64,000 nt of DNA from positions 72,232,482-72,296,481 of the forward strand of contig NC_089492.1 in the NCBI RefSeq assembly GCF_036850765.1. The letters run 5' to 3'. Positions 1-64,000 of this stretch are shown here, piece after piece. The notes beneath the pieces were generated by a model. It made no database searches, was not told where the DNA came from, and saw only the letters and a list, made by a program, of their open reading frames with translations. Position numbers and translations under genes: made by a program. Every line of letters begins with the position of its first letter. The first letter of the stretch is position 1. Source of the stretch: Saccopteryx bilineata. Lineage: Eukaryota; Chordata; Mammalia; Chiroptera; Emballonuridae.

Positions 1-251
1 ATCTTTCCTCTTTCAAAAAACTAATGGAATGATACTAATTAATTAAAGAGGCAAATCATAGGTAGTATAAAAAGTATATTATCATTTTAGAATGTTATCA
101 TTCTAGTTCTGTGCACAAAGAAATTGGAATAGATTTACTTTTAATAAATATGTACTTTTAAGCCTATGGGTCGTTATCCAAAATTGAATCTAAGCATGCT
201 TTAGAATTTTCTTTTACTTTATATTTATGTATACATAAATAGTTACTTTTT
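1..251. other. AT-rich sequence, nothing recognised
   Basis: AT-rich leader of the window. I see no repeat family or open reading frame in it. Confidence 0.5.
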
Positions 252-437
252 AAAAATTTATTTATTGATTGATTTGAGAAAGAGAGAGAGAGAGAGAGAG
301 AGAGAAACTTTGACTTGTTCCACTTAGTTGTGCACCCATTGGTTGCTTCTTGTATGTGCTCTGACCGGGGATCAAACCTGCAAACTTGGCCTATCTAGAT
401 GACATTCTAAGCAACTGAACTACCCAGCCAGGGCCAT
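252..437 (-). mobile_element. SINE, short VES-like tRNA-derived type, antisense
   Basis: On the minus strand it begins GGCCCTGGCTGGGTAGTTCA, has a B-box-like GGTTTGATCCC, then a CT-rich body and an A-rich tail. The (GA)n run at about 280-305 is the CT-rich body seen in reverse. The flanks share a target duplication close to AGTTACTTTT (about 240 and 439). It is the only copy of this short type in the window. Confidence 0.8.
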
Positions 438-1530
438 AAACAGTTACTTTTAACTCAGGTTGTTTATCTACAATCTTACACATCAATGACAATAAAAAGT
501 TAAATTCAAAGTCCTATGTTTTGTATCTGTCGGCCACAAAATTATCACTACATTAAAAATTTTTTTGTTAGGTTTGCTGCATGAAAAATTAAAACAATCA
601 GATACAAGAAAATGGCATGTGAAAATAAAAGTATTCAAATAGAAATAATGAATTTGTGGACAAATGTTCTAAAAATAATGTACCAATTTAAATTAGGGAA
701 AGGCCAACAAACGTGACTGCTATTAAAAGTAACATCATTATTTTCAGTTGTTTGTTCTATATAAAGTTTTTCTATTCAAAGTTTATATCTTTGATAATTC
801 CTTATATGTATGTGATATTGCCTGACAATTTTAATCACTGAAATAATATTACATGTGAGAAAAAATATATGTTTTCATTTTACTTTTGACTATAGTTGCT
901 GTTTTTCTAGCCAGTTGCTATTTCTAGTTCTATTTATTTTCTCAATCTCTCTTAGTTTAACATGCTGGTTGCTCCTTCTTTTAGCATTTCTTAGAAACTG
1001 AGGCTCATCACCATGCTCTGTGACTGAAATGATGCCTTAGCCTAGGAATCACGTGCATATGTCAGTGTTCTGACATACCAGACTTGATAGACCAGTCTCC
1101 TGCATTGTTCTTCACTCTCAGCAAACCCATTTTAAATAATTTTCAGGAAATTCTAGAGGTAGATTGAGAATGTGATAATAACACTGACTTCTTATTTCAT
1201 GATTCACTGCAGTTAGACTATTATCAAAAATGCTGGACATTCCCTCTGTGGTAGTCCATTTTTAGAAACACTTGCAGAAATATAGAATCTTTTTAAGTTA
1301 AAGCTTGACTACATCTTGACAATGGTCTTCTTGCCCACTGTCTAAGGACATGTAGATCTTCTCATTTCCACTTTGGATGGTATATTTTAGCTCTCCTTTT
1401 AATTCTCACTTGTCTAATATTGTTTCAAGTGTATATGACTAGACTAAAAGTGATTTTTTCAAAAAGTGGTTCTTTTCATGGTTGAATTTGTGCTTGGCTT
1501 AATTTATCTGCATATGTCAGTAGTTGCTTA
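438..1530. other. AT-rich stretch without a recognised feature
   Basis: About 1.1 kb of AT-rich sequence. No long open frame, tRNA-like head or clear repeat consensus was recognised. An ancient degraded repeat cannot be excluded by eye. Confidence 0.4.
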
Positions 1531-1545
1531 AAATATACTTGTTGG

Positions 1546-1760
1546 GCCTGACCTGTGGTGGCGCAGTGGATAAAGCATCGACCTGGAAATGCTGAGGTCG
1601 CCGGTTCGAAACCCTGGGCTTGCCTGGTCAAGGCACATAAGGGAGTTGATGCTTCCAGCTCCTCCCCCTTTCTCTCTCTCTGTCTCTCTCTCCTCTCTCT
1701 CCTTCTCTGTCTCTCTCCTCTCTAAAAATGAATAAATAAAAATTAAAAAATATATATATA
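1546..1760 (+). mobile_element. SINE, GCCTGACCTGTGGTGG type, sense
   Basis: It starts GCCTGACCTGTGGTGGCGCA, carries the internal promoter box GGTTCGAAACC, a CT-rich body and an A-rich tail running into (TA)n. The target word ATACTTGTTGG lies on both sides (1535-1545 and 1762-1772). The 95-codon reading frame across it is a repeat artefact. Confidence 0.88.
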
Positions 1761-1772
1761 TATACTTGTTGG

Positions 1773-2356
1773 CTACAATATGGCTCATCAATTCCTCTAC
1801 TGGGTATCTAGCCAAAAAAAAAATCTAAAACATTGGTATGTAAAGACACATGGACACCTATGTTCATTGCAGCATTATTCACGGTGGTCAAGACATGGAA
1901 ACAACTGAAGTGTCCTTTGATAGAGGACTAGATAAAGAAGATGTGGTACATATATACAATGGAATACTACTCAGTCATAAGAAATGGTGACATATTGCCA
2001 TTTCTGACAATATGGACAGACCTTGAGAATATTATGCTAAGTGAAACAAGTAAGTCAGAAAAAGCTAAGAGTTATATGATTTTACACATAGGCGTGATAT
2101 TAAACTAAGACTCATGACATAGATAAAAATGAAGTGGTTATCAGAGAGAAATGGGGGGATGGAGGAGAGTAAAGAGGGACAAATATATGGTGATGGAAAA
2201 TGATTTGACTTTGGGTGATGGACACCCAATGCAATCAACAGATCAAATGCTATAGAGACGTTTACCTGAAACCTATGTGTTCTTATTGACTAATGTCACC
2301 ACATTAAATTTAATTTCTAAATAAAAAATAAAATAAAACTAATACAAATTTTTAAG
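1773..2356 (+). mobile_element. L1 3' end, sense, 5'-truncated
   Basis: The sequence matches the last part of L1 ORF2: the CTACTGGGTAT region, then TTCATTGCAGCATTATTC and ACAATGGAATACTACTCAG. A 3' UTR and an A-rich end at about 2325-2355 follow. AAATATACTTATTGG at 2357-2371 nearly repeats the word before the upstream SINE, suggesting that the L1 and the SINE used the same target site. Confidence 0.85.
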
Positions 2357-2539
2357 AAATATACTTATTGGAATAATACATGAATAGTCCTTTATTAGTC
2401 AGCATCATGATTAAAAAATAGTTGACATAGTTAAGCTGTGGATGTGATGAAAATGGAAGTTAAATTGTCCATGATTTTCTGGTAATATGACAAAGCAGCA
2501 GTTCTCAAAGCTTCATTCTCAGACCAGCAAACGTATCCT

Positions 2540-3462
2540 TTACATTCAATAAAATATATCAACTTTAAGACCAATGTTTTGACAAATGTATACAGTTGTG
2601 GGAATCACTGCCACAATCAAGATACAGGATATTTCTATCATTTAATGAATCCGCTGTGCTCTTTGGCATGCGGTTTCCTCTACTGCATGAACCTCTGAAA
2701 CCACTGCTCTTTCTGTCACTATAGTTTACTTTCTTTAGAATTTCTTATCATTGGAACTATATAGCATGTAATCTTTCTGTGTCTCGCTTCTTTCACTTTG
2801 CATAATGCTCTCAAGACTCCTTCATGGCTACACTTATTAGGGTTTCCTTTCTTTTAATTGTTGAGCAGTATTTTATTGTATGAAAATACCACCATTTCGT
2901 TTATCCATTCACTAGTTCATAAACATTTGGTTTATTTTATGTTTTGGCTATTAAGAAAAAAGTTGATATGAATATTTGCATATACTTTGTGTGAAGATGT
3001 ATTAATATTTCCTGGTCAAATACCTAGAAATATAATGGCCAGCTTACATACTAGATATATATTTAACATTTTAAGAAAATGACAAAATATTCCCCCAAAT
3101 CAGCTGTACTATATTTTATTTTCACCAGCAACACCTGAGAGTTTCTGCTGTTTCACATCCTCACCAACATTTGTTCATTTTAGCCATTTTACTGAATGTA
3201 GCAGGAACTTCATTTTCCCTGTTGGTATTCTATTCCTTCTCATGTGCTTATTGGCCATTTGTAATCTTTTCTTGGTGAAGTATCCAATTCCTTAGTCCAT
3301 TTTTTATTGGATTGTCTTTTTACTGTTGTATTCTAATAGTTCTTTATAGATTTGGGGGGAAAGTCTTTATCAGATACGTATTGAACAAAATTTTTTCTCT
3401 CAGTTGGAAGTTTATCTTTAAATCTTCTTCAGGGTGTTTTTCAAAGAGCAGATTTTAAACAT
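2540..3462 (-). mobile_element. Old L1 (L1M type), antisense, 3' part of ORF2
   Basis: Read on the plus strand it follows the order of an inverted L1 3' half: TTTATCCATTCACTAGTTC near 2899, TTCACCAGCAACACCTGAGA near 3121, and TTATTGGCCATTTGTAATC near 3249. It is full of indels, so it is an old copy. Homology fades where the GC-rich block begins. Confidence 0.75.
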
Positions 3463-4240
3463 TTTGCCAATCCCAGCCATAGCTGAGGTGGGTCTGAATT
3501 TGTTGATTTGGTTGCTATGGGAGCCCACACACTCAGACTCCCCTAGGGGTGGCCTGAAGCCACATTGCTCTCAGTGTGAAGGCCGACATGCTGGAGTGTC
3601 TCAGTGTTCCCTACACCCACACCTTTAAGCAGGCTCTGCCTGTTCCACACGGGGTCTGTGTCACCTTGCCCCACCCCAGTTGACAGCCAGCTGTTGCTTG
3701 TTCTTTGGCATTAAGACTTAGGCTGGGTGCCGTGTGTATTTTGTGTGCCTACAGGATGCTTTGCCCTGTGTCGGGCAGCTGATGGGCGCGGGGCAGAGGG
3801 TAGAAGGGGAGGTTTTCAGTCATTTTCTTCCATAGAGGCAGAGGACTTTCCCCCGGAATTGGGGGCAGGACTACTTCCTGTCCTTCTCCCAGTGGTAGAA
3901 GCTAGGTCCGACAGTGGACCAGTTTTTTGCTCTTCCTCTGGAGCTGGTGACTTTCCTTTGGGTCCAAGAAGTGTCCGCCCTGCAGGCAGCTTTCAAGCCT
4001 GTGGGCTAGTGGCCTCTGCTCTCCCCTTGGAACTCGCATGGCCAAGGACTTATATGGCTTCTCTCAGTCCACCTGCACCACGGACTCTCTCCAGCAGTCC
4101 ACCTTGTCCCCAGCCATCCTCCCAGGCACCTCTGGAGCTGTGGGAGCTGGGTGGTATAGTGTGGACTCCCCTTGGCTCTTGGGCTCTCTGGGTTTCCAAA
4201 CCGTCATGAGTGCCAACACTCAGCCTTTAAGAAACTGTTT
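3463..4240. other. GC-rich block of unknown origin
   Basis: About 780 bases much richer in G+C than both neighbours. It follows directly on the antisense L1 and ends near TTTAAGAAACTGTTTAAAC. It contains a 160-codon open frame at 3727-4209 whose product would be mostly Pro, Ser, Leu, Ala and Gly with no recognisable domain, so I do not call it a gene. It could be an internal or 5' UTR part of a retroelement, or an LTR. I could not assign a family. Confidence 0.4.
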
Positions 4241-4614
4241 AAACTTGTAGATTTTTCTTCTTACTTTAATGGTTGACTTTTTTTCCTTTCTCTTCTGTTC
4301 TGTTAAGGTGAAATAGTTTATATGCCCCATCTCTCCATGAAGGGACTTGTCATATAAATACTTTGGAATTGGAGTCACTTCGTTGATTTGTAACCTCAGG
4401 TCTCTGACAGGTCCTCAAATTACGATTTTGGTGTCTATATACATTTTTCCTTAGGGTCGGAGGGACATTTTTTATGACTGTTTACATCATAAGTCCCATT
4501 TGCTTGTAAACAAGTGTCTCCTTATAAAAAAAGGAAAAGAAGAGTATTCTCCAATTCTTCTATCTTGTAACTAGTGACCTATATTACTTGTCCCCTCACA
4601 GCCATATTTAAAAA
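4241..4614. other. No recognised feature
   Basis: AT-rich sequence between the GC-rich block and the next SINE. Nothing was identified. Confidence 0.4.
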
Positions 4615-4626
4615 AAAATATTTGTG

Positions 4627-5005
4627 CCCTGGCCAGTTGGCTCAGCGGTAGAGTGTTGGCCTGGCATGTAGGAGTCCTAGGTTCAATTCCCGGTCAGGGC
4701 ACACAGGAGAAGCACCCATCTGCTTCTCCACCCCTCCCCCTCTCCTTCCTCTCTGTCTCTCTCTTCCCCTCCTGCAGCTGATGCTCCATTAGAGCAAAGA
4801 TGGCCCGGACGCTGAGGATGGCTCTGTGGCCTCTGCCTCAGGCGCTAGAATGGCTCTGGATGTGACAGAGTGACTCCCCAGATGGGCAGAGCATCGCCCC
4901 CTGGTGGGCATGCCGGGTGGATCCCGGTTGGGAGCATGCGGGAGTCTGTCTGACTGCCTCCCCGTTTCCAGCTTCGGAAAAATGGAAAAAATAAATAAAT
5001 AAATA
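4627..5005 (+). mobile_element. SINE, CCTGGCCRGTTGGCTCAG long type, sense
   Basis: A tRNA-like head (GGCTCAGCGGTAGAG as A box, GGTTCAATTCC as B box) is followed by a long body that ends CCGTTTCCAGCTTCGGAAAA and a (AAAT)n tail. The target duplication AAAATATTTGTG lies at 4615-4626 and 5007-5018. The antisense 93-codon frame over it is not a gene. Confidence 0.92.
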
Positions 5006-5018
5006 AAAATATTTGTGC

Positions 5019-6485
5019 AGATTAAATAAAAAAAATGTTTGTAAAACCTTGCAATTAATGTGGGTTTCATAGCACTGTCAAGTACTAGACTGACTATGTG
5101 TAAACAACACTAACTTCTTACATGGTCTTCCTATTTCAACGCATGAAACCATTCTTGTTAAATGAAACATTTTTTAGTACTTCCATAGATCACTAGATTG
5201 AAATGTAGCAGTCCAGGAGAAATTAAGATAAAATGTATATGATTATACTTGATCTTTACAATAAGGTCATCAGGGTTTGTTGAGTAAATATTAACATTAG
5301 AAAAATATATGGGCTTCAATATTCTCATTGATAAAAGAGATACATGTTTTAAGAAAAAGTTTACTCATATGTCTCAGAACATAAGGAACATACCTCAAAG
5401 AAACACTGGAAAAATTTGCACAACTAAATATTTGCTGAAATAAAATATTTTTTTGAATTAAAAATGATCAGACTATCTCCAGTAACAATGCTCAATAGGA
5501 ACTATTAAATGCAAATTTTATAGTTATAATCCATTCAAGATTTGGAGGTTTGGTTTGGGGCTTATTCAAGTGTTTAATTAGGAAAGAAAATTTTTAAACA
5601 TTAGCTCTTTGTTTTTTAATAACCATTTCTATTTCATTTGGCAACATAGAGCATACTTTCCTTTTTACCAAGCAGCTAAATCTGGTTTCCAAACTTTATT
5701 CCAAAGAATTATTTTAGGCATAAATTCCTGTAACTTTTTCATTTTTTTAATGAAAAAGTCTCAATTCAAAATTTAACGAAAACTTTTTAGATTTAGTTTT
5801 TGCATGTAAATCTTAATGATTATTGCTAAGCTTTGGAATTGCCAATCAGTATTCCATAGCTCATAGTTTAGAAATGGTTGTCTTCTTTTATGGACATGAT
5901 TGTATTTCTCAAACTTGAATGAAATTATAGTTTGCTAATTTATCAAAATAAAAAAGTAATTCAATATATATATTATATATTGTAATTATATATATATAAT
6001 TCAATATATATTATATAATTATTATATACTTCAATATATATATATAATTTACCAGCAGGTTGTAAGAAGTATTCAAGTTTGTTATCTTTCTACAATGTCA
6101 AAGTAAAACTGTATTTTAAACCAGGTGCAGTTCTAAAGTGAATTTAAAGAAAAGAGAGTTTGTGTATGTATGGCTTCTCATAAACTCTTCTTTCTACTTA
6201 TTTTAAATAGTTAGAGGTTAAGCATTATGCCCCAAATAAAGTCTTACATATTGAATTAAACAGTTTTTTATTTCATTATAGAGCTTTTGTAATATTTATG
6301 AAATAGATTTTAAAGGGGTCTTTATTTATTTATTTTTGCTTGTTGCCTTCTTTAAAACAATAAATCCAGATTTCATCTTAAATTCTCAATCAGTTGTAAC
6401 AGAATTGATATTGGAACAAAACATTATCTTTGATATTCATTAGGTTTGTCACTATTATTCATTCATTATAGGAAAATTTGACCTT
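5019..6485. other. AT-rich stretch with a TA-rich simple repeat
   Basis: No gene or transposon was recognised. Positions 5958-6047 hold an imperfect TATA-rich microsatellite with ATATATATTATATATTG-like units. The rest is AT-rich unique-looking sequence. Confidence 0.5.
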
Positions 6486-6498
6486 AAAGTTTCTTAGG

Positions 6499-6860
6499 GG
6501 CCTTGGAGGGTTGGCTCAGTGGTAGAGTGTCACTGGTTGTGTGGATGTCCTGGGTTCGACTTGCAGTCAGGGCACACAAGAGAAGCATCCATCTGGTGGT
6601 TCTCCACTCTTCCCCCTTTCTCTTCTCTCTCTCTTTCACCCCCTCCCACAGCTGTGGCTTGATTGGTTCCAGCAAGTTGGTTTCAAGAACTGAGAACAGA
6701 TCCTGTGGCTTCTACCTCAGGTGCTAAAAATATCTTGGTTGCCAAGCAACAGAGCAATGCCCCATATCATACCATAGGGGGCTTGCAGGGTTAGATCCTG
6801 GTGGGGCAAATGTAGGAGTCTATCTCTCTGCCTCCTCTCCTCTCACTTAATTTAAAAAAA
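6499..6860 (+). mobile_element. SINE, long type, sense, diverged
   Basis: It has the same head and body order as the copy at 4627 but with many substitutions (GGCTCAGTGGTAGAGTG and GGGTTCGACTTGC). It ends in an A run at 6851-6860. The target duplication AAAGTTTCTTAGG lies at 6486-6498 and 6861-6873. Confidence 0.9.
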
Positions 6861-6919
6861 AAAGTTTCTTAGGTAGAATTCTTATTTTCTTTATCTAATT
6901 AGAATTCCTAATATTGTTA

Positions 6920-7044
6920 GCCTTTTTATTTTTATTTATTTATTTTTGTGACAGAAACAGAGAGAGATAGAGAGGGATAGGTAGGGACAGAAAGACAGGA
7001 AGAGAGAGAGATTAGAAGCGTCAGTTCTTTGTTGTAGCACTTTA
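6920..7044 (-). mobile_element. SINE (GCCTGACCAGG type), antisense, 3' part split by L1
   Basis: A T-rich end, then a GA-rich body and AGAAGCGTCAGTTCTTTGTT, which is the reversed 3' end of this SINE type. Its promoter half resumes at 14924 beyond the full-length L1. The shared word TGTTGTAGCACTTTA at the break is the L1 target duplication. Confidence 0.9.
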
Positions 7045-7383
7045 TTTTTCTTTTCCTTTTTATATTGAGTTTATTTTTAAGTTGTTTGTTATTTGTAATA
7101 TCTTTTTTTCTTTTTTTTTTTAATAAATTTTTATTAATGGTAATGGGATGACATTAATAAATCAGGGTACATATATTCAAAGAAAACATGTCTAGGTTAT
7201 TTTGTCATCAAATTATGTTGCAAACCCCTCGCCCAAAGTCAGATTGTCCTCCGTCACCCTCCATCTAGTTCTCTGTGCCCCTCCCCCTCCCCCTAACTCT
7301 CTCCCTCCCTCCCTCCCATGTCCTCCCTCCCCCCCCACCCTTGGTAACCACCACACTCTTGTCCATGTCTCTTAGTCTCATTT

Positions 7384-10300
7384 TTATGTTCCACCAATGT
7401 ATGGAATCATGTAGTTCTTGTTTTTTTCTGATTTGCTTATTTCACTCCTTATAATGTTATCAAGATCCCACCATTTTGCTGTAAATGATCTGATGTCATC
7501 ATTTCTTATGGCTGAGTAGTATTCCATAGTGTATATGTGCCACATCTTCTTTATCCAGTCTTCTATTGAAGGGCTTTTTGGTTGTTTCCATGTCTTGGCC
7601 ACTGTGAACAGTGCTGCAATGAACATGGGGCTACATGTGTCTTCACGTATCAATGTTTCTGAGGTTTTGGGGTATATACCCAGTAGAGGGATTGCTGGGT
7701 CATAAGGTAGTTCTATTTGCAGTTTTTTGAGGAACCACCATACTTTCCTCCATAATGGTTGTACTACTTTACAGTCCCACCAACAGTGAATGAGGGTTCC
7801 TTTTTGTCCACAGCCTCTCCAACATTTGCTATTACCCGTCTTGTTGATAATAGCTAATCTAACAGGAGTGAGGTGATATCTCATTGTAGTTTTGATTTGC
7901 ATTTCTCTAATAACTAATGAAGCTGAGCATCTTTTCATATATCTGTTGGCCATTTGTATCTCTTCCTGGGAGAAGTGTCTGTTCAAGTCCTCTTCCCATT
8001 TTTTTATTGGATTGTTTGTTTGTTTGTTGTTGAGTTTTATGAGTTCTTTGTAAATTTTGGATATTAGGCCCTTATCTGAGCTGTCGTTTGAAAATATCAG
8101 TTCCCATATAGTTGGCTGTCTGTTTATTTTGATATCAGTTTCTCTTGCTGAGCAAAAACTTTTAATTCTGATGTAGTCCCATTCATTTATCTTTGCCTTC
8201 ACTTCTCTTGCCATTGGAGTCAAGTTCATAAAATGTTCTTTAAAACCCAGGTCCATGAGTTGAGTACCTATGTCTTCTTCTATGTACTTTATTGTTTCAG
8301 GTCTTATATTTAGGTCTTTGATCCATTTTGAATTAATTTTAGTACACGGGGACAGGCTGTAGTCGAGTTTCATTCTTTTGCATGTGGCTTTCCAGTTTTC
8401 CCAACACCATTTGTTGAAGAGGCTTTCTTTTCTCCATTGTGTGTTGTTGGCCCCTTTATCAAAGATTATTTGACCATATATATGTGGTTTTATTTCTGGG
8501 CTTTCTATTCTGTTCCATTGGTCTGAGTGTCTATTTTTTTGCCAATACCATGCTGTTTTGATTATCGTGGCCCTATAATATAGTTTAAAGTCAGGCATTG
8601 TAATGCCCCCAGCTTCATTCTTTTTCCTTAGGATTGTTTTGGCTATTCGGGGTTTTTTATAGTTCCATATAAATCTGATGATTTTTTGTTCCAGTTCTTT
8701 AAAAAATCTCATAGGGATTTTGATGGGAATTGCATTAAATTTGTATATTGCTTTGGGTAATATGGCCATTTTGATTATATTTATTCTTCCTATCCAAGAA
8801 CAAGGAATATTTTTCCATCTCATTGTATCTTTTTCGATTTCCCTTAACAATGCTTTGTAATTTTCATTATATAGGTCCTTTACGTTCTTTGTTATGTTTA
8901 TTCCTAGGTATTTTATTTTTTTTGTTGCAATCGTGAAGGAGATTATTTTTTTGAGTTCGTTTTCTAATATTTCATTGTTGGCATATAGAAAGGCTATGGA
9001 CTTTTGTATGTTAATTTTGTATCCTGCGACCTTACTGTATTGGTTTATTGTTTCTAATAATCTTTTTGTGGAGTCCTTTGGGCTTTCGATGTATAGGATC
9101 ATATCATCAGCAAAAAGTGATAGCTTTACTTCTTCTTTTCCGATATGGATGCCTTTTATTTCTTTGTCTTGTCTGATTGCTCTGGCCAGAACTTCTAGCA
9201 CCACGTTGAATAAGAGTGGAGAGAGTGGACAACCCTGTCTTGTTCCTGATTTAAGGTAGAAAGTCCTCAGTTTTATGCCGTTTAATAGGATGTTGGCTGA
9301 TGGTTTATCATATATGGCCTTTATCATGTTGAGCTATTTTCCTTCTATACCCATTTTGTTGAGAGTCTTAAACATAAAATTGTGTTGTATTTTATCAAAA
9401 GCCTTTTCTGCATCTATTGATAAGATCATGTGGTTTTTGTTCTTTGTTTTGTTGATATGGTGTATTACGTTAACCGTTTTGCGTATGTTGAACCATCCTT
9501 GAGATTCTGGGATGAATCCCACTTGATCATGATGTATTATTTTTTTAATATGTTGTTGTATTCGGTTTGCCAGTATTTTGTTTAGTATTTTAGCATCTGT
9601 ATTCATTAGAGATATTGGTCTGTAGTTTTCTTTCTTTGTGCCATCCTTGCCAGGTTTTGGTATGAGGGTTATGTTGGCCTCATAAAATGTGTTTGGAAGT
9701 ATTGCTTCTTCTTCAATTTTTTGGAAGACTTTGAGTAGAATAGGAACCAAGTCTTCTTTGAATGTTTGATAGAATTCACTAGTATAACCGTCTGGGCCTG
9801 GACTTTTATTTTTGGGGAGATTTTTAATAGTTTTTTCTATTTCCTCCCTGCTGATTGGTCTGTTTAGGTTTTCTGCTTCTTCATGACTCAATCTAGGAAG
9901 GTTGTATTGTTCTAGGAATTTATCCATTTCTTCTAGATTGTTGTATTTGGTGGCATATAATTTTTCATAGTATTCTACAATAATTCTTTGTATTTCTATG
10001 ATGTCTGTGGTGATCTCTCCTCTTTCATTTTGGATTTTATTTATTTGAGTCCTGTGTCTTTTTTCCTTGGTGAGTCTTGCCAAGGGTTTGTCAATTTTGT
10101 TGATCTTTTCAAAGAACCAGCTCCTTGTTTTATTGATTTTTTCTATAGTTTTTCTGTTCTCTATTTCATTTATTTCTGCTCTGATTTTTATTATCTCCTT
10201 TCTTCGGCTGGTTTTGGGTTGTCTTTGTTCTTCTTTTTCTAGTTCCTTAAGGTGTGAAGTTAAGTGGTTTACTTCGGCTCTCTCTTGTTTGTTCATATAG

Positions 10301-11211
10301 GCCTGAAGTGATATGAACTTTCCTCTTATTACTGCTTTTGCTGCATCCCAGAGATTCTGATATGTCGTATTTTCATTTTCATTTGTCTGTATATATCTTT
10401 TGATTTCTGCGCTTATTTCTTCTTTGACCCATTCATTTTTTAGAAGTATGTTGTTTAGTTTCCACATTTTTGTGGGTTTTTCCCCCTCTTTTTTGCAGTT
10501 GAATTCTAGTTTTAAAGCTTTATGATCAGAAAATATGCTTGGTACAATTTCAATTTTTCTAAATTTGCTGATATTGTCTTTGTGGCCCAACATATGGTCA
10601 ATTCTTGTGAATGTTCCATGTACACTAGAGAAAAATGTATACTCTGTCGCTTTGGGATGAAGTGTCCTGTAGATGTCTATCATATCCAGGTGTTCTAGTA
10701 TTTCGTTTAAGGCCACTATATCTTTATTGATTCTCTGTTTGGATGACCGATCTAGAGCCGTCAGCGGTGTATTGAGGTCTCCAAGTATGATTGTATTTTT
10801 GTTAGTTTTTGTTTTAAGGTCAATAAGTAGCTGTCTTATATATTTTGGTGCTCCTTGGTTTGGTGCATATATATTAAGGATTGTTATGTCTTCTTGATTC
10901 AACTTCCCCTTAATCATTATGAAATGACCATTTTTGTCTTTGAGTACTTTTTCTGTCTTGTAGTCAGCATTATTAGATATGAGTATTGCTACACCTGCTT
11001 TTTTTTGGGTGTTGTTTGCTTGGAGTATTGTTTTCCAGCCTTTCACTTTGAATTTGTTTTTATCCTTGTTGCTTAGATGTGTTTCTTGTAGGCAGCATAT
11101 AGTTGGATTTTCTTTTTTAATCCATTCTGCTACTCTGTGTCTTTTTATTGGTAAGTTTAATCCATTTACATTTAGTGTAATTATTGACACTTGTGGGTTC
11201 CCTACTGCCAT
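7384..11211 (-). pseudogene. L1 ORF2 (endonuclease-reverse transcriptase) with one amber codon
   Basis: A single frame runs about 1,275 codons from [19 protein letters not shown] to a stop at 7384-7386, the usual L1 ORF2 length. It is broken once by TAG at 9334-9336, after NKMGIEGK. The N-terminal APE-like endonuclease keeps the expected acidic and His residues: E43 in LQETH, D145 and N147 in GDLNTPL, D206 in RIDHMLGH, and the SDH near residue 230. The reverse transcriptase has DAEKAFD before the stop, and [13 protein letters not shown] and FADDM after it. The C-terminal cysteine segment (CWRGC..., ending CWWDC) is present. The stop therefore splits the polymerase between its first and second catalytic aspartate motifs. 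The enzyme normally nicks target DNA and copies L1 RNA in place; this copy would make only the N-terminal half. Confidence 0.95.
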
Positions 11212-11536
11212 TTTATAAATTGCTTTCTGTTACTTTTGTATCTAGTTTGATTCTTCTCTTTTGTTTTTCTATCATTTGTTTTTGTTTGTTTGTGTTCCAT
11301 ACTTCTTTCCTCTGTTGCTACCTTTTTTAAGTCAAGTGTTTTTGTGGTGGTTTTTTTAAGGGTGGTTACCATTAAGTAATGAAAAGGGTACCTACCATAT
11401 TCATTGTAGTACCCTATCTTATAAGTATTTCTGCACTTCATCATCCTTTGCTACTGTTAATCTCCATCCTCTCCTCCCTTTTTTTCCTTTGTTGTCACAG
11501 TTTAAGTTTGGTTTTATTGTGTTCTTGGTGGAGCTG
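11212..11536 (-). other. L1 spacer between ORF1 and ORF2
   Basis: AT-rich inter-ORF spacer of the L1. An 80-codon frame overlapping the ORF2 start (11202-11444) is Lys and Thr rich without domain similarity, so I treat it as spacer and not a gene. Confidence 0.7.
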
Positions 11537-12502
11537 TTACTTGTGGTGTTGTTTTCTTTTGTTCTTTGAATCTGGTTGGAAAACCCCCCTTAGTATTTCC
11601 TGGAGTGGGGGCTTTCTGTTGATAAATTCTCTCATCTTTTCTGTATTTGTGAATGTTTTTATATCTCCTTCATACTTGAAGGATAGCTTTTATGGGTATA
11701 GTATTCTTGGCTGAAAGTTCCTCTCTTTCAGGGCTTTAAATATTGGGGTCCACTCTCTTCTAGCTTGTAGAGTTTCTGCTGAGAAATCTGATGATAATCT
11801 AATAGGCCTTCCTTTATATGTTGTATTCTTCTTTTCCCTGGCTGCCTTGAGAATTTTTTCTTTGTCATTGGTTTGTGTCATCTTTATTATGATGTGCCTT
11901 GGAGTGGGTTTGTTGGGGTTAAGAAAACTTGGTGTTCTGTTTGCTTCTTGAATTTGAGGCTTTAGTTCCTTCCACAGGCTTGGGAAGTTCTCGTCTATTA
12001 TTTGTTTGAGTATATTCTCCATTCCATTTTCTTTCTCTTCTCCCTCTGATATACCTATTATTCTTATGTTATTCTTTCTGATGGAGTCAGACAATTCCTG
12101 TAGGGCTTTCTCATTTTTTATTATTCTTGAGTCTCTTTCTTCTTCTCTCTGTTGTGCCTCAAGTTGTTTGTCTTCTATTTCACTAATCCTATCTTCAATC
12201 TGGGCTGTTCTGTTAGCTAAGCTTGTTACCTCGTTTTTCAGCTCGTGAATTGAGTTTTTCATTTCTGTTTGATTTGTTTTTATAGTTTCAATTTCCTTGG
12301 TAATATATTCTTTGTGTTCATTGAGTTGTTTTCTGATCTCCCTATATTGCCTTTCTGTGTTTTCTTGTATATCTCTGAGTATTTTTAAGATTTCTAGTTT
12401 AAATTCTCTGTCATTTAGCTCCAAGGCTTCCAATATGTTAAGTCTTTTCTCCATAGATTTTTCCACATCTATTTGTGTTACCTCTCTTTCTTTTGTATCC
12501 AT
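11537..12502 (-). pseudogene. L1 ORF1 (RNA-binding coiled-coil protein) with premature stop
   Basis: The frame opens with MDTKEREVTQIDVEKSMEKR. Residues 35-140 are rich in heptad-like Leu, Ile, Glu and Lys and would form the trimeric coiled coil. An RRM-like part starts at NIRIIGISEGEEKENG (about 146-161), and the C-terminal domain follows to ARREWTPIFKALKERNFQPR. A TAA at 11690-11692 ends the product after 270 residues. The same frame stays open for about 50 more codons to a second TAA at 11537-11539, so the expected protein is about 320 residues. The lost part is the end of the C-terminal domain used for RNA binding and chaperone activity. No frameshift is seen. Confidence 0.93.
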
Positions 12503-14908
12503 AATATTCTATTTCCTCTTTCTTATCGGCATCTGAGGGTGGTCTTATTGATAGCACTAATTAGAATTAATAAAGAGTAAAAAGAAAAAAAAAAAAGGGT
12601 AAAACACCCCACAAAAAAAAACAGTAATAATTTATTATTTCCCCCTTTTTTTCTCTCTTCTCTTTCCCTCCTCTCCCCTCCTCAGGGAAATATCGTGCCT
12701 ATAATGGAGGGCCTGATTTGGGGTGAAGAGTTCAAGGGGCAAAAAAAGGGAGTAGGGACCTACTAAATGCAAAAAAAAAAAAAAAAAAAAAAGGGAAGAA
12801 AATCTTAGACAAGCATAAGATGATTTGCTTGTAAGTGATGGTCAACTAAGAGATATAATGAGAGGGATAAGAGGGAATCAGAAAAAAGGACCAAAAAAGA
12901 ATAGTAAAGAAGAAAAAATAAAAATAATAAGTAAAAATCTGTTGTATTAAGTGGAGCGAAGACTAAATACAATGGAGACCTTGGGTTGGGAGGACCCAAA
13001 ATGCCACAAAAGTAAACAAACAAGAGAAAAAAAATATAAAAACAAAAGCAAAAAAGAGAAATAAAGCCAAAAAAAAGCCTTGAGTCCCAAATTAACTAAT
13101 TTGTTCGTGATTGAGGATTATATGGGAGGAAAGTAAAATGAGAAAAGAAAAAACAAATAGAAAGGAAAAAATAAGAAAAAGAGAAAAACGAAGGAAGAAA
13201 TAAAATAGGAGGAGAAAAAAACAAAATAAAGCAAGACAAAAAAAAAACAAAACAAAAGAGGAGAGAGTGAGAGTTAAGTGTTTTGGAGTATAACCTTAAA
13301 GGAGGGTGAGGATGAAGAAGAAAAATAAAATGCAACACTCATGGGTAGTGTAGTTCAAGAAAGGGGAAGCATAAGATGGGCAGAGAATAGAAGGACTGAG
13401 GTGGAGGAAATAAAGGCAAAAAGATAGAAGAAACAAACAACAACAACAACAACAAACAAAAAAAATTAGTGGATCAAGTTGTAAAGTCTGTGGGTTTTTC
13501 TTGATTTTGAGAGGTTAACTTCTTCCTTTTTCTTTTCTCTCCCTCTTCCTAGTCGGTGCCTCTGAACCCCAGGCTCTGCCCCTGTGTCACTCTTAGGTAG
13601 GGATTTGCAGTTGATGGGATTCTATGGCAATGTCATATAATTGGCTTTAGTCTTGCTGGAAGTAAAGGCTTGTTGGCGTTTGCAGGGTCCAATGATGAGA
13701 GAGTTTGCTTTCCTGGATTCTCTCTCCTAGTCCCCCCTTTCTGAATTAGCAGCCTGGTGATCCAGCTATAAGGCTGCAACTGCTTCTGCCTGGGGAGTAA
13801 GAGGCTCAAAGAGCTGGGAAATCCCCACTCTATCCCCACTCAGTGCAAGGCTTTGGGAAAGGCTCTGAGAGTCAGGGCCTCCAGTGTAATCAGGCGGGGG
13901 TGGGAGTCAATTGTTGTCAAGGTGACTGTTCAGCGCCTATCATTTAGTTGGACCTCTCAACCCAGGCTTTCCACACTTTGTAGCCTGTTTTTGCAGGGAA
14001 GAAGAGGCACTAGTCTCTGCTTACGACTAGTGTAGTATAGACCTTATTATCTGCCAAGTCCTTCTTGTTAGCGTTTATCCCTGAATATGGAGGCTCTATC
14101 AATCAGAAGTTGCCCCCGCCCCTTTAGCGAGAGGCACTAAAAAATATCACGCCTCTTGTCTTGGATCGCTGAACTGAGAGAGATCTTATCAATTAGAACC
14201 GAGGGTGCGCAGATTTTATGGGTTAAGCTAATTTCAGTGATTGGGTCGCAGCTGTGTTTCCGAAAGTATTTTAGGCTGCCTGCGCGCGCCCCTCCCCCAA
14301 CGCTTGATTGTTAGCTTGAATGGCTGGGTGAGGTGCCCCGCCCACGGAGAGAATCTCCCAAGCCTCTCCCGCTCGCCCCGCCGCTGGCGGCTGGACCACA
14401 CCAGGCGCAGGATAATGGAGTCCCCTGGGTGTGCGGGCCAGTAAGGCGCCCTGGGTGCATGGAATGCCCAAGGCACGCGCGCGAATGGGGCGCTCCGGGC
14501 ACCGGTGGCCGGCAACCCCCACTCGCAGTGTGCGGGCCGCTGGGAACGTCAGCGGTGCTCAACCAGACCGGGCGCACGCGCGGCGGCTCGTGGCGGTCGC
14601 TCGCGGTGGCGGTTCGCGGGGGTTCGCGGCAGCTCGCGGGGGCTCGCGGCGGCTTGCGGTTCCCAAGTATATGGGCTGACTCACCGCAGGCGCACTCCCT
14701 GGCGGCTTGAATGAACGTCGCTGCGGTAGCTTCCTCCACACCCTCGTCTCTCAGATTCAAGTGATAACAGTCCTTTTGCTTTCAGTTTGTGTGGAACTCC
14801 GGAATGCTCCGAGGATAAATTTTTCTGTTTCTAGTTGATAAATTTGTTGTGATTTAGGGGAGAGCTGTCGGACGCGCTTCTCACGGCGCCATTTCCGTGA
14901 CGTCACTC
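12503..14908 (-). promoter_or_regulatory. L1 5' UTR and internal promoter
   Basis: About 2.4 kb precede ORF1. The part next to ORF1 (12540-13480) is purine-rich on the plus strand, with runs of A. The distal part (about 14100-14760) is strongly GC- and CpG-rich. At the extreme 5' end there is a perfect palindrome TGACGTCA (14898-14905), the CREB/ATF-type site, and an ATGGC core 15-25 bases inside the element (minus strand, about 14887-14892), the core of YY1-type sites known in other L1 promoters. Open frames of 60-149 codons within it are CpG-island artefacts. Confidence 0.8.
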
Positions 14909-14923
14909 TGTTGTAGCACTTTA

Positions 14924-15138
14924 ATTGTTCATTGATTGCTTTCTCATATGTGCCTTTACTGGGAGGCTACAGCAGAGCAAGTGACCTCTTGCTCAAGCCA
15001 GCGACCTTAGGCTCAAGCTGGTGAGCCTTGCTCAAACTGGATGAGCCTGAGCTCAAGCTAGTGACCTCGGAGTTTCGAACCTGGGTCTTCCACGTCCCAG
15101 TTTGATGCTCTATCCACTGTGCCACCGCCTGGTCAGGG
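14924..15138 (-). mobile_element. SINE (GCCTGACCAGG type), antisense, 5' part split by L1
   Basis: This completes the SINE begun at 6920: ATTGTTCATTGATTGCTTTC, then the body, then the reversed promoter head ending CCACCGCCTGGTCAGGG. The region after it (TAGCCTCCTTATTTTATTT) resembles the sequence before 6920 (TAGCCTTTTTATTTTTATTT), the likely SINE target duplication. Confidence 0.9.
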
Positions 15139-15622
15139 TAGCCTCCTTATTTTATTTACTCTTATTTTTCAGTACAGTTTTTGACAGTAAATTAATCATA
15201 TATATAGGATGTTAATATAAGACAATGCTGTATAATAGAGAGACAGAGACAGATCCTGTTACATCAAAATATTCTTTGTAGTCATATGTACTACTAGTTC
15301 TATTTCTGATTGTTTAGAACTAAAATCATGCTTTTTAAATTTATTTTGACTATCATTTAAGTCTCAGTTCACTTGATATTCAGGGATTTTTAAACATAAG
15401 ATATGTATTTTTACAGGTTCATTCATATTGTGACAAATAGTAGAATTTTTTTCTATTTAAAGGCTGAGTAATATTTCATTGTATGTCTGTGCCACATTTT
15501 CTTGATGCATTCAACTGTTGATGGATCTAGAAAACATTATGCTAAATAAATTAAGTCAGTCACAGAACAAATATTGCACGTTTCTTGTTATATGAGGTGT
15601 CTAAATAAAGAGTCAAGATTTA
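15139..15622. mobile_element. Old L1 3' fragment with an inverted 5' part
   Basis: Positions about 15380-15530 read as antisense L1 (GGCTGAGTAATATTTCATTG). Positions 15531-15615 read as sense L1 (ATTATGCTAAATAAATTAAG). Such a switch is typical of twin priming. The sense 3' UTR continues after the SINE and hAT insertions, at 16389. The first 240 bases are unassigned. Confidence 0.55.
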
Positions 15623-16053
15623 GCCTGACCAGGCGGTGGCACAGTGGATAGAGCCTCAGACTGGGAAGCAGAAGACCCAGGTTCAAAACCCTGAGGTTGC
15701 AAGTACCAGCTTGAACTCAGAATCTGTGGCTTGAGCATGGGATCATAGATATGACCCCATGGTCGCTGGCTTGAGCTCAAAGGTCTCTGGCTTGAAGCCC
15801 AAGATTGCTGGCTTGAGCCCAAGGTTGCTGGCTTGTGCAAGGGGTCACTGGCTCAGCTAGAGCTCCCCAACCCCTGGTCAAGGCACATATGAGAAAGCAA
15901 TCAATGAAGAACTAAGGTGTTGCAACGAAGAATTGATGTTTCTCATTATGTCTCTCCTTTCCTGCTTGTCTGACCTTATCTGTCCCTTTCTCTGTTTCTA
16001 TCACAAAAAATAAAATAAAATAAAATAAAATAAAATAAAATAAAATAAAATAA
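15623..16053 (+). mobile_element. SINE, GCCTGACCAGGCGGTGG type, sense
   Basis: The head GCCTGACCAGGCGGTGGCAC and box GGTTCAAAACCC are followed by a body of repeated GGCTTGAGC-like units, ACTAAGGTGTTGCAACGAAG, a CT-rich part and an (AAAAT)n tail at 16006-16053. The target duplication AAGATTTAG lies at 15615-15623 and 16054-16062. Confidence 0.92.
16006..16053 (+). repeat. (AAAAT)n microsatellite in a SINE tail
   Basis: About nine uninterrupted AAAAT units form the 3' tail of the SINE. Shifting of this unit is expected to make the locus length-variable. Confidence 0.95.
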
Positions 16054-16074
16054 AAGATTTAGAAGGGAGTAGAC

Positions 16075-16388
16075 CAGGGGTCCCCAAACTGCAGCCCCCT
16101 GAGGCCATTTATCTGCCCCCGCCGCACTTCCCGAAGGGGCACCTCCTTCACCGGTGGTCAGTGAGAGGAGCATAGTTCCCATTGAAATACTGGTCAGTTT
16201 GTTGATTTAAATTTACTTGTTCTTTATTTTAAATATTGTATTTGTTCCCATTTTGGTTTTTTACTTTAAAATAAAATATGTGCAGTGTGCATAGGGATTT
16301 GTTCATAGTTTTTTTTTTATAGTCTGGCCCTCCAACGATCTGAGAGACAGTGAACCGGCCTCATGTGTAAAAAGTTTGAAGACCCCTG
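16075..16388 (+). mobile_element. Non-autonomous hAT element, CAGGGGTCCCCAAACT family
   Basis: The 314-bp element begins CAGGGGTCCCCAAACTGCAG and ends AGTTTGAAGACCCCTG, so the ends are inverted repeats. Flanking octamers GAGTAGAC (16067-16074) and GATTAGAC (16389-16396) differ at one base, as expected for an old 8-bp hAT duplication. It has no coding capacity. Relatives lie at 33155 and 39148. Confidence 0.9.
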
Positions 16389-16790
16389 GATTAGACAGTA
16401 GAAACGTTTTTAGCAAAGTTGGAATAGGAGGGTATGGGGAGTTGTTCAATGGGTGTAAAGTTGCAGTTACACAAAGTGAATAAGCCCCAGAGATCTGCTG
16501 TGCAACATGATGCCTAGAGTTAACAATAACATATTATGTACTTAAAAATTTACTAAGAGGATAGGTCTCATGTTGTGTTCTTATCACAAAGGACCAACAA
16601 AAAACAACAGAAACACAAAGAAACTTTTGGAGGTGATGGATATGTGTATTACCTGGATTGTGGTGATGGTAAACTCAGTGTATAAGCATGTCCTAACTCA
16701 CCAGTAGTATACATTAGTTGTACCCAGTGTTTGGTATACCATTTATATTTTATAAAGCTGGAAAAAGTGTTACTTTTGCTCATATTCTAA
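16389..16790 (+). mobile_element. Old L1 3' UTR, sense
   Basis: It includes ATGGGTGTAAAGTTGCAGTT, TAACAATAACATATTATGTAC and GGAGGTGATGGATATGTGTA, which fit the 3' UTR of old mammalian L1 families. It continues the L1 interrupted at 15622. Confidence 0.65.
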
Positions 16791-17030
16791 AATACCCAAT
16801 GGTTGCCTACAATAATGTAAATATTGGACAAGAGGCTTTGAGATTTGTTACTCTTTTCAATTTCTCAGAAACATATTAATGCAACTTTATAATTAAGGGT
16901 TTTATAAGCAAAGCAAGTCATTGGCTATCATTTATTCAATGAGCATGTATTAATTACTTGCAATGGGCTGGAGGCATAGGCATGGATCTGATGTCCTGAA
17001 ATATTAGGTATTCATAAAAAAAAGCAGTTA

Positions 17031-17212
17031 GCTTGACCCGTGGTGGCGCAGTGAATAAAGCGTCGACTTGGAAATGCTGAGGTCGCCAGTTCAAAACCCT
17101 GGGTTTGCCTGGTCAAGGCACATATGGGAGTTGATACTTCTAGCTCCTCCCCCCCTTCTCTCTCTCTCTCTCCCTTTCTCTCTCCTCTCTAAAATGAATA
17201 AATAAAATTTTT
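17031..17212 (+). mobile_element. SINE, GCYTGACCYGTGGTGG type, sense
   Basis: It has the same layout as the copy at 1546: GTGGTGGCGCAGTGAATAAA head, TTGCCTGGTCAAGGCACATA, CT-rich body and AATAAATAAA tail. The target duplication AAAAAAAGCAGTTA lies at about 17017-17030 and 17213-17226. Confidence 0.9.
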
Positions 17213-17226
17213 AAAAAAAGCAGTTA

Positions 17227-18465
17227 ATCAGTAGCTGGATTACTTTTCACATCCATGAATTGACCTTTGATGAAATAAAGTCTCTTTCTGGTCCTGGACT
17301 ACCTAAATTAAGTCAAATCAGTCTCTTTCAGTGGACTGAAGCTTCTATTATACATCATTCATTTTTACACAAAGTTTCTGAACCGTTTCTGTACTGGGTT
17401 TCTTATACCTGACTTTTGAATGTACTATAGCAAGTCTAGGACTCCAGTCTGGATAATAATTCCCATTATGACCTCTTCCCTGTGACTTCCTCAGCCTTCC
17501 AGGATAGTGGAGGAACCCTGGACTAAGAGTCTATTCCCTTACATAATGACAGTTTTATTTTCCTTTTCATAATGAGAAATAAGCAGATCTTAAGGTAAAT
17601 GATACTACTGACTGGAATCAGGGCCAGCAGCTAGTGCAGAGATGGGCTCGGTGACGCGGAAGCACATGTCCTCTGACCTGGGTGTGCATTCCCAGGGGGC
17701 TCATCTATTTCCCAGCAGGTTGCTAGATGTGTTCTTACTACAAAGTAGTTAAATTGATACAAAATTCTATGTTTTACAGTTTCATTTGCTTATTGAATAA
17801 GCTTTATAATCCATCACTCAGTTTTCACTACACCATGACTATTTTGGGGGTCATTTTCATATACATATTATATATACACTGCTTTTTGTTAAGCAAAAGT
17901 TAGCCTGCAAAGGAAAACCGGAATAGTCTGGCCTCACCTCTGCCACCCACAGAAGTGGAAAACATTTGAATATTTTCTTTATTTTTTTCTTCTTCAGAGC
18001 TTCTAATGTGGTTGCTCCGTCTTTGACCTAAATCTTAAGTAATTTTTAGAGCAGAGTTCCTTTGTGAAGTCCTGATTTGAGGGAAAGAAAAAGCCCTGTC
18101 ATTTCAGTAGTTATTAAATTTTATGTAATACTTCTATATGTTAAAACTTGAAACAGAATGTTCTAGGTAACAGAGTACAGAAACATTAACAATTAATTCA
18201 TTCATTAAAAATACTTATCCAATATTTACTGAGTATTTTTATGTGCTAGACAGGGGCAAACCTGGCTTTGTGGAGCTTGAGGCTCTTGCTATTTGGGTTG
18301 CCTCCACTAGATAAGGGGTACAAAAATAGGACTGCTAAGTTAAATATAGGAGTAAAGGTTTTATTTAGAATAAAAATATTAAAATAAAGCCAAAAGCCTA
18401 CAAATGCCACAAATATTACAAAATCCAAAATATAATTTATTAATTAATTAAATAACACTATTTAT
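17227..18465. other. No recognised feature
   Basis: About 1.2 kb of apparently unique sequence with only short open frames. Nothing assignable was seen. Confidence 0.4.
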
Positions 18466-18773
18466 ATATTGGATGAGAGGAGGGGAGATAGAGAGACAGA
18501 CTTGCATGGGCGTGACCTGAATCCATCCGGATCCATTTGGAAAACTCATCTGGAGCTGATGCTCAAATCACCAGGGCTATCCCTCAGTGCCTGCGGCTAA
18601 CACTCAGACCAATCAAGCTATTGGCTGAGGGAGGGGAAGAGGGAGAGAAGGGGAGAGGGAGAAGAAGAAAAGTAGCTAGTCAGTTCTCATGTGTGTCCTG
18701 AGTGGGAGTTGAACCCAAGGGGTCCATATGCTGCGCTGACACTTTATCCACTGATCCAACCAGCCAGGGCCTA
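18466..18773 (-). mobile_element. SINE, long type variant, antisense
   Basis: In reverse it begins GGCCCTGGCTGGTTGGATCA, with a B box GGGTTCAACTCCC and a CT-rich body. The 3' half is a diverged version of the long type (AGCCAATAGCTTGATTGGTC). It sits only about 20 bases from the next antisense SINE. Confidence 0.85.
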
Positions 18774-18793
18774 TAATATTTCTTATACATTTT

Positions 18794-19153
18794 TTTTTTA
18801 CTAAGTTCAAAGCAGGAAGACAGTCAGACAGACTCTCACATGCTCCCAACCAGGATCCACCCAGAATGTGAACCAGGGAGCAATGCTCTGCCCATCTGGG
18901 GTGTTGCTCCGTTGTGGCTGGAGCCATTCTAGTCCCTGAGGTGGAGGCCATGGAGCCATTCTCAGTGCCCGGGGCCAACTTTGCTCCCATGGAGCCTTGA
19001 CTGAGGGACAAAAAGAGAGAGATAGAGAGAAAAGAGAGGAGGAAGGGTGGAGAAGCAGATGGGCACTTCTCCTGTGTGCTCTGGCCGGGAATCCAGCCCT
19101 AGACTTTCAAATGCCAGGCCAACGCTCTACCGCTGAGCCAATCAGCCAGGGCC
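18794..19153 (-). mobile_element. SINE, long type, antisense
   Basis: Reverse of the long type from its T-rich tail through GCTCCCATGGAGCCTTGACT to the head (ACCGCTGAGCCAATCAGCC). The flanks TTCTTATACATTTTTTTT and CTCTTATATATTTTTTTT look like an aged target duplication. Confidence 0.88.
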
Positions 19154-19291
19154 TCTTATATATTTTTTTTAATTGCATGCACTTTGATAGCCTTTTATAT
19201 AACAATTATTTTATAATATTTTCAGGAGAGAAAAAATATAATTCTATTTTTCTTCTAGCCCAGTGGAGCAATTTTAAAAAATATTACCCTT

Positions 19292-19685
19292 GCCCTGGCC
19301 GGTTGGTTCAGTGGTAGAGCGTTGGCCTGGTGTGCAGAAGTCCCGGGTTCGATTCCCGGCCAGGGCACACAGGAGAAGCACCCATCTGCTTCTCCGCCCC
19401 TCCCCCTCTCCTTCCTCTCTGCCTCTCCCCCTCCTGCAGCCAAGGCTCCATTGGAGCAAAAATGGCCCGGGCGCTGGGGATGGCTCCTTGGCCTCTGCCC
19501 CAGGCGCTAGAGTGGCTCTGGTCCCAACAGAGCGACGCCCCAGAGGGGCAGAGCATCGCCCCCTTGTGGGCAGAGCGTCACCCCCTGGTAGGCATGCCGG
19601 GTGGATCCCGGTCGGGCGCATGTGGGAGTCGGTCTGACTACCTCTCCCTGTTTCCAGCTTCAGAAAAATACAAAAAAAAAAAAAA
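19292..19685 (+). mobile_element. SINE, long type, sense, well preserved
   Basis: A nearly intact copy: GGTTCAGTGGTAGAGCGTTG (A box) and GGGTTCGATTCCCGGCCAGG (B box), GCTCCATTGGAGCAAAAATG in the body, and CCAGCTTCAGAAAAATAC before the A tail. The target duplication ATTACCCTTG lies at 19283-19292 and 19686-19695. Several overlapping 60-124 codon frames on both strands are by-products of its high GC content. Confidence 0.95.
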
Positions 19686-19695
19686 ATTACCCTTG

Positions 19696-20055
19696 ATCAT
19701 TTAGAAAGTTTTATTTGAGCCTCACAAATAATGTTTAATAATTTCATAGAAAATCCTATAATTGTTGCCAACTTTGAGAAACTCCAATTAAGTTTATTTT
19801 ACATCTCTCCTACTAAAGGCAGTCTAAATGTCTTTGCAATTCAAATTCCTATTAGGAGAATTTAAAAAACATAGCCACTCTATCACACCCTGATAGAAGA
19901 AGTGTGACAGAGAAGTTAAACTGAGAAGACAGTATTCTTAGCCAAATGTAGTTGAAGTATCTTAGTTTTGCAAATTTTACCAAAAAAAAAAAAATGACTG
20001 TGGCCTTTCCCATTGTTAGGGCCTTTCCCATCATGCCCAGGTGCAGTGGCTACGC
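19696..20055. other. No recognised feature
   Basis: AT-rich sequence between a SINE and an old L1. Nothing was identified. Confidence 0.4.
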
Positions 20056-20620
20056 TGTGGGGAAGAGTGCAGCACCCTTGTCTTGTTCCAAATTAAAGAG
20101 AAAGAGTTGACCTTTCCCCAGCACATTACCTTAGTTATAGCATTTTCTGTAGACGCCATTTGTCAGATTAAGGAAGCTCCCTTCCATTTCTAGTCTGTGG
20201 ATCATTTTTACCATAAGTGGGTGTTGAATTTTGTTAACTGCTTTATCTGTATCTCTTGCAATGGTCGTATGGTTTTTTTTTTTCCTTTCTTTTTTCTTTT
20301 TTTATTAAGTTGATCTGATTCAGGATAAATCTTGCTTAGTCATAAAGTATTAAACATTTTATACATTTTTTGGATTCATTTTGATAATATGTGGCCTTTT
20401 TCCCTATGTTCATGGGGGACTGATCGGTAATACTCTTTTTTTATTATATGTGTGTATAAAAGTATATTTGGTAATTTCTGTGTCAGGTTTTGCTATGAAG
20501 GTTATACTAGCCAGCTAAAATAAAACTAAAATAAAATTGTTTCTTTCTAAATGAATTTTGCAATATTGCTATTGGATTGTTTTTAATATAAATAATTAGT
20601 TACCATGTCAGTGGACTCTT
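20056..20620 (-). mobile_element. Old L1, antisense, ORF2 polymerase region
   Basis: On the plus strand CACCCTTGTCTTGTTCCAAA, TTTGTTAACTGCTTTATCTG and GTGTCAGGTTTTGCTATGAA follow the order of a reversed L1 polymerase region. Heavily decayed, no open frame. Confidence 0.7.
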
Positions 20621-21254
20621 TCTTAAACAAGGTAGCAGTAGAAGCACCACAGAGAGAATGGAAGTTTCACAAGTAAAGTTCTCTTCTCTTACCACCTGTC
20701 TCTTCTCTCGTTTTCTTCTTTCATCCCTCCTTCCATCTTTCTCTAATTCTTTGAATTATTAAACATCTGGAGCAAAGCATTTGTTTAGGAATGTTTCATT
20801 AAAGCAAGTGAAGCTATTCAACACTTAGCCTTATATATTCATGATACTTTAGATTCTATGCCCAACCAGAAGGAGAGTATTTTGAGATAGTTAAATCATA
20901 CATATACTAATTATCTCTGTAGAAAGAGGTGTTTGTTAAACATGCACATTTCTGTTTAACAATCCCTTCTATTCTGACCTGAGTCTCTGATCTGGTGGAA
21001 AATCATGTCAACTTGCTCACAACTTACTGAAAGGATGAAAGAAATATAGACATCATAATGCTCACCAATTTCCATACTAGCTCTCTAATCTCCAGGAAAC
21101 TTTATGCCTTCACTGGAGAAAAGCTACTTTGCATTCTTAGATGGGATAGTAATACTAATATTAATAGCAGCTAATATTTACTAAGTTTTTGTGTGTTTTT
21201 TTCTGACATTGACATATAGTAATTTTCTTCTCATAATAAATCTGTTAAGTAATA
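20621..21254. other. No recognised feature
   Basis: About 630 bases with no assignable repeat or gene. One CT-rich stretch lies at 20690-20750. Confidence 0.4.
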
Positions 21255-21270
21255 CCATCTCCATTTTTTA

Positions 21271-21663
21271 TTTTTTATTTTTATTTTTTTTCTGAAGCTG
21301 GAAATGGGGAGAGACAGTCGGACAGACTCCCACATGCGCCCGACAGGGATCCACCCGGCACGCCCACCAGGGGCGACGCTCTGCCCACCAGGGGGCGATG
21401 CTCTGCCCCTCTGGGGCGTCACTCTGCCACGACCAGAGCCACTCTAGCACCTGGGGCAGAGGCCAAGGAGCCATTCCCAGGGCCCGGGCCATCTTTGTTC
21501 CAATGGAGCCTTGGCTGCGGGAGGGGAAGAGAGAGACTGAGAGGAAGGAGTAGGGGGTGGAGAAGCAAATGGGTGCTTCTCCTATGTGCCCTGGCTGGGA
21601 ATCGAACCCGGGTCCCCCACACGCCAGGCCGATGCTCTACCGCTGAGCCAACCGACCAGGGCC
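21271..21663 (-). mobile_element. SINE, long type, antisense
   Basis: Reverse of the long SINE, from CTGAAGCTGGAAATGGGGAG to the head ACCGCTGAGCCAACCGACCA. The target duplication CCATCTCCATTTTTTA lies at 21255-21270 and 21664-21679. Confidence 0.93.
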
Positions 21664-21679
21664 CCATCTCCATTTTTTA

Positions 21680-22290
21680 AAGAGAAAACAGAAGTATAGA
21701 GAAATTAGATAACCTATTCACATAGCCACAGTGACAGAATTTCTTAGACAATAACTTGTTGTTAAGGAAACAATAGTAATGAGAATCTGACTTAATGTTA
21801 ACACACTAACTTTGAGAAGAGTTATAAAATTTGGAAGAAAATTATTATATTTTATTTTATTAGTTCCTCCTCATTTTTTAGTAAGATTTTTTTCAAGTGA
21901 TGGAAACTCAATTCAAATTAACTTAAGCGATATAATACATTTGTTGATCATGAAACTTGGAAAAAGCCAGAGAGGTTTGTCACAGAATCAACAATGAAAT
22001 GATTCCTGGGAGAATGATGGTGTCAGGAATAAGTCTTGGTTTGAGAGTTCCTGGATTTTTTTCTCTCTTCTTTCCTCTACCCTTTCCTCTTCATCTCTCC
22101 ACTTGTCTCTTCTACATTTAAATGTGAGATTCACTATTTTCTATTATGAATAAAAATCTCATGTGGTGACTGCATAGCCGCAAGGATTTCTAACTCTGGA
22201 GGAAGAGAAGAACTTGACCTTCCCACAATGCAGACAGTTCTGAGAAAAGCTCACATGTTGTTTGTCTTACTAAAAATTCAGCAGATTAAA
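21680..22290. other. No recognised feature
   Basis: About 600 bases of AT-rich sequence. Nothing was recognised. Confidence 0.35.
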
Positions 22291-22405
22291 ATGATACAGA
22301 TTTATTGTTTCTGTTTCTGCAGGTCAAGAATCCAGGCCTGGCTTAGTTGACCTTCCGGTTCAGGGTACTTCACAAGGTTGCACTCCAGTTGTCGGTCGAG
22401 CCATG

Positions 22406-22527
22406 CCTATCACCATTGCCATATTCTTTTGGTTAGAAGTAAGGCACAGTTCCTTTTCAATCTTAAGGGAAGGAAATAACCCAGATACTTTAATGCCAGG
22501 AATGGGGATGATTTGTTGCCACCTATC
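22406..22527 (+). repeat. First copy of a 121-base direct duplication
   Basis: CCTATCACCATTGCCATATT to TTGTTGCCACCTAT is repeated at 22781-22901 with one substitution (G against C near position 80). Both copies resemble old L1-related sequence. The surrounding 200 bases are not repeated. Confidence 0.9.
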
Positions 22528-22780
22528 TGACAGGTCAGCTGGGGAGGGCTCTGCTTTGAAGCTCACAGGGTGGTGGGCTGGCTGCACGTCTCTGAACTCT
22601 GTAGGACTGAGGGCCTCCATTTCTTGCCATCTATCTGAAAGAGACTGCCTCATTTTCTTGCCACGTGGGCCTGGCAGTATGATGGCTTACTTCCTTAAAG
22701 CTAGCAAGGAAGGGAGTTAACAGAGGTTCCTAGCAAGATAGGAGTTGCAATCATATGCAATATAATCACGCAAATGACAT

Positions 22781-22901
22781 CCTATCACCATTGCCATATT
22801 CTTTTGGTTAGAAGTAAGGCACAGTTCCTTTTCAATCTTAAGGGAAGGAAATAACCCACATACTTTAATGCCAGGAATGGGGATGATTTGTTGCCACCTA
22901 T
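22781..22901 (+). repeat. Second copy of the 121-base direct duplication
   Basis: Nearly identical to 22406-22527 and in the same orientation, 375 bases downstream. There is no poly-A tail or inverted terminus at the joins, so this looks like a local duplication and not a transposition. Confidence 0.9.
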
Positions 22902-23024
22902 TGGACAATTATAACCATCTCTGAAGATAAGAGAAAATATGATCTATGATTACATAAGCTTGAGTCAATCATTCTACCTCTGGATCCACGGCCAGCATGT
23001 GTTATCAAAGAAAGATAAGTAAGG

Positions 23025-23395
23025 CCCTGGCTGGTTTGCTCAGTAGTAGAGCATCGGCCTGATGTGTGGATGTCCTAGGTTAGATTCCTGGTCAGGACAC
23101 ACAGGAGAAACACCCATCTGCTTCTCCACCCCTACCCCTCTTGCTTCTCTCTCTCTTCTCTTCCCCTTCTGCAGCCATGGCTTGATAGGAGTGAGGTTGC
23201 CCTGGGTGCTGAGGATGGCTCCATGACCTCCGCCTCAGGTGCTAAAAAATGACTCCAGTTGCAATGAAGCAAGGGTCCCAGATGGGCAGAGCATCGCCCC
23301 CTAGTGGGCTTGCTGGATGGATCTTGGTCAGGGTGCATGAGGGAGTCTGTCTCTGCCTCCCCATCTTTTCACTGAATAAAGAAAGAAAAGAAGGA
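23025..23395 (+). mobile_element. SINE, long type, sense
   Basis: GGCCCTGGCTGGTTTGCTCA head, long body and GAATAAAGAAAG at the 3' end, running into a (GGAA)n array. A target duplication was not clear because the tail has expanded. Confidence 0.88.
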
Positions 23396-23461
23396 AGGAA
23401 GGAAGGAAGGAAGGAAGGAAGGAAGGAAGGAAGGAAGGAAGGAAGGAAGGAAGGAAGGGAG
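23390..23461 (+). repeat. (GGAA)n microsatellite
   Basis: About 17 tetranucleotide units grown from the purine-rich SINE tail. The antisense poly Leu-Pro-Ser frame across it is an artefact. Confidence 0.95.
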
Positions 23462-23469
23462 GATGAGTA

Positions 23470-24430
23470 AAAAATAGTCTGTGGATTCAAGTCCAAAATT
23501 AGGTCTTATCTATTTCCTTTCAAAACTAATTTTAATTATATCATTTTTTATAAATACTTTTTAAAGTTTATATATGAAGTTATTACTTAGAGATTTTTTC
23601 ATCCTGAGTTTTTACAATTGGAAAAGCATCCCATTGATTTGTCCTAAAATGATTCAGTTGATCAAAGTAACTTGGTTATAACTATATAGTTGTATCATTT
23701 ATAGAGAAAAGCTGTCTCTAGGCCAAGAGTTTGCTTGCAAAATGGATAGAGTTGTCAGTTAAGGCATCATATCATGTAATAATAAGTTCTTGTTTCTACT
23801 TAAACATTTTAAATAACATCTGAGGATCTGTTGTATTCTATGATTTTGTGGTAGGGGCCCATCTGTATAATATCTCTTTTATTTCTTACCACAACCCTGG
23901 AAAACAAATGGAGTGGTTGCCATTTTATAAAAACAGGAACTGTGGTTAAGGCACCATGGATCTGCATTAGGCAGCAAAGATGACTTAGAGGGAAGTATCA
24001 GAAATAGAGGGGGGAAACCAAAGAAGTAAGATATCCCAGAAGGAGTGATGAACTGTACAATGCATAGGTTTAGAGCTGTCATAACATTCAGACAAAAATA
24101 TTTCCATAATGTTAAGCAATACCAGAGGTCACTGGTGATTTAGCAAGAAGATGAAGTCAGTGGAGTGATGGAGATAGAAGCCAGTAAAGATTGTGTTGAG
24201 AAATTACAGGTGGTGAAAAGGTTGGATAGGGTACATAGTTACTTCAGAAAATTTGGTTCTAAAGGGAAGGAAGCAGACAAAGCATGGTTATTGGGAGAAG
24301 AGAATTTTATTTTGATCCAATTATTTTTGATAAGTTCATGATTTTCAGATTTGAGAAGGTTGATAAACTTAACTGTTGTTTGGAAGGAGCAGGTAAGCAT
24401 TGCAAAATAAAAGATACAGGAGAAAATTTA
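23470..24430. other. Mostly unassigned, one MIR-like remnant
   Basis: TCTCTTTTATTTCTTACCAC to about 23950 has the layout of a MIR 3' core (ACAACCCTGG...CCATTTTATAAAAACAGG). The remainder is unassigned. Confidence 0.45.
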
Positions 24431-24434
24431 GCCT

Positions 24435-24963
24435 AAGAAACCCAAAAGTAGTCTGAAAGAATACATGCACCCGTATGTTCATTGCGGCATTCTTTACGAT
24501 AGCCAAGGTATGGAAGCAGTCCTAGTGACCGCCAATAGCCGAGTGGATAAAAACGTTGTGGTACATGTATACAATGGAATATTAGTCAGCCTTAAAAAAT
24601 ATATAATCTTACCATTTGCCACAGCGTGCATGACCCTGGAGGGTATTATGCTCAATGGAATAAGTCAGTCAGAGAAAAACAAATATCATGTTATTTTATT
24701 TATATGTGGAATCTAAAGATCAAAAAAAAAATGAATGAACAAAATTGAAACAGGCTTATAAACACAGAAAGTAGACTAATGGTTGCCAAGAGGGAGGGGG
24801 TTTGGGAAACTGGCAGAAAGAGGTGAAGGGATTAGAAGTACTAATTGGTAGTTACAAAATAGTCATGGGGATGTAAAGACATAAGGAATAGAGTCAATAA
24901 TATTGTAATAACTATGTATGGTGCCAGGTGGGTACTGGAACTATCAGCAGGAACACTTTGTAA

Positions 24964-25019
<56 letters not shown>

Positions 25020-25090
25020 TATCTAGCTACTATGCTGTACACTTTAAACCAATAAAATATTAAACAGAAACTATAATTGAAAAATAAAGC
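24435..25090 (+). mobile_element. L1 3' end, sense, old
   Basis: TTCATTGCGGCATTCTTTAC and ACAATGGAATATTAGTCAGC are ORF2 C-terminal landmarks. A 3' UTR follows (GGTTGCCAAGAGGGAGGGGG, CACTTTAAACCAATAAAATA). A (TA)n array interrupts it at 24967-25016. Confidence 0.85.
24967..25016. repeat. (AT)n microsatellite
   Basis: About 24 AT dinucleotide units within the L1 3' UTR. Confidence 0.97.
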
Positions 25091-25094
25091 AAAA

Positions 25095-26390
25095 AAATTA
25101 AAAAGACATAAAAGATGCAGGAAATAAATTTCCCTTTTATTCTGAAAAGAGATTGGGATATAATTTAGAGCACAGGTGGATTAATTGGTCACAAACACCA
25201 AATTTTTAAGTTTTGAGGCCAAGACTTGCCCAGGTCTTAATCAGAAAAAGGAAAAATTCTTTCCTAGAGGATGACGAGCATTTTCACACTTTCCTCCTCT
25301 TTCCATAGACATGGCCAGAAATATTTCTGAGCTAGTTCATTGATTATTTCCCCAGAGGCTCTTTTAATGAACTAAAAAGCTGAATGGAATATGGATAAAT
25401 ATGGGGAAAATCGTGTTGTTGGTGAGTTAACAGTTCTGCTTGAATAGAGACTAGATATTAAGGGAGGAAATTCAAGAAGGTGATAATTATTGATGAGCAG
25501 TTCCAAATCCATCCTAGTTGCAGAGTCCTAATTTTAGACAGAAAATCTGAACAGCAGAAGTGAGAGACAAGTCAGGGATCACAACAGGATTACCGTTAAA
25601 GCTTGGATTATTTTAACCAGTCTGAACATCACTAAATTTCTCTGTCAAAACAGTATGCAGGTGGTGTTAGAAAGTGTTACCAGAAAAAGAGCTTACACTT
25701 TCAGTGATGATTTAATCATTATTCACTCCCAGGCAATGAAGTTTCCTGTCTCCATTTAGTATTTCATGATTGTTTATATTTTTATTAAAGGTTATAACAT
25801 TTTAAATGCAATCAAACCACATTTGGTAATGGTTTGTTATACCTATAATCATTTTGTCATCTCAACAAGTCACACTATTGCTCTGAACTTTAGATTTTTG
25901 ATCCACTAAAATAAAAAATGTATATAATCATCTCTAAGTTTCCCTTGACATAATAAAATTGCTTGTTTCTAAGTTTATAATGAAATCTGTTTATAGGAAT
26001 AGCGATACGCCTATGAGACTCAATGGTAAAATCTTTTGTAGGCAGGGTGTCTTGGTGACAGTTGGGGGCAATGAGAAGACTGGGCATTAGCTACATCAGA
26101 AGCAACAGAAGGAGTTCAGTTCTGAGACACTCCATGAATATGTGCAGAGTACAAAAGAGCGTGGCCAAGGAGGGGATCTCTAACAAGTTGCCCAATGAGA
26201 GACCAAAAGCAGATTCAGAGAACAAAGGTATGAAGAACTGAGGGAAAAAATCCCAAAGCCATAGTCAAGGAGAGAAGTGAGTGGTGAATAGACTCTGGAC
26301 ATGATCTGGGACATAATTGTTGTCTTTGCTTGTATTTTATCTGTTTATTAAGGCATCTTGTGCAGAAGGATTCCAGTGTTTATGATAGAT
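25095..26390. other. No recognised feature
   Basis: About 1.3 kb of unique-looking AT-rich sequence with no supported gene or repeat. Confidence 0.4.
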
Positions 26391-26392
26391 TT

Positions 26393-26675
26393 GGCCCTGC
26401 CCAGTTGGCTCAGTGTTAGAGCATTGCCCCAGCATGTGGTTATCCTGTGTTAGATTCCTGGTCAAGCGCCCACCTGCTTCTCCACTCCTTCCTCTCTCAC
26501 TTTACTTTCTCTCTCTCTTCCCTTCCGGCAGCCATGGCTTGATTGGAGCGAGTTGGTCCCAGGTACAGGATAGTTCCTTGGTCTCAGCCTCAGGAGCTAA
26601 AGAACTTGGTGCTGAACAATGGAGCAACACCCCAGAAGGGCATTGCACCCCGGTAGAGCCTTACAAAGCTTAGGT
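26393..26675 (+). mobile_element. SINE, long type, sense, degraded and 3'-truncated
   Basis: GGCCCTGCCCAGTTGGCTCA head and GCCATGGCTTGATTGGAGCG body are recognisable. It stops without an A-rich tail near GAGCCTTACAAAGC, so the 3' end is lost. Confidence 0.82.
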
Positions 26676-26679
26676 TCCA

Positions 26680-27249
26680 GAATACACACCAGATTGTGGA
26701 CCATTCAAGAGTGTGATATTTAATAACCAAAAGGAAATGCTATATGTATTAGTTTAGAATCTCTTTTAGAAGTAAACAGCAGAAAAATAAATTCAAACTG
26801 ACTTTAAAAAGTGAAATTATTGGTATATGTAACTAAAAGCTCAGGATACGGACAGGTTTTAGACAGAGCATAAATTAGAGGCTTTAAAATAATGTCATTG
26901 TGGGTCTTTTTAGCCCTTGTCACCTTCCCCAATATGACAGTTGGTGAGGGAACAAGTAACCACTCAAAACAAATTGGCTTCCTGTCAATGAAAGAGGGAA
27001 AATGAAGGCTTTGGGACTAAACAACCAATTATTTCCTCCATGATGATGAATGTTGGTGTCTGTTCCCCTCCTATACCCACTCAGGGTGCTTTACAGTGTC
27101 TCAGTTCCCCAGTATATAGACACAAAAATGCCCTCCTCCTTACCTCACTTGATGCCCAGTGGCACCCTCTAGGTTCAGGCATACATAGAAAAGGAAGGTA
27201 TGCCCACAGACTGCCCATGTAGTTAAGAGGGTAGAGACTTGAAGCTGGT
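26680..27249. other. No recognised feature
   Basis: Unassigned sequence, no supported open frame. Confidence 0.35.
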
Positions 27250-27263
27250 AAAATGCTACTTCT

Positions 27264-27654
27264 TCTTTTTTTTTTTTTTGTATTTTTCTGAAGCTGGAAA
27301 CGGGGAGAGACAGTCAGACAGACTCCCGCATGCGCCCGACCAGGATCCACCCGGCACGTCCACCAGGGGTGACGCTCTTCCCACCAGGGGGCAATGCTCT
27401 GCCCCTCCGGGGCATCGCTCTGCTGCGACCAGAGCCACTCTAGCGCCTGGGGCAGAGGCCAAGGAGCCATCCCCAGTGCCCGGGCCATCTTTGCTCCAAT
27501 GGAGCCTTGGCTGCGGGAGGGGAAGAGAGAGACAGAGAGGAAGGGGGGGTGGAGAAGCAAATGGGTGCTTCTCCTATGTGCCCTGGCCGGGAATCGAACC
27601 CAGGTCCCCCGCACACCAGGCCGACGCTCTACCGCTGAGCAAACTGGCCAGGGC
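27264..27654 (-). mobile_element. SINE, long type, antisense, well preserved
   Basis: A T run, then CTGAAGCTGGAAACGGGGAG through to the head CTACCGCTGAGCAAACTGGC. The target duplication AAATGCTACTTCT lies at 27251-27263 and 27655-27667. Frames of 68-191 codons over it are artefacts. Confidence 0.94.
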
Positions 27655-27667
27655 AAATGCTACTTCT

Positions 27668-28850
27668 GCATGCAGAATTTTAGGCCAGTCGGTGGCCTAA
27701 GCTGTAAGGCATATGGAAAACAATATTTATCTTGCTCCATTGGCTGGTGGTCCAGGTGACTTGTCCTCCAATCCGTTGAGCTGGAGTCGGCTCTGTGCCC
27801 CACTATGGCTTGTCTTCAGACCTTGTTCTGGTGCCTGGACTGGAACTTCTGGACACAGGATGTCATTTGTGGTGATATTCCCAGGGTGGGCTCCCAGTTT
27901 CTAAACCTCAAGATTTAGCAACAGTCTCCATTCCTCTCTCCTAGTATACATCCCTGGAAACCTTTTCCAAACAGAAACTTCAAACTATAACTACTTCCAT
28001 GCCACTGGAATCAAAAAGAATTGACCTTGAAACTCTTTCCACCCAATGCTTTTTTCAAAGTGAAACTACATTATTCTATCCAACTTAAATGTTTTAAAAC
28101 AAAATACAAATTTAATCTCAAGTAGGAATATATGCCCAAATGAGAAGAATAAAACAAGTAAATTCCAGACCAATAAATTTTGAGGCTAATATGAAATTAT
28201 GAAACATATCTATGTCCATTTTCCTCAACAAACATCAACTCACTAGAGAAACGTAGGAGAATAAACCTTGGTGATTAAGAATTGGCTTGAATGTTAGACA
28301 AATTTAGAGATAACAGTTTTTCATAAAGTTTATTTTTTTTTGTTTTTATTTGTTGTTTTGTGGTTTTTAAATAAAATATTTACAAATCACTCATTCTGTT
28401 TTGGAGGCCCAGTAAATTATTAACTAATGATACATGTGATGTTGGTGATGAAATATTGCCAAAATAGGCTATGTTCCTTGGCTAAGTAATCCATGAAAGC
28501 TTATTCAGTCCACTAAGGAAGGATGATGCTGCTGAAAAAGTACGACGTGGAGTTTCAGCCCTCTCTACTTCTCCATCTCTTGGAATTTTTAGAAATACAT
28601 TTCTATACTGGAAACCTTATGCCTCATGTAAAGAGCTGATCCAAATATTCACATGTTCTCATGAAAACACACACGCTTAAAAGGCAGGGAAAGTGAGTAG
28701 TGGAAGTGATTTCATTTGCAAAGTGGGATAGTTTAATTGCTACCCTTCACTCTCTTCCCTTCTGAGTCACACTTTATTGACATGCACTTGTCCTGTATCC
28801 TAAATTCACCCTTTGCTAATTTTTTGGTGCCTGAAAGGAAGATCAGCTGG
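27668..28850. other. No recognised feature
   Basis: About 1.2 kb without a recognisable element. There is a T-rich patch at 28325-28365. Confidence 0.4.
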
Positions 28851-28866
28851 AAATAAGGAAGTTGAG

Positions 28867-29196
28867 GCCAGTGGCTCAGTGGATAGAGCGTTGTCTCGGC
28901 GTATGTATGTCCAGGTTTGATTCCCAGTCAGGGCACACAGGAGAAGTGACCATCTGCTTCCCACCACTCTTTCTCTCTCTCTTCCCCTCCCACAACCAGT
29001 GGCTCGATTGATTCAAGTGTTGGCCATGGGTGCTGAGAATAGCTCTGTTGGTCCCAGCATCAGCCTCAGGTGCAAAAAATAGCTCAGTATTTGAGCATTG
29101 GCCTCAGATGTCATTGTGGGGTGGATCATGGCCGGTGTGCATGTGAAAGTCTGTCTCACTATCTCCCTTCCTCTCACAAAAAAAAAAAAAAAAAAG
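28867..29196 (+). mobile_element. SINE, long type, sense, 5'-shortened
   Basis: It starts inside the usual head (GCCAGTGGCTCAGTGGATAG), has the B box GGTTTGATTCCC, and ends in an A run at 29179-29195. The target duplication AAATAAGGAAGTTGAG / AAATAAGAAAGTTGAG lies at 28851-28866 and 29197-29212. Confidence 0.9.
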
Positions 29197-29384
29197 AAAT
29201 AAGAAAGTTGAGATAAAAAAGAAAGAAATACTGTATCTTGAGGGTCTACCTGTACTTCCAGATATGGCTAAGAAGACTGTGAAATTGCATATGCTACGCC
29301 AATGTCCAACACTTCTACCACCCTCAAAATAATCTTTTCCTTTTACTAACAATAAAGAAAGTATGAGGGTGAGGGAAATAATAT

Positions 29385-29865
29385 CTTTACTTACTTACTA
29401 TGTTTCAGGCACCAATTAGGATAATTTACATATGTTGTTTCATTTAATCCCCAAAGAGATTAAATACTGTAATTTTATCACTATTTAATTTTATAACATC
29501 TTAAAAGGTGTTACTGAAACCTATTAATTCTCACAACAAGCCTATGAAGTAGGCATTTTTCATACTCGTATTTTAATGATAAAAACTAAGAGTCAATTTA
29601 ATTATTAGGTTATTTTGGACAATGATGCTACTCTGGAGTCGTGGCTTATTAGTTTTACAACAGGACCAACCTTCACCAGAGTGATAGAGCCTAAATGGGA
29701 GGTGCGGCTGGATCCTTTACCTGTGCAGTGACTGTACTCAAGAGGAGTTCCCTCTGATTTTTCAGTGATAGCAAATGGTTTGCTCAACACCACACAGCCA
29801 GAAAGTGGTAGGATTTAAACTCAAAGCACTTCTTGCAACTTCAAACTCTTTCCACAATACTCTTC
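29385..29865 (+). mobile_element. MIR-like fragments
   Basis: Three short stretches match MIR order: TTTCAGGCACCAATTAGGAT near 29405, CACAACAAGCCTATGAAGTA near 29533, and CACCACACAGCCAGAAAGTG near 29788. About 170 unassigned bases separate the second and third. Confidence 0.55.
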
Positions 29866-30016
29866 CTCTTGAGTGAAAGGACCAGCATTCAGAATGCCAG
29901 TGTCTTCACCTGCTGAATGTGATTGCAGATGTACACACGTCACTCCCTGTGATTCCTCTTATGGGTCTTTGCACATCTCAGTCCTGTAATTTTTAGGCAA
30001 TCATTTAGATACCTCT

Positions 30017-30776
30017 TGTGTTAGCAGAATGATAGCCTTCCAAAGATGTCCACATCCTAATTTTTTAAACCTGCGAATATGTTACCTTACATGGCAAAGG
30101 AGACTTTGGAGATAAGAATAAGGACCTTGAGTTGGGAAGTTTCTCCTGGACTATCTAGGGAGAAGCCCAGTGTAATCATAAGGGTTCTTATAGAGGCAGG
30201 AGTGTCAGACTTAGAGAAGGAGAAGTGGTGACAGAAGCAGAGGCTGGAGTGATGGGACCACCAGCCAAGGACTTTAGGAAGCCTCTAGAAGCTGGTAAAA
30301 GGCAAGGAGGAAGATTTTCCACGAGAAGCTCTAGAACAGGGGTCGAGAACCTATGGCTTGTGAACCAGATGTGGCTCTTTTGATGGCTGCATCTGGCTCG
30401 CAAACACATTTTTAATAAAAAAAATAATAATATTAAAAATATAAAACATTCTCATGTATTACAATCCATTCATTTCCTACCATTCATGTTCATGGTTGCA
30501 GGTGGTTGGAGCCAATCACAGCTGTTCTCCAGGACAACACCAAATTTTTATTGGATAATACCTAACGTACACGGGTTGTTGTATGGCTCTTACAGAATTA
30601 CATTTTAAAATATGTGGTGTTCATGGTTCTCTCAGCCCTGCTCTAGAAGGAATACAGCTATGCTGGCACCTTGATTTTGGACTTCTTGCCTCCAGAAGAG
30701 TTAAGTTCTAAATTTGTGTTGTTTTGAGCCACTAAGCTTGTGATAATTGGTTACAGCAGCAAGAGGAAACAAATAT
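30017..30776 (+). mobile_element. MLT1-like MaLR LTR, sense, split by a hAT
   Basis: GATGTCCACATCCTAATTTT, GTAATCATAAGGGTTCTTAT, AAGCCTCTAGAAGCTGG and TTGTGTTGTTTTGAGCCACT appear in the order of an MLT1 LTR. It is interrupted at 30337-30640 by a short hAT element. No internal retroviral sequence is attached, so it is a solo LTR. Confidence 0.8.
30337..30640 (+). mobile_element. Non-autonomous hAT, deletion derivative of the element at 44520
   Basis: It begins CAGGGGTCGAGAACCTATGG and ends ATGGTTCTCTCAGCCCTG, with a perfect octamer CTCTAGAA on each side (30329-30336 and 30641-30648). The left 200 bases and right 90 bases match the ends of the 2.8-kb hAT at 44520-47335. The transposase gene is missing, and the right terminus has lost about 15 bases near the end. 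Confidence 0.93.
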
Positions 30777-30949
30777 ACCTCTCTTCTTCTCTTTTTTTCA
30801 TTTTTTGACCATACTTCTCCTTACTAATCTACTCAAATGCCTTGGTATTACAGACCAGGTAATTATTAATATTTCTAATAATAGCAAACATTTATTTTTC
30901 ATTATTTGCTTGTGTTATCCCACTTGATATTCATTAAAATTCTAAATTT

Positions 30950-31312
30950 TTTTTTTACCTGAATAGAATAGTGGTTGCCAGAGGCCAGGGGTTCAGGGAA
31001 ATTGGAAAATGTTGGCCAAAGGGTACAAACTTCTAGTTATATAATGAGTAAATTCTGGCGATCTCATGCACAGCATGGTGATCACAGTTAACAAAGCTGT
31101 ATGATACACTTGAATTGCTGAGAATAGGTCTTAAATATTCTCACCATACAGAAACATGGCAACTAGGTGAGGTGCCATGCATATTAACTACTGTAATTTT
31201 GGTTATCCTTTCATAGTATATACCTGTATCAAATCGACATGTTACACCGTAAACATACACAGCGTTTTATGTCAATTATATCTCTATGAAACTGGGGGAT
31301 ATTTTCACTCCC
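30950..31312 (+). mobile_element. Old L1 3' UTR, sense
   Basis: TAGTGGTTGCCAGAGGCCAG, CATGCACAGCATGGTGATCA and AAATCGACATGTTACACCGT follow the order of an old L1 3' UTR. Confidence 0.75.
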
Positions 31313-31997
31313 TGTGGCTACAGTTCTTTTTTCTATGCATAATGTCAAACTAAATGTGAGCCACAGCTTCCATCTGTTCCTACTCACTACCTATTTGGTT
31401 TATCCAGAAAGTAAATTAGTAATAACATGGGGTCCTTTGCATAGCTGAGCTTTCCCCAAAGTGAGAGTAAACAGATTGGGTTGATGCTATAAGCCACCAG
31501 TGCATTAATTATTTCAATTAATATTAATACATATTATATGATTAATATTAATTAATTAATATTAGTCTGCTGCTTGGAAAATGCCTCTGCTTTCTGGGTC
31601 TCCACTACCTCCTCATATTAATGGACTCTGTGTCTCTTCCTGGACTTCTGCCCCTTTTACTAGTCTGTCCACTAAAAAAATTGTTTTTTTTCTCATCTAG
31701 AGTTTTGTCAAAGCTTTCTTACAACCCCCTACAGGGAAAGTGGTTTGGTTTGAAACTCTCTGTGCAAAGAGAGTGTTAGTTTGAAGGAGTGTCTCAAAAT
31801 GAGAGTAATGGAAGTGTTTTTATAGGGCTCTGAAGGTTGGGCTATTAGTCACTGACTGGACAGTGGCAGGGCAGAAGTTAGGGAGAAAGGTCTTATAAAC
31901 TAGGACACTTGCTGGACCAGCCAGTGGTCTTATTTTTGGAACATGTGTGTCCTCATAGGGTTTCTGTTAAATCAATTTGTTTTTAAAAATGCTTAAG
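31313..31997. other. No recognised element, one AT-rich palindromic patch
   Basis: Positions 31510-31565 hold interlaced TTAATATTAATT motifs that could fold back. The rest is unassigned. Confidence 0.4.
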
Positions 31998-32321
31998 CTT
32001 TTTTTTTTTTTTTTTTTTTTAGCGCGAGAGAGAGACAGACAGGAAGGGAGAGAGATGAGAAGCATTAATTCTTTGTAGCATCACCTTAGTTTTTCATTGA
32101 TTGCTTTCTCATATGTGCTTTGATTGGGGGGCTCCAGCTGAGCCAGTGACCCCTTGCTCAAGCCAGTGACCGTGGTCATGTCTATGATCCCACGGTCAGG
32201 TCAGCGACCCACACTCAAGCTGGATGAGCCTGCACTAAAGCTGGCGACCTCTGAGTTTCAAACCTGGGTTCTCATCATCCCAGACCTATGCTCTATCCAC
32301 TGCTCTACTACCTGGTCAGGT
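31998..32321 (-). mobile_element. SINE, GCCTGACCAGG type, antisense
   Basis: A T run, GA-rich body, AGTTTTTCATTGATTGCTTT, then the reversed head ending CTACTACCTGGTCAGG. A target duplication was not obvious. Confidence 0.9.
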
Positions 32322-33146
32322 GAAAAAAGGTTTGAAGATTTAACTCTCTACTTTGAACCGTTTCAAGGTCAACTTTGTTAACCCAAACATGCTTCTGGGG
32401 ACTTTTTCAAACTAAGAGCACCTTCCTTTGTTTCTGCACACTTTATTGATTGGAAGCATTTCCAGAGGCTTTGTAATTACAGCCTTTTCTTAAAATAATT
32501 AAATTCTTAGAAATGATGTCCTTCTCTTCTAGGCTCTGTTAGGGATATAAAAATTATGGCACCCTAGTAGAAATTAGAATCAAAGGGGTAAGATTCTTTT
32601 GTTTAAGATCACGTATTTTCCTTTAGGTGATATTATGAAGTGGGGTTTATTCTGTTTATTATTCTCAACTTTTAGTTGAGGAAACTGATGCTAAGGATGA
32701 TAAGTAACTTGTGTAAAGTGTGACAATGGGTTGTGATATCTCTGCTATTTGAGCTATGACTTGTTGAAAACTTCCTATGAGAAGCCTACAATGTGCGTGC
32801 AAACCCCTTGCACACTCTGTTTCCTCATTTCTCTATGCTTTGAAACTTTTTCTGTTGATAAATCATATTATGGATTTTTGTTCATGTCTCTGTTAGGGAA
32901 AAAATGCAATTAAGAATAATTCTAAAGTGTGAAAGTCTTCAATATAAAATGCTTCTGAGAGGGAAGCCTCCTACATTTTGCCATGGGGACAGCTGAAGTC
33001 AACTGTGGTATATTCTGTTTGTAAGGAGCTAATGAGAAATCTTGAGGACAACTTCTCATACATCCACTCTCCTCATCCTCACTCCCACCGAGGATCTGTC
33101 TCTGCCACACCCCAGCACATAGGAAGAAACTCAGACTCGCCCCAGG
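32322..33146. other. No recognised feature
   Basis: About 800 unassigned bases. Confidence 0.35.
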
Positions 33147-33154
33147 GTCTATAA

Positions 33155-33486
33155 CAGGGGTCCCAAAACTTTTTACACAGGGGGCCAGTTCACTGTCCCT
33201 CAGACTGTTGGAGGGCCGAACTATAAAAAAACTATGAACAAATCCCTATGAACACTGCACAGATCTTATTTTAAAGTTAAAAAAAAAAAAGGAAACAAAT
33301 ACAATATTTAAAATAAAGAACAAGTAAATTTAAATCAACAAACTGACCAGTATTTCAATGGGAACTATGCTTCTCTCTCACTGACCACCAATGAAAGAGA
33401 TGCCCCTTCCGGAAGTGTGGCAGGGGCCAGATAAATGGCCTCAGGGGGCCAGATGCGGCCCGCGAGCTGTAGTTTGGAGACCCCTG
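33155..33486 (-). mobile_element. Non-autonomous hAT, CAGGGGTCCCCAAACT family, antisense
   Basis: A 332-bp reverse-oriented copy of the element at 16075, ending GTAGTTTGGAGACCCCTG. The perfect octamer GTCTATAA flanks it at 33147-33154 and 33487-33494. Confidence 0.95.
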
Positions 33487-33777
33487 GTCTATAATATAAG
33501 GTCAGCTGCAATGTGACTACTTTGCCAAAAGTTGACATTGTGACTGGCACGCTCCTGGAACTGGGGCTCTTGACCTGTGTCCCCACCAGATCTGAGCAAA
33601 TGTGTGGGTGTAAATACATCATCAGAGAGGACATGGCCATCTAGCTTATTAGGAATATACTTGGAGTCCAGTGAATGTCTGAGAATTTTGTTATTGTTCT
33701 GGTAAGATAGCCCCCAGACCTACTTGGTGCTAAGATGGGTATCTAGATGTCCATTGTGTGTGTGTCAGGGAGAGATG

Positions 33778-33780
33778 ATT

Positions 33781-33824
<44 letters not shown>
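33778..33824. repeat. (GATA)n microsatellite
   Basis: About 11 GATA units, lightly interrupted at the left end. Confidence 0.95.
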
Positions 33825-35394
33825 CTGATTTTGGTTGCTGATACAGGGAAAATGATTATCTCTTTATTACGGGAGGAAAATGGGAGTCTGCCACGTGCAA
33901 GGCATATTTGTTCCTAACACTGATCACTTCTCCTGGTGTCACATCAGCCAACCAGGGTTGAGGATGATGTGAACAGTGTGCAGCACAGGGCTCCTGTTCT
34001 ACTACACCTATGTAGGAGCAATCACAGTTACTCCTTACAACACTCCCATGAGCAAGCTATGTTAATAATCATCTCACTAATGAGGGCACTTCCAAGAGAA
34101 CAATTAATTTGTCAGAGATGATACAACTAAAGTTTGGCTTTGGGAGTTGTATTCAGTTAGGTTAAATAGGTTGGCCAAAGTTGGTACGCTAGGGTTGACT
34201 TTGGAATCAACTTGGTTCAGTATCAATCCAACACCAGGTTGAAGTCCATTATAATCTCTGCCTCTGCTGTGTATTTTAAGACAGGTGACCACAAGGTTTC
34301 TTTCACACCACTGTACTTATTGAAATACAAGTGTTTTAGGGCTTGTTTTCTCTATAATGTTTAGTAATGACTCATATTAACCTAGCAATTATATGAAAAT
34401 ATAAGCATCAGGAGCCCCAAATTAATGGAAGTAAATGTTTATCAGATAAATTCATATTTGTCTACTAATTTTCTTTTAGGTAAGACAACTCTCTTCTGTG
34501 CTGATTTTCCTGGGTTGTAATGACCAGTATTATCTTGTATCATACTTTTCATTTCTCTGGAAGTTCACACATGTCCAAATCTGTTTAGAAGGTAATGAGT
34601 CAGATTTACAGACCACAGAGAAAGGGAGGAAGGTATTCTGGTCTCATTGAAGGTCTGAATCCATTCCTGTTACAGAGCAGATAGAAACTTAAATGGATTA
34701 TTTAAATCAATATATAAAATTAATCATCATCTTAAAAACCCTGTTAACACTCTTGAGATCGAATGAAAGGCTGCTGTCTTCAGTCGTGTTTGAAGGTGGT
34801 TTTTCTTGTTTGAAAAGTCAGGAAGATAATATTGTTTCTGAAGCCAAAATTTAGTCCCTCATGAGTGGAATTTACCATGTAAATTATGTAGGTCGTGTAA
34901 ACATTGTTTCTGGCTTTCAAAAAATATCGAGGACTTCACTATTTCCAATTGGAAAACAAAGCCAAGCGAATGGGAATTGGTAAAAAGGATTATGAAAAAC
35001 ACAGTGTTCCCTTCGGCTGGCTTCTCTCTCTCTGCTTACTCATTATAGCCATTATGTTTGCAGGACAATTAAAGTGAGGAAAATGATCATCAGGAAACCT
35101 CCTAGACACTCTCACAGCGTCTCATTGAATCCAGGAGATGCAGTTATTACTGTCATTACTTAAGAGACAGGACAGCCTGAAGCTTACATGTTTTGATAAA
35201 ATTATGGCTTACTTTACTTAGTAAATCCAGAATTAAGTATTATTTTCTAGTAAATACAGAAATATGTCATTAACAAGTTAACCAGCATTTTCTGCCCACC
35301 TCCATCAGAACAATCAGGGCACTTACTTCAGGCCTATGTCCTTTGTCCCATGTTTCTCCACTAAACCTAGGTAAAGCAAAGCCCACAGGACCCT
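33825..35394. other. Mostly unassigned, MIR-like remnant near 34020-34140
   Basis: TTACTCCTTACAACACTCCC and ATCATCTCACTAATGAGGGC (34030-34087) fit a decayed MIR. A similar weak trace is near 35100-35180. Nothing else was recognised. Confidence 0.4.
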
Positions 35395-35522
35395 GCCCTA
35401 GGGGGTCTGATCAGTGAGCTCGAGTCTGGGCCTGAGCATCAGCAATCTGCTTTTTCTAAAAAATCCCAAGTATTGCTGGCGCTACTGATCTGGGGTCCAC
35501 ACTTGGGTAATCATAGTCTTAA
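35395..35522. mobile_element. MER5A-like hAT-Charlie remnant
   Basis: GGGCCTGAGCATCAGCAATC, TTTTTCTAAAAAATCCCAAG and CTGGGGTCCACACTTGGGTA fit an old MER5-type element. The ends are eroded. Confidence 0.55.
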
Positions 35523-36069
35523 ACCATAAGGAAACTTTTAGAAAATAAACCAGCATTTAAAAATAAACAGTAATTTTTGGGAGAAATAGTACTGTTTCAA
35601 CATTTTCTAACTGCTACTCTGTTTTTCACAGTGTCCTTATCCAGGTAGGGTATAGAAGACTTTCCAGACCTTCTCTGGAAATTTATACCAGAAATTTTCA
35701 CACCTAGAGGGGCCATTTAACCTGAGGAAGAGAGAGGGTTATGGAGAAACAGGGCTTTCAAATATCCGTCGGATAGCACACAGAAAAAAGAGTAGACTGT
35801 TGTGTGTCCCACATACAGAAGAACTAAGGTGAATAAAAAGAAATTATAAGAGGAGTTGGATTTTGGCATACCCAAACTGTCTGACATCATGTGATGGGTT
35901 TTCTGTCGGTCAGTAGAAATAAATCAACCAGCCCCTCAATGACTGCCCACCTTGCAGAAAAGTCACTGAGAGGATGCTTATGCTAACCTCTGCTTACTTT
36001 TAAATCTTAGAGTCTATACTTTTTGATAATTAATATGGAATTTTTGAAGATATGGTTGAGTGGTTTAGC
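35523..36069. other. No recognised feature
   Basis: Unassigned sequence. Confidence 0.35.
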
Positions 36070-36077
36070 ATTTAGAG

Positions 36078-36268
36078 CAGGGGTCTCAAACTCAACTCAG
36101 CATGTGGGCCGCAGAGCAAGATGCTAGAGAAATGAAAAATACAAGTAGGCCCCTAGGCTTACTTAATTTTATCCAAAATATTTTGAACTTTGTGGATTAG
36201 TCTGCGGGCCACACAAAATTGTTCAGCGGACCGCATGCAGCCCGCGGGCCGCGAGTTTGAGACCCCTA
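36078..36268. mobile_element. Non-autonomous hAT, CAGGGGTCTCAAACTC family
   Basis: A 191-bp element with termini CAGGGGTCTCAAACTC and GAGTTTGAGACCCCTA and a perfect octamer ATTTAGAG on both sides (36070-36077 and 36269-36276). Internal CGGGCCGC-type words recur near both ends. It is a different family from the 16075 group. Confidence 0.93.
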
Positions 36269-36276
36269 ATTTAGAG

Positions 36277-36800
36277 GAATAAAGCCCTAATATACTCAAA
36301 CCCCATTTCCACGAAGCATTTAGCCACTCAGGTGTCCTATATGGTGAGGTTCTCTAGCCCCTCTTCAACCTGTTCCCCTGTTTTTCCTGAGAAGAGGGCT
36401 CCTCAGCCAGATGGTTTCTCAGCTTCTGTGGTGACTCGGTGTGGCCACGTGTGGCACTGGGGCCGAGTTCTGACCAAGAGGATATAATTACAAGTACACG
36501 TATCCGTGTCCACCTCATGTAACAAAAGGCTCCTGCAGTGTAGCGACTGTCCTTCCTCATGGCTGGAGCAGTCGGCCTCTGGGACACCCACGGAAGCCGT
36601 GGGTGGATTTCTCTGAGTTTGAGGAGCCAGAGTCGTCTCCTCCTCCTCCCTGTCCTTCATGGAGAGGGGAGCCAGTGGGCTTGTATAAATGGTTCCTGCA
36701 GCATCTTTCTCCCAGCCGGTGCACTACAGGTTAGGAGTTTGGAGAGATAGTTACTGCGTTAATAAAGGGGAAAAAAACAACTTCATTTAGTAAGCTGCCA
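36277..36800. other. Unassigned, GC-rich, possible LTR remnant
   Basis: The part at 36340-36745 is more GC-rich than its flanks and contains TATAAA at about 36685. It could be part of an old LTR, but I could not match a family. Confidence 0.3.
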
Positions 36801-36816
36801 CAATGGGGTAACAGTG

Positions 36817-37514
36817 ATCTGTTGCACTGTTGACATGGTTTTGGGCAGATATTATGCTCACTTTGTTAAAGATGGCACTGCCCATGAGGAGGCCGTCGCC
36901 CAGGTGATATTAATGTGTGTTGCTAAAGGCAGGCAGAATCCTTGTAGCCTGGGGCTTGGTTTTGGGATTAAGCCTTTCCCACCCTTTTTGATGTGGGGTG
37001 GTACAATCCCATCATGTCTCTGATAAGTGACTGTATTAGAGACTTCCCTATTTTGTATATTGGATTGAAGGTTTTGAATCTACACTATAAAATGGGGGCA
37101 GAATGAGAGCTTGCTCACTTGGTTCCTGAGATTATCATTAGAGAGGAGAGAGCAGAGAAAGGCCACGTGGAAGAGGCCAGGAGAGGCAGCCAAGATGGCG
37201 GAGTGTTGAGTGAGAAGCCAGTTTGTGCAGGGAGAAGGAAGTTGATGGGGAACAGAGGTGAATAAGTCTGGTGAACTAGAAACCTTTGATTCTAGAAAAC
37301 TCGGATAAGTCAGTAGCTTTGTGAGCACTGAATATGAGTGGGTTTTGGAGCCCAGTGTGTGTTTTTACTTGCTCGCCGGGTGCAAGCTAGAATTAAAGAT
37401 GACAGCCCATCAGTTTTTGGCTCTGTTGTTTCTTTACCAACTGTCCGAATCCAATGCGAACCTGCATGGGCCGGGCTGCTGTGTTGGCAGCCCTGGCCAC
37501 TGGCTTTACACATG
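36817..37514 (+). mobile_element. Solo retroviral LTR, approximate limits
   Basis: A roughly 700-base block with a TATA-like CTATAAAATGGGGGC at about 37084. It has a 3' part (TGTTTCTTTACCAACTGTCC, then GGCTTTACACA) related to the end of the LTR at 51161-51563 (CGTTTCTTTACCATCTGCCC, then GGCCTTACACA). No internal retroviral sequence is attached. A clean target duplication was not found, so the left limit is uncertain. Confidence 0.6.
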
Positions 37515-38041
37515 GAAACCACACTACTTACTTACATTCTGTCAAATGCACTCTGGGTAAAAAGCAATATGTATGTGAGGAGTGGGCCTGAGGTGGGTTT
37601 TACATCATCTCAGCCCAATTACAGCTTTCATCCCATGAGGATACTGTAAGAAAGATAAAAGCCTCTAACCAGGCTGTTTTAAAAAGTTTGTACACTAGAT
37701 TTCTCATTTCTATATTAGATGATTATAAACAAGTGCACATTTTACAATTCTAAATAATACAGGAAACATTTAGTTAATTCAGTGGAAATTTTAGCGTAAA
37801 ACTTAAGAATTTAATAATTTATTCTTATATACAATGCCAATTTATAAAACTTTCTGTGTACCGACACAAAATTGCCCCATCTTACCTTCATTATCTCTAT
37901 TATTATTGCATTTACCTAAGAGGAGCCTGAGATGCAGAATCGTCTTTGTGAAGTTGCATGCCCAGTGAGGGGCAGAGCCTTCGGTCTGACCCTGGCACAT
38001 GGACGGCTCAGTTTTCTTCAGATTTTCACTAATCTCACCAC
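37515..38041. other. No recognised feature
   Basis: AT-rich unassigned sequence. Confidence 0.35.
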
Positions 38042-38054
38042 ATGAGTGACCTTA

Positions 38055-38253
38055 TTATTTTTTTTTTTTTTATTCATTTTTTTTTTTAGAGAGGAGAGGG
38101 AGAAGGAGAGAGAGAGACAGAGAGAGAGAAGGGGGAGGAGCTGGAAGCATCAACTCCCATATGTGCCTTGACCAGGCAAGCCCAGGATTTCGAACCGGCG
38201 ACCTCAGCATTTCCAGATCGATGCTTTATCCATTGCGCCACCACAGGTCAGGC
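38055..38253 (-). mobile_element. SINE, GCCTGACCTGTGGTGG type, antisense
   Basis: A T-rich tail, GA-rich body, GGAAGCATCAACTCCCATAT and a reversed head ending CCACCACAGGTCAGGC. An aged target duplication ATGAGTGACCTTA / ATGAGCGCCCTTA lies on the two sides. Confidence 0.9.
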
Positions 38254-39139
38254 ATGAGCGCCCTTAGTTGGTGTGAGTGCTAGGTTGTTGCAGTGATGGT
38301 CCCCCATAGATAACACCTGCACTGACGTAGCCCTCTTTCATCCATCTGGGCTTGCCTATGTGGCTGGCTTTGGTCAATGAACCTTAGCCAGTGAGATGCC
38401 AGTAGACATGTGAAAGTCATTCTGAGTGGGGACTTGTGCTGTCTTTTAAGTCACCAACTTTTGGGGTGGTTGATTCACAGCAATAGATAACTGGGACAGT
38501 TTGCAATTCAAGGCAATGATGGTATGTTATGTAATCTGGCTAGTTTTCCATGACTCTAGGATATGGTCATTTCTTGGTAAAATTTCAATCTCATTTCTTG
38601 TAGTTTTTCTGTTTCCTCTGAGGGTCTACTCAGTATATTATGAGTTTTATTGTTGGCCTCCCTTACAAGATAGCCAGCGTCTGGTTGGAAGGCATGTTAT
38701 TATTTTAGCCTAAGGATGGCTCACTTACTTATTTTCCAACTTGAGGAAGAAGATGCAACCAAACTGGTTCTTGACTGAGAGTAAGGAATATCTGACTATT
38801 AATTCTCCTAACAGGAAATTGTGTAGATGGTAACATCGCCCCTCCTCCACCAATGCCATGCTGTCTTTGGCATATATCAATATATCACAGGACCTTGATT
38901 ACTGTATGAACCCTAAAATGCATGTGGGGCTGAGGGAGATGGTATGTTGCAAAGTTTACAGATCAGCATAGTTTTAATTTAATGTCTATTTATTTATTTT
39001 TTAAGAAAATTATATGCTATATAACAGTGATAAAAAGTTTAGTAGGGTGTGGGATTGATTTGGGGAACCCAGCTCATGAGGACTCTTACTTCAAATGTCC
39101 TTGCAGGTCTGTTGATGTACAGTAAAAATGGCACAAAAG
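38254..39139. other. Unassigned, possible old LTR remnant
   Basis: Positions about 38385-38495 (GGTCAATGAACCTTAGCCAG to CAGCAATAGATAACTGGGAC) resemble the end of an old LTR of MaLR type, with low confidence. The rest is unassigned. Confidence 0.3.
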
Positions 39140-39147
39140 TGTTGGAT

Positions 39148-39511
39148 CAGGGGTCCCCAAACTACGGCCTGCAGGCTGCCTGCGGCCCCCTGAGGCCATT
39201 TATCTGGCCCCGGCCGCACTTCTGGAAGGGGCACCTCTTTCATTGGTGGTCAGTGAGAGGAGCACATTGACCATCTCATTAGCCAAAAGCAGGCTCATAG
39301 TTTCCATTGAAATACTGGTCAGTTTGTTGATTTAAATTTACTTGTTCTTTATTTTAAATATTGTATTTGTTCCTGTTTTGTTTTTTTACTTTAAAATAAG
39401 ATATGTGCAGTGTGTGTAGGGATTTGTTCATAGTATTTTTTATAGACTGGCCCTCCAATGGTCTGAGGGACAGTGAACTGGCCCCCTGTGTAAAAAGTTT
39501 GGGGATCCTTG
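39148..39511 (+). mobile_element. Non-autonomous hAT, CAGGGGTCCCCAAACT family, longer form
   Basis: A 364-bp copy flanked by TGTTGGAT and TATTGGAT (39140-39147 and 39512-39519). It holds about 35 bases (39261-39296) that are absent from the copies at 16075 and 33155, so it represents a longer subfamily. The right end has mutated to CCTTG. Confidence 0.92.
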
Positions 39512-39519
39512 TATTGGAT

Positions 39520-40680
39520 AGTTGATTTTAGTTTAAAGTCAAAGAAGGTCAGTGTCTACCCACGTTCTGCATGGTAGGCATGTCCTAAAGATAGCTGAGT
39601 CTTTTTACAGAGTATCTCTACAATAATATGTCATTTGATTCATAAATGTAAAAATAAATGTCTAAATGAAATGTACCTTAACCTTATTTCTTTGTCTTTG
39701 GGCTGCTTTTCCTTGCATTACTCTCCATTATTCCAATTTTTAGTGTTTATGGTTACACTAAGAACTGTTTTAAAAACAGACCATATTATTTGAAGACAAA
39801 CTTTCTGCAGAATAATAACTGAAATTTTAATAGCATGATCTTCAGATTGCAACACTCTTTTGCATCTGTGACAATTAATCTGTACCCTGTCATCTCTAGA
39901 TTATTTGTAATACCTAATAAAATGTTAATGTTATGTAAGTAGTTGTTATACTGTATTATTTAGGGAATAATGATAAGAAAAAGATGTCCATGCATGCACA
40001 GATGCAAGCATTGTTGGCCCAACTACTGGGTGCACATCAGACATCAAATTATCTGCCTGTTGTTGGTGCAGAACCACAGATGCAGAACTCTGGATAGTGA
40101 GGGCCAACTGTATATCACATACATACATATATAACACATATACATGTTTATAAGTGAAATATATCTTACTAAATAGCAGCTAATTAATTGTCTCAAAAAT
40201 TATTATTATGCACCCTCATTATTAAAATATTTTCGGGACTTTTCTGCTACCAAGGTTCCCAGGAGCTACAACAATATTTTTTTCTCTGTTTACAACTATT
40301 ACACACCAATAAAATAGAAACAGATCACCTAACACCAACTGAGTAGGAGTGTCATCTTGAGGAAGTCATGCATTATTTTTAGTCTTTATGTCTTTCTCTA
40401 GAAATTTCTCTCATAATGTGATTTGTATCCTGCTCAGTGCGAAGATTCGTAATTCTTTCCATTGCTACTAAAATATAGGATTATATTTATTGGATAGTTT
40501 TTAATAGACACAGACAACATATGGATTGGAATTTGTATATTAAGCCTCAATAATATGAAAGACTAACCTAAAGCAAGAGGGAAATTTCATATGCTCTAAT
40601 TTCAACTGACAAAATAAATGAACGCATTTCTCTTTAGGAACAAAGATAACTTCTTTAATTCATAATAATAAAGCTATCAT
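39520..40680. other. No recognised feature
   Basis: AT-rich unassigned sequence. Confidence 0.35.
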
Positions 40681-40750
40681 GTGCAGCACTGCTATCTGTG
40701 CTGGGACCCAGGGTGTTCAAGACAGCACAGATAGTAAAGTAATGCTGCAC
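40681..40750. repeat. Hairpin-forming inverted repeat
   Basis: GTGCAGCACTGCTATCTGTG (from 40681) pairs with CACAGATAGTAAAGTAATGC and the following TGCAC (ending 40750). The arms are about 23 and 28 bases with a loop of about 19, one small bulge and few mismatches. It could be a small transposon remnant or a structured RNA. No gene is claimed. Confidence 0.7.
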
Positions 40751-41665
40751 AGGACCCTGTCTGTCCTTTCACCCTAAACGTGACAAAGGAATGGGGTAGG
40801 TAAGGGATTGGAATAGAATGGCTGTGGCTAATGTGCTTAGGCAGGGAAGTATATGGGAGGGACCTCAAAGACACTGATTAGCCAAGAAAGTATTAGTCAT
40901 TAGAGTGACCAGCATGAAGTTAGCTCAGGGCATGGGTAATGGTGGGCAAAGCTCAAGACTCTCTGCGCCTGCATCTAGGGAGTAGAGTTAGAAAACTTGG
41001 TTCATTTGATTATTTTTATGGCGTAGAGTGATTGAAGTGAAAGGTGAGGAGGTTGCCGACCCAGGGGGGTGGTGCTGGAATGAAGAATGGTGTAACCCTT
41101 GATAACAGGGCAGGGTGTTCGAGTGGAAGGTGGCTTTATAATTTGCTGATTTGTTTCTGTGTTCAACTCCCACTGCAGTCAGCGGCCGTGAGGGGCCCCT
41201 CTGGTGTTCTGAATCAAGAAGAGAATGAAGCTCATTCAGGCTTCACTACAGATAACCTGAACATTTTGAACTTGGTTCCTGGCAAGAGAAATGTGTACTT
41301 TTGGTTTATTTATTTTTAAAAATTGTGGTGGTATGTTGGCAGAGTTGATCTCCTTTAAGACTTGGGAATTTATCTGTGACGTAGTGCCTGGATTTAAAAA
41401 AAGCTTAAATCCATCTACCTATGGAAGGAACTTACTTCATTTGGAAAAAAAAATGGCATCTTTGAACAATGGCTACTTAATAAGAAAATAGCTTTTGTCA
41501 AGTAATAGAAATTTTGGGATATTGATTGAAGCATTGTGGGTCATCCTCTTAGCTTCATCCTGATCTACTTGGATTAGACTTGTCACTTGAATTTAAAGTC
41601 ATTAGTAAACAATCAGGAGAAAGAGAAAATGTATATCTTTTGTACGTGAAGTAATTGCTTTTTCT
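40751..41665. other. No recognised feature
   Basis: A somewhat GC-richer patch at 41040-41230, otherwise unassigned. The open frames are short and unsupported. Confidence 0.35.
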
Positions 41666-42189
41666 TTAATTTTTCTATTGATGTGTGACACTTAATATAT
41701 TAATATATGTTCAAAATCCTGTGTGTAGCTCAATTAATTTTTACATAATAGTTCCACCTTTGTAACCATGAGCCAGATCAACATGTACACTATTACTAGA
41801 ATCTTCCCTTGTACTCTAACCCTTACCTTCCCCTCCAAACCCTGAAAGAACACAACTATTTTAACTTACATCACACAGATTGCTTTTGCCTGTTTGGACA
41901 TTTATATAAAGGTACTCATATAGTCAATGTTTTTTGTGTCTAGCTTCTTTCACTCAGTGCTACGTCTGTGAGTCTATTAATGTTGCTGCTTGTAGAAGTA
42001 GGTTACTTATATCTGTGGCTGTGTAATATTTGATTCTATCAATATTCTAAAATTGACATTTTTTTTATTCGTGGATATTTGGGTTGTTTATGGTTTTTCA
42101 CAAAATAAAATAATGACATTGTTATTTTTTGTAGGTAATCTTTTAGTGCACATCTCTACACATTTTGGACATCTAGTGTATTTGCTGTG
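41666..42189 (-). mobile_element. Old L1 (L1M type), antisense, left part
   Basis: The plus strand shows AACCATGAGCCAGATCAACA, CTTCTTTCACTCAGTGC and GGATATTTGGGTTGTTTATG in reversed L1 order. The L1 continues at 51565 (CAGTTTTCCAAAGAGATTTA), so the retrovirus inserted into it. Confidence 0.8.
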
Positions 42190-42499
42190 TGTTGGTTAAA
42201 TAAGTTTGTAAATATGATGTATATGTTTGCTTGGTTATCGTTTGCATTGGGGGCTGGGCAATGCCAGATATAGTGATATAGAGGTCTGTGAAGTTGCAGG
42301 TTGCCTTCCTTATTGGGAGGGGCCATTGTCTTGTTAATGTTTACTGGAAGAGAGATTCTGCCCCCACCACCGAGAGTAGCAGAAGGATTTCTTCTCTCTG
42401 TCCTCCCTGATCCCTTGTCCTCCATGGGAAAAGCGGGTTTTCTGCTTTTTCCTTGGCTTTTCTTGTGGCTTGCCTGTCTTGCAGCGGCCCCTGGCCTTT
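42190..42499 (+). repeat. 5' LTR, shortened
   Basis: It aligns with the 3' LTR from TTGGTTAAATAAGTTTGTAA to CGGCCCCTGGCC. About 105 bases present in the 3' copy (51437-51545) are missing here at 42480. No clear tRNA primer-binding site was found just after it. Confidence 0.8.
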
Positions 42500-42539
42500 C
42501 AGCTGGAGTAGTTTGCGGCAGGATTCCGATCAGATCAGT

Positions 42540-43615
42540 ATGGAGCCGCCACCCTTGAGGGATGGGGTAGAGGACTGGTTGCTGTTTTGGCTTCCCATGG
42601 TTGTCCTTTTAGGAGCCGTGGGCTGGATGTTTTATACTCAAGAGGAAGCCAGGAGTTCTGTGCGAGAAGCCGCCGGAGGTCAAAAGCTCCAGGATGAATT
42701 GCAAATCAAATGGCAGAAAAGGCTGGAATTGGAGCGAGCACTGGAAAAGGAATTACGGGTTCATGAGTTGCAGTTTGCCCTGGAAGCTGAACATTTGCAC
42801 CGGCAGTTGTTGGATAAACAATTGCGGGTTCAAGAGTTTGAGTCTCAGCTTCTGGCCAGAGGCCAGCAGCCACAGGAGCCTAAACGGTCGCCAAAGGAGC
42901 AACAGCATCTGTGCTGGTGGACTGGCTTTGAGTCAGCGGGAACAGGCGCTTCTAACTTCTCTTCTGAGGATGAGAAAGCTCAGGCTAAAGCTGCCATGCA
43001 CACATTCAGAGCTTGACCAGTGGTCGCCAAGAAGGTAAAAACCCAGCAACAAAGAGTCCCTCAGGGGTAGCCACAGCCTCCTGCCCAGGCAATGGAACAC
43101 TCTATGGTTCAGCCCTATACCCAGGCAGAGCTGATGGAGTTGGGGCACAATTTAGGCAAAACCCTACTGAATCCCTGGTAGCTTGGTTACTACACTTATG
43201 GGACATAGGGGTGGATGGCATCATGCTTTCCAGAACAGAGATGGAGAAATTGGCCACCATTACCACACACTCCTCCTTGAGGCAGCGTCTTCAGAACTGC
43301 CATGGCAACCCAGGAGACCATACCCTATTAGAATGGGTGATGGCTGCCATTTGTATGGTCTGGCAGAATGCTGGAGAATTGCCAGGAATAGTGAGTTGGT
43401 GGCAGTGCTACAGTAAGTTAGTAAAGCTCCTTCAGGAACTAGGTGTGAAGAATGCAGCTTTCCATCCTGGGTTCCATGGGCCAGACGAGGAAGTATTTAT
43501 GGTGAAAATGAGGGACTTTATCCTTGCTAGCACCTTGTCAGCCCTATTTGGGTCACTTGTGGCTATCTTGGGCCTCTATGTGTGCCAGTCCATCAATGAG
43601 GTTACACATCATTGA
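42540..43615 (+). pseudogene. Retroviral gag-like remnant
   Basis: The first segment (42540-43016) begins MEPPPLRDGVEDWLLFWLPM. A hydrophobic stretch of about 20 residues (12-32) is followed by a long Glu, Arg, Leu and Gln-rich coiled coil (about 45-110). The second segment (about 43013-43615), in another frame, carries a helical part with ESLVAWLLHLWDIGVDGIML and ends in a second hydrophobic stretch near 43540-43600. Position after the LTR and before a protease makes it gag. The family resemblance of the second segment to endogenous gag N-terminal regions is from memory and moderate. A frameshift joins the two segments; no zinc knuckle was found. Confidence 0.65.
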
Positions 43616-43894
43616 TGGTAGCAGATTTGGGAGAGCTGGAGGCTGCTCGGGTTCATAAAGCAGTGAGGGCTGCTATGTTGCCCCCCCGCCCCTGCCCCCG
43701 ACTAACAAGGGAAACAGGCCTGTAAAGGTTACCTGAACACAGATATGGGTAGATTAGATTGCAGCTGGAGCAGATAAGGGGAAATTAGATGGCCAGTCTA
43801 ATAAAATTCTTTTGGAGCTCTGGCAGCAACTTAAACCAGAACAGAAGTTCCAGCCACTGAGAAGGCCCCAATAGCTACCAATAAAACATTTGGA
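43616..43894 (+). other. Decayed gag-pol junction of the retrovirus
   Basis: Retroviral sequence without an open frame. It contains a C-rich run at 43680-43700. Confidence 0.5.
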
Positions 43895-44275
43895 GGCCCT
43901 GGCCGTTTGACTCAGTAGTAGAGCATTGGCCTGGCATGCAGGAGTCTCAGGTTTGATTCCTGGCCAGGGCACACAGGAGAAGTGCCCATCTGCTTATCCA
44001 CCCCTCCCCCTCTCCTTCCTCTCTGTCTCTCTTTTCCCCTCCTGCAGCCAAGGCTCCATTGGAGCAAAGTTGGCTTGGGTGCTGAGGATGGCTCCATGGC
44101 CTCTGCCTCAGGCACTAGAATGGCTCTGGTTGCAACAGAGCAATGCCCCAGATGGGCAGAGCGTCGCCCCCTGGTGGGCATGCCGGGTGGATCCCGGTCG
44201 GGTGCATGCAGGGAGTCTGTCTGACTGCCTCCCCATTTCCAACTTCAGAAAAATACAAAAACAAAAACAAAAGAG
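43895..44275 (+). mobile_element. SINE, long type, sense, inside the retrovirus
   Basis: GGCCCTGGCCGTTTGACTCA head, GGTTTGATTCCTGGCCAGGG, body ending CCAACTTCAGAAAAATAC and an A-rich tail with AAAAAC units. A target duplication was not clean. Confidence 0.92.
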
Positions 44276-44469
44276 AACAAAAGTTGGGTGCGCAGGCAAT
44301 TTGGTTACAAGATTATATGATGGAGACAGCCAAGGGAGAGGAGAACTCCCAAGACCCATTGTACCAGTTCGAATAGGAAAATGGCCAAGGGTCTCATCTA
44401 ACAAGGATGAGCAGGGACTGATGGCCACATGTGGAATTGGCTATCCAATAGTCCCCTTCCAATGTACAA

Positions 44470-44519
44470 CGGGTGTTGGACTTGGTGGATACAGATGCAG
44501 AATGTTCCCTCCTCTATGG
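44470..44519 (+). pseudogene. Retroviral protease remnant, N-terminal part
   Basis: One frame reads LDLVDTDAECSLLYG. The Asp-Thr pair of an aspartic protease active site is visible, but the next residue, usually Gly in this family, is Asp (codon 44494-44496). The frame is cut ten codons later by a hAT transposon. The rest of the protease resumes at 47336. The enzyme would have processed Gag-Pol; it cannot act here. Confidence 0.75.
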
Positions 44520-44625
44520 CAGGGGTTGGGAACCTATGGCTTGCGAGCCAGATGTGGTTTTTTGATGCTGCATCTGGCTCGCAGACAAATCTTTAATAAA
44601 AAAAATAATTACGTTAAAAATATAA

Positions 44626-44945
44626 AACAAGACTAAGAGAAATGGACAGGAGTGTGGTGGTTACGGGGGGTGGGGAGAGGGAAGGGGGGAGAGGGGGAAG
44701 GGGAGGGGGAGGGGTACAAAGAAAACTGGATAGAGGGTGACAGAGGATGATCTCTCTTTGGGTGATGGGTATGCAACAGAACTAAATGACAAGATAACCT
44801 GGAAATTTATCTTGTTTTCTTTGAATATATGCACCCTGATTTATTGATATCACCCCATTAAAATAAAAATTTATTTATAAAAAAAAATTTTGATCAAAGG
44901 ACTCTCAAACTCATCTTCAAATAAAGGCAGTAATGTTTATTGGGT
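44626..44945 (+). mobile_element. L1 3' fragment inside the hAT, with extra 3' sequence
   Basis: GACTAAGAGAAATGGACAGG through GGAAATTTATCTTGTTTTC and TTTGAATATATGCACCCTGA matches the 3' UTR of the full-length L1 at 7045. After a first A run (44879-44886) come about 55 unrelated bases with AATAAA near 44920, then a second A run (44946-44952). A G-rich patch lies at 44666-44714. The join words ATATAAAAC suggest the target duplication. Confidence 0.85.
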
Positions 44946-45178
44946 AAAAAAATATATATATAAAACATTCTCATGTATTACAATCCATTCATTTCCTACT
45001 GCTCATGTTCATGGTTGCGGGTGGCTGGAGCCAATCACAGCTGTAGTCCGGGACAACACCAAATTTTTATTGGATAATGTGTAATGTACACAGGTCATTG
45101 TGAGATCAGGAAGTAAACTTCCCTCCTTTTAATCAAGTCGTCAGCTAGCTAATTGCAGAAACCCTTTTGATGAAGAAG

Positions 45179-47118
45179 ATGGCTAAAAGAAAGAAAGATG
45201 AAGAGTATCATACTTTTCAGCAGGAATGGACAGAGGAATTCACTTTTGTGGAGAGAGCAGGTTCTTCAGTGTGTCTAATATGCAATGATAAAATTGCGTT
45301 GATGAAACGGTCAAATATAAAGCGGCACTTCGACACATGACATTCTACATTTGGATCGAAATATCCAGTGGGGGGACAGCAGGAAGAAAGCATGTCAAGA
45401 GCTACCGTGCAGAGTGCAAGCTAGTCAGCAACAACTCCATCTTTGGACCCAACAAGGTGACTGGAATTCGGCTAGCTTTGCTGGTGCTTTAGCAATTGTG
45501 AGAAACAGAAAGCCATTCACAGATGGGGAGTATGCCAAAACATTCATGCTTGATGTTGCCAGTGAATCTTTTGATGACTTTTTGGATAAAGACAAAATAA
45601 TCAAATGAATAAAAGACATGCCTCTGTTGGCAAGAACTGTTCATGATCATACCATCATGATGGCAAATCAAATTGAGGCAACACAAGTGAAGGACATAAA
45701 TACAGCACCATTCTTTTCTCTCGCTTTGGATGAGTCAACAGATGTAAGCCATTTATCCCAGTTCAGTGTGATTGCAAGGTATGCTGCTGGTGACACACTA
45801 CATGAAGAAAGTCTTGCTTTTTTGTCTATGAAAGAGACAACAAGAGGGAAGGATTTATTCAAGTCTTTCACTGAATTCGCTAAGGAAAAAAAATCTACCG
45901 ATGGATAAACATTTCGGTGTGTACTGATGGTGCTCCATGAATGGTGGGGAAAAACAGAGGATTCATAGCGCTTCTTCATGAATATGAAAAGAGACCCATC
46001 TTAAGTTTTCACTGCATCTTATTGATACATCAGGAGGCGCTTTGTGCTCAGATGTGTGGCAAGCAGCTTGGTGAGGTGATGTCGCCGGTCATTCGGGTGG
46101 TCAACTTTATTGTTGCCCGAGCTTAAATGATCACCGTTTAAAACACTGCTGGATGAAGTGGGGAATAATTGTCCTGGTCTGCTTCTGCACAGCAATGTGC
46201 ATTGGTTGTCAAGAGGGAAGGTGCTCAGCTGTTTAGCGGCTTGTCTGAGTGAAATCTGGACTTTTCTTGAAATGAAAAACATTGAGCATCCTGAGTTAGC
46301 TAACACTGAGTGGCTCCTGAAGTTCTACTATCTCATAGACATGACTGAATATCTGAACCAGCTCAATGTAAAAATGCAAGGTATTGGAAATACAGTCTTA
46401 TCCCTTCAACAAGCAGTGTTTGCATTTGAAAACAAGCTGGAACTCTTCATCACCGACATTGAAATAGGTTGTTTACTACACTTTGAAAAACTGGGAGAGT
46501 TTGAAGATGCATGCACAGCAGTGACCCTGCTCAACATCTTGATCTCCAGCAGTTAGTGGGCTTCACATCTAATCTCCTGCAGTCATTCAAAGAGTGCTTT
46601 GGAGAATTTTGTGAGCGCACTCGTCTTTTTAAGTTCATCACCCATCCACACGAGTGTGCAGTGGACAGCACCGACCTGAGTTATATCCCTGGTGTCTCTG
46701 TCAAAGATTTTGAGCTACAAGCTGCTGACCTGAAGGCCTCAGACATGTGGGTGAATAAGTTCAAGTCACTGAATGAAGATTTGGAAAGACTTGCACGACA
46801 GCAAGCAGAGTTGGTGAGCAAACACAAGTGGGGAGAAATGAAAAATCTTCAACCTATGGACCATCTGATTGTCAAGACTTGGAATGCACTTCCCATCATA
46901 TACCACACACTGCAGTGTGTGAGTATTGCTGTACTGACAATGTTTGGTTCTATGTATGCATGTGAGCAGTCTTTCTCACATCTAAAGAATGTTAAGACCA
47001 ACCTACGATCACGTTTAACGATGGAAGTCTCAACACCTTCATGAAGCTTAACCTCACCATGTATCAACCAGACTACAAAGCCATCAGCAAAACCATGCAG
47101 CACCAGAAGTCTCATTAA
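45179..47118 (+). pseudogene. hAT transposase, GTF2IRD2/ZBED-like type, decayed
   Basis: It opens MAKRKKDEEYHTFQQEWTEE. A zinc-finger-like C-x2-C followed by H-x4-H is interrupted by an in-frame TGA at 45338-45340 (codon 54). Further on are LALDESTD (first catalytic Asp region), VCTDGAP (second Asp region), an FHC-x-H-like motif near 46005, and SMYACEQSFSHLKNVKTNLR in the C-terminal hAT dimerisation part. Several frameshifts divide it into frames at 45351, 45618, 46158 and 46511. Expected length is about 640 residues. It normally cuts and pastes the element; this copy cannot make a full protein. Confidence 0.88.
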
Positions 47119-47335
47119 TGGTAAGAAGTACTTTATTCATCATTGGTTAGCAACAGCATAACAACGTTATTAAAAAGAATTCAGAGACTTATTGTACTTT
47201 AAAGTGTTGGTCTTACATAAAATGCACGCATTTACTTGTATTTAGTGGTAAACATATTGTATGGCTCTCACAGAATTACATTTTAAAATATGTGGCGTCT
47301 ATGGCTCTCTCAGCGAAAATGGTTCCCGACCCCTG

Positions 47336-47760
47336 CTCTATGGGAACTCAAAGCGGTTTGCTGGGACCCCAGTGGCCACTGATGGTAATGGGGGGCAAAT
47401 TGTTCCAGTGAAGCCAATAACTATTTCATTGGGAATAGAAAGACTGCCTCCCAAGGCATATAAAATGTGTATGTATCTCCTATTTCTGAATATACTTTGG
47501 GGATAGATGTCTTGCAAGGACTGTGGTTAGAAACTACAGCCAGGGAGTTCTGGCTATGGATCAGGGTTGTGAAGGCAGTGTTGCAGGGACATGCATCACA
47601 TTTCCTTTTGCAATTACCTATTCCTCGGCGTGTGATTAACGCCAAGCAGTACTACCTACCAGGTGGTTATAAAGAAATCGCAGGGACAATCCTCGAACTA
47701 GAAAAGGTAGGGATCATCCAGCCAGCGCACAGTTCTTATAGCTCCCCGATATGACCTGTG
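47336..47760 (+). pseudogene. Retroviral protease C-terminal part and start of reverse transcriptase
   Basis: After the hAT the frame resumes in the protease flap region and reaches EYTLGIDVLQGLWLETT, typical of a protease end. A linker and the first reverse transcriptase residues follow (LPGGYKEIAGTILELEKVGI). A TGA (47752-47754) ends this frame at a place where Trp would fit. Confidence 0.8.
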
Positions 47761-48500
47761 TGCAAACCAGACAGAACGTAGAGAATGACAGTAGATTGTA
47801 GAGAACTTAATAAAGTTGTTCCCCCCTTGCACACTGCTGTTCCCTCAATAGCTAACATGATGGATCTACTAAGCCATGAGTTGGGGACATACCACTTGTG
47901 GCAGACTTGGCAAATGCCTTTTTCTCTATTGATACAGCTGCAGAGAGTCAAGACCAATTTGCCTTCAGTTGGGAAGGCAGACAATGGACCTTTACAGTAT
48001 TACCCCAGGGCTATTTGCATAGCCCTACATTGTGTCGTGGGCTGGTGGCTGCTGACCTGGCTAAACCGAAGCAGCCAGAGGCAGTTCACATGTACCATTG
48101 TATTGATGATATTATGCTAATTATGACTTTCTTCCAGAATTGGAACAAGCAGTCCCTATCATGTTATCACATTTGAAAGCTTGTGGCTGGGCAGTTAATG
48201 AGAACAAATTACAAGGACCTGGGTTATCTGTTAAGTTCTTGGGAGTTGTCTGGTCGGGTAAGACAGGTTATCGGTGGTGCAGTTATAGATAAGATTCAAG
48301 CATACCCCAACCCACTACGGTAAAACAGTTATAGGAATTTTTAGGGGTTTTTTTTTGGGGGGGGGTATTGGCAAGCATTTATACCCCATTTGGCTCAATT
48401 ACTACGCCCCTTGTACAACCTTATTCGGAAGGGGGTTTGTTAGGATTGGACTGAACAGGCACAAGGTTCATTTGCAGCAGCTAAGAGAGCTGTCAAGGTA
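47761..48500 (+). pseudogene. Retroviral reverse transcriptase remnant
   Basis: An in-frame TAG at 47779-47781 is followed by MTVDCRELNKVVPPLHTAVP. A one-base shift near 47894 moves to the frame with DLANAFFSID (first catalytic Asp), then TFTVLPQGYLHSP (dNTP-binding loop) and HCIDDIML (the paired catalytic Asp, with Cys where an aromatic residue is usual). The thumb region degrades after 48176. The enzyme would copy viral RNA into DNA; it is dead here. Confidence 0.88.
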
Positions 48501-49402
48501 GCACAGGCCTTGAGTATATTTGATCCTGCCAGGCCCTGTGAGCTGTATGTCCATATAACCTCAGAGGGGTTTGAATGGGGCTTGTGGCAATTGACAGAGT
48601 GCTTCCAGCAACCTATTGGGTTTTGGTCCCAATTATGGAAAGGTGCTGAAGTCCGTTACTCATTAGTGGAGAAACAGTTGGCAGCTGTGTATGCTGCCCT
48701 CCTGGCAACTGAGAGTATTACAACCACAACACCAGTTCCAGTCAAGACAACATACCCTATTGCAGAATGGGTGAGAGATTGGGCAACCAAACTACATAGT
48801 GGTATGGCCCAAACCTCCACCCTGGCCAAATGGGGTGCCTACCTGCAACAACGCTGTGCTCTTAGCACCAACCCATTGAGGGCAGAACTGCAGGAAGTCT
48901 TAGGTCCAGTCACCTATGCGACCTTAGAGTCAGGTGCAGCTGAGGCCCAGGAGGCAGAACCTAAAGTCAGTCCCTAACAGGAGGGGTGACACCCATCCCC
49001 GAAGATGCCTATTATACTAATGGTTCCAGCAGGGGCCAACCTGCCAAGTGGATGGCCATAGCCTTTCATCCAGCCACTGAAACTCTTTGGATGGACACAG
49101 GTACAGGCCAGAGCAGCCAATGGGCAGAATTAAGAGCTGTTTGGCTAGTTGCTCATAATGAACCTTCACCTCTGGTGTTCTGCACTGACAGCTGGGCTGT
49201 CTATCGTAGACTGATCCTTTGGATTGCTACTTGGCACACTAACCAGTGGATGGTAATGCACCACCCACTACAAGGTCAGGCCATGTGGCAGGACTTATGG
49301 GAAATAGGACATCAGAAGCAGGTGACAATATATCATGTCATGGGGCATGTCCCTCTAGCCCATCCTGGAAATGATGAGGCAGATACGTTGGCAAGGGTGT
49401 GA
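48501..49402 (+). pseudogene. Retroviral connection and RNase H remnant
   Basis: Two long frames, 48510-48977 and 48986-49402. The first is the connection domain (QQPIGFWSQLWKGAEVRYSL). The second is RNase H: YYTNGSS, where the first catalytic Asp is replaced by Asn (codon 49019-49021), then QWAELRAVW (Glu kept), FCTDSWAVY (Asp kept) and the His and Asp of AHPGNDEADTLARV. A TAA at 48975-48977 lies between them. Confidence 0.88.
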
Positions 49403-50503
49403 TAGTTGGAGAATGCACATGCAGGTGATGTGGCGCAGTGGCTCTACTGGTGCCTCCTCCATGCGGGACAGAAAACTATGTGGGCTATGGTTAAGGCGTG
49501 GAACTTGCCTATGTCCTATGCAGAAGTACTTGCAGCCTGTGAGCAATGTGCAGTATGTTCCAAGGAGCACCCTTGGAGACCACTGGTGTCACCTGGACAG
49601 ATCCAGAGGGGACATGTTCCACAGACACGATGGCAGATAAACATCATTGGACCCTTACCAAAGTCATAAGGGTACCAGTATGCAGTCACCTGTGTAGATA
49701 CTGCCACCAATTTGCTTGCTGCTTACCCCGCTCATAACCCTGACCAGCCCTGACCAGAGGGCAGCCATATAGGCTCTGAACCGCCTGAGTGCTGCATATG
49801 ATTGGCCCCTGGTCCTTGAAATTGACAATGGTACCCATTTCACTCGTTCAATGGTGAGGCAATGGGCTCAAGAGCTGGGGGTGGACTGGAATTACCATGT
49901 TCCCTACCACCCCCAGGCTTCTGGTATTACTGAGCGATATAATGGACTCTTAAAGCAGGGACTGTGACAGGAGGGGGGCATCAGCTCCCATACTGGATGG
50001 ACATTCTGCTTATGGACAGTACTCCAGATTTTGAATGGGAGACCTCAACGAGGGAGCCTACCTCCATTGGAAGCCCTGCTGCACTGGGCAGCTGCCCCCA
50101 TTCAGTTGCCAATATGCACCAAGGACATTTTATCAAGCCAGGTTTTGGACAGCAGAGCAGCGTGCTCTTGCCTGCCCCAACAGCCCTCCTTAAAGGCCAA
50201 CGGCTTCAATGGACTTGGCCCTGGACCATACAGGCCCCCCATCTGAGATGGCTGGCCTTGTTGACACCATGGGGAAAGGGGCTAGAAGTGGACCTCCAGT
50301 TAACTCCTTGGGCAACCAGCACCTGGCCACCTAAGGTAGAAGTGTATTATCCCTTGAGTGCTCAGGGAGACAGCATTATAAAGGGCACCTTTGTAATTTC
50401 TTTAAGGCCAATAATGAGTTCTCCTATTTTACTACATATAGAACCAGCAGATCCTGGTGTATTGGCCAATAAATTTTGGTATGCCAGCTCAGGGCGCTTA
50501 TAG
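49403..50503 (+). pseudogene. Retroviral integrase remnant
   Basis: The zinc-binding part ends LAACEQCAVC. The core begins WQINIIGPLP, where Asn (49640-49642) occupies the position of the first catalytic Asp. The second Asp is kept in EIDNGTHFT (about 49818) and the Glu in ASGITERYNGLLK (about 49920). Stops and shifts lie between 49667 and 49800 and at 49966. The C-terminal part is followed to 50503 in another frame, ending in VLANKFWYASSGRL. Confidence 0.85.
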
Positions 50504-50743
50504 TACTAGCTACTGTGCTGTCTGCAGACAAAACTCTGGCCTGTATTCTGCCAAAGGGAAAGATTTGCCTCTCTTTGTGCCGCTGACAGCTCTCTCATTT
50601 TGCCGATAGCTTATGATTTGGTAATTCTACTGCTGTAGTTTGTACTGTTTCTCTTTATGCAATGACCTCACTCCTCGCACATTGACCATCATGGAAGATA
50701 ACCTGTGGCATAGATTGTAAAGCAAGAAAAAGGGTAAAATACT
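50504..50743 (+). other. Sequence between integrase and 3' LTR, no env
   Basis: About 240 bases without an envelope frame. A purine-rich AAGCAAGAAAAAGGG at 50720-50735, repeated at 51147 as part of the SINE target duplication, is placed like a polypurine tract just before the LTR. Confidence 0.6.
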
Positions 50744-51143
50744 GCCCTGGCTGGTTGGCTCAGCGGTAGAGCGTCGGCCTAGCGTGCGGAGGACCCGGGT
50801 TCGATTCCCAGCCAGGGCACACAGGAGAAGCGCCCATTTGCTTCTCCACCCCTCCGCCGCGCTTTCCTCTCTATCTCTCTCTTCCTCTCCTGCAGCCAAG
50901 GCTCCACTGGAGCAAAGATGGCCCAGGCGCTGGGGATGGCTCTGTGGCCTCTGCCTCAGGCACTAGAGTGGCTCTGGTCGCAACATGGCGACGCCCAGGA
51001 TGGGCAGAGCATCGCCCCCTGGTGGGCAGAGCGTCGCCCCTGGTGGGCGTGCCGGGTGGATCCCGGTCGGGCGCATGCGGGAGTCTGTCTGACTGTCTCT
51101 CCCTGTTTCCAGCTTCAGAAAAATGAAAAGGAAAAAAAAAAAA
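50744..51143 (+). mobile_element. SINE, long type, sense, well preserved
   Basis: An intact head (GGCTCAGCGGTAGAGCGTCG, GGGTTCGATTCCCAGCCAGG) and body ending CCAGCTTCAGAAAAATG. The target duplication AAGAAAAAGGGTAAAATA is perfect over 18 bases at 50724-50741 and 51144-51161. Confidence 0.95.
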
Positions 51144-51159
51144 AAGAAAAAGGGTAAAA

Positions 51160-51563
51160 TATTGGTCAAATAAATTTGTAAATATGATGTATATGTTTGC
51201 TCACTTATAGTTTGCATTGGGGGCTGGGCAATGTCAGATATAGTGGAGTCTGTGAGTTGCAGGTTGCCTTCCTGATTGGGAGGGGCCATCGTCTTGCTAA
51301 CGTTTATTGGAAGAGAGATTCTGCCTCCACCATTGAGAGGGGCAGGAAGATTTCTTCTCTCTGTCCTCCCTGATCCCTTGCCCTCCAAGGGAAAAACAGG
51401 TTTTCTGCTTTTCCCTAAGCTTTTCTTGAGGCTTGCCTCTCTTGTTGAGACATTAAGAAACAGAATGGCCCACCATCCTCGGACTCTGCCGTTTCTTTAC
51501 CATCTGCCCGAATTTAATGAAATGTGAATGACCATGATGGTGGCGACGGCCCCTGGCCTTACA
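51160..51563 (+). repeat. 3' LTR of the retrovirus
   Basis: It aligns with 42190-42499 at high identity over about 290 bases, with an additional 105-base segment before the final CGGCCCCTGGCCTTACACA. Confidence 0.85.
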
Positions 51564-51564
51564 C

Positions 51565-51850
51565 ATTGTCATAAAGGTATTTGCATGTGTTGCTTTAGGA
51601 AACACTATCACACAGTTTTCCAAAGAGATTTACCAGTTTGTATACTTGCTGGCAGATCCTCCCCCAGCATTTCTGCGAGAGTGTAGTGCAACACTGTGTA
51701 TGTGTTTCATTTCATCTTTTTTTTTTTTTAAGACTGTAATTTGCTTAGAGGAGTTTTAGGTTCACAGCAAATAAGAGGAAGTACAAAGATTTTCCATATA
51801 CCCCCTTGCTCCTACACATGAATAAACTCCTCATTATCAACATCTTCCAC
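51565..51850 (-). mobile_element. Old L1 pieces, antisense
   Basis: 51565-51715 continues the L1 split by the retrovirus. After a T run, 51730-51850 begins a second antisense L1 (TTTTAGGTTCACAGCAAATA, CATTATCAACATCTTCCAC) whose continuation lies at 55371. Confidence 0.75.
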
Positions 51851-52034
51851 TAGAATCAGAGGCAGATTTAACAGTGGGCACACTTGGTGCACGCCCTGGG
51901 CCCCAACTTCTGAAGGGCCCGCAGAAGCCCAACTTTACACTTTTTTCTAATGACACCAAGCTTTGTTTCATATATGCAATATTAACATTAATAGTACATA
52001 ATATTTTTTATTTATTTAAAAATATGGTTAATAT

Positions 52035-52195
52035 GGCCTGACCAGGTGGTGGCGCAGTGGATAGAGCATCAGACTGGGATGCAGAAGACCCAGGTTCGAG
52101 ACCCTGAGGTTGCCAGTTTGAGCGCGGGCTCATCTGGCTTGAGCAAAAAGCTCGCCAGCTTGGATCCAAGGTCGCTGGCTCGAACAAGGGGCCAA
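52035..52195 (+). mobile_element. SINE, GCCTGACCAGGTGGTGG type, left part
   Basis: Head GGCCTGACCAGGTGGTGGCG and box GGTTCGAGACCC. It is broken at CAAGGGGCCAA by the autonomous hAT and resumes at 55053. The SINE target duplication AATATGGTTAATAT lies before 52035 and after 55254. Confidence 0.93.
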
Positions 52196-55052
52196 CCCTT
52201 GTTCCCAACCTTTTTTGTGCCATGCCCCACCTTAACCTTTCTAAAATTTTTATGTCCCCCCCCCCATGTAACATACATAATTTTTAACATTAAAAAATTG
52301 ACTTGTTCACTTAATAAACATAAATGATAGGTTCTAGGAAGAAATCACTATGAAATTGTTAACAAAACACAGTAAGTAAAATTTCAAAACATATAATGAA
52401 AAACAGAAATTTAAATTCCAAATAATTTTAATACAGATTTTTTCATATTAATTTATTATTTTAATTTAGTGTGATCCTTGCACTTGATGCTTGCTGCACA
52501 GAGATTTTATATTAGATTCCAATTTGGTTAGCTTTAGTCTCAAGTCTCCACGTTGTGTTATATCCAGCCGATTTCTTTTTTTTACCAGTAAATCATTTAC
52601 AGCACTAAATCCACATTCAGCAAAAAATGAAGATGGAAACGGTAGCAATAGTTTTCTTGCACATTTGGTTGAATTTGGGTATTTGATTTCTGTTTCCTCA
52701 CAAAGCCATGCCATCGCTCCTTTGATATTAAATAAAGCTTTAACTGACTCATCATTTTGCAATTCTGCGAGTTCTTCTTGATACTGCATATTTGATGTAT
52801 CAGACAAATCCACTAACATTGGCTGCATCATCCATGTTGGGAAATCAATTTGTTTAAAATCAGAAAATCTTTCTTTTAAATCAGCCGATAGAATATTCAA
52901 ATGATTGACAATAACAAGTAAAGCGATATCAGTTACTTCACATTTTTGGAGCCAATGAAACTGTTTAAAGTTTTTGTTGTTAATATGTTTCTGACATAAC
53001 TCAATATTGGTAATGAAACCAAATATCTTTGCTTTTGCATTGACAAGAGTTTTATTTGTTCCTTGAAGTTGCTTATTTAATATATTTAGTTTTTCAAAGA
53101 TATCAGCTAAATAACTTACAAATGCTTTACCATCTATTGTTAACAGATACTTCATTTCAGGTTTGTCACTTAAAAAATCACTAAGAGTATCAAACAGTTC
53201 CATAAATCTTTTCAAACAGTTTCTTTTAGATAGCCATCTGACTTCAGTATGAAGTAAAAGTCTCACATGGTCTTCATTTTGTTCTTCACAAAATAGCTTG
53301 AAAAGACGCTCACATTTGGCACTAGCTTTAATAGCATTAACACACTTTATTACTGTATGTAATACTTCATTCAGAACAGGCGAGATGTTTTTAGCTACCA
53401 AGTTTTCTCTATGAATAACACAATGCACAAGAATCATTTCTGGATTCGCATCTTTCATCAATTTTAAGCAGCTATTTTTCTTGCCCATCATATTGGGAGC
53501 ACCATCTGCAGCACAAGATGTTATATTTTTCATTGGTATATCATCGACATCTAAGTAGTTTTTCAGCTTATTATATATATCTTTGGAGGTACTGGTGCTT
53601 TCTAATCTTTTACAGAACATTTCTTCAGCAAAATGTCCTTTATCAATATATCTTACGTAAGTTATCAATACTGCCTCACTGTCTCTCAAAGTTGATTCAT
53701 CCATTTGCAAGGAGAATTTTCTTGTTTTCAGCTTTTCAATAAGTTGTTTTTCAATATCCTCACTCATTTTGTCTATTCTTCTGCTAACTGTATTGTCACT
53801 GAGTGGCATAGCTTTTACATCTTCGTCAACTTTTTTAAGAACCGTTTTAAGAAATGCTGATATTGACGGTTTTATTAAATTCTCTCCTATAGTGTGATTT
53901 TCTCCAGTTTTAGTGATGAATAAAGAAATTTGATAACTAGCCTCAAGAACACGATTATTAGTTGAAGTATGAGCAGTAAATAGAGACTTTAATGTTGTTC
54001 TTTTTTCAAAATTTTTCTTTAAAGTTTTAAAGTAACTCAAATCTGAATTAATATGACACTATGTTTCGCCCTCAAATGTGCCTCAAGACGACCTTGTTTC
54101 ATTGATTCATTGGTCAAGCATTGCTGGCATAAAAGACAAAAAGGAATCCGCTCATCGTGAACAGCGGGTATGAACCCAAATTTTAAATATTCCTCCGAAT
54201 ATTGACGAGTTTTTTTCTTGCTTGCACCACTCATTTTACTACGGGCTATAAGAATAAAAATAAGATCAATTAAAAACTAATATTAAAATATGTGTTAAAA
54301 TATATTCAATGTGACATAGAGTAAATGTATACTAAAAATTCATATTTATTTAAATGTATGTAACACATTTACTACACTACCACCGCAAATCAAAAGGTAT
54401 CTATATTTTTTCCACTTGACAAAATTTTCTGGAAAGTTATGCTTCTAAAATTAAAATTGTCATGCATGCACTATTATAGCCCCAATAATATTTATAAAAT
54501 ATTAGTGGTTTCTAGCCCCGATGCAAGAAGTACTTAATAAAGAGTTTAATATTGATAAAAATAAAATCAAATACCAATTATATCTATACAATATATATAT
54601 GTATATTTATTAAATCAACGAGCTTTTACAACAGTTTTGACTGACACTTATTTCAAATTAACACCAACTGAATGATGTGAAACACAACAGAAGTTGCGAT
54701 GGGCCAATTAGGTGAGAATAACTGCATTGTTTAGCGAGTTTTTAAAATGTCCGGTGTTCCCCGCGGCAGACTGCACGCATCCCCCGCGGTGAACCCAGGA
54801 CGAAGTTTACTTGATGACGCCAATCACCCAGTTGATATTTTGGTCTCATCAAATGAAATTATACTTAATAATTATTTACCGCAATTATTTAAGAATTGCA
54901 TTTTTTGTTAAATTTGGCACCGATATCTAGCATTGCATTTAAATGGCCCGGGGCAAAAGAGTTAAAGTCGTGTCAAGTCCATTTTCAAATTGCCTCCCTT
55001 AACTATCGAATTGCCCCCCTGTGGGGCGTGGGCCCCACGTTGGGAAACACCA
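52196..55052 (-). mobile_element. Autonomous hAT DNA transposon, nearly intact gene
   Basis: The ends TTGTTCCCAACCTTTTTTGT (from 52199) and GGCCCCACGTTGGGAAACAC (ending 55050) are inverted. Subterminal words ATGCCCCAC and GTGGGGCGTGGG also mirror each other. It lies inside a SINE whose two halves join correctly without it. The octamer duplication is not clean, and the outermost 5 bases are mutated on both sides. It carries one transposase gene on the minus strand. Confidence 0.88.
52466..54234 (-). pseudogene. hAT transposase, single frameshift
   Basis: The first frame (54234-54037, 65 residues) starts MSGASKKKTRQYSEEYLKFG and holds a BED-type finger: FCLLCQQCL, then AHLRAKH. It ends at a TGA where the second frame takes over (SDLSYFKTLKKNFEKRTTLK), so one small indel near 54045 is the only break. 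The second frame is open for about 524 residues to 52466. It has QMDEST (catalytic Asp at residue 114), SCAADGAPNM (Asp at 179), HCVIHRENL (207-214) and the C-terminal hAT dimer segment PFPSSFFAECGFSAVNDLLV. Total expected length is about 590 residues, in the range of Buster/SPIN-like transposases. The lack of other stops indicates a recent arrival. Confidence 0.93.
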
Positions 55053-55254
55053 GGTTATTCAGTCTGCTGAAGGCCCACGGTCATGGCACATATGAGAAAG
55101 CAATCAGTGAACAACTAAGGTGTCGCAATGCGCAACGAAAAACTAATGATTGATGCTTCTCATCTCTCCATTCCTGTCTGTCTGTCCCTGTCTATCACTC
55201 ACTCTGACTCTCTCTGTCTCTGTAAAAAATAAAATAAAATAAAATAAATTTTAA
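55053..55254 (+). mobile_element. SINE, right part
   Basis: Completes the SINE begun at 52035: CAGTCTGCTGAAGGCCCACG, AACTAAGGTGTCGCAATGCG, a CT-rich part and an AAAAT-type tail. Confidence 0.93.
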
Positions 55255-55370
55255 AAAATATGGTTAATATGTATTTTTATTTTTCCTGTTTCTCTCTTTT
55301 TTTTAAGGAAACCTATATTTTCTTCTGTGCCTGAGGCCTCAACCAACCTTAATTCGCCCCTGACCAGATT

Positions 55371-55741
55371 TTTACATTTATCCCTAACTGGAGGCCTGTA
55401 TTAACATGTCATGATCACTCAAAGGCCACAATTTACATTAAGGTTCACTCTTAGTGTTTTGCATGCTGCGGGTTTAGAGAAGTGTATAATGGCATGTATC
55501 CATTGTTGCCTCTGTTCTCTGCCTGTTTTTCCCTACCCCATCTCCTGGTAACCAGTGATTTTACTGTCTCCACAGTTTGCCTAGGCTAGAATGTCATCTT
55601 ATTGAAAACATACAGTATGTAGCCTATTCAGATTGCCTTCTTTTACTTAGTAATATGCATTTAAGTTTTCTCCATGTTTTCATGGTTTGATTGGTCATTT
55701 CTTGTTAGCACTGAAATTCTATTGTTTGGAAGTATCACAGA
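55371..55741 (-). mobile_element. Old L1, antisense, continued
   Basis: TTAAGGTTCACTCTTAGTGT, AACCAGTGATTTTACTGTCTCC and TACAGTATGTAGCCTATTC follow reversed L1 order. It breaks at GTATCACAGA and continues at 58361 (TTATCAGCCTATTCACCTAC). Confidence 0.85.
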
Positions 55742-56089
55742 TTACACTGGGGAAAAATTTTTTGTTGTATCCACAAATACACTTGTTCTTACCTAATGTG
55801 AGTGTGCTGATCTCAAATCTGACATTAGTTTTTCTCTGTAAGCTACAGTTTTTTTGCAATTCAAGATTTTAGGTTTTTATCTTATTGTAAAATTTTCAAC
55901 ATTTAGTTTAACATAATGGAGTAGAATGTCTTCTTGAGCATCATCTTTTTGAAAGTATAATAACTTATATAATGCAGTAAAATACACTAATACACTAAAA
56001 GATATGATTGCATCCGAATTTGTCTACAATTTCAAAATAGTACATATTAAAACACTTATTTTAATCATAAAATTTGCACAAAATTTACT

Positions 56090-58035
56090 TAAATTCCATG
56101 CAGGCAAAAATCTGCGTTTGTAGCTCTTGTGATTGTGTACTTCTTGAGGACAATCTCGTTTGATGCTCCAGCAGTAGTCTGCTCATCACTAACAGCTCTA
56201 AGATTTTCAGGAAACTTATTAAGGTGACTGTTCAAGAAGTGAATGTTAACGTTCATGTTACATCCAATGTCACAGAAACCAACAGCATCCTTTTGAACTA
56301 GAACTTCATAGTTTTCTGCCTTTTTGTTGCCAAGGAAGTTCTTTGTAACTGCCGCAAAAGACTGCCACGCTGCTTTCTCCTCCTTATTCATCTTCCTGGC
56401 AAATTCTTCATCACGTATGAGGGTTTGAATTTGAGGTCCATCAAATAAACCTGCTTTTATCTTCTTGAAAAACAAGGCAGGAAAAGCAGAAATAATATGT
56501 TGAAAGCATTCACTTTCTCTATTCAAAGCCTGAACAAACTGCTTCATTAAGCCAGGTTTGATGTGAAGTGGGGGAAAAATGATCCTGTTTCAATTAACTA
56601 CAGTTTTATTCACAATATTTTGCATCCCTACTTCCAGAGTTTCACGTTTTGACCACTCCTTCTGTGTCCAGTGTTTCTCTCGAGCTCAGCTGTCCCACAA
56701 ACACAGAAAGCAAAGATACTTTGTGAAACCTTTCTGTTGTCCTAGCAGGAAATTTACCATTTACGAATCCACACAAATGATCCAGTTATGCTCCCCATAC
56801 TTCAGAAAGTCAAGAACAATTTTTATGTCATTATAATCTTCCCACAGATGGTTGAATAACCAATTGGAACTGCTGCATAAACATTACTGTGAGTAGGAGA
56901 ACATATTTCAGACTCCATTTAGAGCTGCCAAGAAATAGACACCATTTTGTTGGACTGTAAGTGGTAACACCTAGCTGGCTGAGAAGACTACTGATATCAT
57001 GACAGTAAACAAAGTGTTTGTCTTTGGAAAAAAAGTCCACAAAAATTTGTTCACACTTCCTGAAATGGGATACTTTAGCTCAGTGGTCCCCAACTTTTTG
57101 GGGCCATGGACTGGTTTAATATCAGAAAAAATTTTCATGGACTGGCCTTTAGGGTGGGATGGATAAATGTATCACATGACAGAGACAAGCATTAAGAGTG
57201 AGTCTTAGATGAATGTAACAGAGGGAATCTGGTCATTTTAAAAAAATAAAACATCACTCAGATTTAAATAAAAATAAACGGAAATAATGTAAGTTATTCC
57301 TTCTCTGCAGACCAGTACCAAATGGCCCACAGACCGGTACTGGTCCGCGGCCTGGGGGTTGGGGACCACTGCTTTAGCTGACCAGTGAAATACATTCTTT
57401 TCTTGAAGCCTGGAGGCTAATAACTCAGCTGTTTTCTTTGATAGGCCCAAATCTCTTACTAAGTCATTCAATTCAGGTTGGCTAAACTGCTGAGGGGTTA
57501 ATGACTGCTTGGCATCAGAAGAAGACCCTTCAGATTCTATAACCATTTCCTCATGCATCTTATCAAAATACACTTGATCACCATGTTCACTTTCTTCGTC
57601 CTTAGAAGAAATAAAACCATTGAAAACTGGAACCAGGAGTGTCTCAGAGTGTGGGATAGGTCGTATTGCTGAAGGAATATTAGAATATGCAATTATATGC
57701 CATTTTTTCTTGTCAGTGCCCTTTGTATGGATCAGACGAAAACAAAAGTCACTGCTGTGGTCCTTAGGTTCACGCTGAACCATGGGAATATCAAAAGGCA
57801 TTCCTTTGCATTTTCCTTTTGTCCAGTCACAAAGTATTTCCTCACAATTATGACATACAATATGAGGAGCCCAATTCTTGTCTTGATCGCCAAGGGGAAT
57901 GTGAAAATAGGCAATATATGCACATGTCACAAATGATGAAATATTGCACCTTTGACATTGAAGTGTGTAACAGCCACATATATAACAGAAAGTGTCAGGA
58001 CTATTTTTACATTTAAGCCTACTTGAAGAAGCCAT
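56090..58035 (-). pseudogene. Transposase-like gene of the CACTGGGG element, broken
   Basis: It starts MASSSRLKCKNSPDTFCYIC and is open for about 220 codons. A cysteine-rich first part (FCYICGCYTL; IVCHNCEEIL, a C-x2-C pair) is followed by an acidic stretch (KDEESEHGDQ) and a helical motif (LNDLVRDLGLSKKTAELLAS). After the inserted hAT the frame resumes (FSKDKHFVYCHDISSLLSQL). Frames then shift. A region at about 56660-56800 reads EHNWIICVDS, a stop, then FLLGQQKGFTKYLCFLCLWD. A C-terminal frame runs LHIKPGLMKQFVQALN to FLNSHLNKFPENLRAVSDEQ. The true C-terminus continues out of frame as ADYCWSIKRDCPQEVHNHKS (56182 downward). I recall similar proteins as repeated uncharacterised loci in arthropods. 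Expected length is about 600 residues. No host gene resembles it to my knowledge. Confidence 0.8.
57081..57371. mobile_element. Non-autonomous hAT, CAGTGGTCCCCAACTTTTTG family
   Basis: A 291-bp element with termini CAGTGGTCCCCAACTTTTTG and GGGGGTTGGGGACCACTG and a perfect octamer CTTTAGCT at 57073-57080 and 57372-57379. It inserted in the open frame of the Chapaev-like gene and is therefore younger than that insertion. Confidence 0.96.
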
Positions 58036-58363
58036 GATTCAATCTTAAAACAAAATAAGAGGGTGTTTTTATCAGATAATAATTTTTTACATTTAAAAAC
58101 AACTACAATTATGTAAAAGTGATGTTTGTAAAACATTAATTGCCTTGTGGTTATGTTCAATCCAAGAGTTGTTGCCCTGTAACTCCAATTTAAAAACCAA
58201 TGCATACCATTAACTGTAACAAAAAGAAATTAAAATTGCATAAAAACTAGACTATACACCAAAAAACAGATTTCAGATTTGGAATCAGCAATGCAGAAAT
58301 ATATAGAAACATTTCTAAAACCTCATGCAACAGAAAATAAAAAAAATATTGTTCCCCGTGTTA

Positions 58364-59160
58364 TCAGCCTATTCACCTACTGAAGGAAGTATTGGTTCCT
58401 TCAAATTTTGGCAATTCTGGAAAAGCTACTGTAAACATCTGTGAACAGGCTTTGGTGTGGACATAAGTTCGCAACTTCTGTGGGTAATTACTAAAGAGTG
58501 TGAATGCTGGATCATATGGTAAGAGTATGTTAGTTTCATAAAAACCACCAAACGGTCTTCCAAAGTGTCTGCACCATTTTGCATTCCCACTAGCAATGAA
58601 TCAGAGTTCCTGTTGCTCCACATCCTCGCTAGCATTTGGTGTTGTCAGTGGTTCAGATTTTGGCCATACTCATAGGTGTGTAGTTTTAAAAGTATTGTTT
58701 TAACTTACTTTTCTCTGATAACATATGATATCAATCATCTTTTCATATAGTTGCTGTCTGTATATCTATCTTCTTTGTAGCAGTGTCTGTTCAGATGTTG
58801 GAGCCCATTTTTAATCAGTGGTTTATTTTCTTAATGTTGGGATTTAAAAGCTCATATTTAGAAATCTGGAATCATTTCTGGTGTGTTAAGATTCGTTGGT
58901 ATTACCTTTTCTCCACTGCAATGCAGTGTTACCTTTATCAATAAGCCGATGGCTGTATACATGACTGTTTTGGAACCTTATGTCATTAGTCAGTTTTTTC
59001 ATTCTTGTGCAAATCATAAAGTTTTAATTATTGTGATTTTTTTAAAAGTCTTGATATTTGGTAATGTACATACCCGACTTTGTTCTTGTTTAAGATTGCC
59101 TGGTGTCATCTTGATGATTTTGCATTTCCATATGAGTTTTAAAATAAATTTATAAATTGT
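58364..59160 (-). mobile_element. Old L1, antisense, continued
   Basis: ATTCACCTACTGAAGG, TTTTGCATTCCCACTAGCAA and TCCACATCCTCGCTAGCATT follow reversed L1 ORF2 order. It is interrupted by a SINE at 59161. Confidence 0.88.
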
Positions 59161-59494
59161 TTTTTCTTTTTTTTGACAGAGACAGAGACAGAGAGATAGA
59201 GACAGAAAGAGGGACCGATAGGGATAGATCGATAAGAAGGGAGAGAGAAGAGAAGCATCAATTATTTGTTGTGGCACCTTAGTTGTTCATTGATTGCTTT
59301 CTCATAAGTGCCTTGACCTGGGGCTGCAGCAGAGCGAGTGACCTCTTGCTCAATTCAGCAACCTTGGGTTCAAGCTGATGAGCTGTGCTCCAACCAGATG
59401 AGCTCACGTTCAAACTGGCCACCTCAGGGTTTCAAACCTGGGTTCTCTGTGTCCCAGTCCAATGCTCTATACACTGCACCACCACCTGGTCAGG
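59161..59494 (-). mobile_element. SINE, GCCTGACCAGG type, antisense
   Basis: A T-rich tail, GA-rich body, AGTTGTTCATTGATTGCTTT and a reversed head ending CCACCACCTGGTCAGGC. The short flanking words TTTATAAATT and ATTATAAATT are the probable duplication. Confidence 0.92.
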
Positions 59495-60640
59495 CATTAT
59501 AAATTTTTAATAAAAATAACCTGTGATTAATTGAAATTGCATTGAATCTATATATAATTGGAGAAAGAATTGATATCTTTACAAACTTTAGCAAATTCCT
59601 CTAATTATTTAGGTCTTTAATTTTTCTTAGTTTTTTTAAATTTTATGTACAAAGATTTTTCACAATTTTTATTAGATATATAACTAGGAATGTGATGTGC
59701 TTGATGCTAAAATTAATACTTTGTTTTAAAATTGTTTTTACCTAGCAGTGATGCTAAATGTACTTATTGATTCAAACACATTACAAATGCTTTTGGATTT
59801 TTTGTGTGCACAATCATTTCATTTGCAAATAATGTCCATTCATTTATTTATTTCCAAGCTTATACTTTTAATTTCTTTTTATAATATATTGTACAGGTTA
59901 GGACATAGGGCATCCAGTACAAAATTGAATAGAAGTGATGATATCAGACTTGTTTTTCATCTTGTTTCCAGTCTTGATAGAAAATTTTTGATATGTCTTT
60001 ACTAAATATATTTGTTATATTTTTTGTAGATATCCTGAATCAGATTAAGAATTTTATCCTCTATTCTTAATGAGCTAAGGGTTTTTATCATGAAAGAATA
60101 TTAGATTTTTCTCAAAGCTTTTCTTGCATCTGCTGAGATACATATGCCATTTTTCTCTTTAATTCTGTCAATGCTATGAATTAGACTGATTCTTTCTGAA
60201 AGTTAAAATTTTCTTATGGACCTAAAAGAAACCCTACTTAATGTTGTATTATCTGTTTTATGATTTAATTTCCATCCATTTTATTTAGAAATTTTCAACT
60301 ATGTTCCTGAAATAAATTGTCTGTAATTTTCTTTTCTCATAATATGCTTTTAAAATTTTAGAATAGATGCTATGCGGACCCCATAGGGTAAGCTTGGAAA
60401 TATTTCTTGTCTTTCTATTCTCTGAAAGTGTGTGTGAAATTATTATTTCTTCCTAAATGTGTAGAAGAATCCAATAGTGAAGTCATCAGGGCCAGGTTTT
60501 TCCTTTTTAAAAGAAAGTTTTAATAATATATTCAATTGTTTTGGTAGGTAATAGGATAATCTAAATTTCTAGTTATTTTTTCTGTGAACTTTAATATATT
60601 TTATCATTATTTCCCCATGAGGAATATTATTTCCTTTTAT
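59495..60640 (-). mobile_element. Old L1, antisense, polymerase region
   Basis: GAAATTGCATTGAATCTATA, GATGATATCAGACTTGTTTT and GTGAAGTCATCAGGGCCAGG are reversed ORF2 polymerase landmarks. Similarity fades near 60640. Confidence 0.82.
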
Positions 60641-62477
60641 TTAAATTAAAGAAAAAATAGGTAGGACCTTATTTAATTATATAAAGCAAGAAAACTTCTA
60701 TAAATTTTATCAATTGCATGAAATACATTAAATTTTATATATTCAATAATATTAAAAGTATATTTTACCAAGAGGTGAACATTTTTATACTACTTGGATC
60801 AAATATCTGTTTTCCAGTGAGATAATAGGTTAATCAAAATAAGATGTTTCTGATTACTATTATAAGTAACCCACGTTCTCCGCATTTCAAAAACTATAAA
60901 AGCTACACATTTCTAACAAAGGCAAGTATTTCTGTTTGGCATTAGATAATCTTAAGAGTTTATTTCTATCTACTTGATCATGCTTCTTTTTAAGGGTAAA
61001 GTGCTTGTTATCATGAAAGGCTTCCTAACAGTTGAAAGATGAATTGTTTATAAAATTCATAGTTTTATTGCCTTTTAATATATCATAAAATATGCTATAT
61101 CTATTGCTTATATCCTAGCCACTATCTAGAATTTCAGATAGTTTTATTGCATGTGAATTTATTTTTTCTCATACATTTAGATTAAAATTAAAGTGCACAC
61201 ACAAAAGTTACAAATTTGGTTCAGTATTTTCAAGAGAATTAATACAGATTCCAGTGTCTCCAGAAATATCACCCTAGGTTGTAAAATCCCTTCAGCACTA
61301 TTTACCTTTCTTTCCTTAGAAAGGGGTTCAGAGTAGAGCAAACCACAGGTAAACTCATACGGTTTCAGTAGGGATGGTGACATGAAGTGAGGAATAGTGA
61401 GGGCAACGTTCAGGATCTAGGTCAAGCATATTAGTGAGAGCCCCACCAATTCAAATTTAGGGTAACTTGTATGAGGTCCAGAGGCAAGGACTACACAGGC
61501 TGCCTTTATGAGGAGTTTGGTTATACAAGCACTGGGTCAGCTCCCGTTCTTTGTGGCTATGCAGGCAAGCCATCTCACCTATTTAGCTGGCCGGGCGGAC
61601 CTAGGAGAGCAATGACAACTGGGTGCTTTTCATTGCTAATCCTGGCCTTGACTCATGCCGTGACCTCTCTTGGTGTGTTTCTTCAGCTGGAAAGTGACGA
61701 TAATAATAATGACCTATTTAACAAGGGCTGTTGTGTGGATTAACAGTTAATAACATGTTTCACAAGAAAAGGCAGCATTGAGTTTGCAAATACTAAGAGA
61801 AAGTTTCTCCATACTACAAAGTAAATTGGTGCTTCTCTTGAAGAAAACCCAATGTACCAGAAAATGAACATACAAAGCAGTTGAAATAAGGTGAAGTTTT
61901 ACTTGACAGAAGTAATTTCATTTTCTAAAATAATACTCCCCAGTTTTCCTTTTGATAGTTGGTTCACCCGTGTGTATTTAAAAGTTATTTTAAAATTCAT
62001 ACATGCTTATTTATTATTTGAGTGTATAGTATTCTGAATATATTTTTCATTATGCTTGAATATTATTTTTTTTCCAAAAAATTCTATAAAGAATAAACAT
62101 TTAGCTTGTCATCTGTATATAATTGTAAGGTTTCTCTACAGTCAACTAAACTTATGTAGGCCTTGTTGTTACTTTGGTTGCTTCATCATGAAGGATTCTT
62201 GTATTACTTGGAGTAATTATGTTAAACTTAATGATTTTGAATTTATGCATAGCTTTCTAGGACTTGATAACATATTATCATATCAGGTAATTTACTTCCA
62301 ATCATTTAGCCTTAAGTCAGCTGTTTGCAGGAAAAATTAAATATATCTACCAAATTAATTCTACACTCAATGCATTCTATTTCCTTTATGTCTACTTTTG
62401 TTATTCACAATGATGAAGAAAGTCACACATATAAATGTAAAAGAAGTATGAGTTACTTTATTGAAAGAAAATCATAG
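60641..62477. other. Mostly unassigned, one MIR-like remnant
   Basis: AAAGTGACGATAATAATAAT and GGGCTGTTGTGTGGATTAAC at 61640-61760 fit the MIR 3' half. The rest is AT-rich and unassigned. Confidence 0.45.
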
Positions 62478-62490
62478 ATAATAATTTCTG

Positions 62491-62829
62491 TTTGTTTTTT
62501 TTAAGTGAGAGAGCGACAGACAGACAGCCAGGAAGGGAGAGAGATGAAAAGCATCAATTCTTCCTTGCAGCACCTTAGTTGTTCATTGATTACTTTCTTG
62601 TATGTGCCTTGACTGGGGGCTCCAGCTAAGCCAGTGACCTTATGGCTCAAGCCAGAGACGTTGGGTCATGTCTATGATCTATGTTCAAATCAGAGACCCT
62701 GTGCTCAAGCTGATGAGCTCATTCTCAAGCTGGATGAGTTTGTGTTCAAACTGGCGACCTCAGGGTTTCGAATTTGGGTCCTCTGCATCCCAGGCTAATG
62801 CTCTATCCACTGTGCCACCACCTGGTCAG
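62491..62829 (-). mobile_element. SINE, GCCTGACCAGG type, antisense
   Basis: A T run, GAGAGAGCGACAGACAGACA body, GTTGTTCATTGATTACTTTC and reversed head ending CCACCACCTGGTCAGA. The flanks GATAATAATTTCT and GATAATGATAATTTCT are the likely duplication. Confidence 0.92.
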
Positions 62830-62844
62830 ATGATAATGATAATT

Positions 62845-64000
62845 TCTAATCACAAAAAATGACTTACTGAATTTTGGAACTGTTGCTGAGATTACCAAGG
62901 TGAAGTCAAATACAAAGACAGCAATTGTACTGGTAAATAAATCTAAAAATAAAAAATTGAATCTTGTGTTTAGTAAATGTTGTTAAAATAATTTGAAAAA
63001 TATAAAAGGAATGACTCAGCATGTAGTTGAAATTTTGCCCAGGATATGGCCTAGTTTTTTTCTCACAATGTTATTAACAATTATCTTTTTTGTACATTTA
63101 TGGATATTTTGATGAAGATTTCAGAGGATTTATAGACAACACATCTCACTGAATCTTTTCAGATGAACTACTTCTGAACACTTTAGTTCACTTTGTTAAT
63201 TTCTTGAGCAATGTGTACAATACATATACTCTTTCTTTTTGCAGGAGGAAAGAGACTTTTAACAGTATGTTCAGTTATTCATCTCTTCATTTTTCCATAA
63301 AATGTTTATGAAGCCTTACCCATAGTCACACAATTAGTTTAAAATGACACTCTCATAATTTATACTAAAATTATCTTTGAAATATTAGTCAAGTCCTCCT
63401 CCTATGACATTTTGCTTCAATTTTTTATCACATATATTTAGATTATCTTCTCTCATTCTTCAAATTTTTAATAAAAGTAATATTCCACTGTTATTAGACA
63501 TTAAACACAATAGAATAGAGACTTGGTCTTATTCACAACCACTATTCTAATAGTCCAATGTTTTCAACTTTATTTTGGAATAAGTCATTATAAAATTAAG
63601 GAGCTAAGGACTATTAGCAAAAGGCCTTTCTCAAGGAACACCACACATATTTCATCACTCTGATTCTGGGAATTGTGGCTGGGAACCATAGGCATTCCAC
63701 ATTTTAAAGTGCGACCCCTGACATAAAGGAATTCTGATCCAAATGTCAACAGTGACAAAGTCAGTAGTTGAGCAACTCTGGTCTAGAATGGAAGAGACAC
63801 CAATACTGTTTTATTGATTAACTAAATGTATTTTTTAAGATAATAAATATCTTTCATAAACAAAACATTTTTCCAGATAACCTGATTATCTGATTTTTTT
63901 ATTTGTTTCTATTATAACTACAACCATATGATTATAGGTATTTGAGGTAGTTTTAGTTATAAGGTCACAAGTTGGCAAATGTCATATTTTGTTGTCTTTA
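62845..64000. other. No recognised feature
   Basis: AT-rich sequence to the end of the window. No supported gene or repeat. Confidence 0.4.

Follow-up and report, generated by a model that had tools for sequence, protein, structure and literature searches.

The window, a 64,000-nucleotide stretch of the genome of the bat Saccopteryx bilineata, contains a decayed copy of a Chapaev3-type DNA transposon (Table 1). Its termini read CACTGGGG at 55745 and CCCCGTG at 58360, that is, 5'-CAC ... GTG-3' in form, and ATTA precedes it while TTAT follows it, giving a TTA duplication of the TWA type with an A before its left copy and a T behind its right copy (A-TTA-T). An earlier note, made from the letters alone, had proposed a 2,616-bp element bounded by this duplication, whose removal gives back contiguous L1, and both statements hold: the flanks are read directly, and when joined they align collinearly across the junction with the L1 at window 7043-8102 (score 354, compared with 76 for the left flank alone and 284 for the right flank alone), so that the target duplication was made on insertion. 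The same note gave the element inverted repeats of about 135 bases. That an inverted repeat exists is firm, since the gapped local score is 48, whereas 500 first-order Markov resamplings of one arm never went above 39, and the end-anchored score over 180 nt is 77, whereas 500 resamplings never went above 52. The length was overestimated; the similarity can be followed for only about 117-127 bases and is poor from the first 20 bases to the core, the best ungapped arms (55805-55861 and 58234-58290) being 75% complementary over 57 nt.

Table 1. Features of the transposon copy, in window coordinates.
Feature	Position	Strand	Remarks
Chapaev3-type DNA transposon copy	55745..58360	-	2,616 bp including nested insert, 2,317 bp without; ends recur in other genomic copies
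Left target-site duplication TTA	55742..55744		read from sequence
Right target-site duplication TTA	58361..58363		read from sequence and L1 empty-site alignment
Left terminal inverted repeat, degraded	55745..55861	+	arm alignment
Right terminal inverted repeat, degraded	58234..58360	-	arm alignment; CACTGGGG end one base shorter
Transposase N-terminal part, open frame	57380..58035	-	two of the three N-terminal C-x2-C pairs of the family intact
Transposase middle part, other frame	56831..57079	-	first catalytic Asp reads Gly here
Transposase catalytic part	56179..56853	-	second Asp, C(2)C, LH, H(4)H, E; three in-frame stops
Remaining transposase C-terminus, shifted frame	56088..56178	-	behind 76-bp deletion junction, seen in 30/38 copies including the window
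Nested hAT-type short element, 291 bp	57081..57371		14-bp perfect ends CAGTGGTCCCCAAC
Left 8-bp duplication CTTTAGCT of nested element	57073..57080		exact repeat
Right 8-bp duplication CTTTAGCT of nested element	57372..57379		exact repeat

The nested hAT-type insertion of 291 bp was missed in the first reading of the sequence; because this insert with its 8-bp duplication sits inside the Chapaev3 element, the native length of the latter is 2,317 bp. The transposase begins at 58035 on the minus strand, and its N-terminal part is open as far as the nested insert. The middle part then changes frame, as expected from a 299-bp insertion, the catalytic part is back in the first frame, and the C-terminus lies in a further one. 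The earlier note had recognized a broken transposase-like protein with C-x2-C pairs, rightly: the frame shifts and the three stops break it, and the pairs are real, two being intact in the N-terminal part and one in the catalytic part. Across 64 relatives the DDE residues and the C(2)C, LH and H(4)H motifs are invariant or nearly so, as in Chapaev3. The first catalytic Asp (D1) is Asp in all 64 relatives and Gly in the window copy, which retains D2, C(2)C, LH, H(4)H and E; judged from conservation, D270, D324 and E519 would be the catalytic triad. Compared with Pfam, three pieces of the protein and three relatives hit no transposase family even with E allowed up to 1, and none of the curated cut-offs was reached. 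A PDB sequence search with the transposase gave a best E of 0.17, and the BFVD fold search a best E of only 0.02, so that the fold route did not reveal the bracovirus copy of Garfield described in PMC4079192. From the modeled fold together with the motifs, we infer that the intact transposase was a RAG1/Transib-like DDE enzyme. A sigma-70-type promoter scan employed a bacterial model and was uninformative for the element.

The window holds several other mobile sequences. At 52466-54040 (-), 1.7 kb from the element, is a 524-codon open frame for a hAT/DUF4371-like transposase, possibly a young hAT copy, with a Pfam match below cut-off; inverted repeats sought around this frame gave no clear ends. 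A second hAT-like transposase fragment, with a weak match to the dimerisation domain, lies at 46158-47044 (+), a nearly complete L1 with a long ORF2 and pieces of ORF1 at 7384-12502 (-), and retrovirus-like RNase H pieces at 48510-49402 (+). Two adjoining open frames at 42453-43615 (+) have no Pfam match and may be a processed host gene.

Searching 5.8 billion proteins with two regions of the transposase gave 360 and 282 relatives at E 1e-3 or better, of which the best 120 each were listed. The bat Saccopteryx leptura supplies the top match, the uncharacterised protein P0002, with 82% and 88% identity in the two regions; the next among the best 120 of 360 and 120 of 282 are unnamed proteins about 70% identical. 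Outside bats, the nearest named relative among the matches listed is from a stick insect, the protein identity to the nearest named non-bat relative (P0041) being about 67%; further named matches come from beetles, a psyllid, a stomatopod, a copepod, a crab, a leech, Hydra, two poison frogs and a snake. Both searches thus bear out the suggestion of the earlier note that the relatives are in arthropods and other invertebrates. Hydra and Helobdella relatives are present among the matches listed, and both genera are hosts in the Chapaev3 tree according to the legend of Fig. 1 in PMC4079192. According to that paper, Chapaev3 elements have CAC/GTG ends, insert at TWA bordered by an A and a T, and encode a transposase in which C(2)C, LH and H(4)H recur; termini, target rule and motifs support assignment of our element to this group, which refines the Chapaev-like label first given to it. 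Viral contigs, scanned twice, and prokaryote genome contigs, scanned once, gave no relative. One protein labelled as from a Pseudomonadota MAG (P0024) falls among the animal transposases; its contig is only 2,652 bp and it is thus likely animal contamination.

TWA duplications are also known in Harbinger. EnSpm elements combine CAC..GTG ends and 3-bp duplications with C(2)C and H(3-4)H motifs (PMC12730594). A possible objection to our classification is therefore that the element belongs to PIF/Harbinger, on the strength of its duplications, or to EnSpm/CACTA, on the strength of CAC ends and 2-3 bp duplications. No Pfam transposase family matches, however, motifs and fold point to the CMC-Transib group, and the exact A-TWA-T rule together with the LH motif is that of Chapaev3 as characterized in PMC4079192. 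For EnSpm it is the target rule alone that decides, as the motifs do not separate it. We consider either assignment very improbable.

The element is not solitary. A genome search with a 501-bp query gave 2,919 loose first-look candidates, which are not copy counts, and 40 places were scored; a second search gave 8,943 equally loose candidates (again not copy counts), with 65 places scored. Each of the 40 places of the first set, the window copy among them, aligns with almost all of the query at 93% or more, and together they occupy 13 contigs. Among the 39 copies besides the window, the left end was recognised in 38 and the right end in 38, which disposes of the possibility that no other genomic copies share its ends; these mostly read CACTGGGGAAC..GTTCCCCAGTG. 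Counting the window, the left end was recognised in 39 of 40 copies (29 adjoin TWA, 25 of these as ATWA) and the right end in 38 of 40 (21 adjoin TWA, all 21 as TWAT); the right end of the window copy was missed by the end-motif script because it is mutated, and its TTA was read directly. An identical TWA pair flanks 13 of the 37 copies with both ends, and the other 24 are without one, some being trimmed. Several of the copies L009-L047 have shortened duplications, with ATAA on the left and AATT or ATCA on the right, which remain compatible with an A-TAA-T target and look like the result of trimming by 1-2 bases.

None of 37 copies examined has an open frame over 302 aa. A common junction removing 76 bp is found in 30 of 38 copies (the window and 37 others with both ends); the segment is kept in six, L047 shows both forms, and L033 neither. 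By protein match, 31 are deleted and seven retained. This deletion takes out 24 transposase codons and shifts the frame. A second deletion, of about 320 bp and including D1, is present in 13 of 37 copies, with breakpoints equal within 8 bases in all 13 and identical in nine; 23 copies are continuous in this region, and one is otherwise. The two deletions do not simply nest, because two of the 13 copies lacking D1, L031 and L047, keep the 24-codon segment or show both forms and so are not plain carriers of the 76-bp deletion. A tree with nine of the 13 copies gave no single origin for the D1 deletion (best split Jaccard 0.47). The recurrence of the same junctions in independent insertions means that defective elements were amplified, and the simplest explanation is an enzyme acting in trans. 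The window copy is one of these elements: its source derivative already lacked the 24 codons, so that an intact enzyme probably moved it in trans.

In a sample made up of the window copy and the first 20 of the other copies, 15 and 19 of the 21 passed the length filter for two pieces of the element; mean K2P distances to the majority sequence were 3.8% and 3.2%, or 2.7% and 2.2% with CpG masked, and those of the window copy were 5.5% and 4.2%. Substitution rates of 2.2-2.7e-9 would put the age of the copies at perhaps 8-17 million years and that of the window copy at about 11-25 million years; these ages are uncertain because sampling by similarity to the window favours the window's own subfamily. 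Both pieces are present in 26 of 38 copies, and a tree of these 26 is a star, with a terminal length of 0.889 and an internal length of 0.030.

How did such a family come to be in a bat? In a transposase tree of 32 rows, the protein from the window forms a pair with that of S. leptura (100/100), which the stick insect Bacillus rossius joins (100/97), the Ranitomeya and snake proteins form another group (100/100), and Phyllobates falls with Hydra (98/95); this topology is at odds with the host tree. No named mammal other than Saccopteryx is among the matches listed (best 120 of 360 and 120 of 282), and the same protein database yields DLGAP5 from many bats and other mammals. The alternative is vertical descent of an ancient CMC transposon of mammals that other lineages have lost. 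Patchy loss can indeed mimic transfer, and P0041 is no closer than the roughly 67% noted above. Vertical inheritance would nevertheless have to accommodate sampled copies that are just 3-4% from their majority and star-like, the absence of any further named mammal from those matches in a database well stocked with other bats and mammals, and a bat clade that groups with an insect rather than with frogs or the snake, and we think it highly unlikely. Topology and patchiness thus make horizontal entry the best reading, as the earlier note had suspected. The nearest non-bat protein among the matches listed is only about 70% identical and does not point to a donor. There is precedent in the recurrent horizontal transfers described for Chapaev3 (PMC4079192), in those of other DNA transposon superfamilies in bats (PMC4298943), and a fly with Chapaev3 fragments has been noted (PMC3630058).

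We conclude that the feature in the window is very probably a dead copy of a Chapaev3 cut-and-paste family that entered the sac-winged bat lineage horizontally and expanded there. After such an entry, an intact transposase would have cut at the CAC ends and inserted into A-TWA-T, leaving TWA duplications; the window copy would derive from an amplified derivative whose transposase was already missing 24 codons, and, once inserted in L1, would have decayed and later received the hAT element.

One relative has a different character. The S. leptura protein P0002 consists of transposase in residues 1-563 and of DLGAP5 in residues 564-666, the latter tail being identical at 98 of 103 positions to residues 678-780 of S. 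bilineata DLGAP5 (P0191); in the predicted structure of P0002 this tail has very low confidence. The cell-division gene DLGAP5 of S. bilineata is at C4:44978262-45021371 (+), and part of its 3' end is repeated, inverted, at C4:45167570-45176029. Three pieces of P0191, with 15, 21 and 82 residues, match the genome of the window at 100% identity, and a further 21-residue piece at an exon edge is 81% identical; the bat-like genome of the earlier note is indeed that of S. bilineata, with matching DLGAP5 exon pieces. The region C4:45167570-45179789 (L051, L052) comprises the inverted duplicate and an upstream Chapaev3 copy. This copy lies on the same strand as the duplicate exons. Over 564 residues its transposase shares 97.7% identity with P0002, and a single in-frame TAG interrupts it at residue 105; the matching stretch of the main DLGAP5 gene (L053) contains no Chapaev3 copy. 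The 21-residue duplicate exon matches P0002 at 21 of 21 positions, and its counterpart in the main gene matches P0002 at 20 of 21; the next exon is 95% identical to P0002 in both.

The transposase end at this locus reads AGGTAC instead of the usual AGCTAC, which creates a GT splice donor; in 42 copies the motif was AGCTAC in 25, AGTTAC in one and AGGTAC in one, and in 15 it was not found by pattern. In S. bilineata DNA, splicing from this donor to the acceptor of the duplicate exon, in its phase, would give exactly the junction of P0002, so that an in-frame joining of transposase to host exons is predicted, P0002 itself being a gene model. The full open frame is not kept in the related species, S. 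bilineata having the TAG at residue 105. S. bilineata DNA and the S. leptura protein together suggest that the locus is common to the two species and predates their split, and that this sister copy in duplicated DLGAP5 may form a transposase-host gene chimera.

Besides the DLGAP5-locus copy, a single place among the 65 scored in S. bilineata (of 8,943 loose candidates) matches residues 1-564 without a stop: L054, at C4:288233833-288235521, with a complete 571-codon open frame for a single-exon transposase; a place on C11 matches residues 44-523 without a stop. Measured against majority codons, 40 decayed copies (window included) carry 468 synonymous and 1,731 nonsynonymous changes and 147 stops in 18,341 codons. 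Set against these, the 15 synonymous and 21 nonsynonymous changes at the DLGAP5 locus give a Fisher p of 0.0066 and the 18 and 31 of L054 a p of 0.013, compared with 0.76 for the 14 and 48 of the window copy. The resulting ratios of 1.40 at the DLGAP5 locus and 1.72 for L054 are lower than those of all 38 decayed copies with more than 350 codons, which are at least 2.0, and dN/dS between the two open copies is 0.29 vs 0.69 in 666 pairs of 37 decayed copies. The low protein change of the open S. leptura copy might have marked it as young; the synonymous change of the matching S. bilineata locus argues against this.

Low nonsynonymous change can mean a host role, or only selection on a once active transposon. 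The second explanation, in which selection before insertion combines with the picking of best matches, probably accounts for both open copies. The signal of L054 is biased because L054 was found as a best protein match (it is the second best); defective copies were probably moved in trans, which implies that an active lineage existed; and a conserved role of the full-length protein is hard to square with the stop in the DLGAP5-locus copy of S. bilineata. The open copies are, on the other hand, not simply younger, as their synonymous change (0.028 and 0.034 per codon) is close to the 0.026 of decayed ones. A more ambitious scenario, which we regard as rather doubtful, is that a copy of the horizontally acquired Chapaev3 landed upstream of the inverted duplicate of the DLGAP5 3' end, and that one base change close to the end of its transposase gene gave it a splice donor and thereby a chimera of a nearly complete RAG1-like DDE transposase with the C-terminal tail of DLGAP5 (HURP). 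This chimera would be selected at least in S. leptura and, in S. bilineata, be degrading or read from a later start; the chimera protein, or the second S. bilineata copy, whose frame is open throughout, might have been a source of the enzyme that moved the defective copies or have held that enzyme in check.

Host-transposase fusion genes reportedly arise by exon capture (the work of Cosby et al. 2021). Like those, the DLGAP5 locus would have a transposase spliced in frame to host exons; unlike them, its transposase lies upstream of the host exons and comes from Chapaev3, the partner is a duplicated 3' end of DLGAP5, and the chimera is predicted. Among the results listed by searches of the open-access literature, no report of a DLGAP5-transposase fusion, nor of Chapaev in Emballonuridae, was found; the bat-wide and mammal-wide transposon surveys of Paulat et al. 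2023 and Osmanski et al. 2023 may list the bat Chapaev3 family. Transib target duplications are 5 bp, whereas the bat element has TWA duplications. The Transib transposase and the RAG1 recombinase are only 9-14% identical to the bat transposase, and the N-terminal part of its model is unmatched in this comparison.

Set beside Conan, Merrow and Garfield by description (PMC4079192), the bat element is a new family of known kind and known spread. All share CAC/GTG ends, a TWA between A and T, a transposase with C(2)C, LH and H(4)H, and deletion derivatives, and the recurrent horizontal transfer of those families is what we propose for the bat. Its length of about 2.3 kb is like that of Merrow_PM (2,451) and Garfield_BM (2,289) in that account, in which Merrow and Garfield transposases are two-exon and thus differ from the single-exon bat enzyme (571 codons in L054). 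Conan has a mammalian host, the tenrec, the one mammal for which PMC4079192 reports Chapaev3, and Table 1 of that paper includes no bat. The bat DNA transposons of PMC4298943, exemplified by Buster2 in an evening bat and Kenshin in Myotis davidii, show bat-insect sharing and recent amplification as here, but those cases are in vesper bats and other superfamilies, and ours is Chapaev3 in an emballonurid.

A Chapaev3 burst in an emballonurid would extend bat DNA-transposon invasions beyond vesper bats and to another superfamily, and the family offers a clear case of amplified defective derivatives. For RAG evolution, a RAG1-like transposase at work in a mammal during the past tens of millions of years would be of interest. 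The chimera is the part that could prove surprising: the DLGAP5 locus is a datable candidate for transposase capture, in which both the splice-donor change and the host duplication are visible, and it makes the origin of such fusions testable in two sister species.
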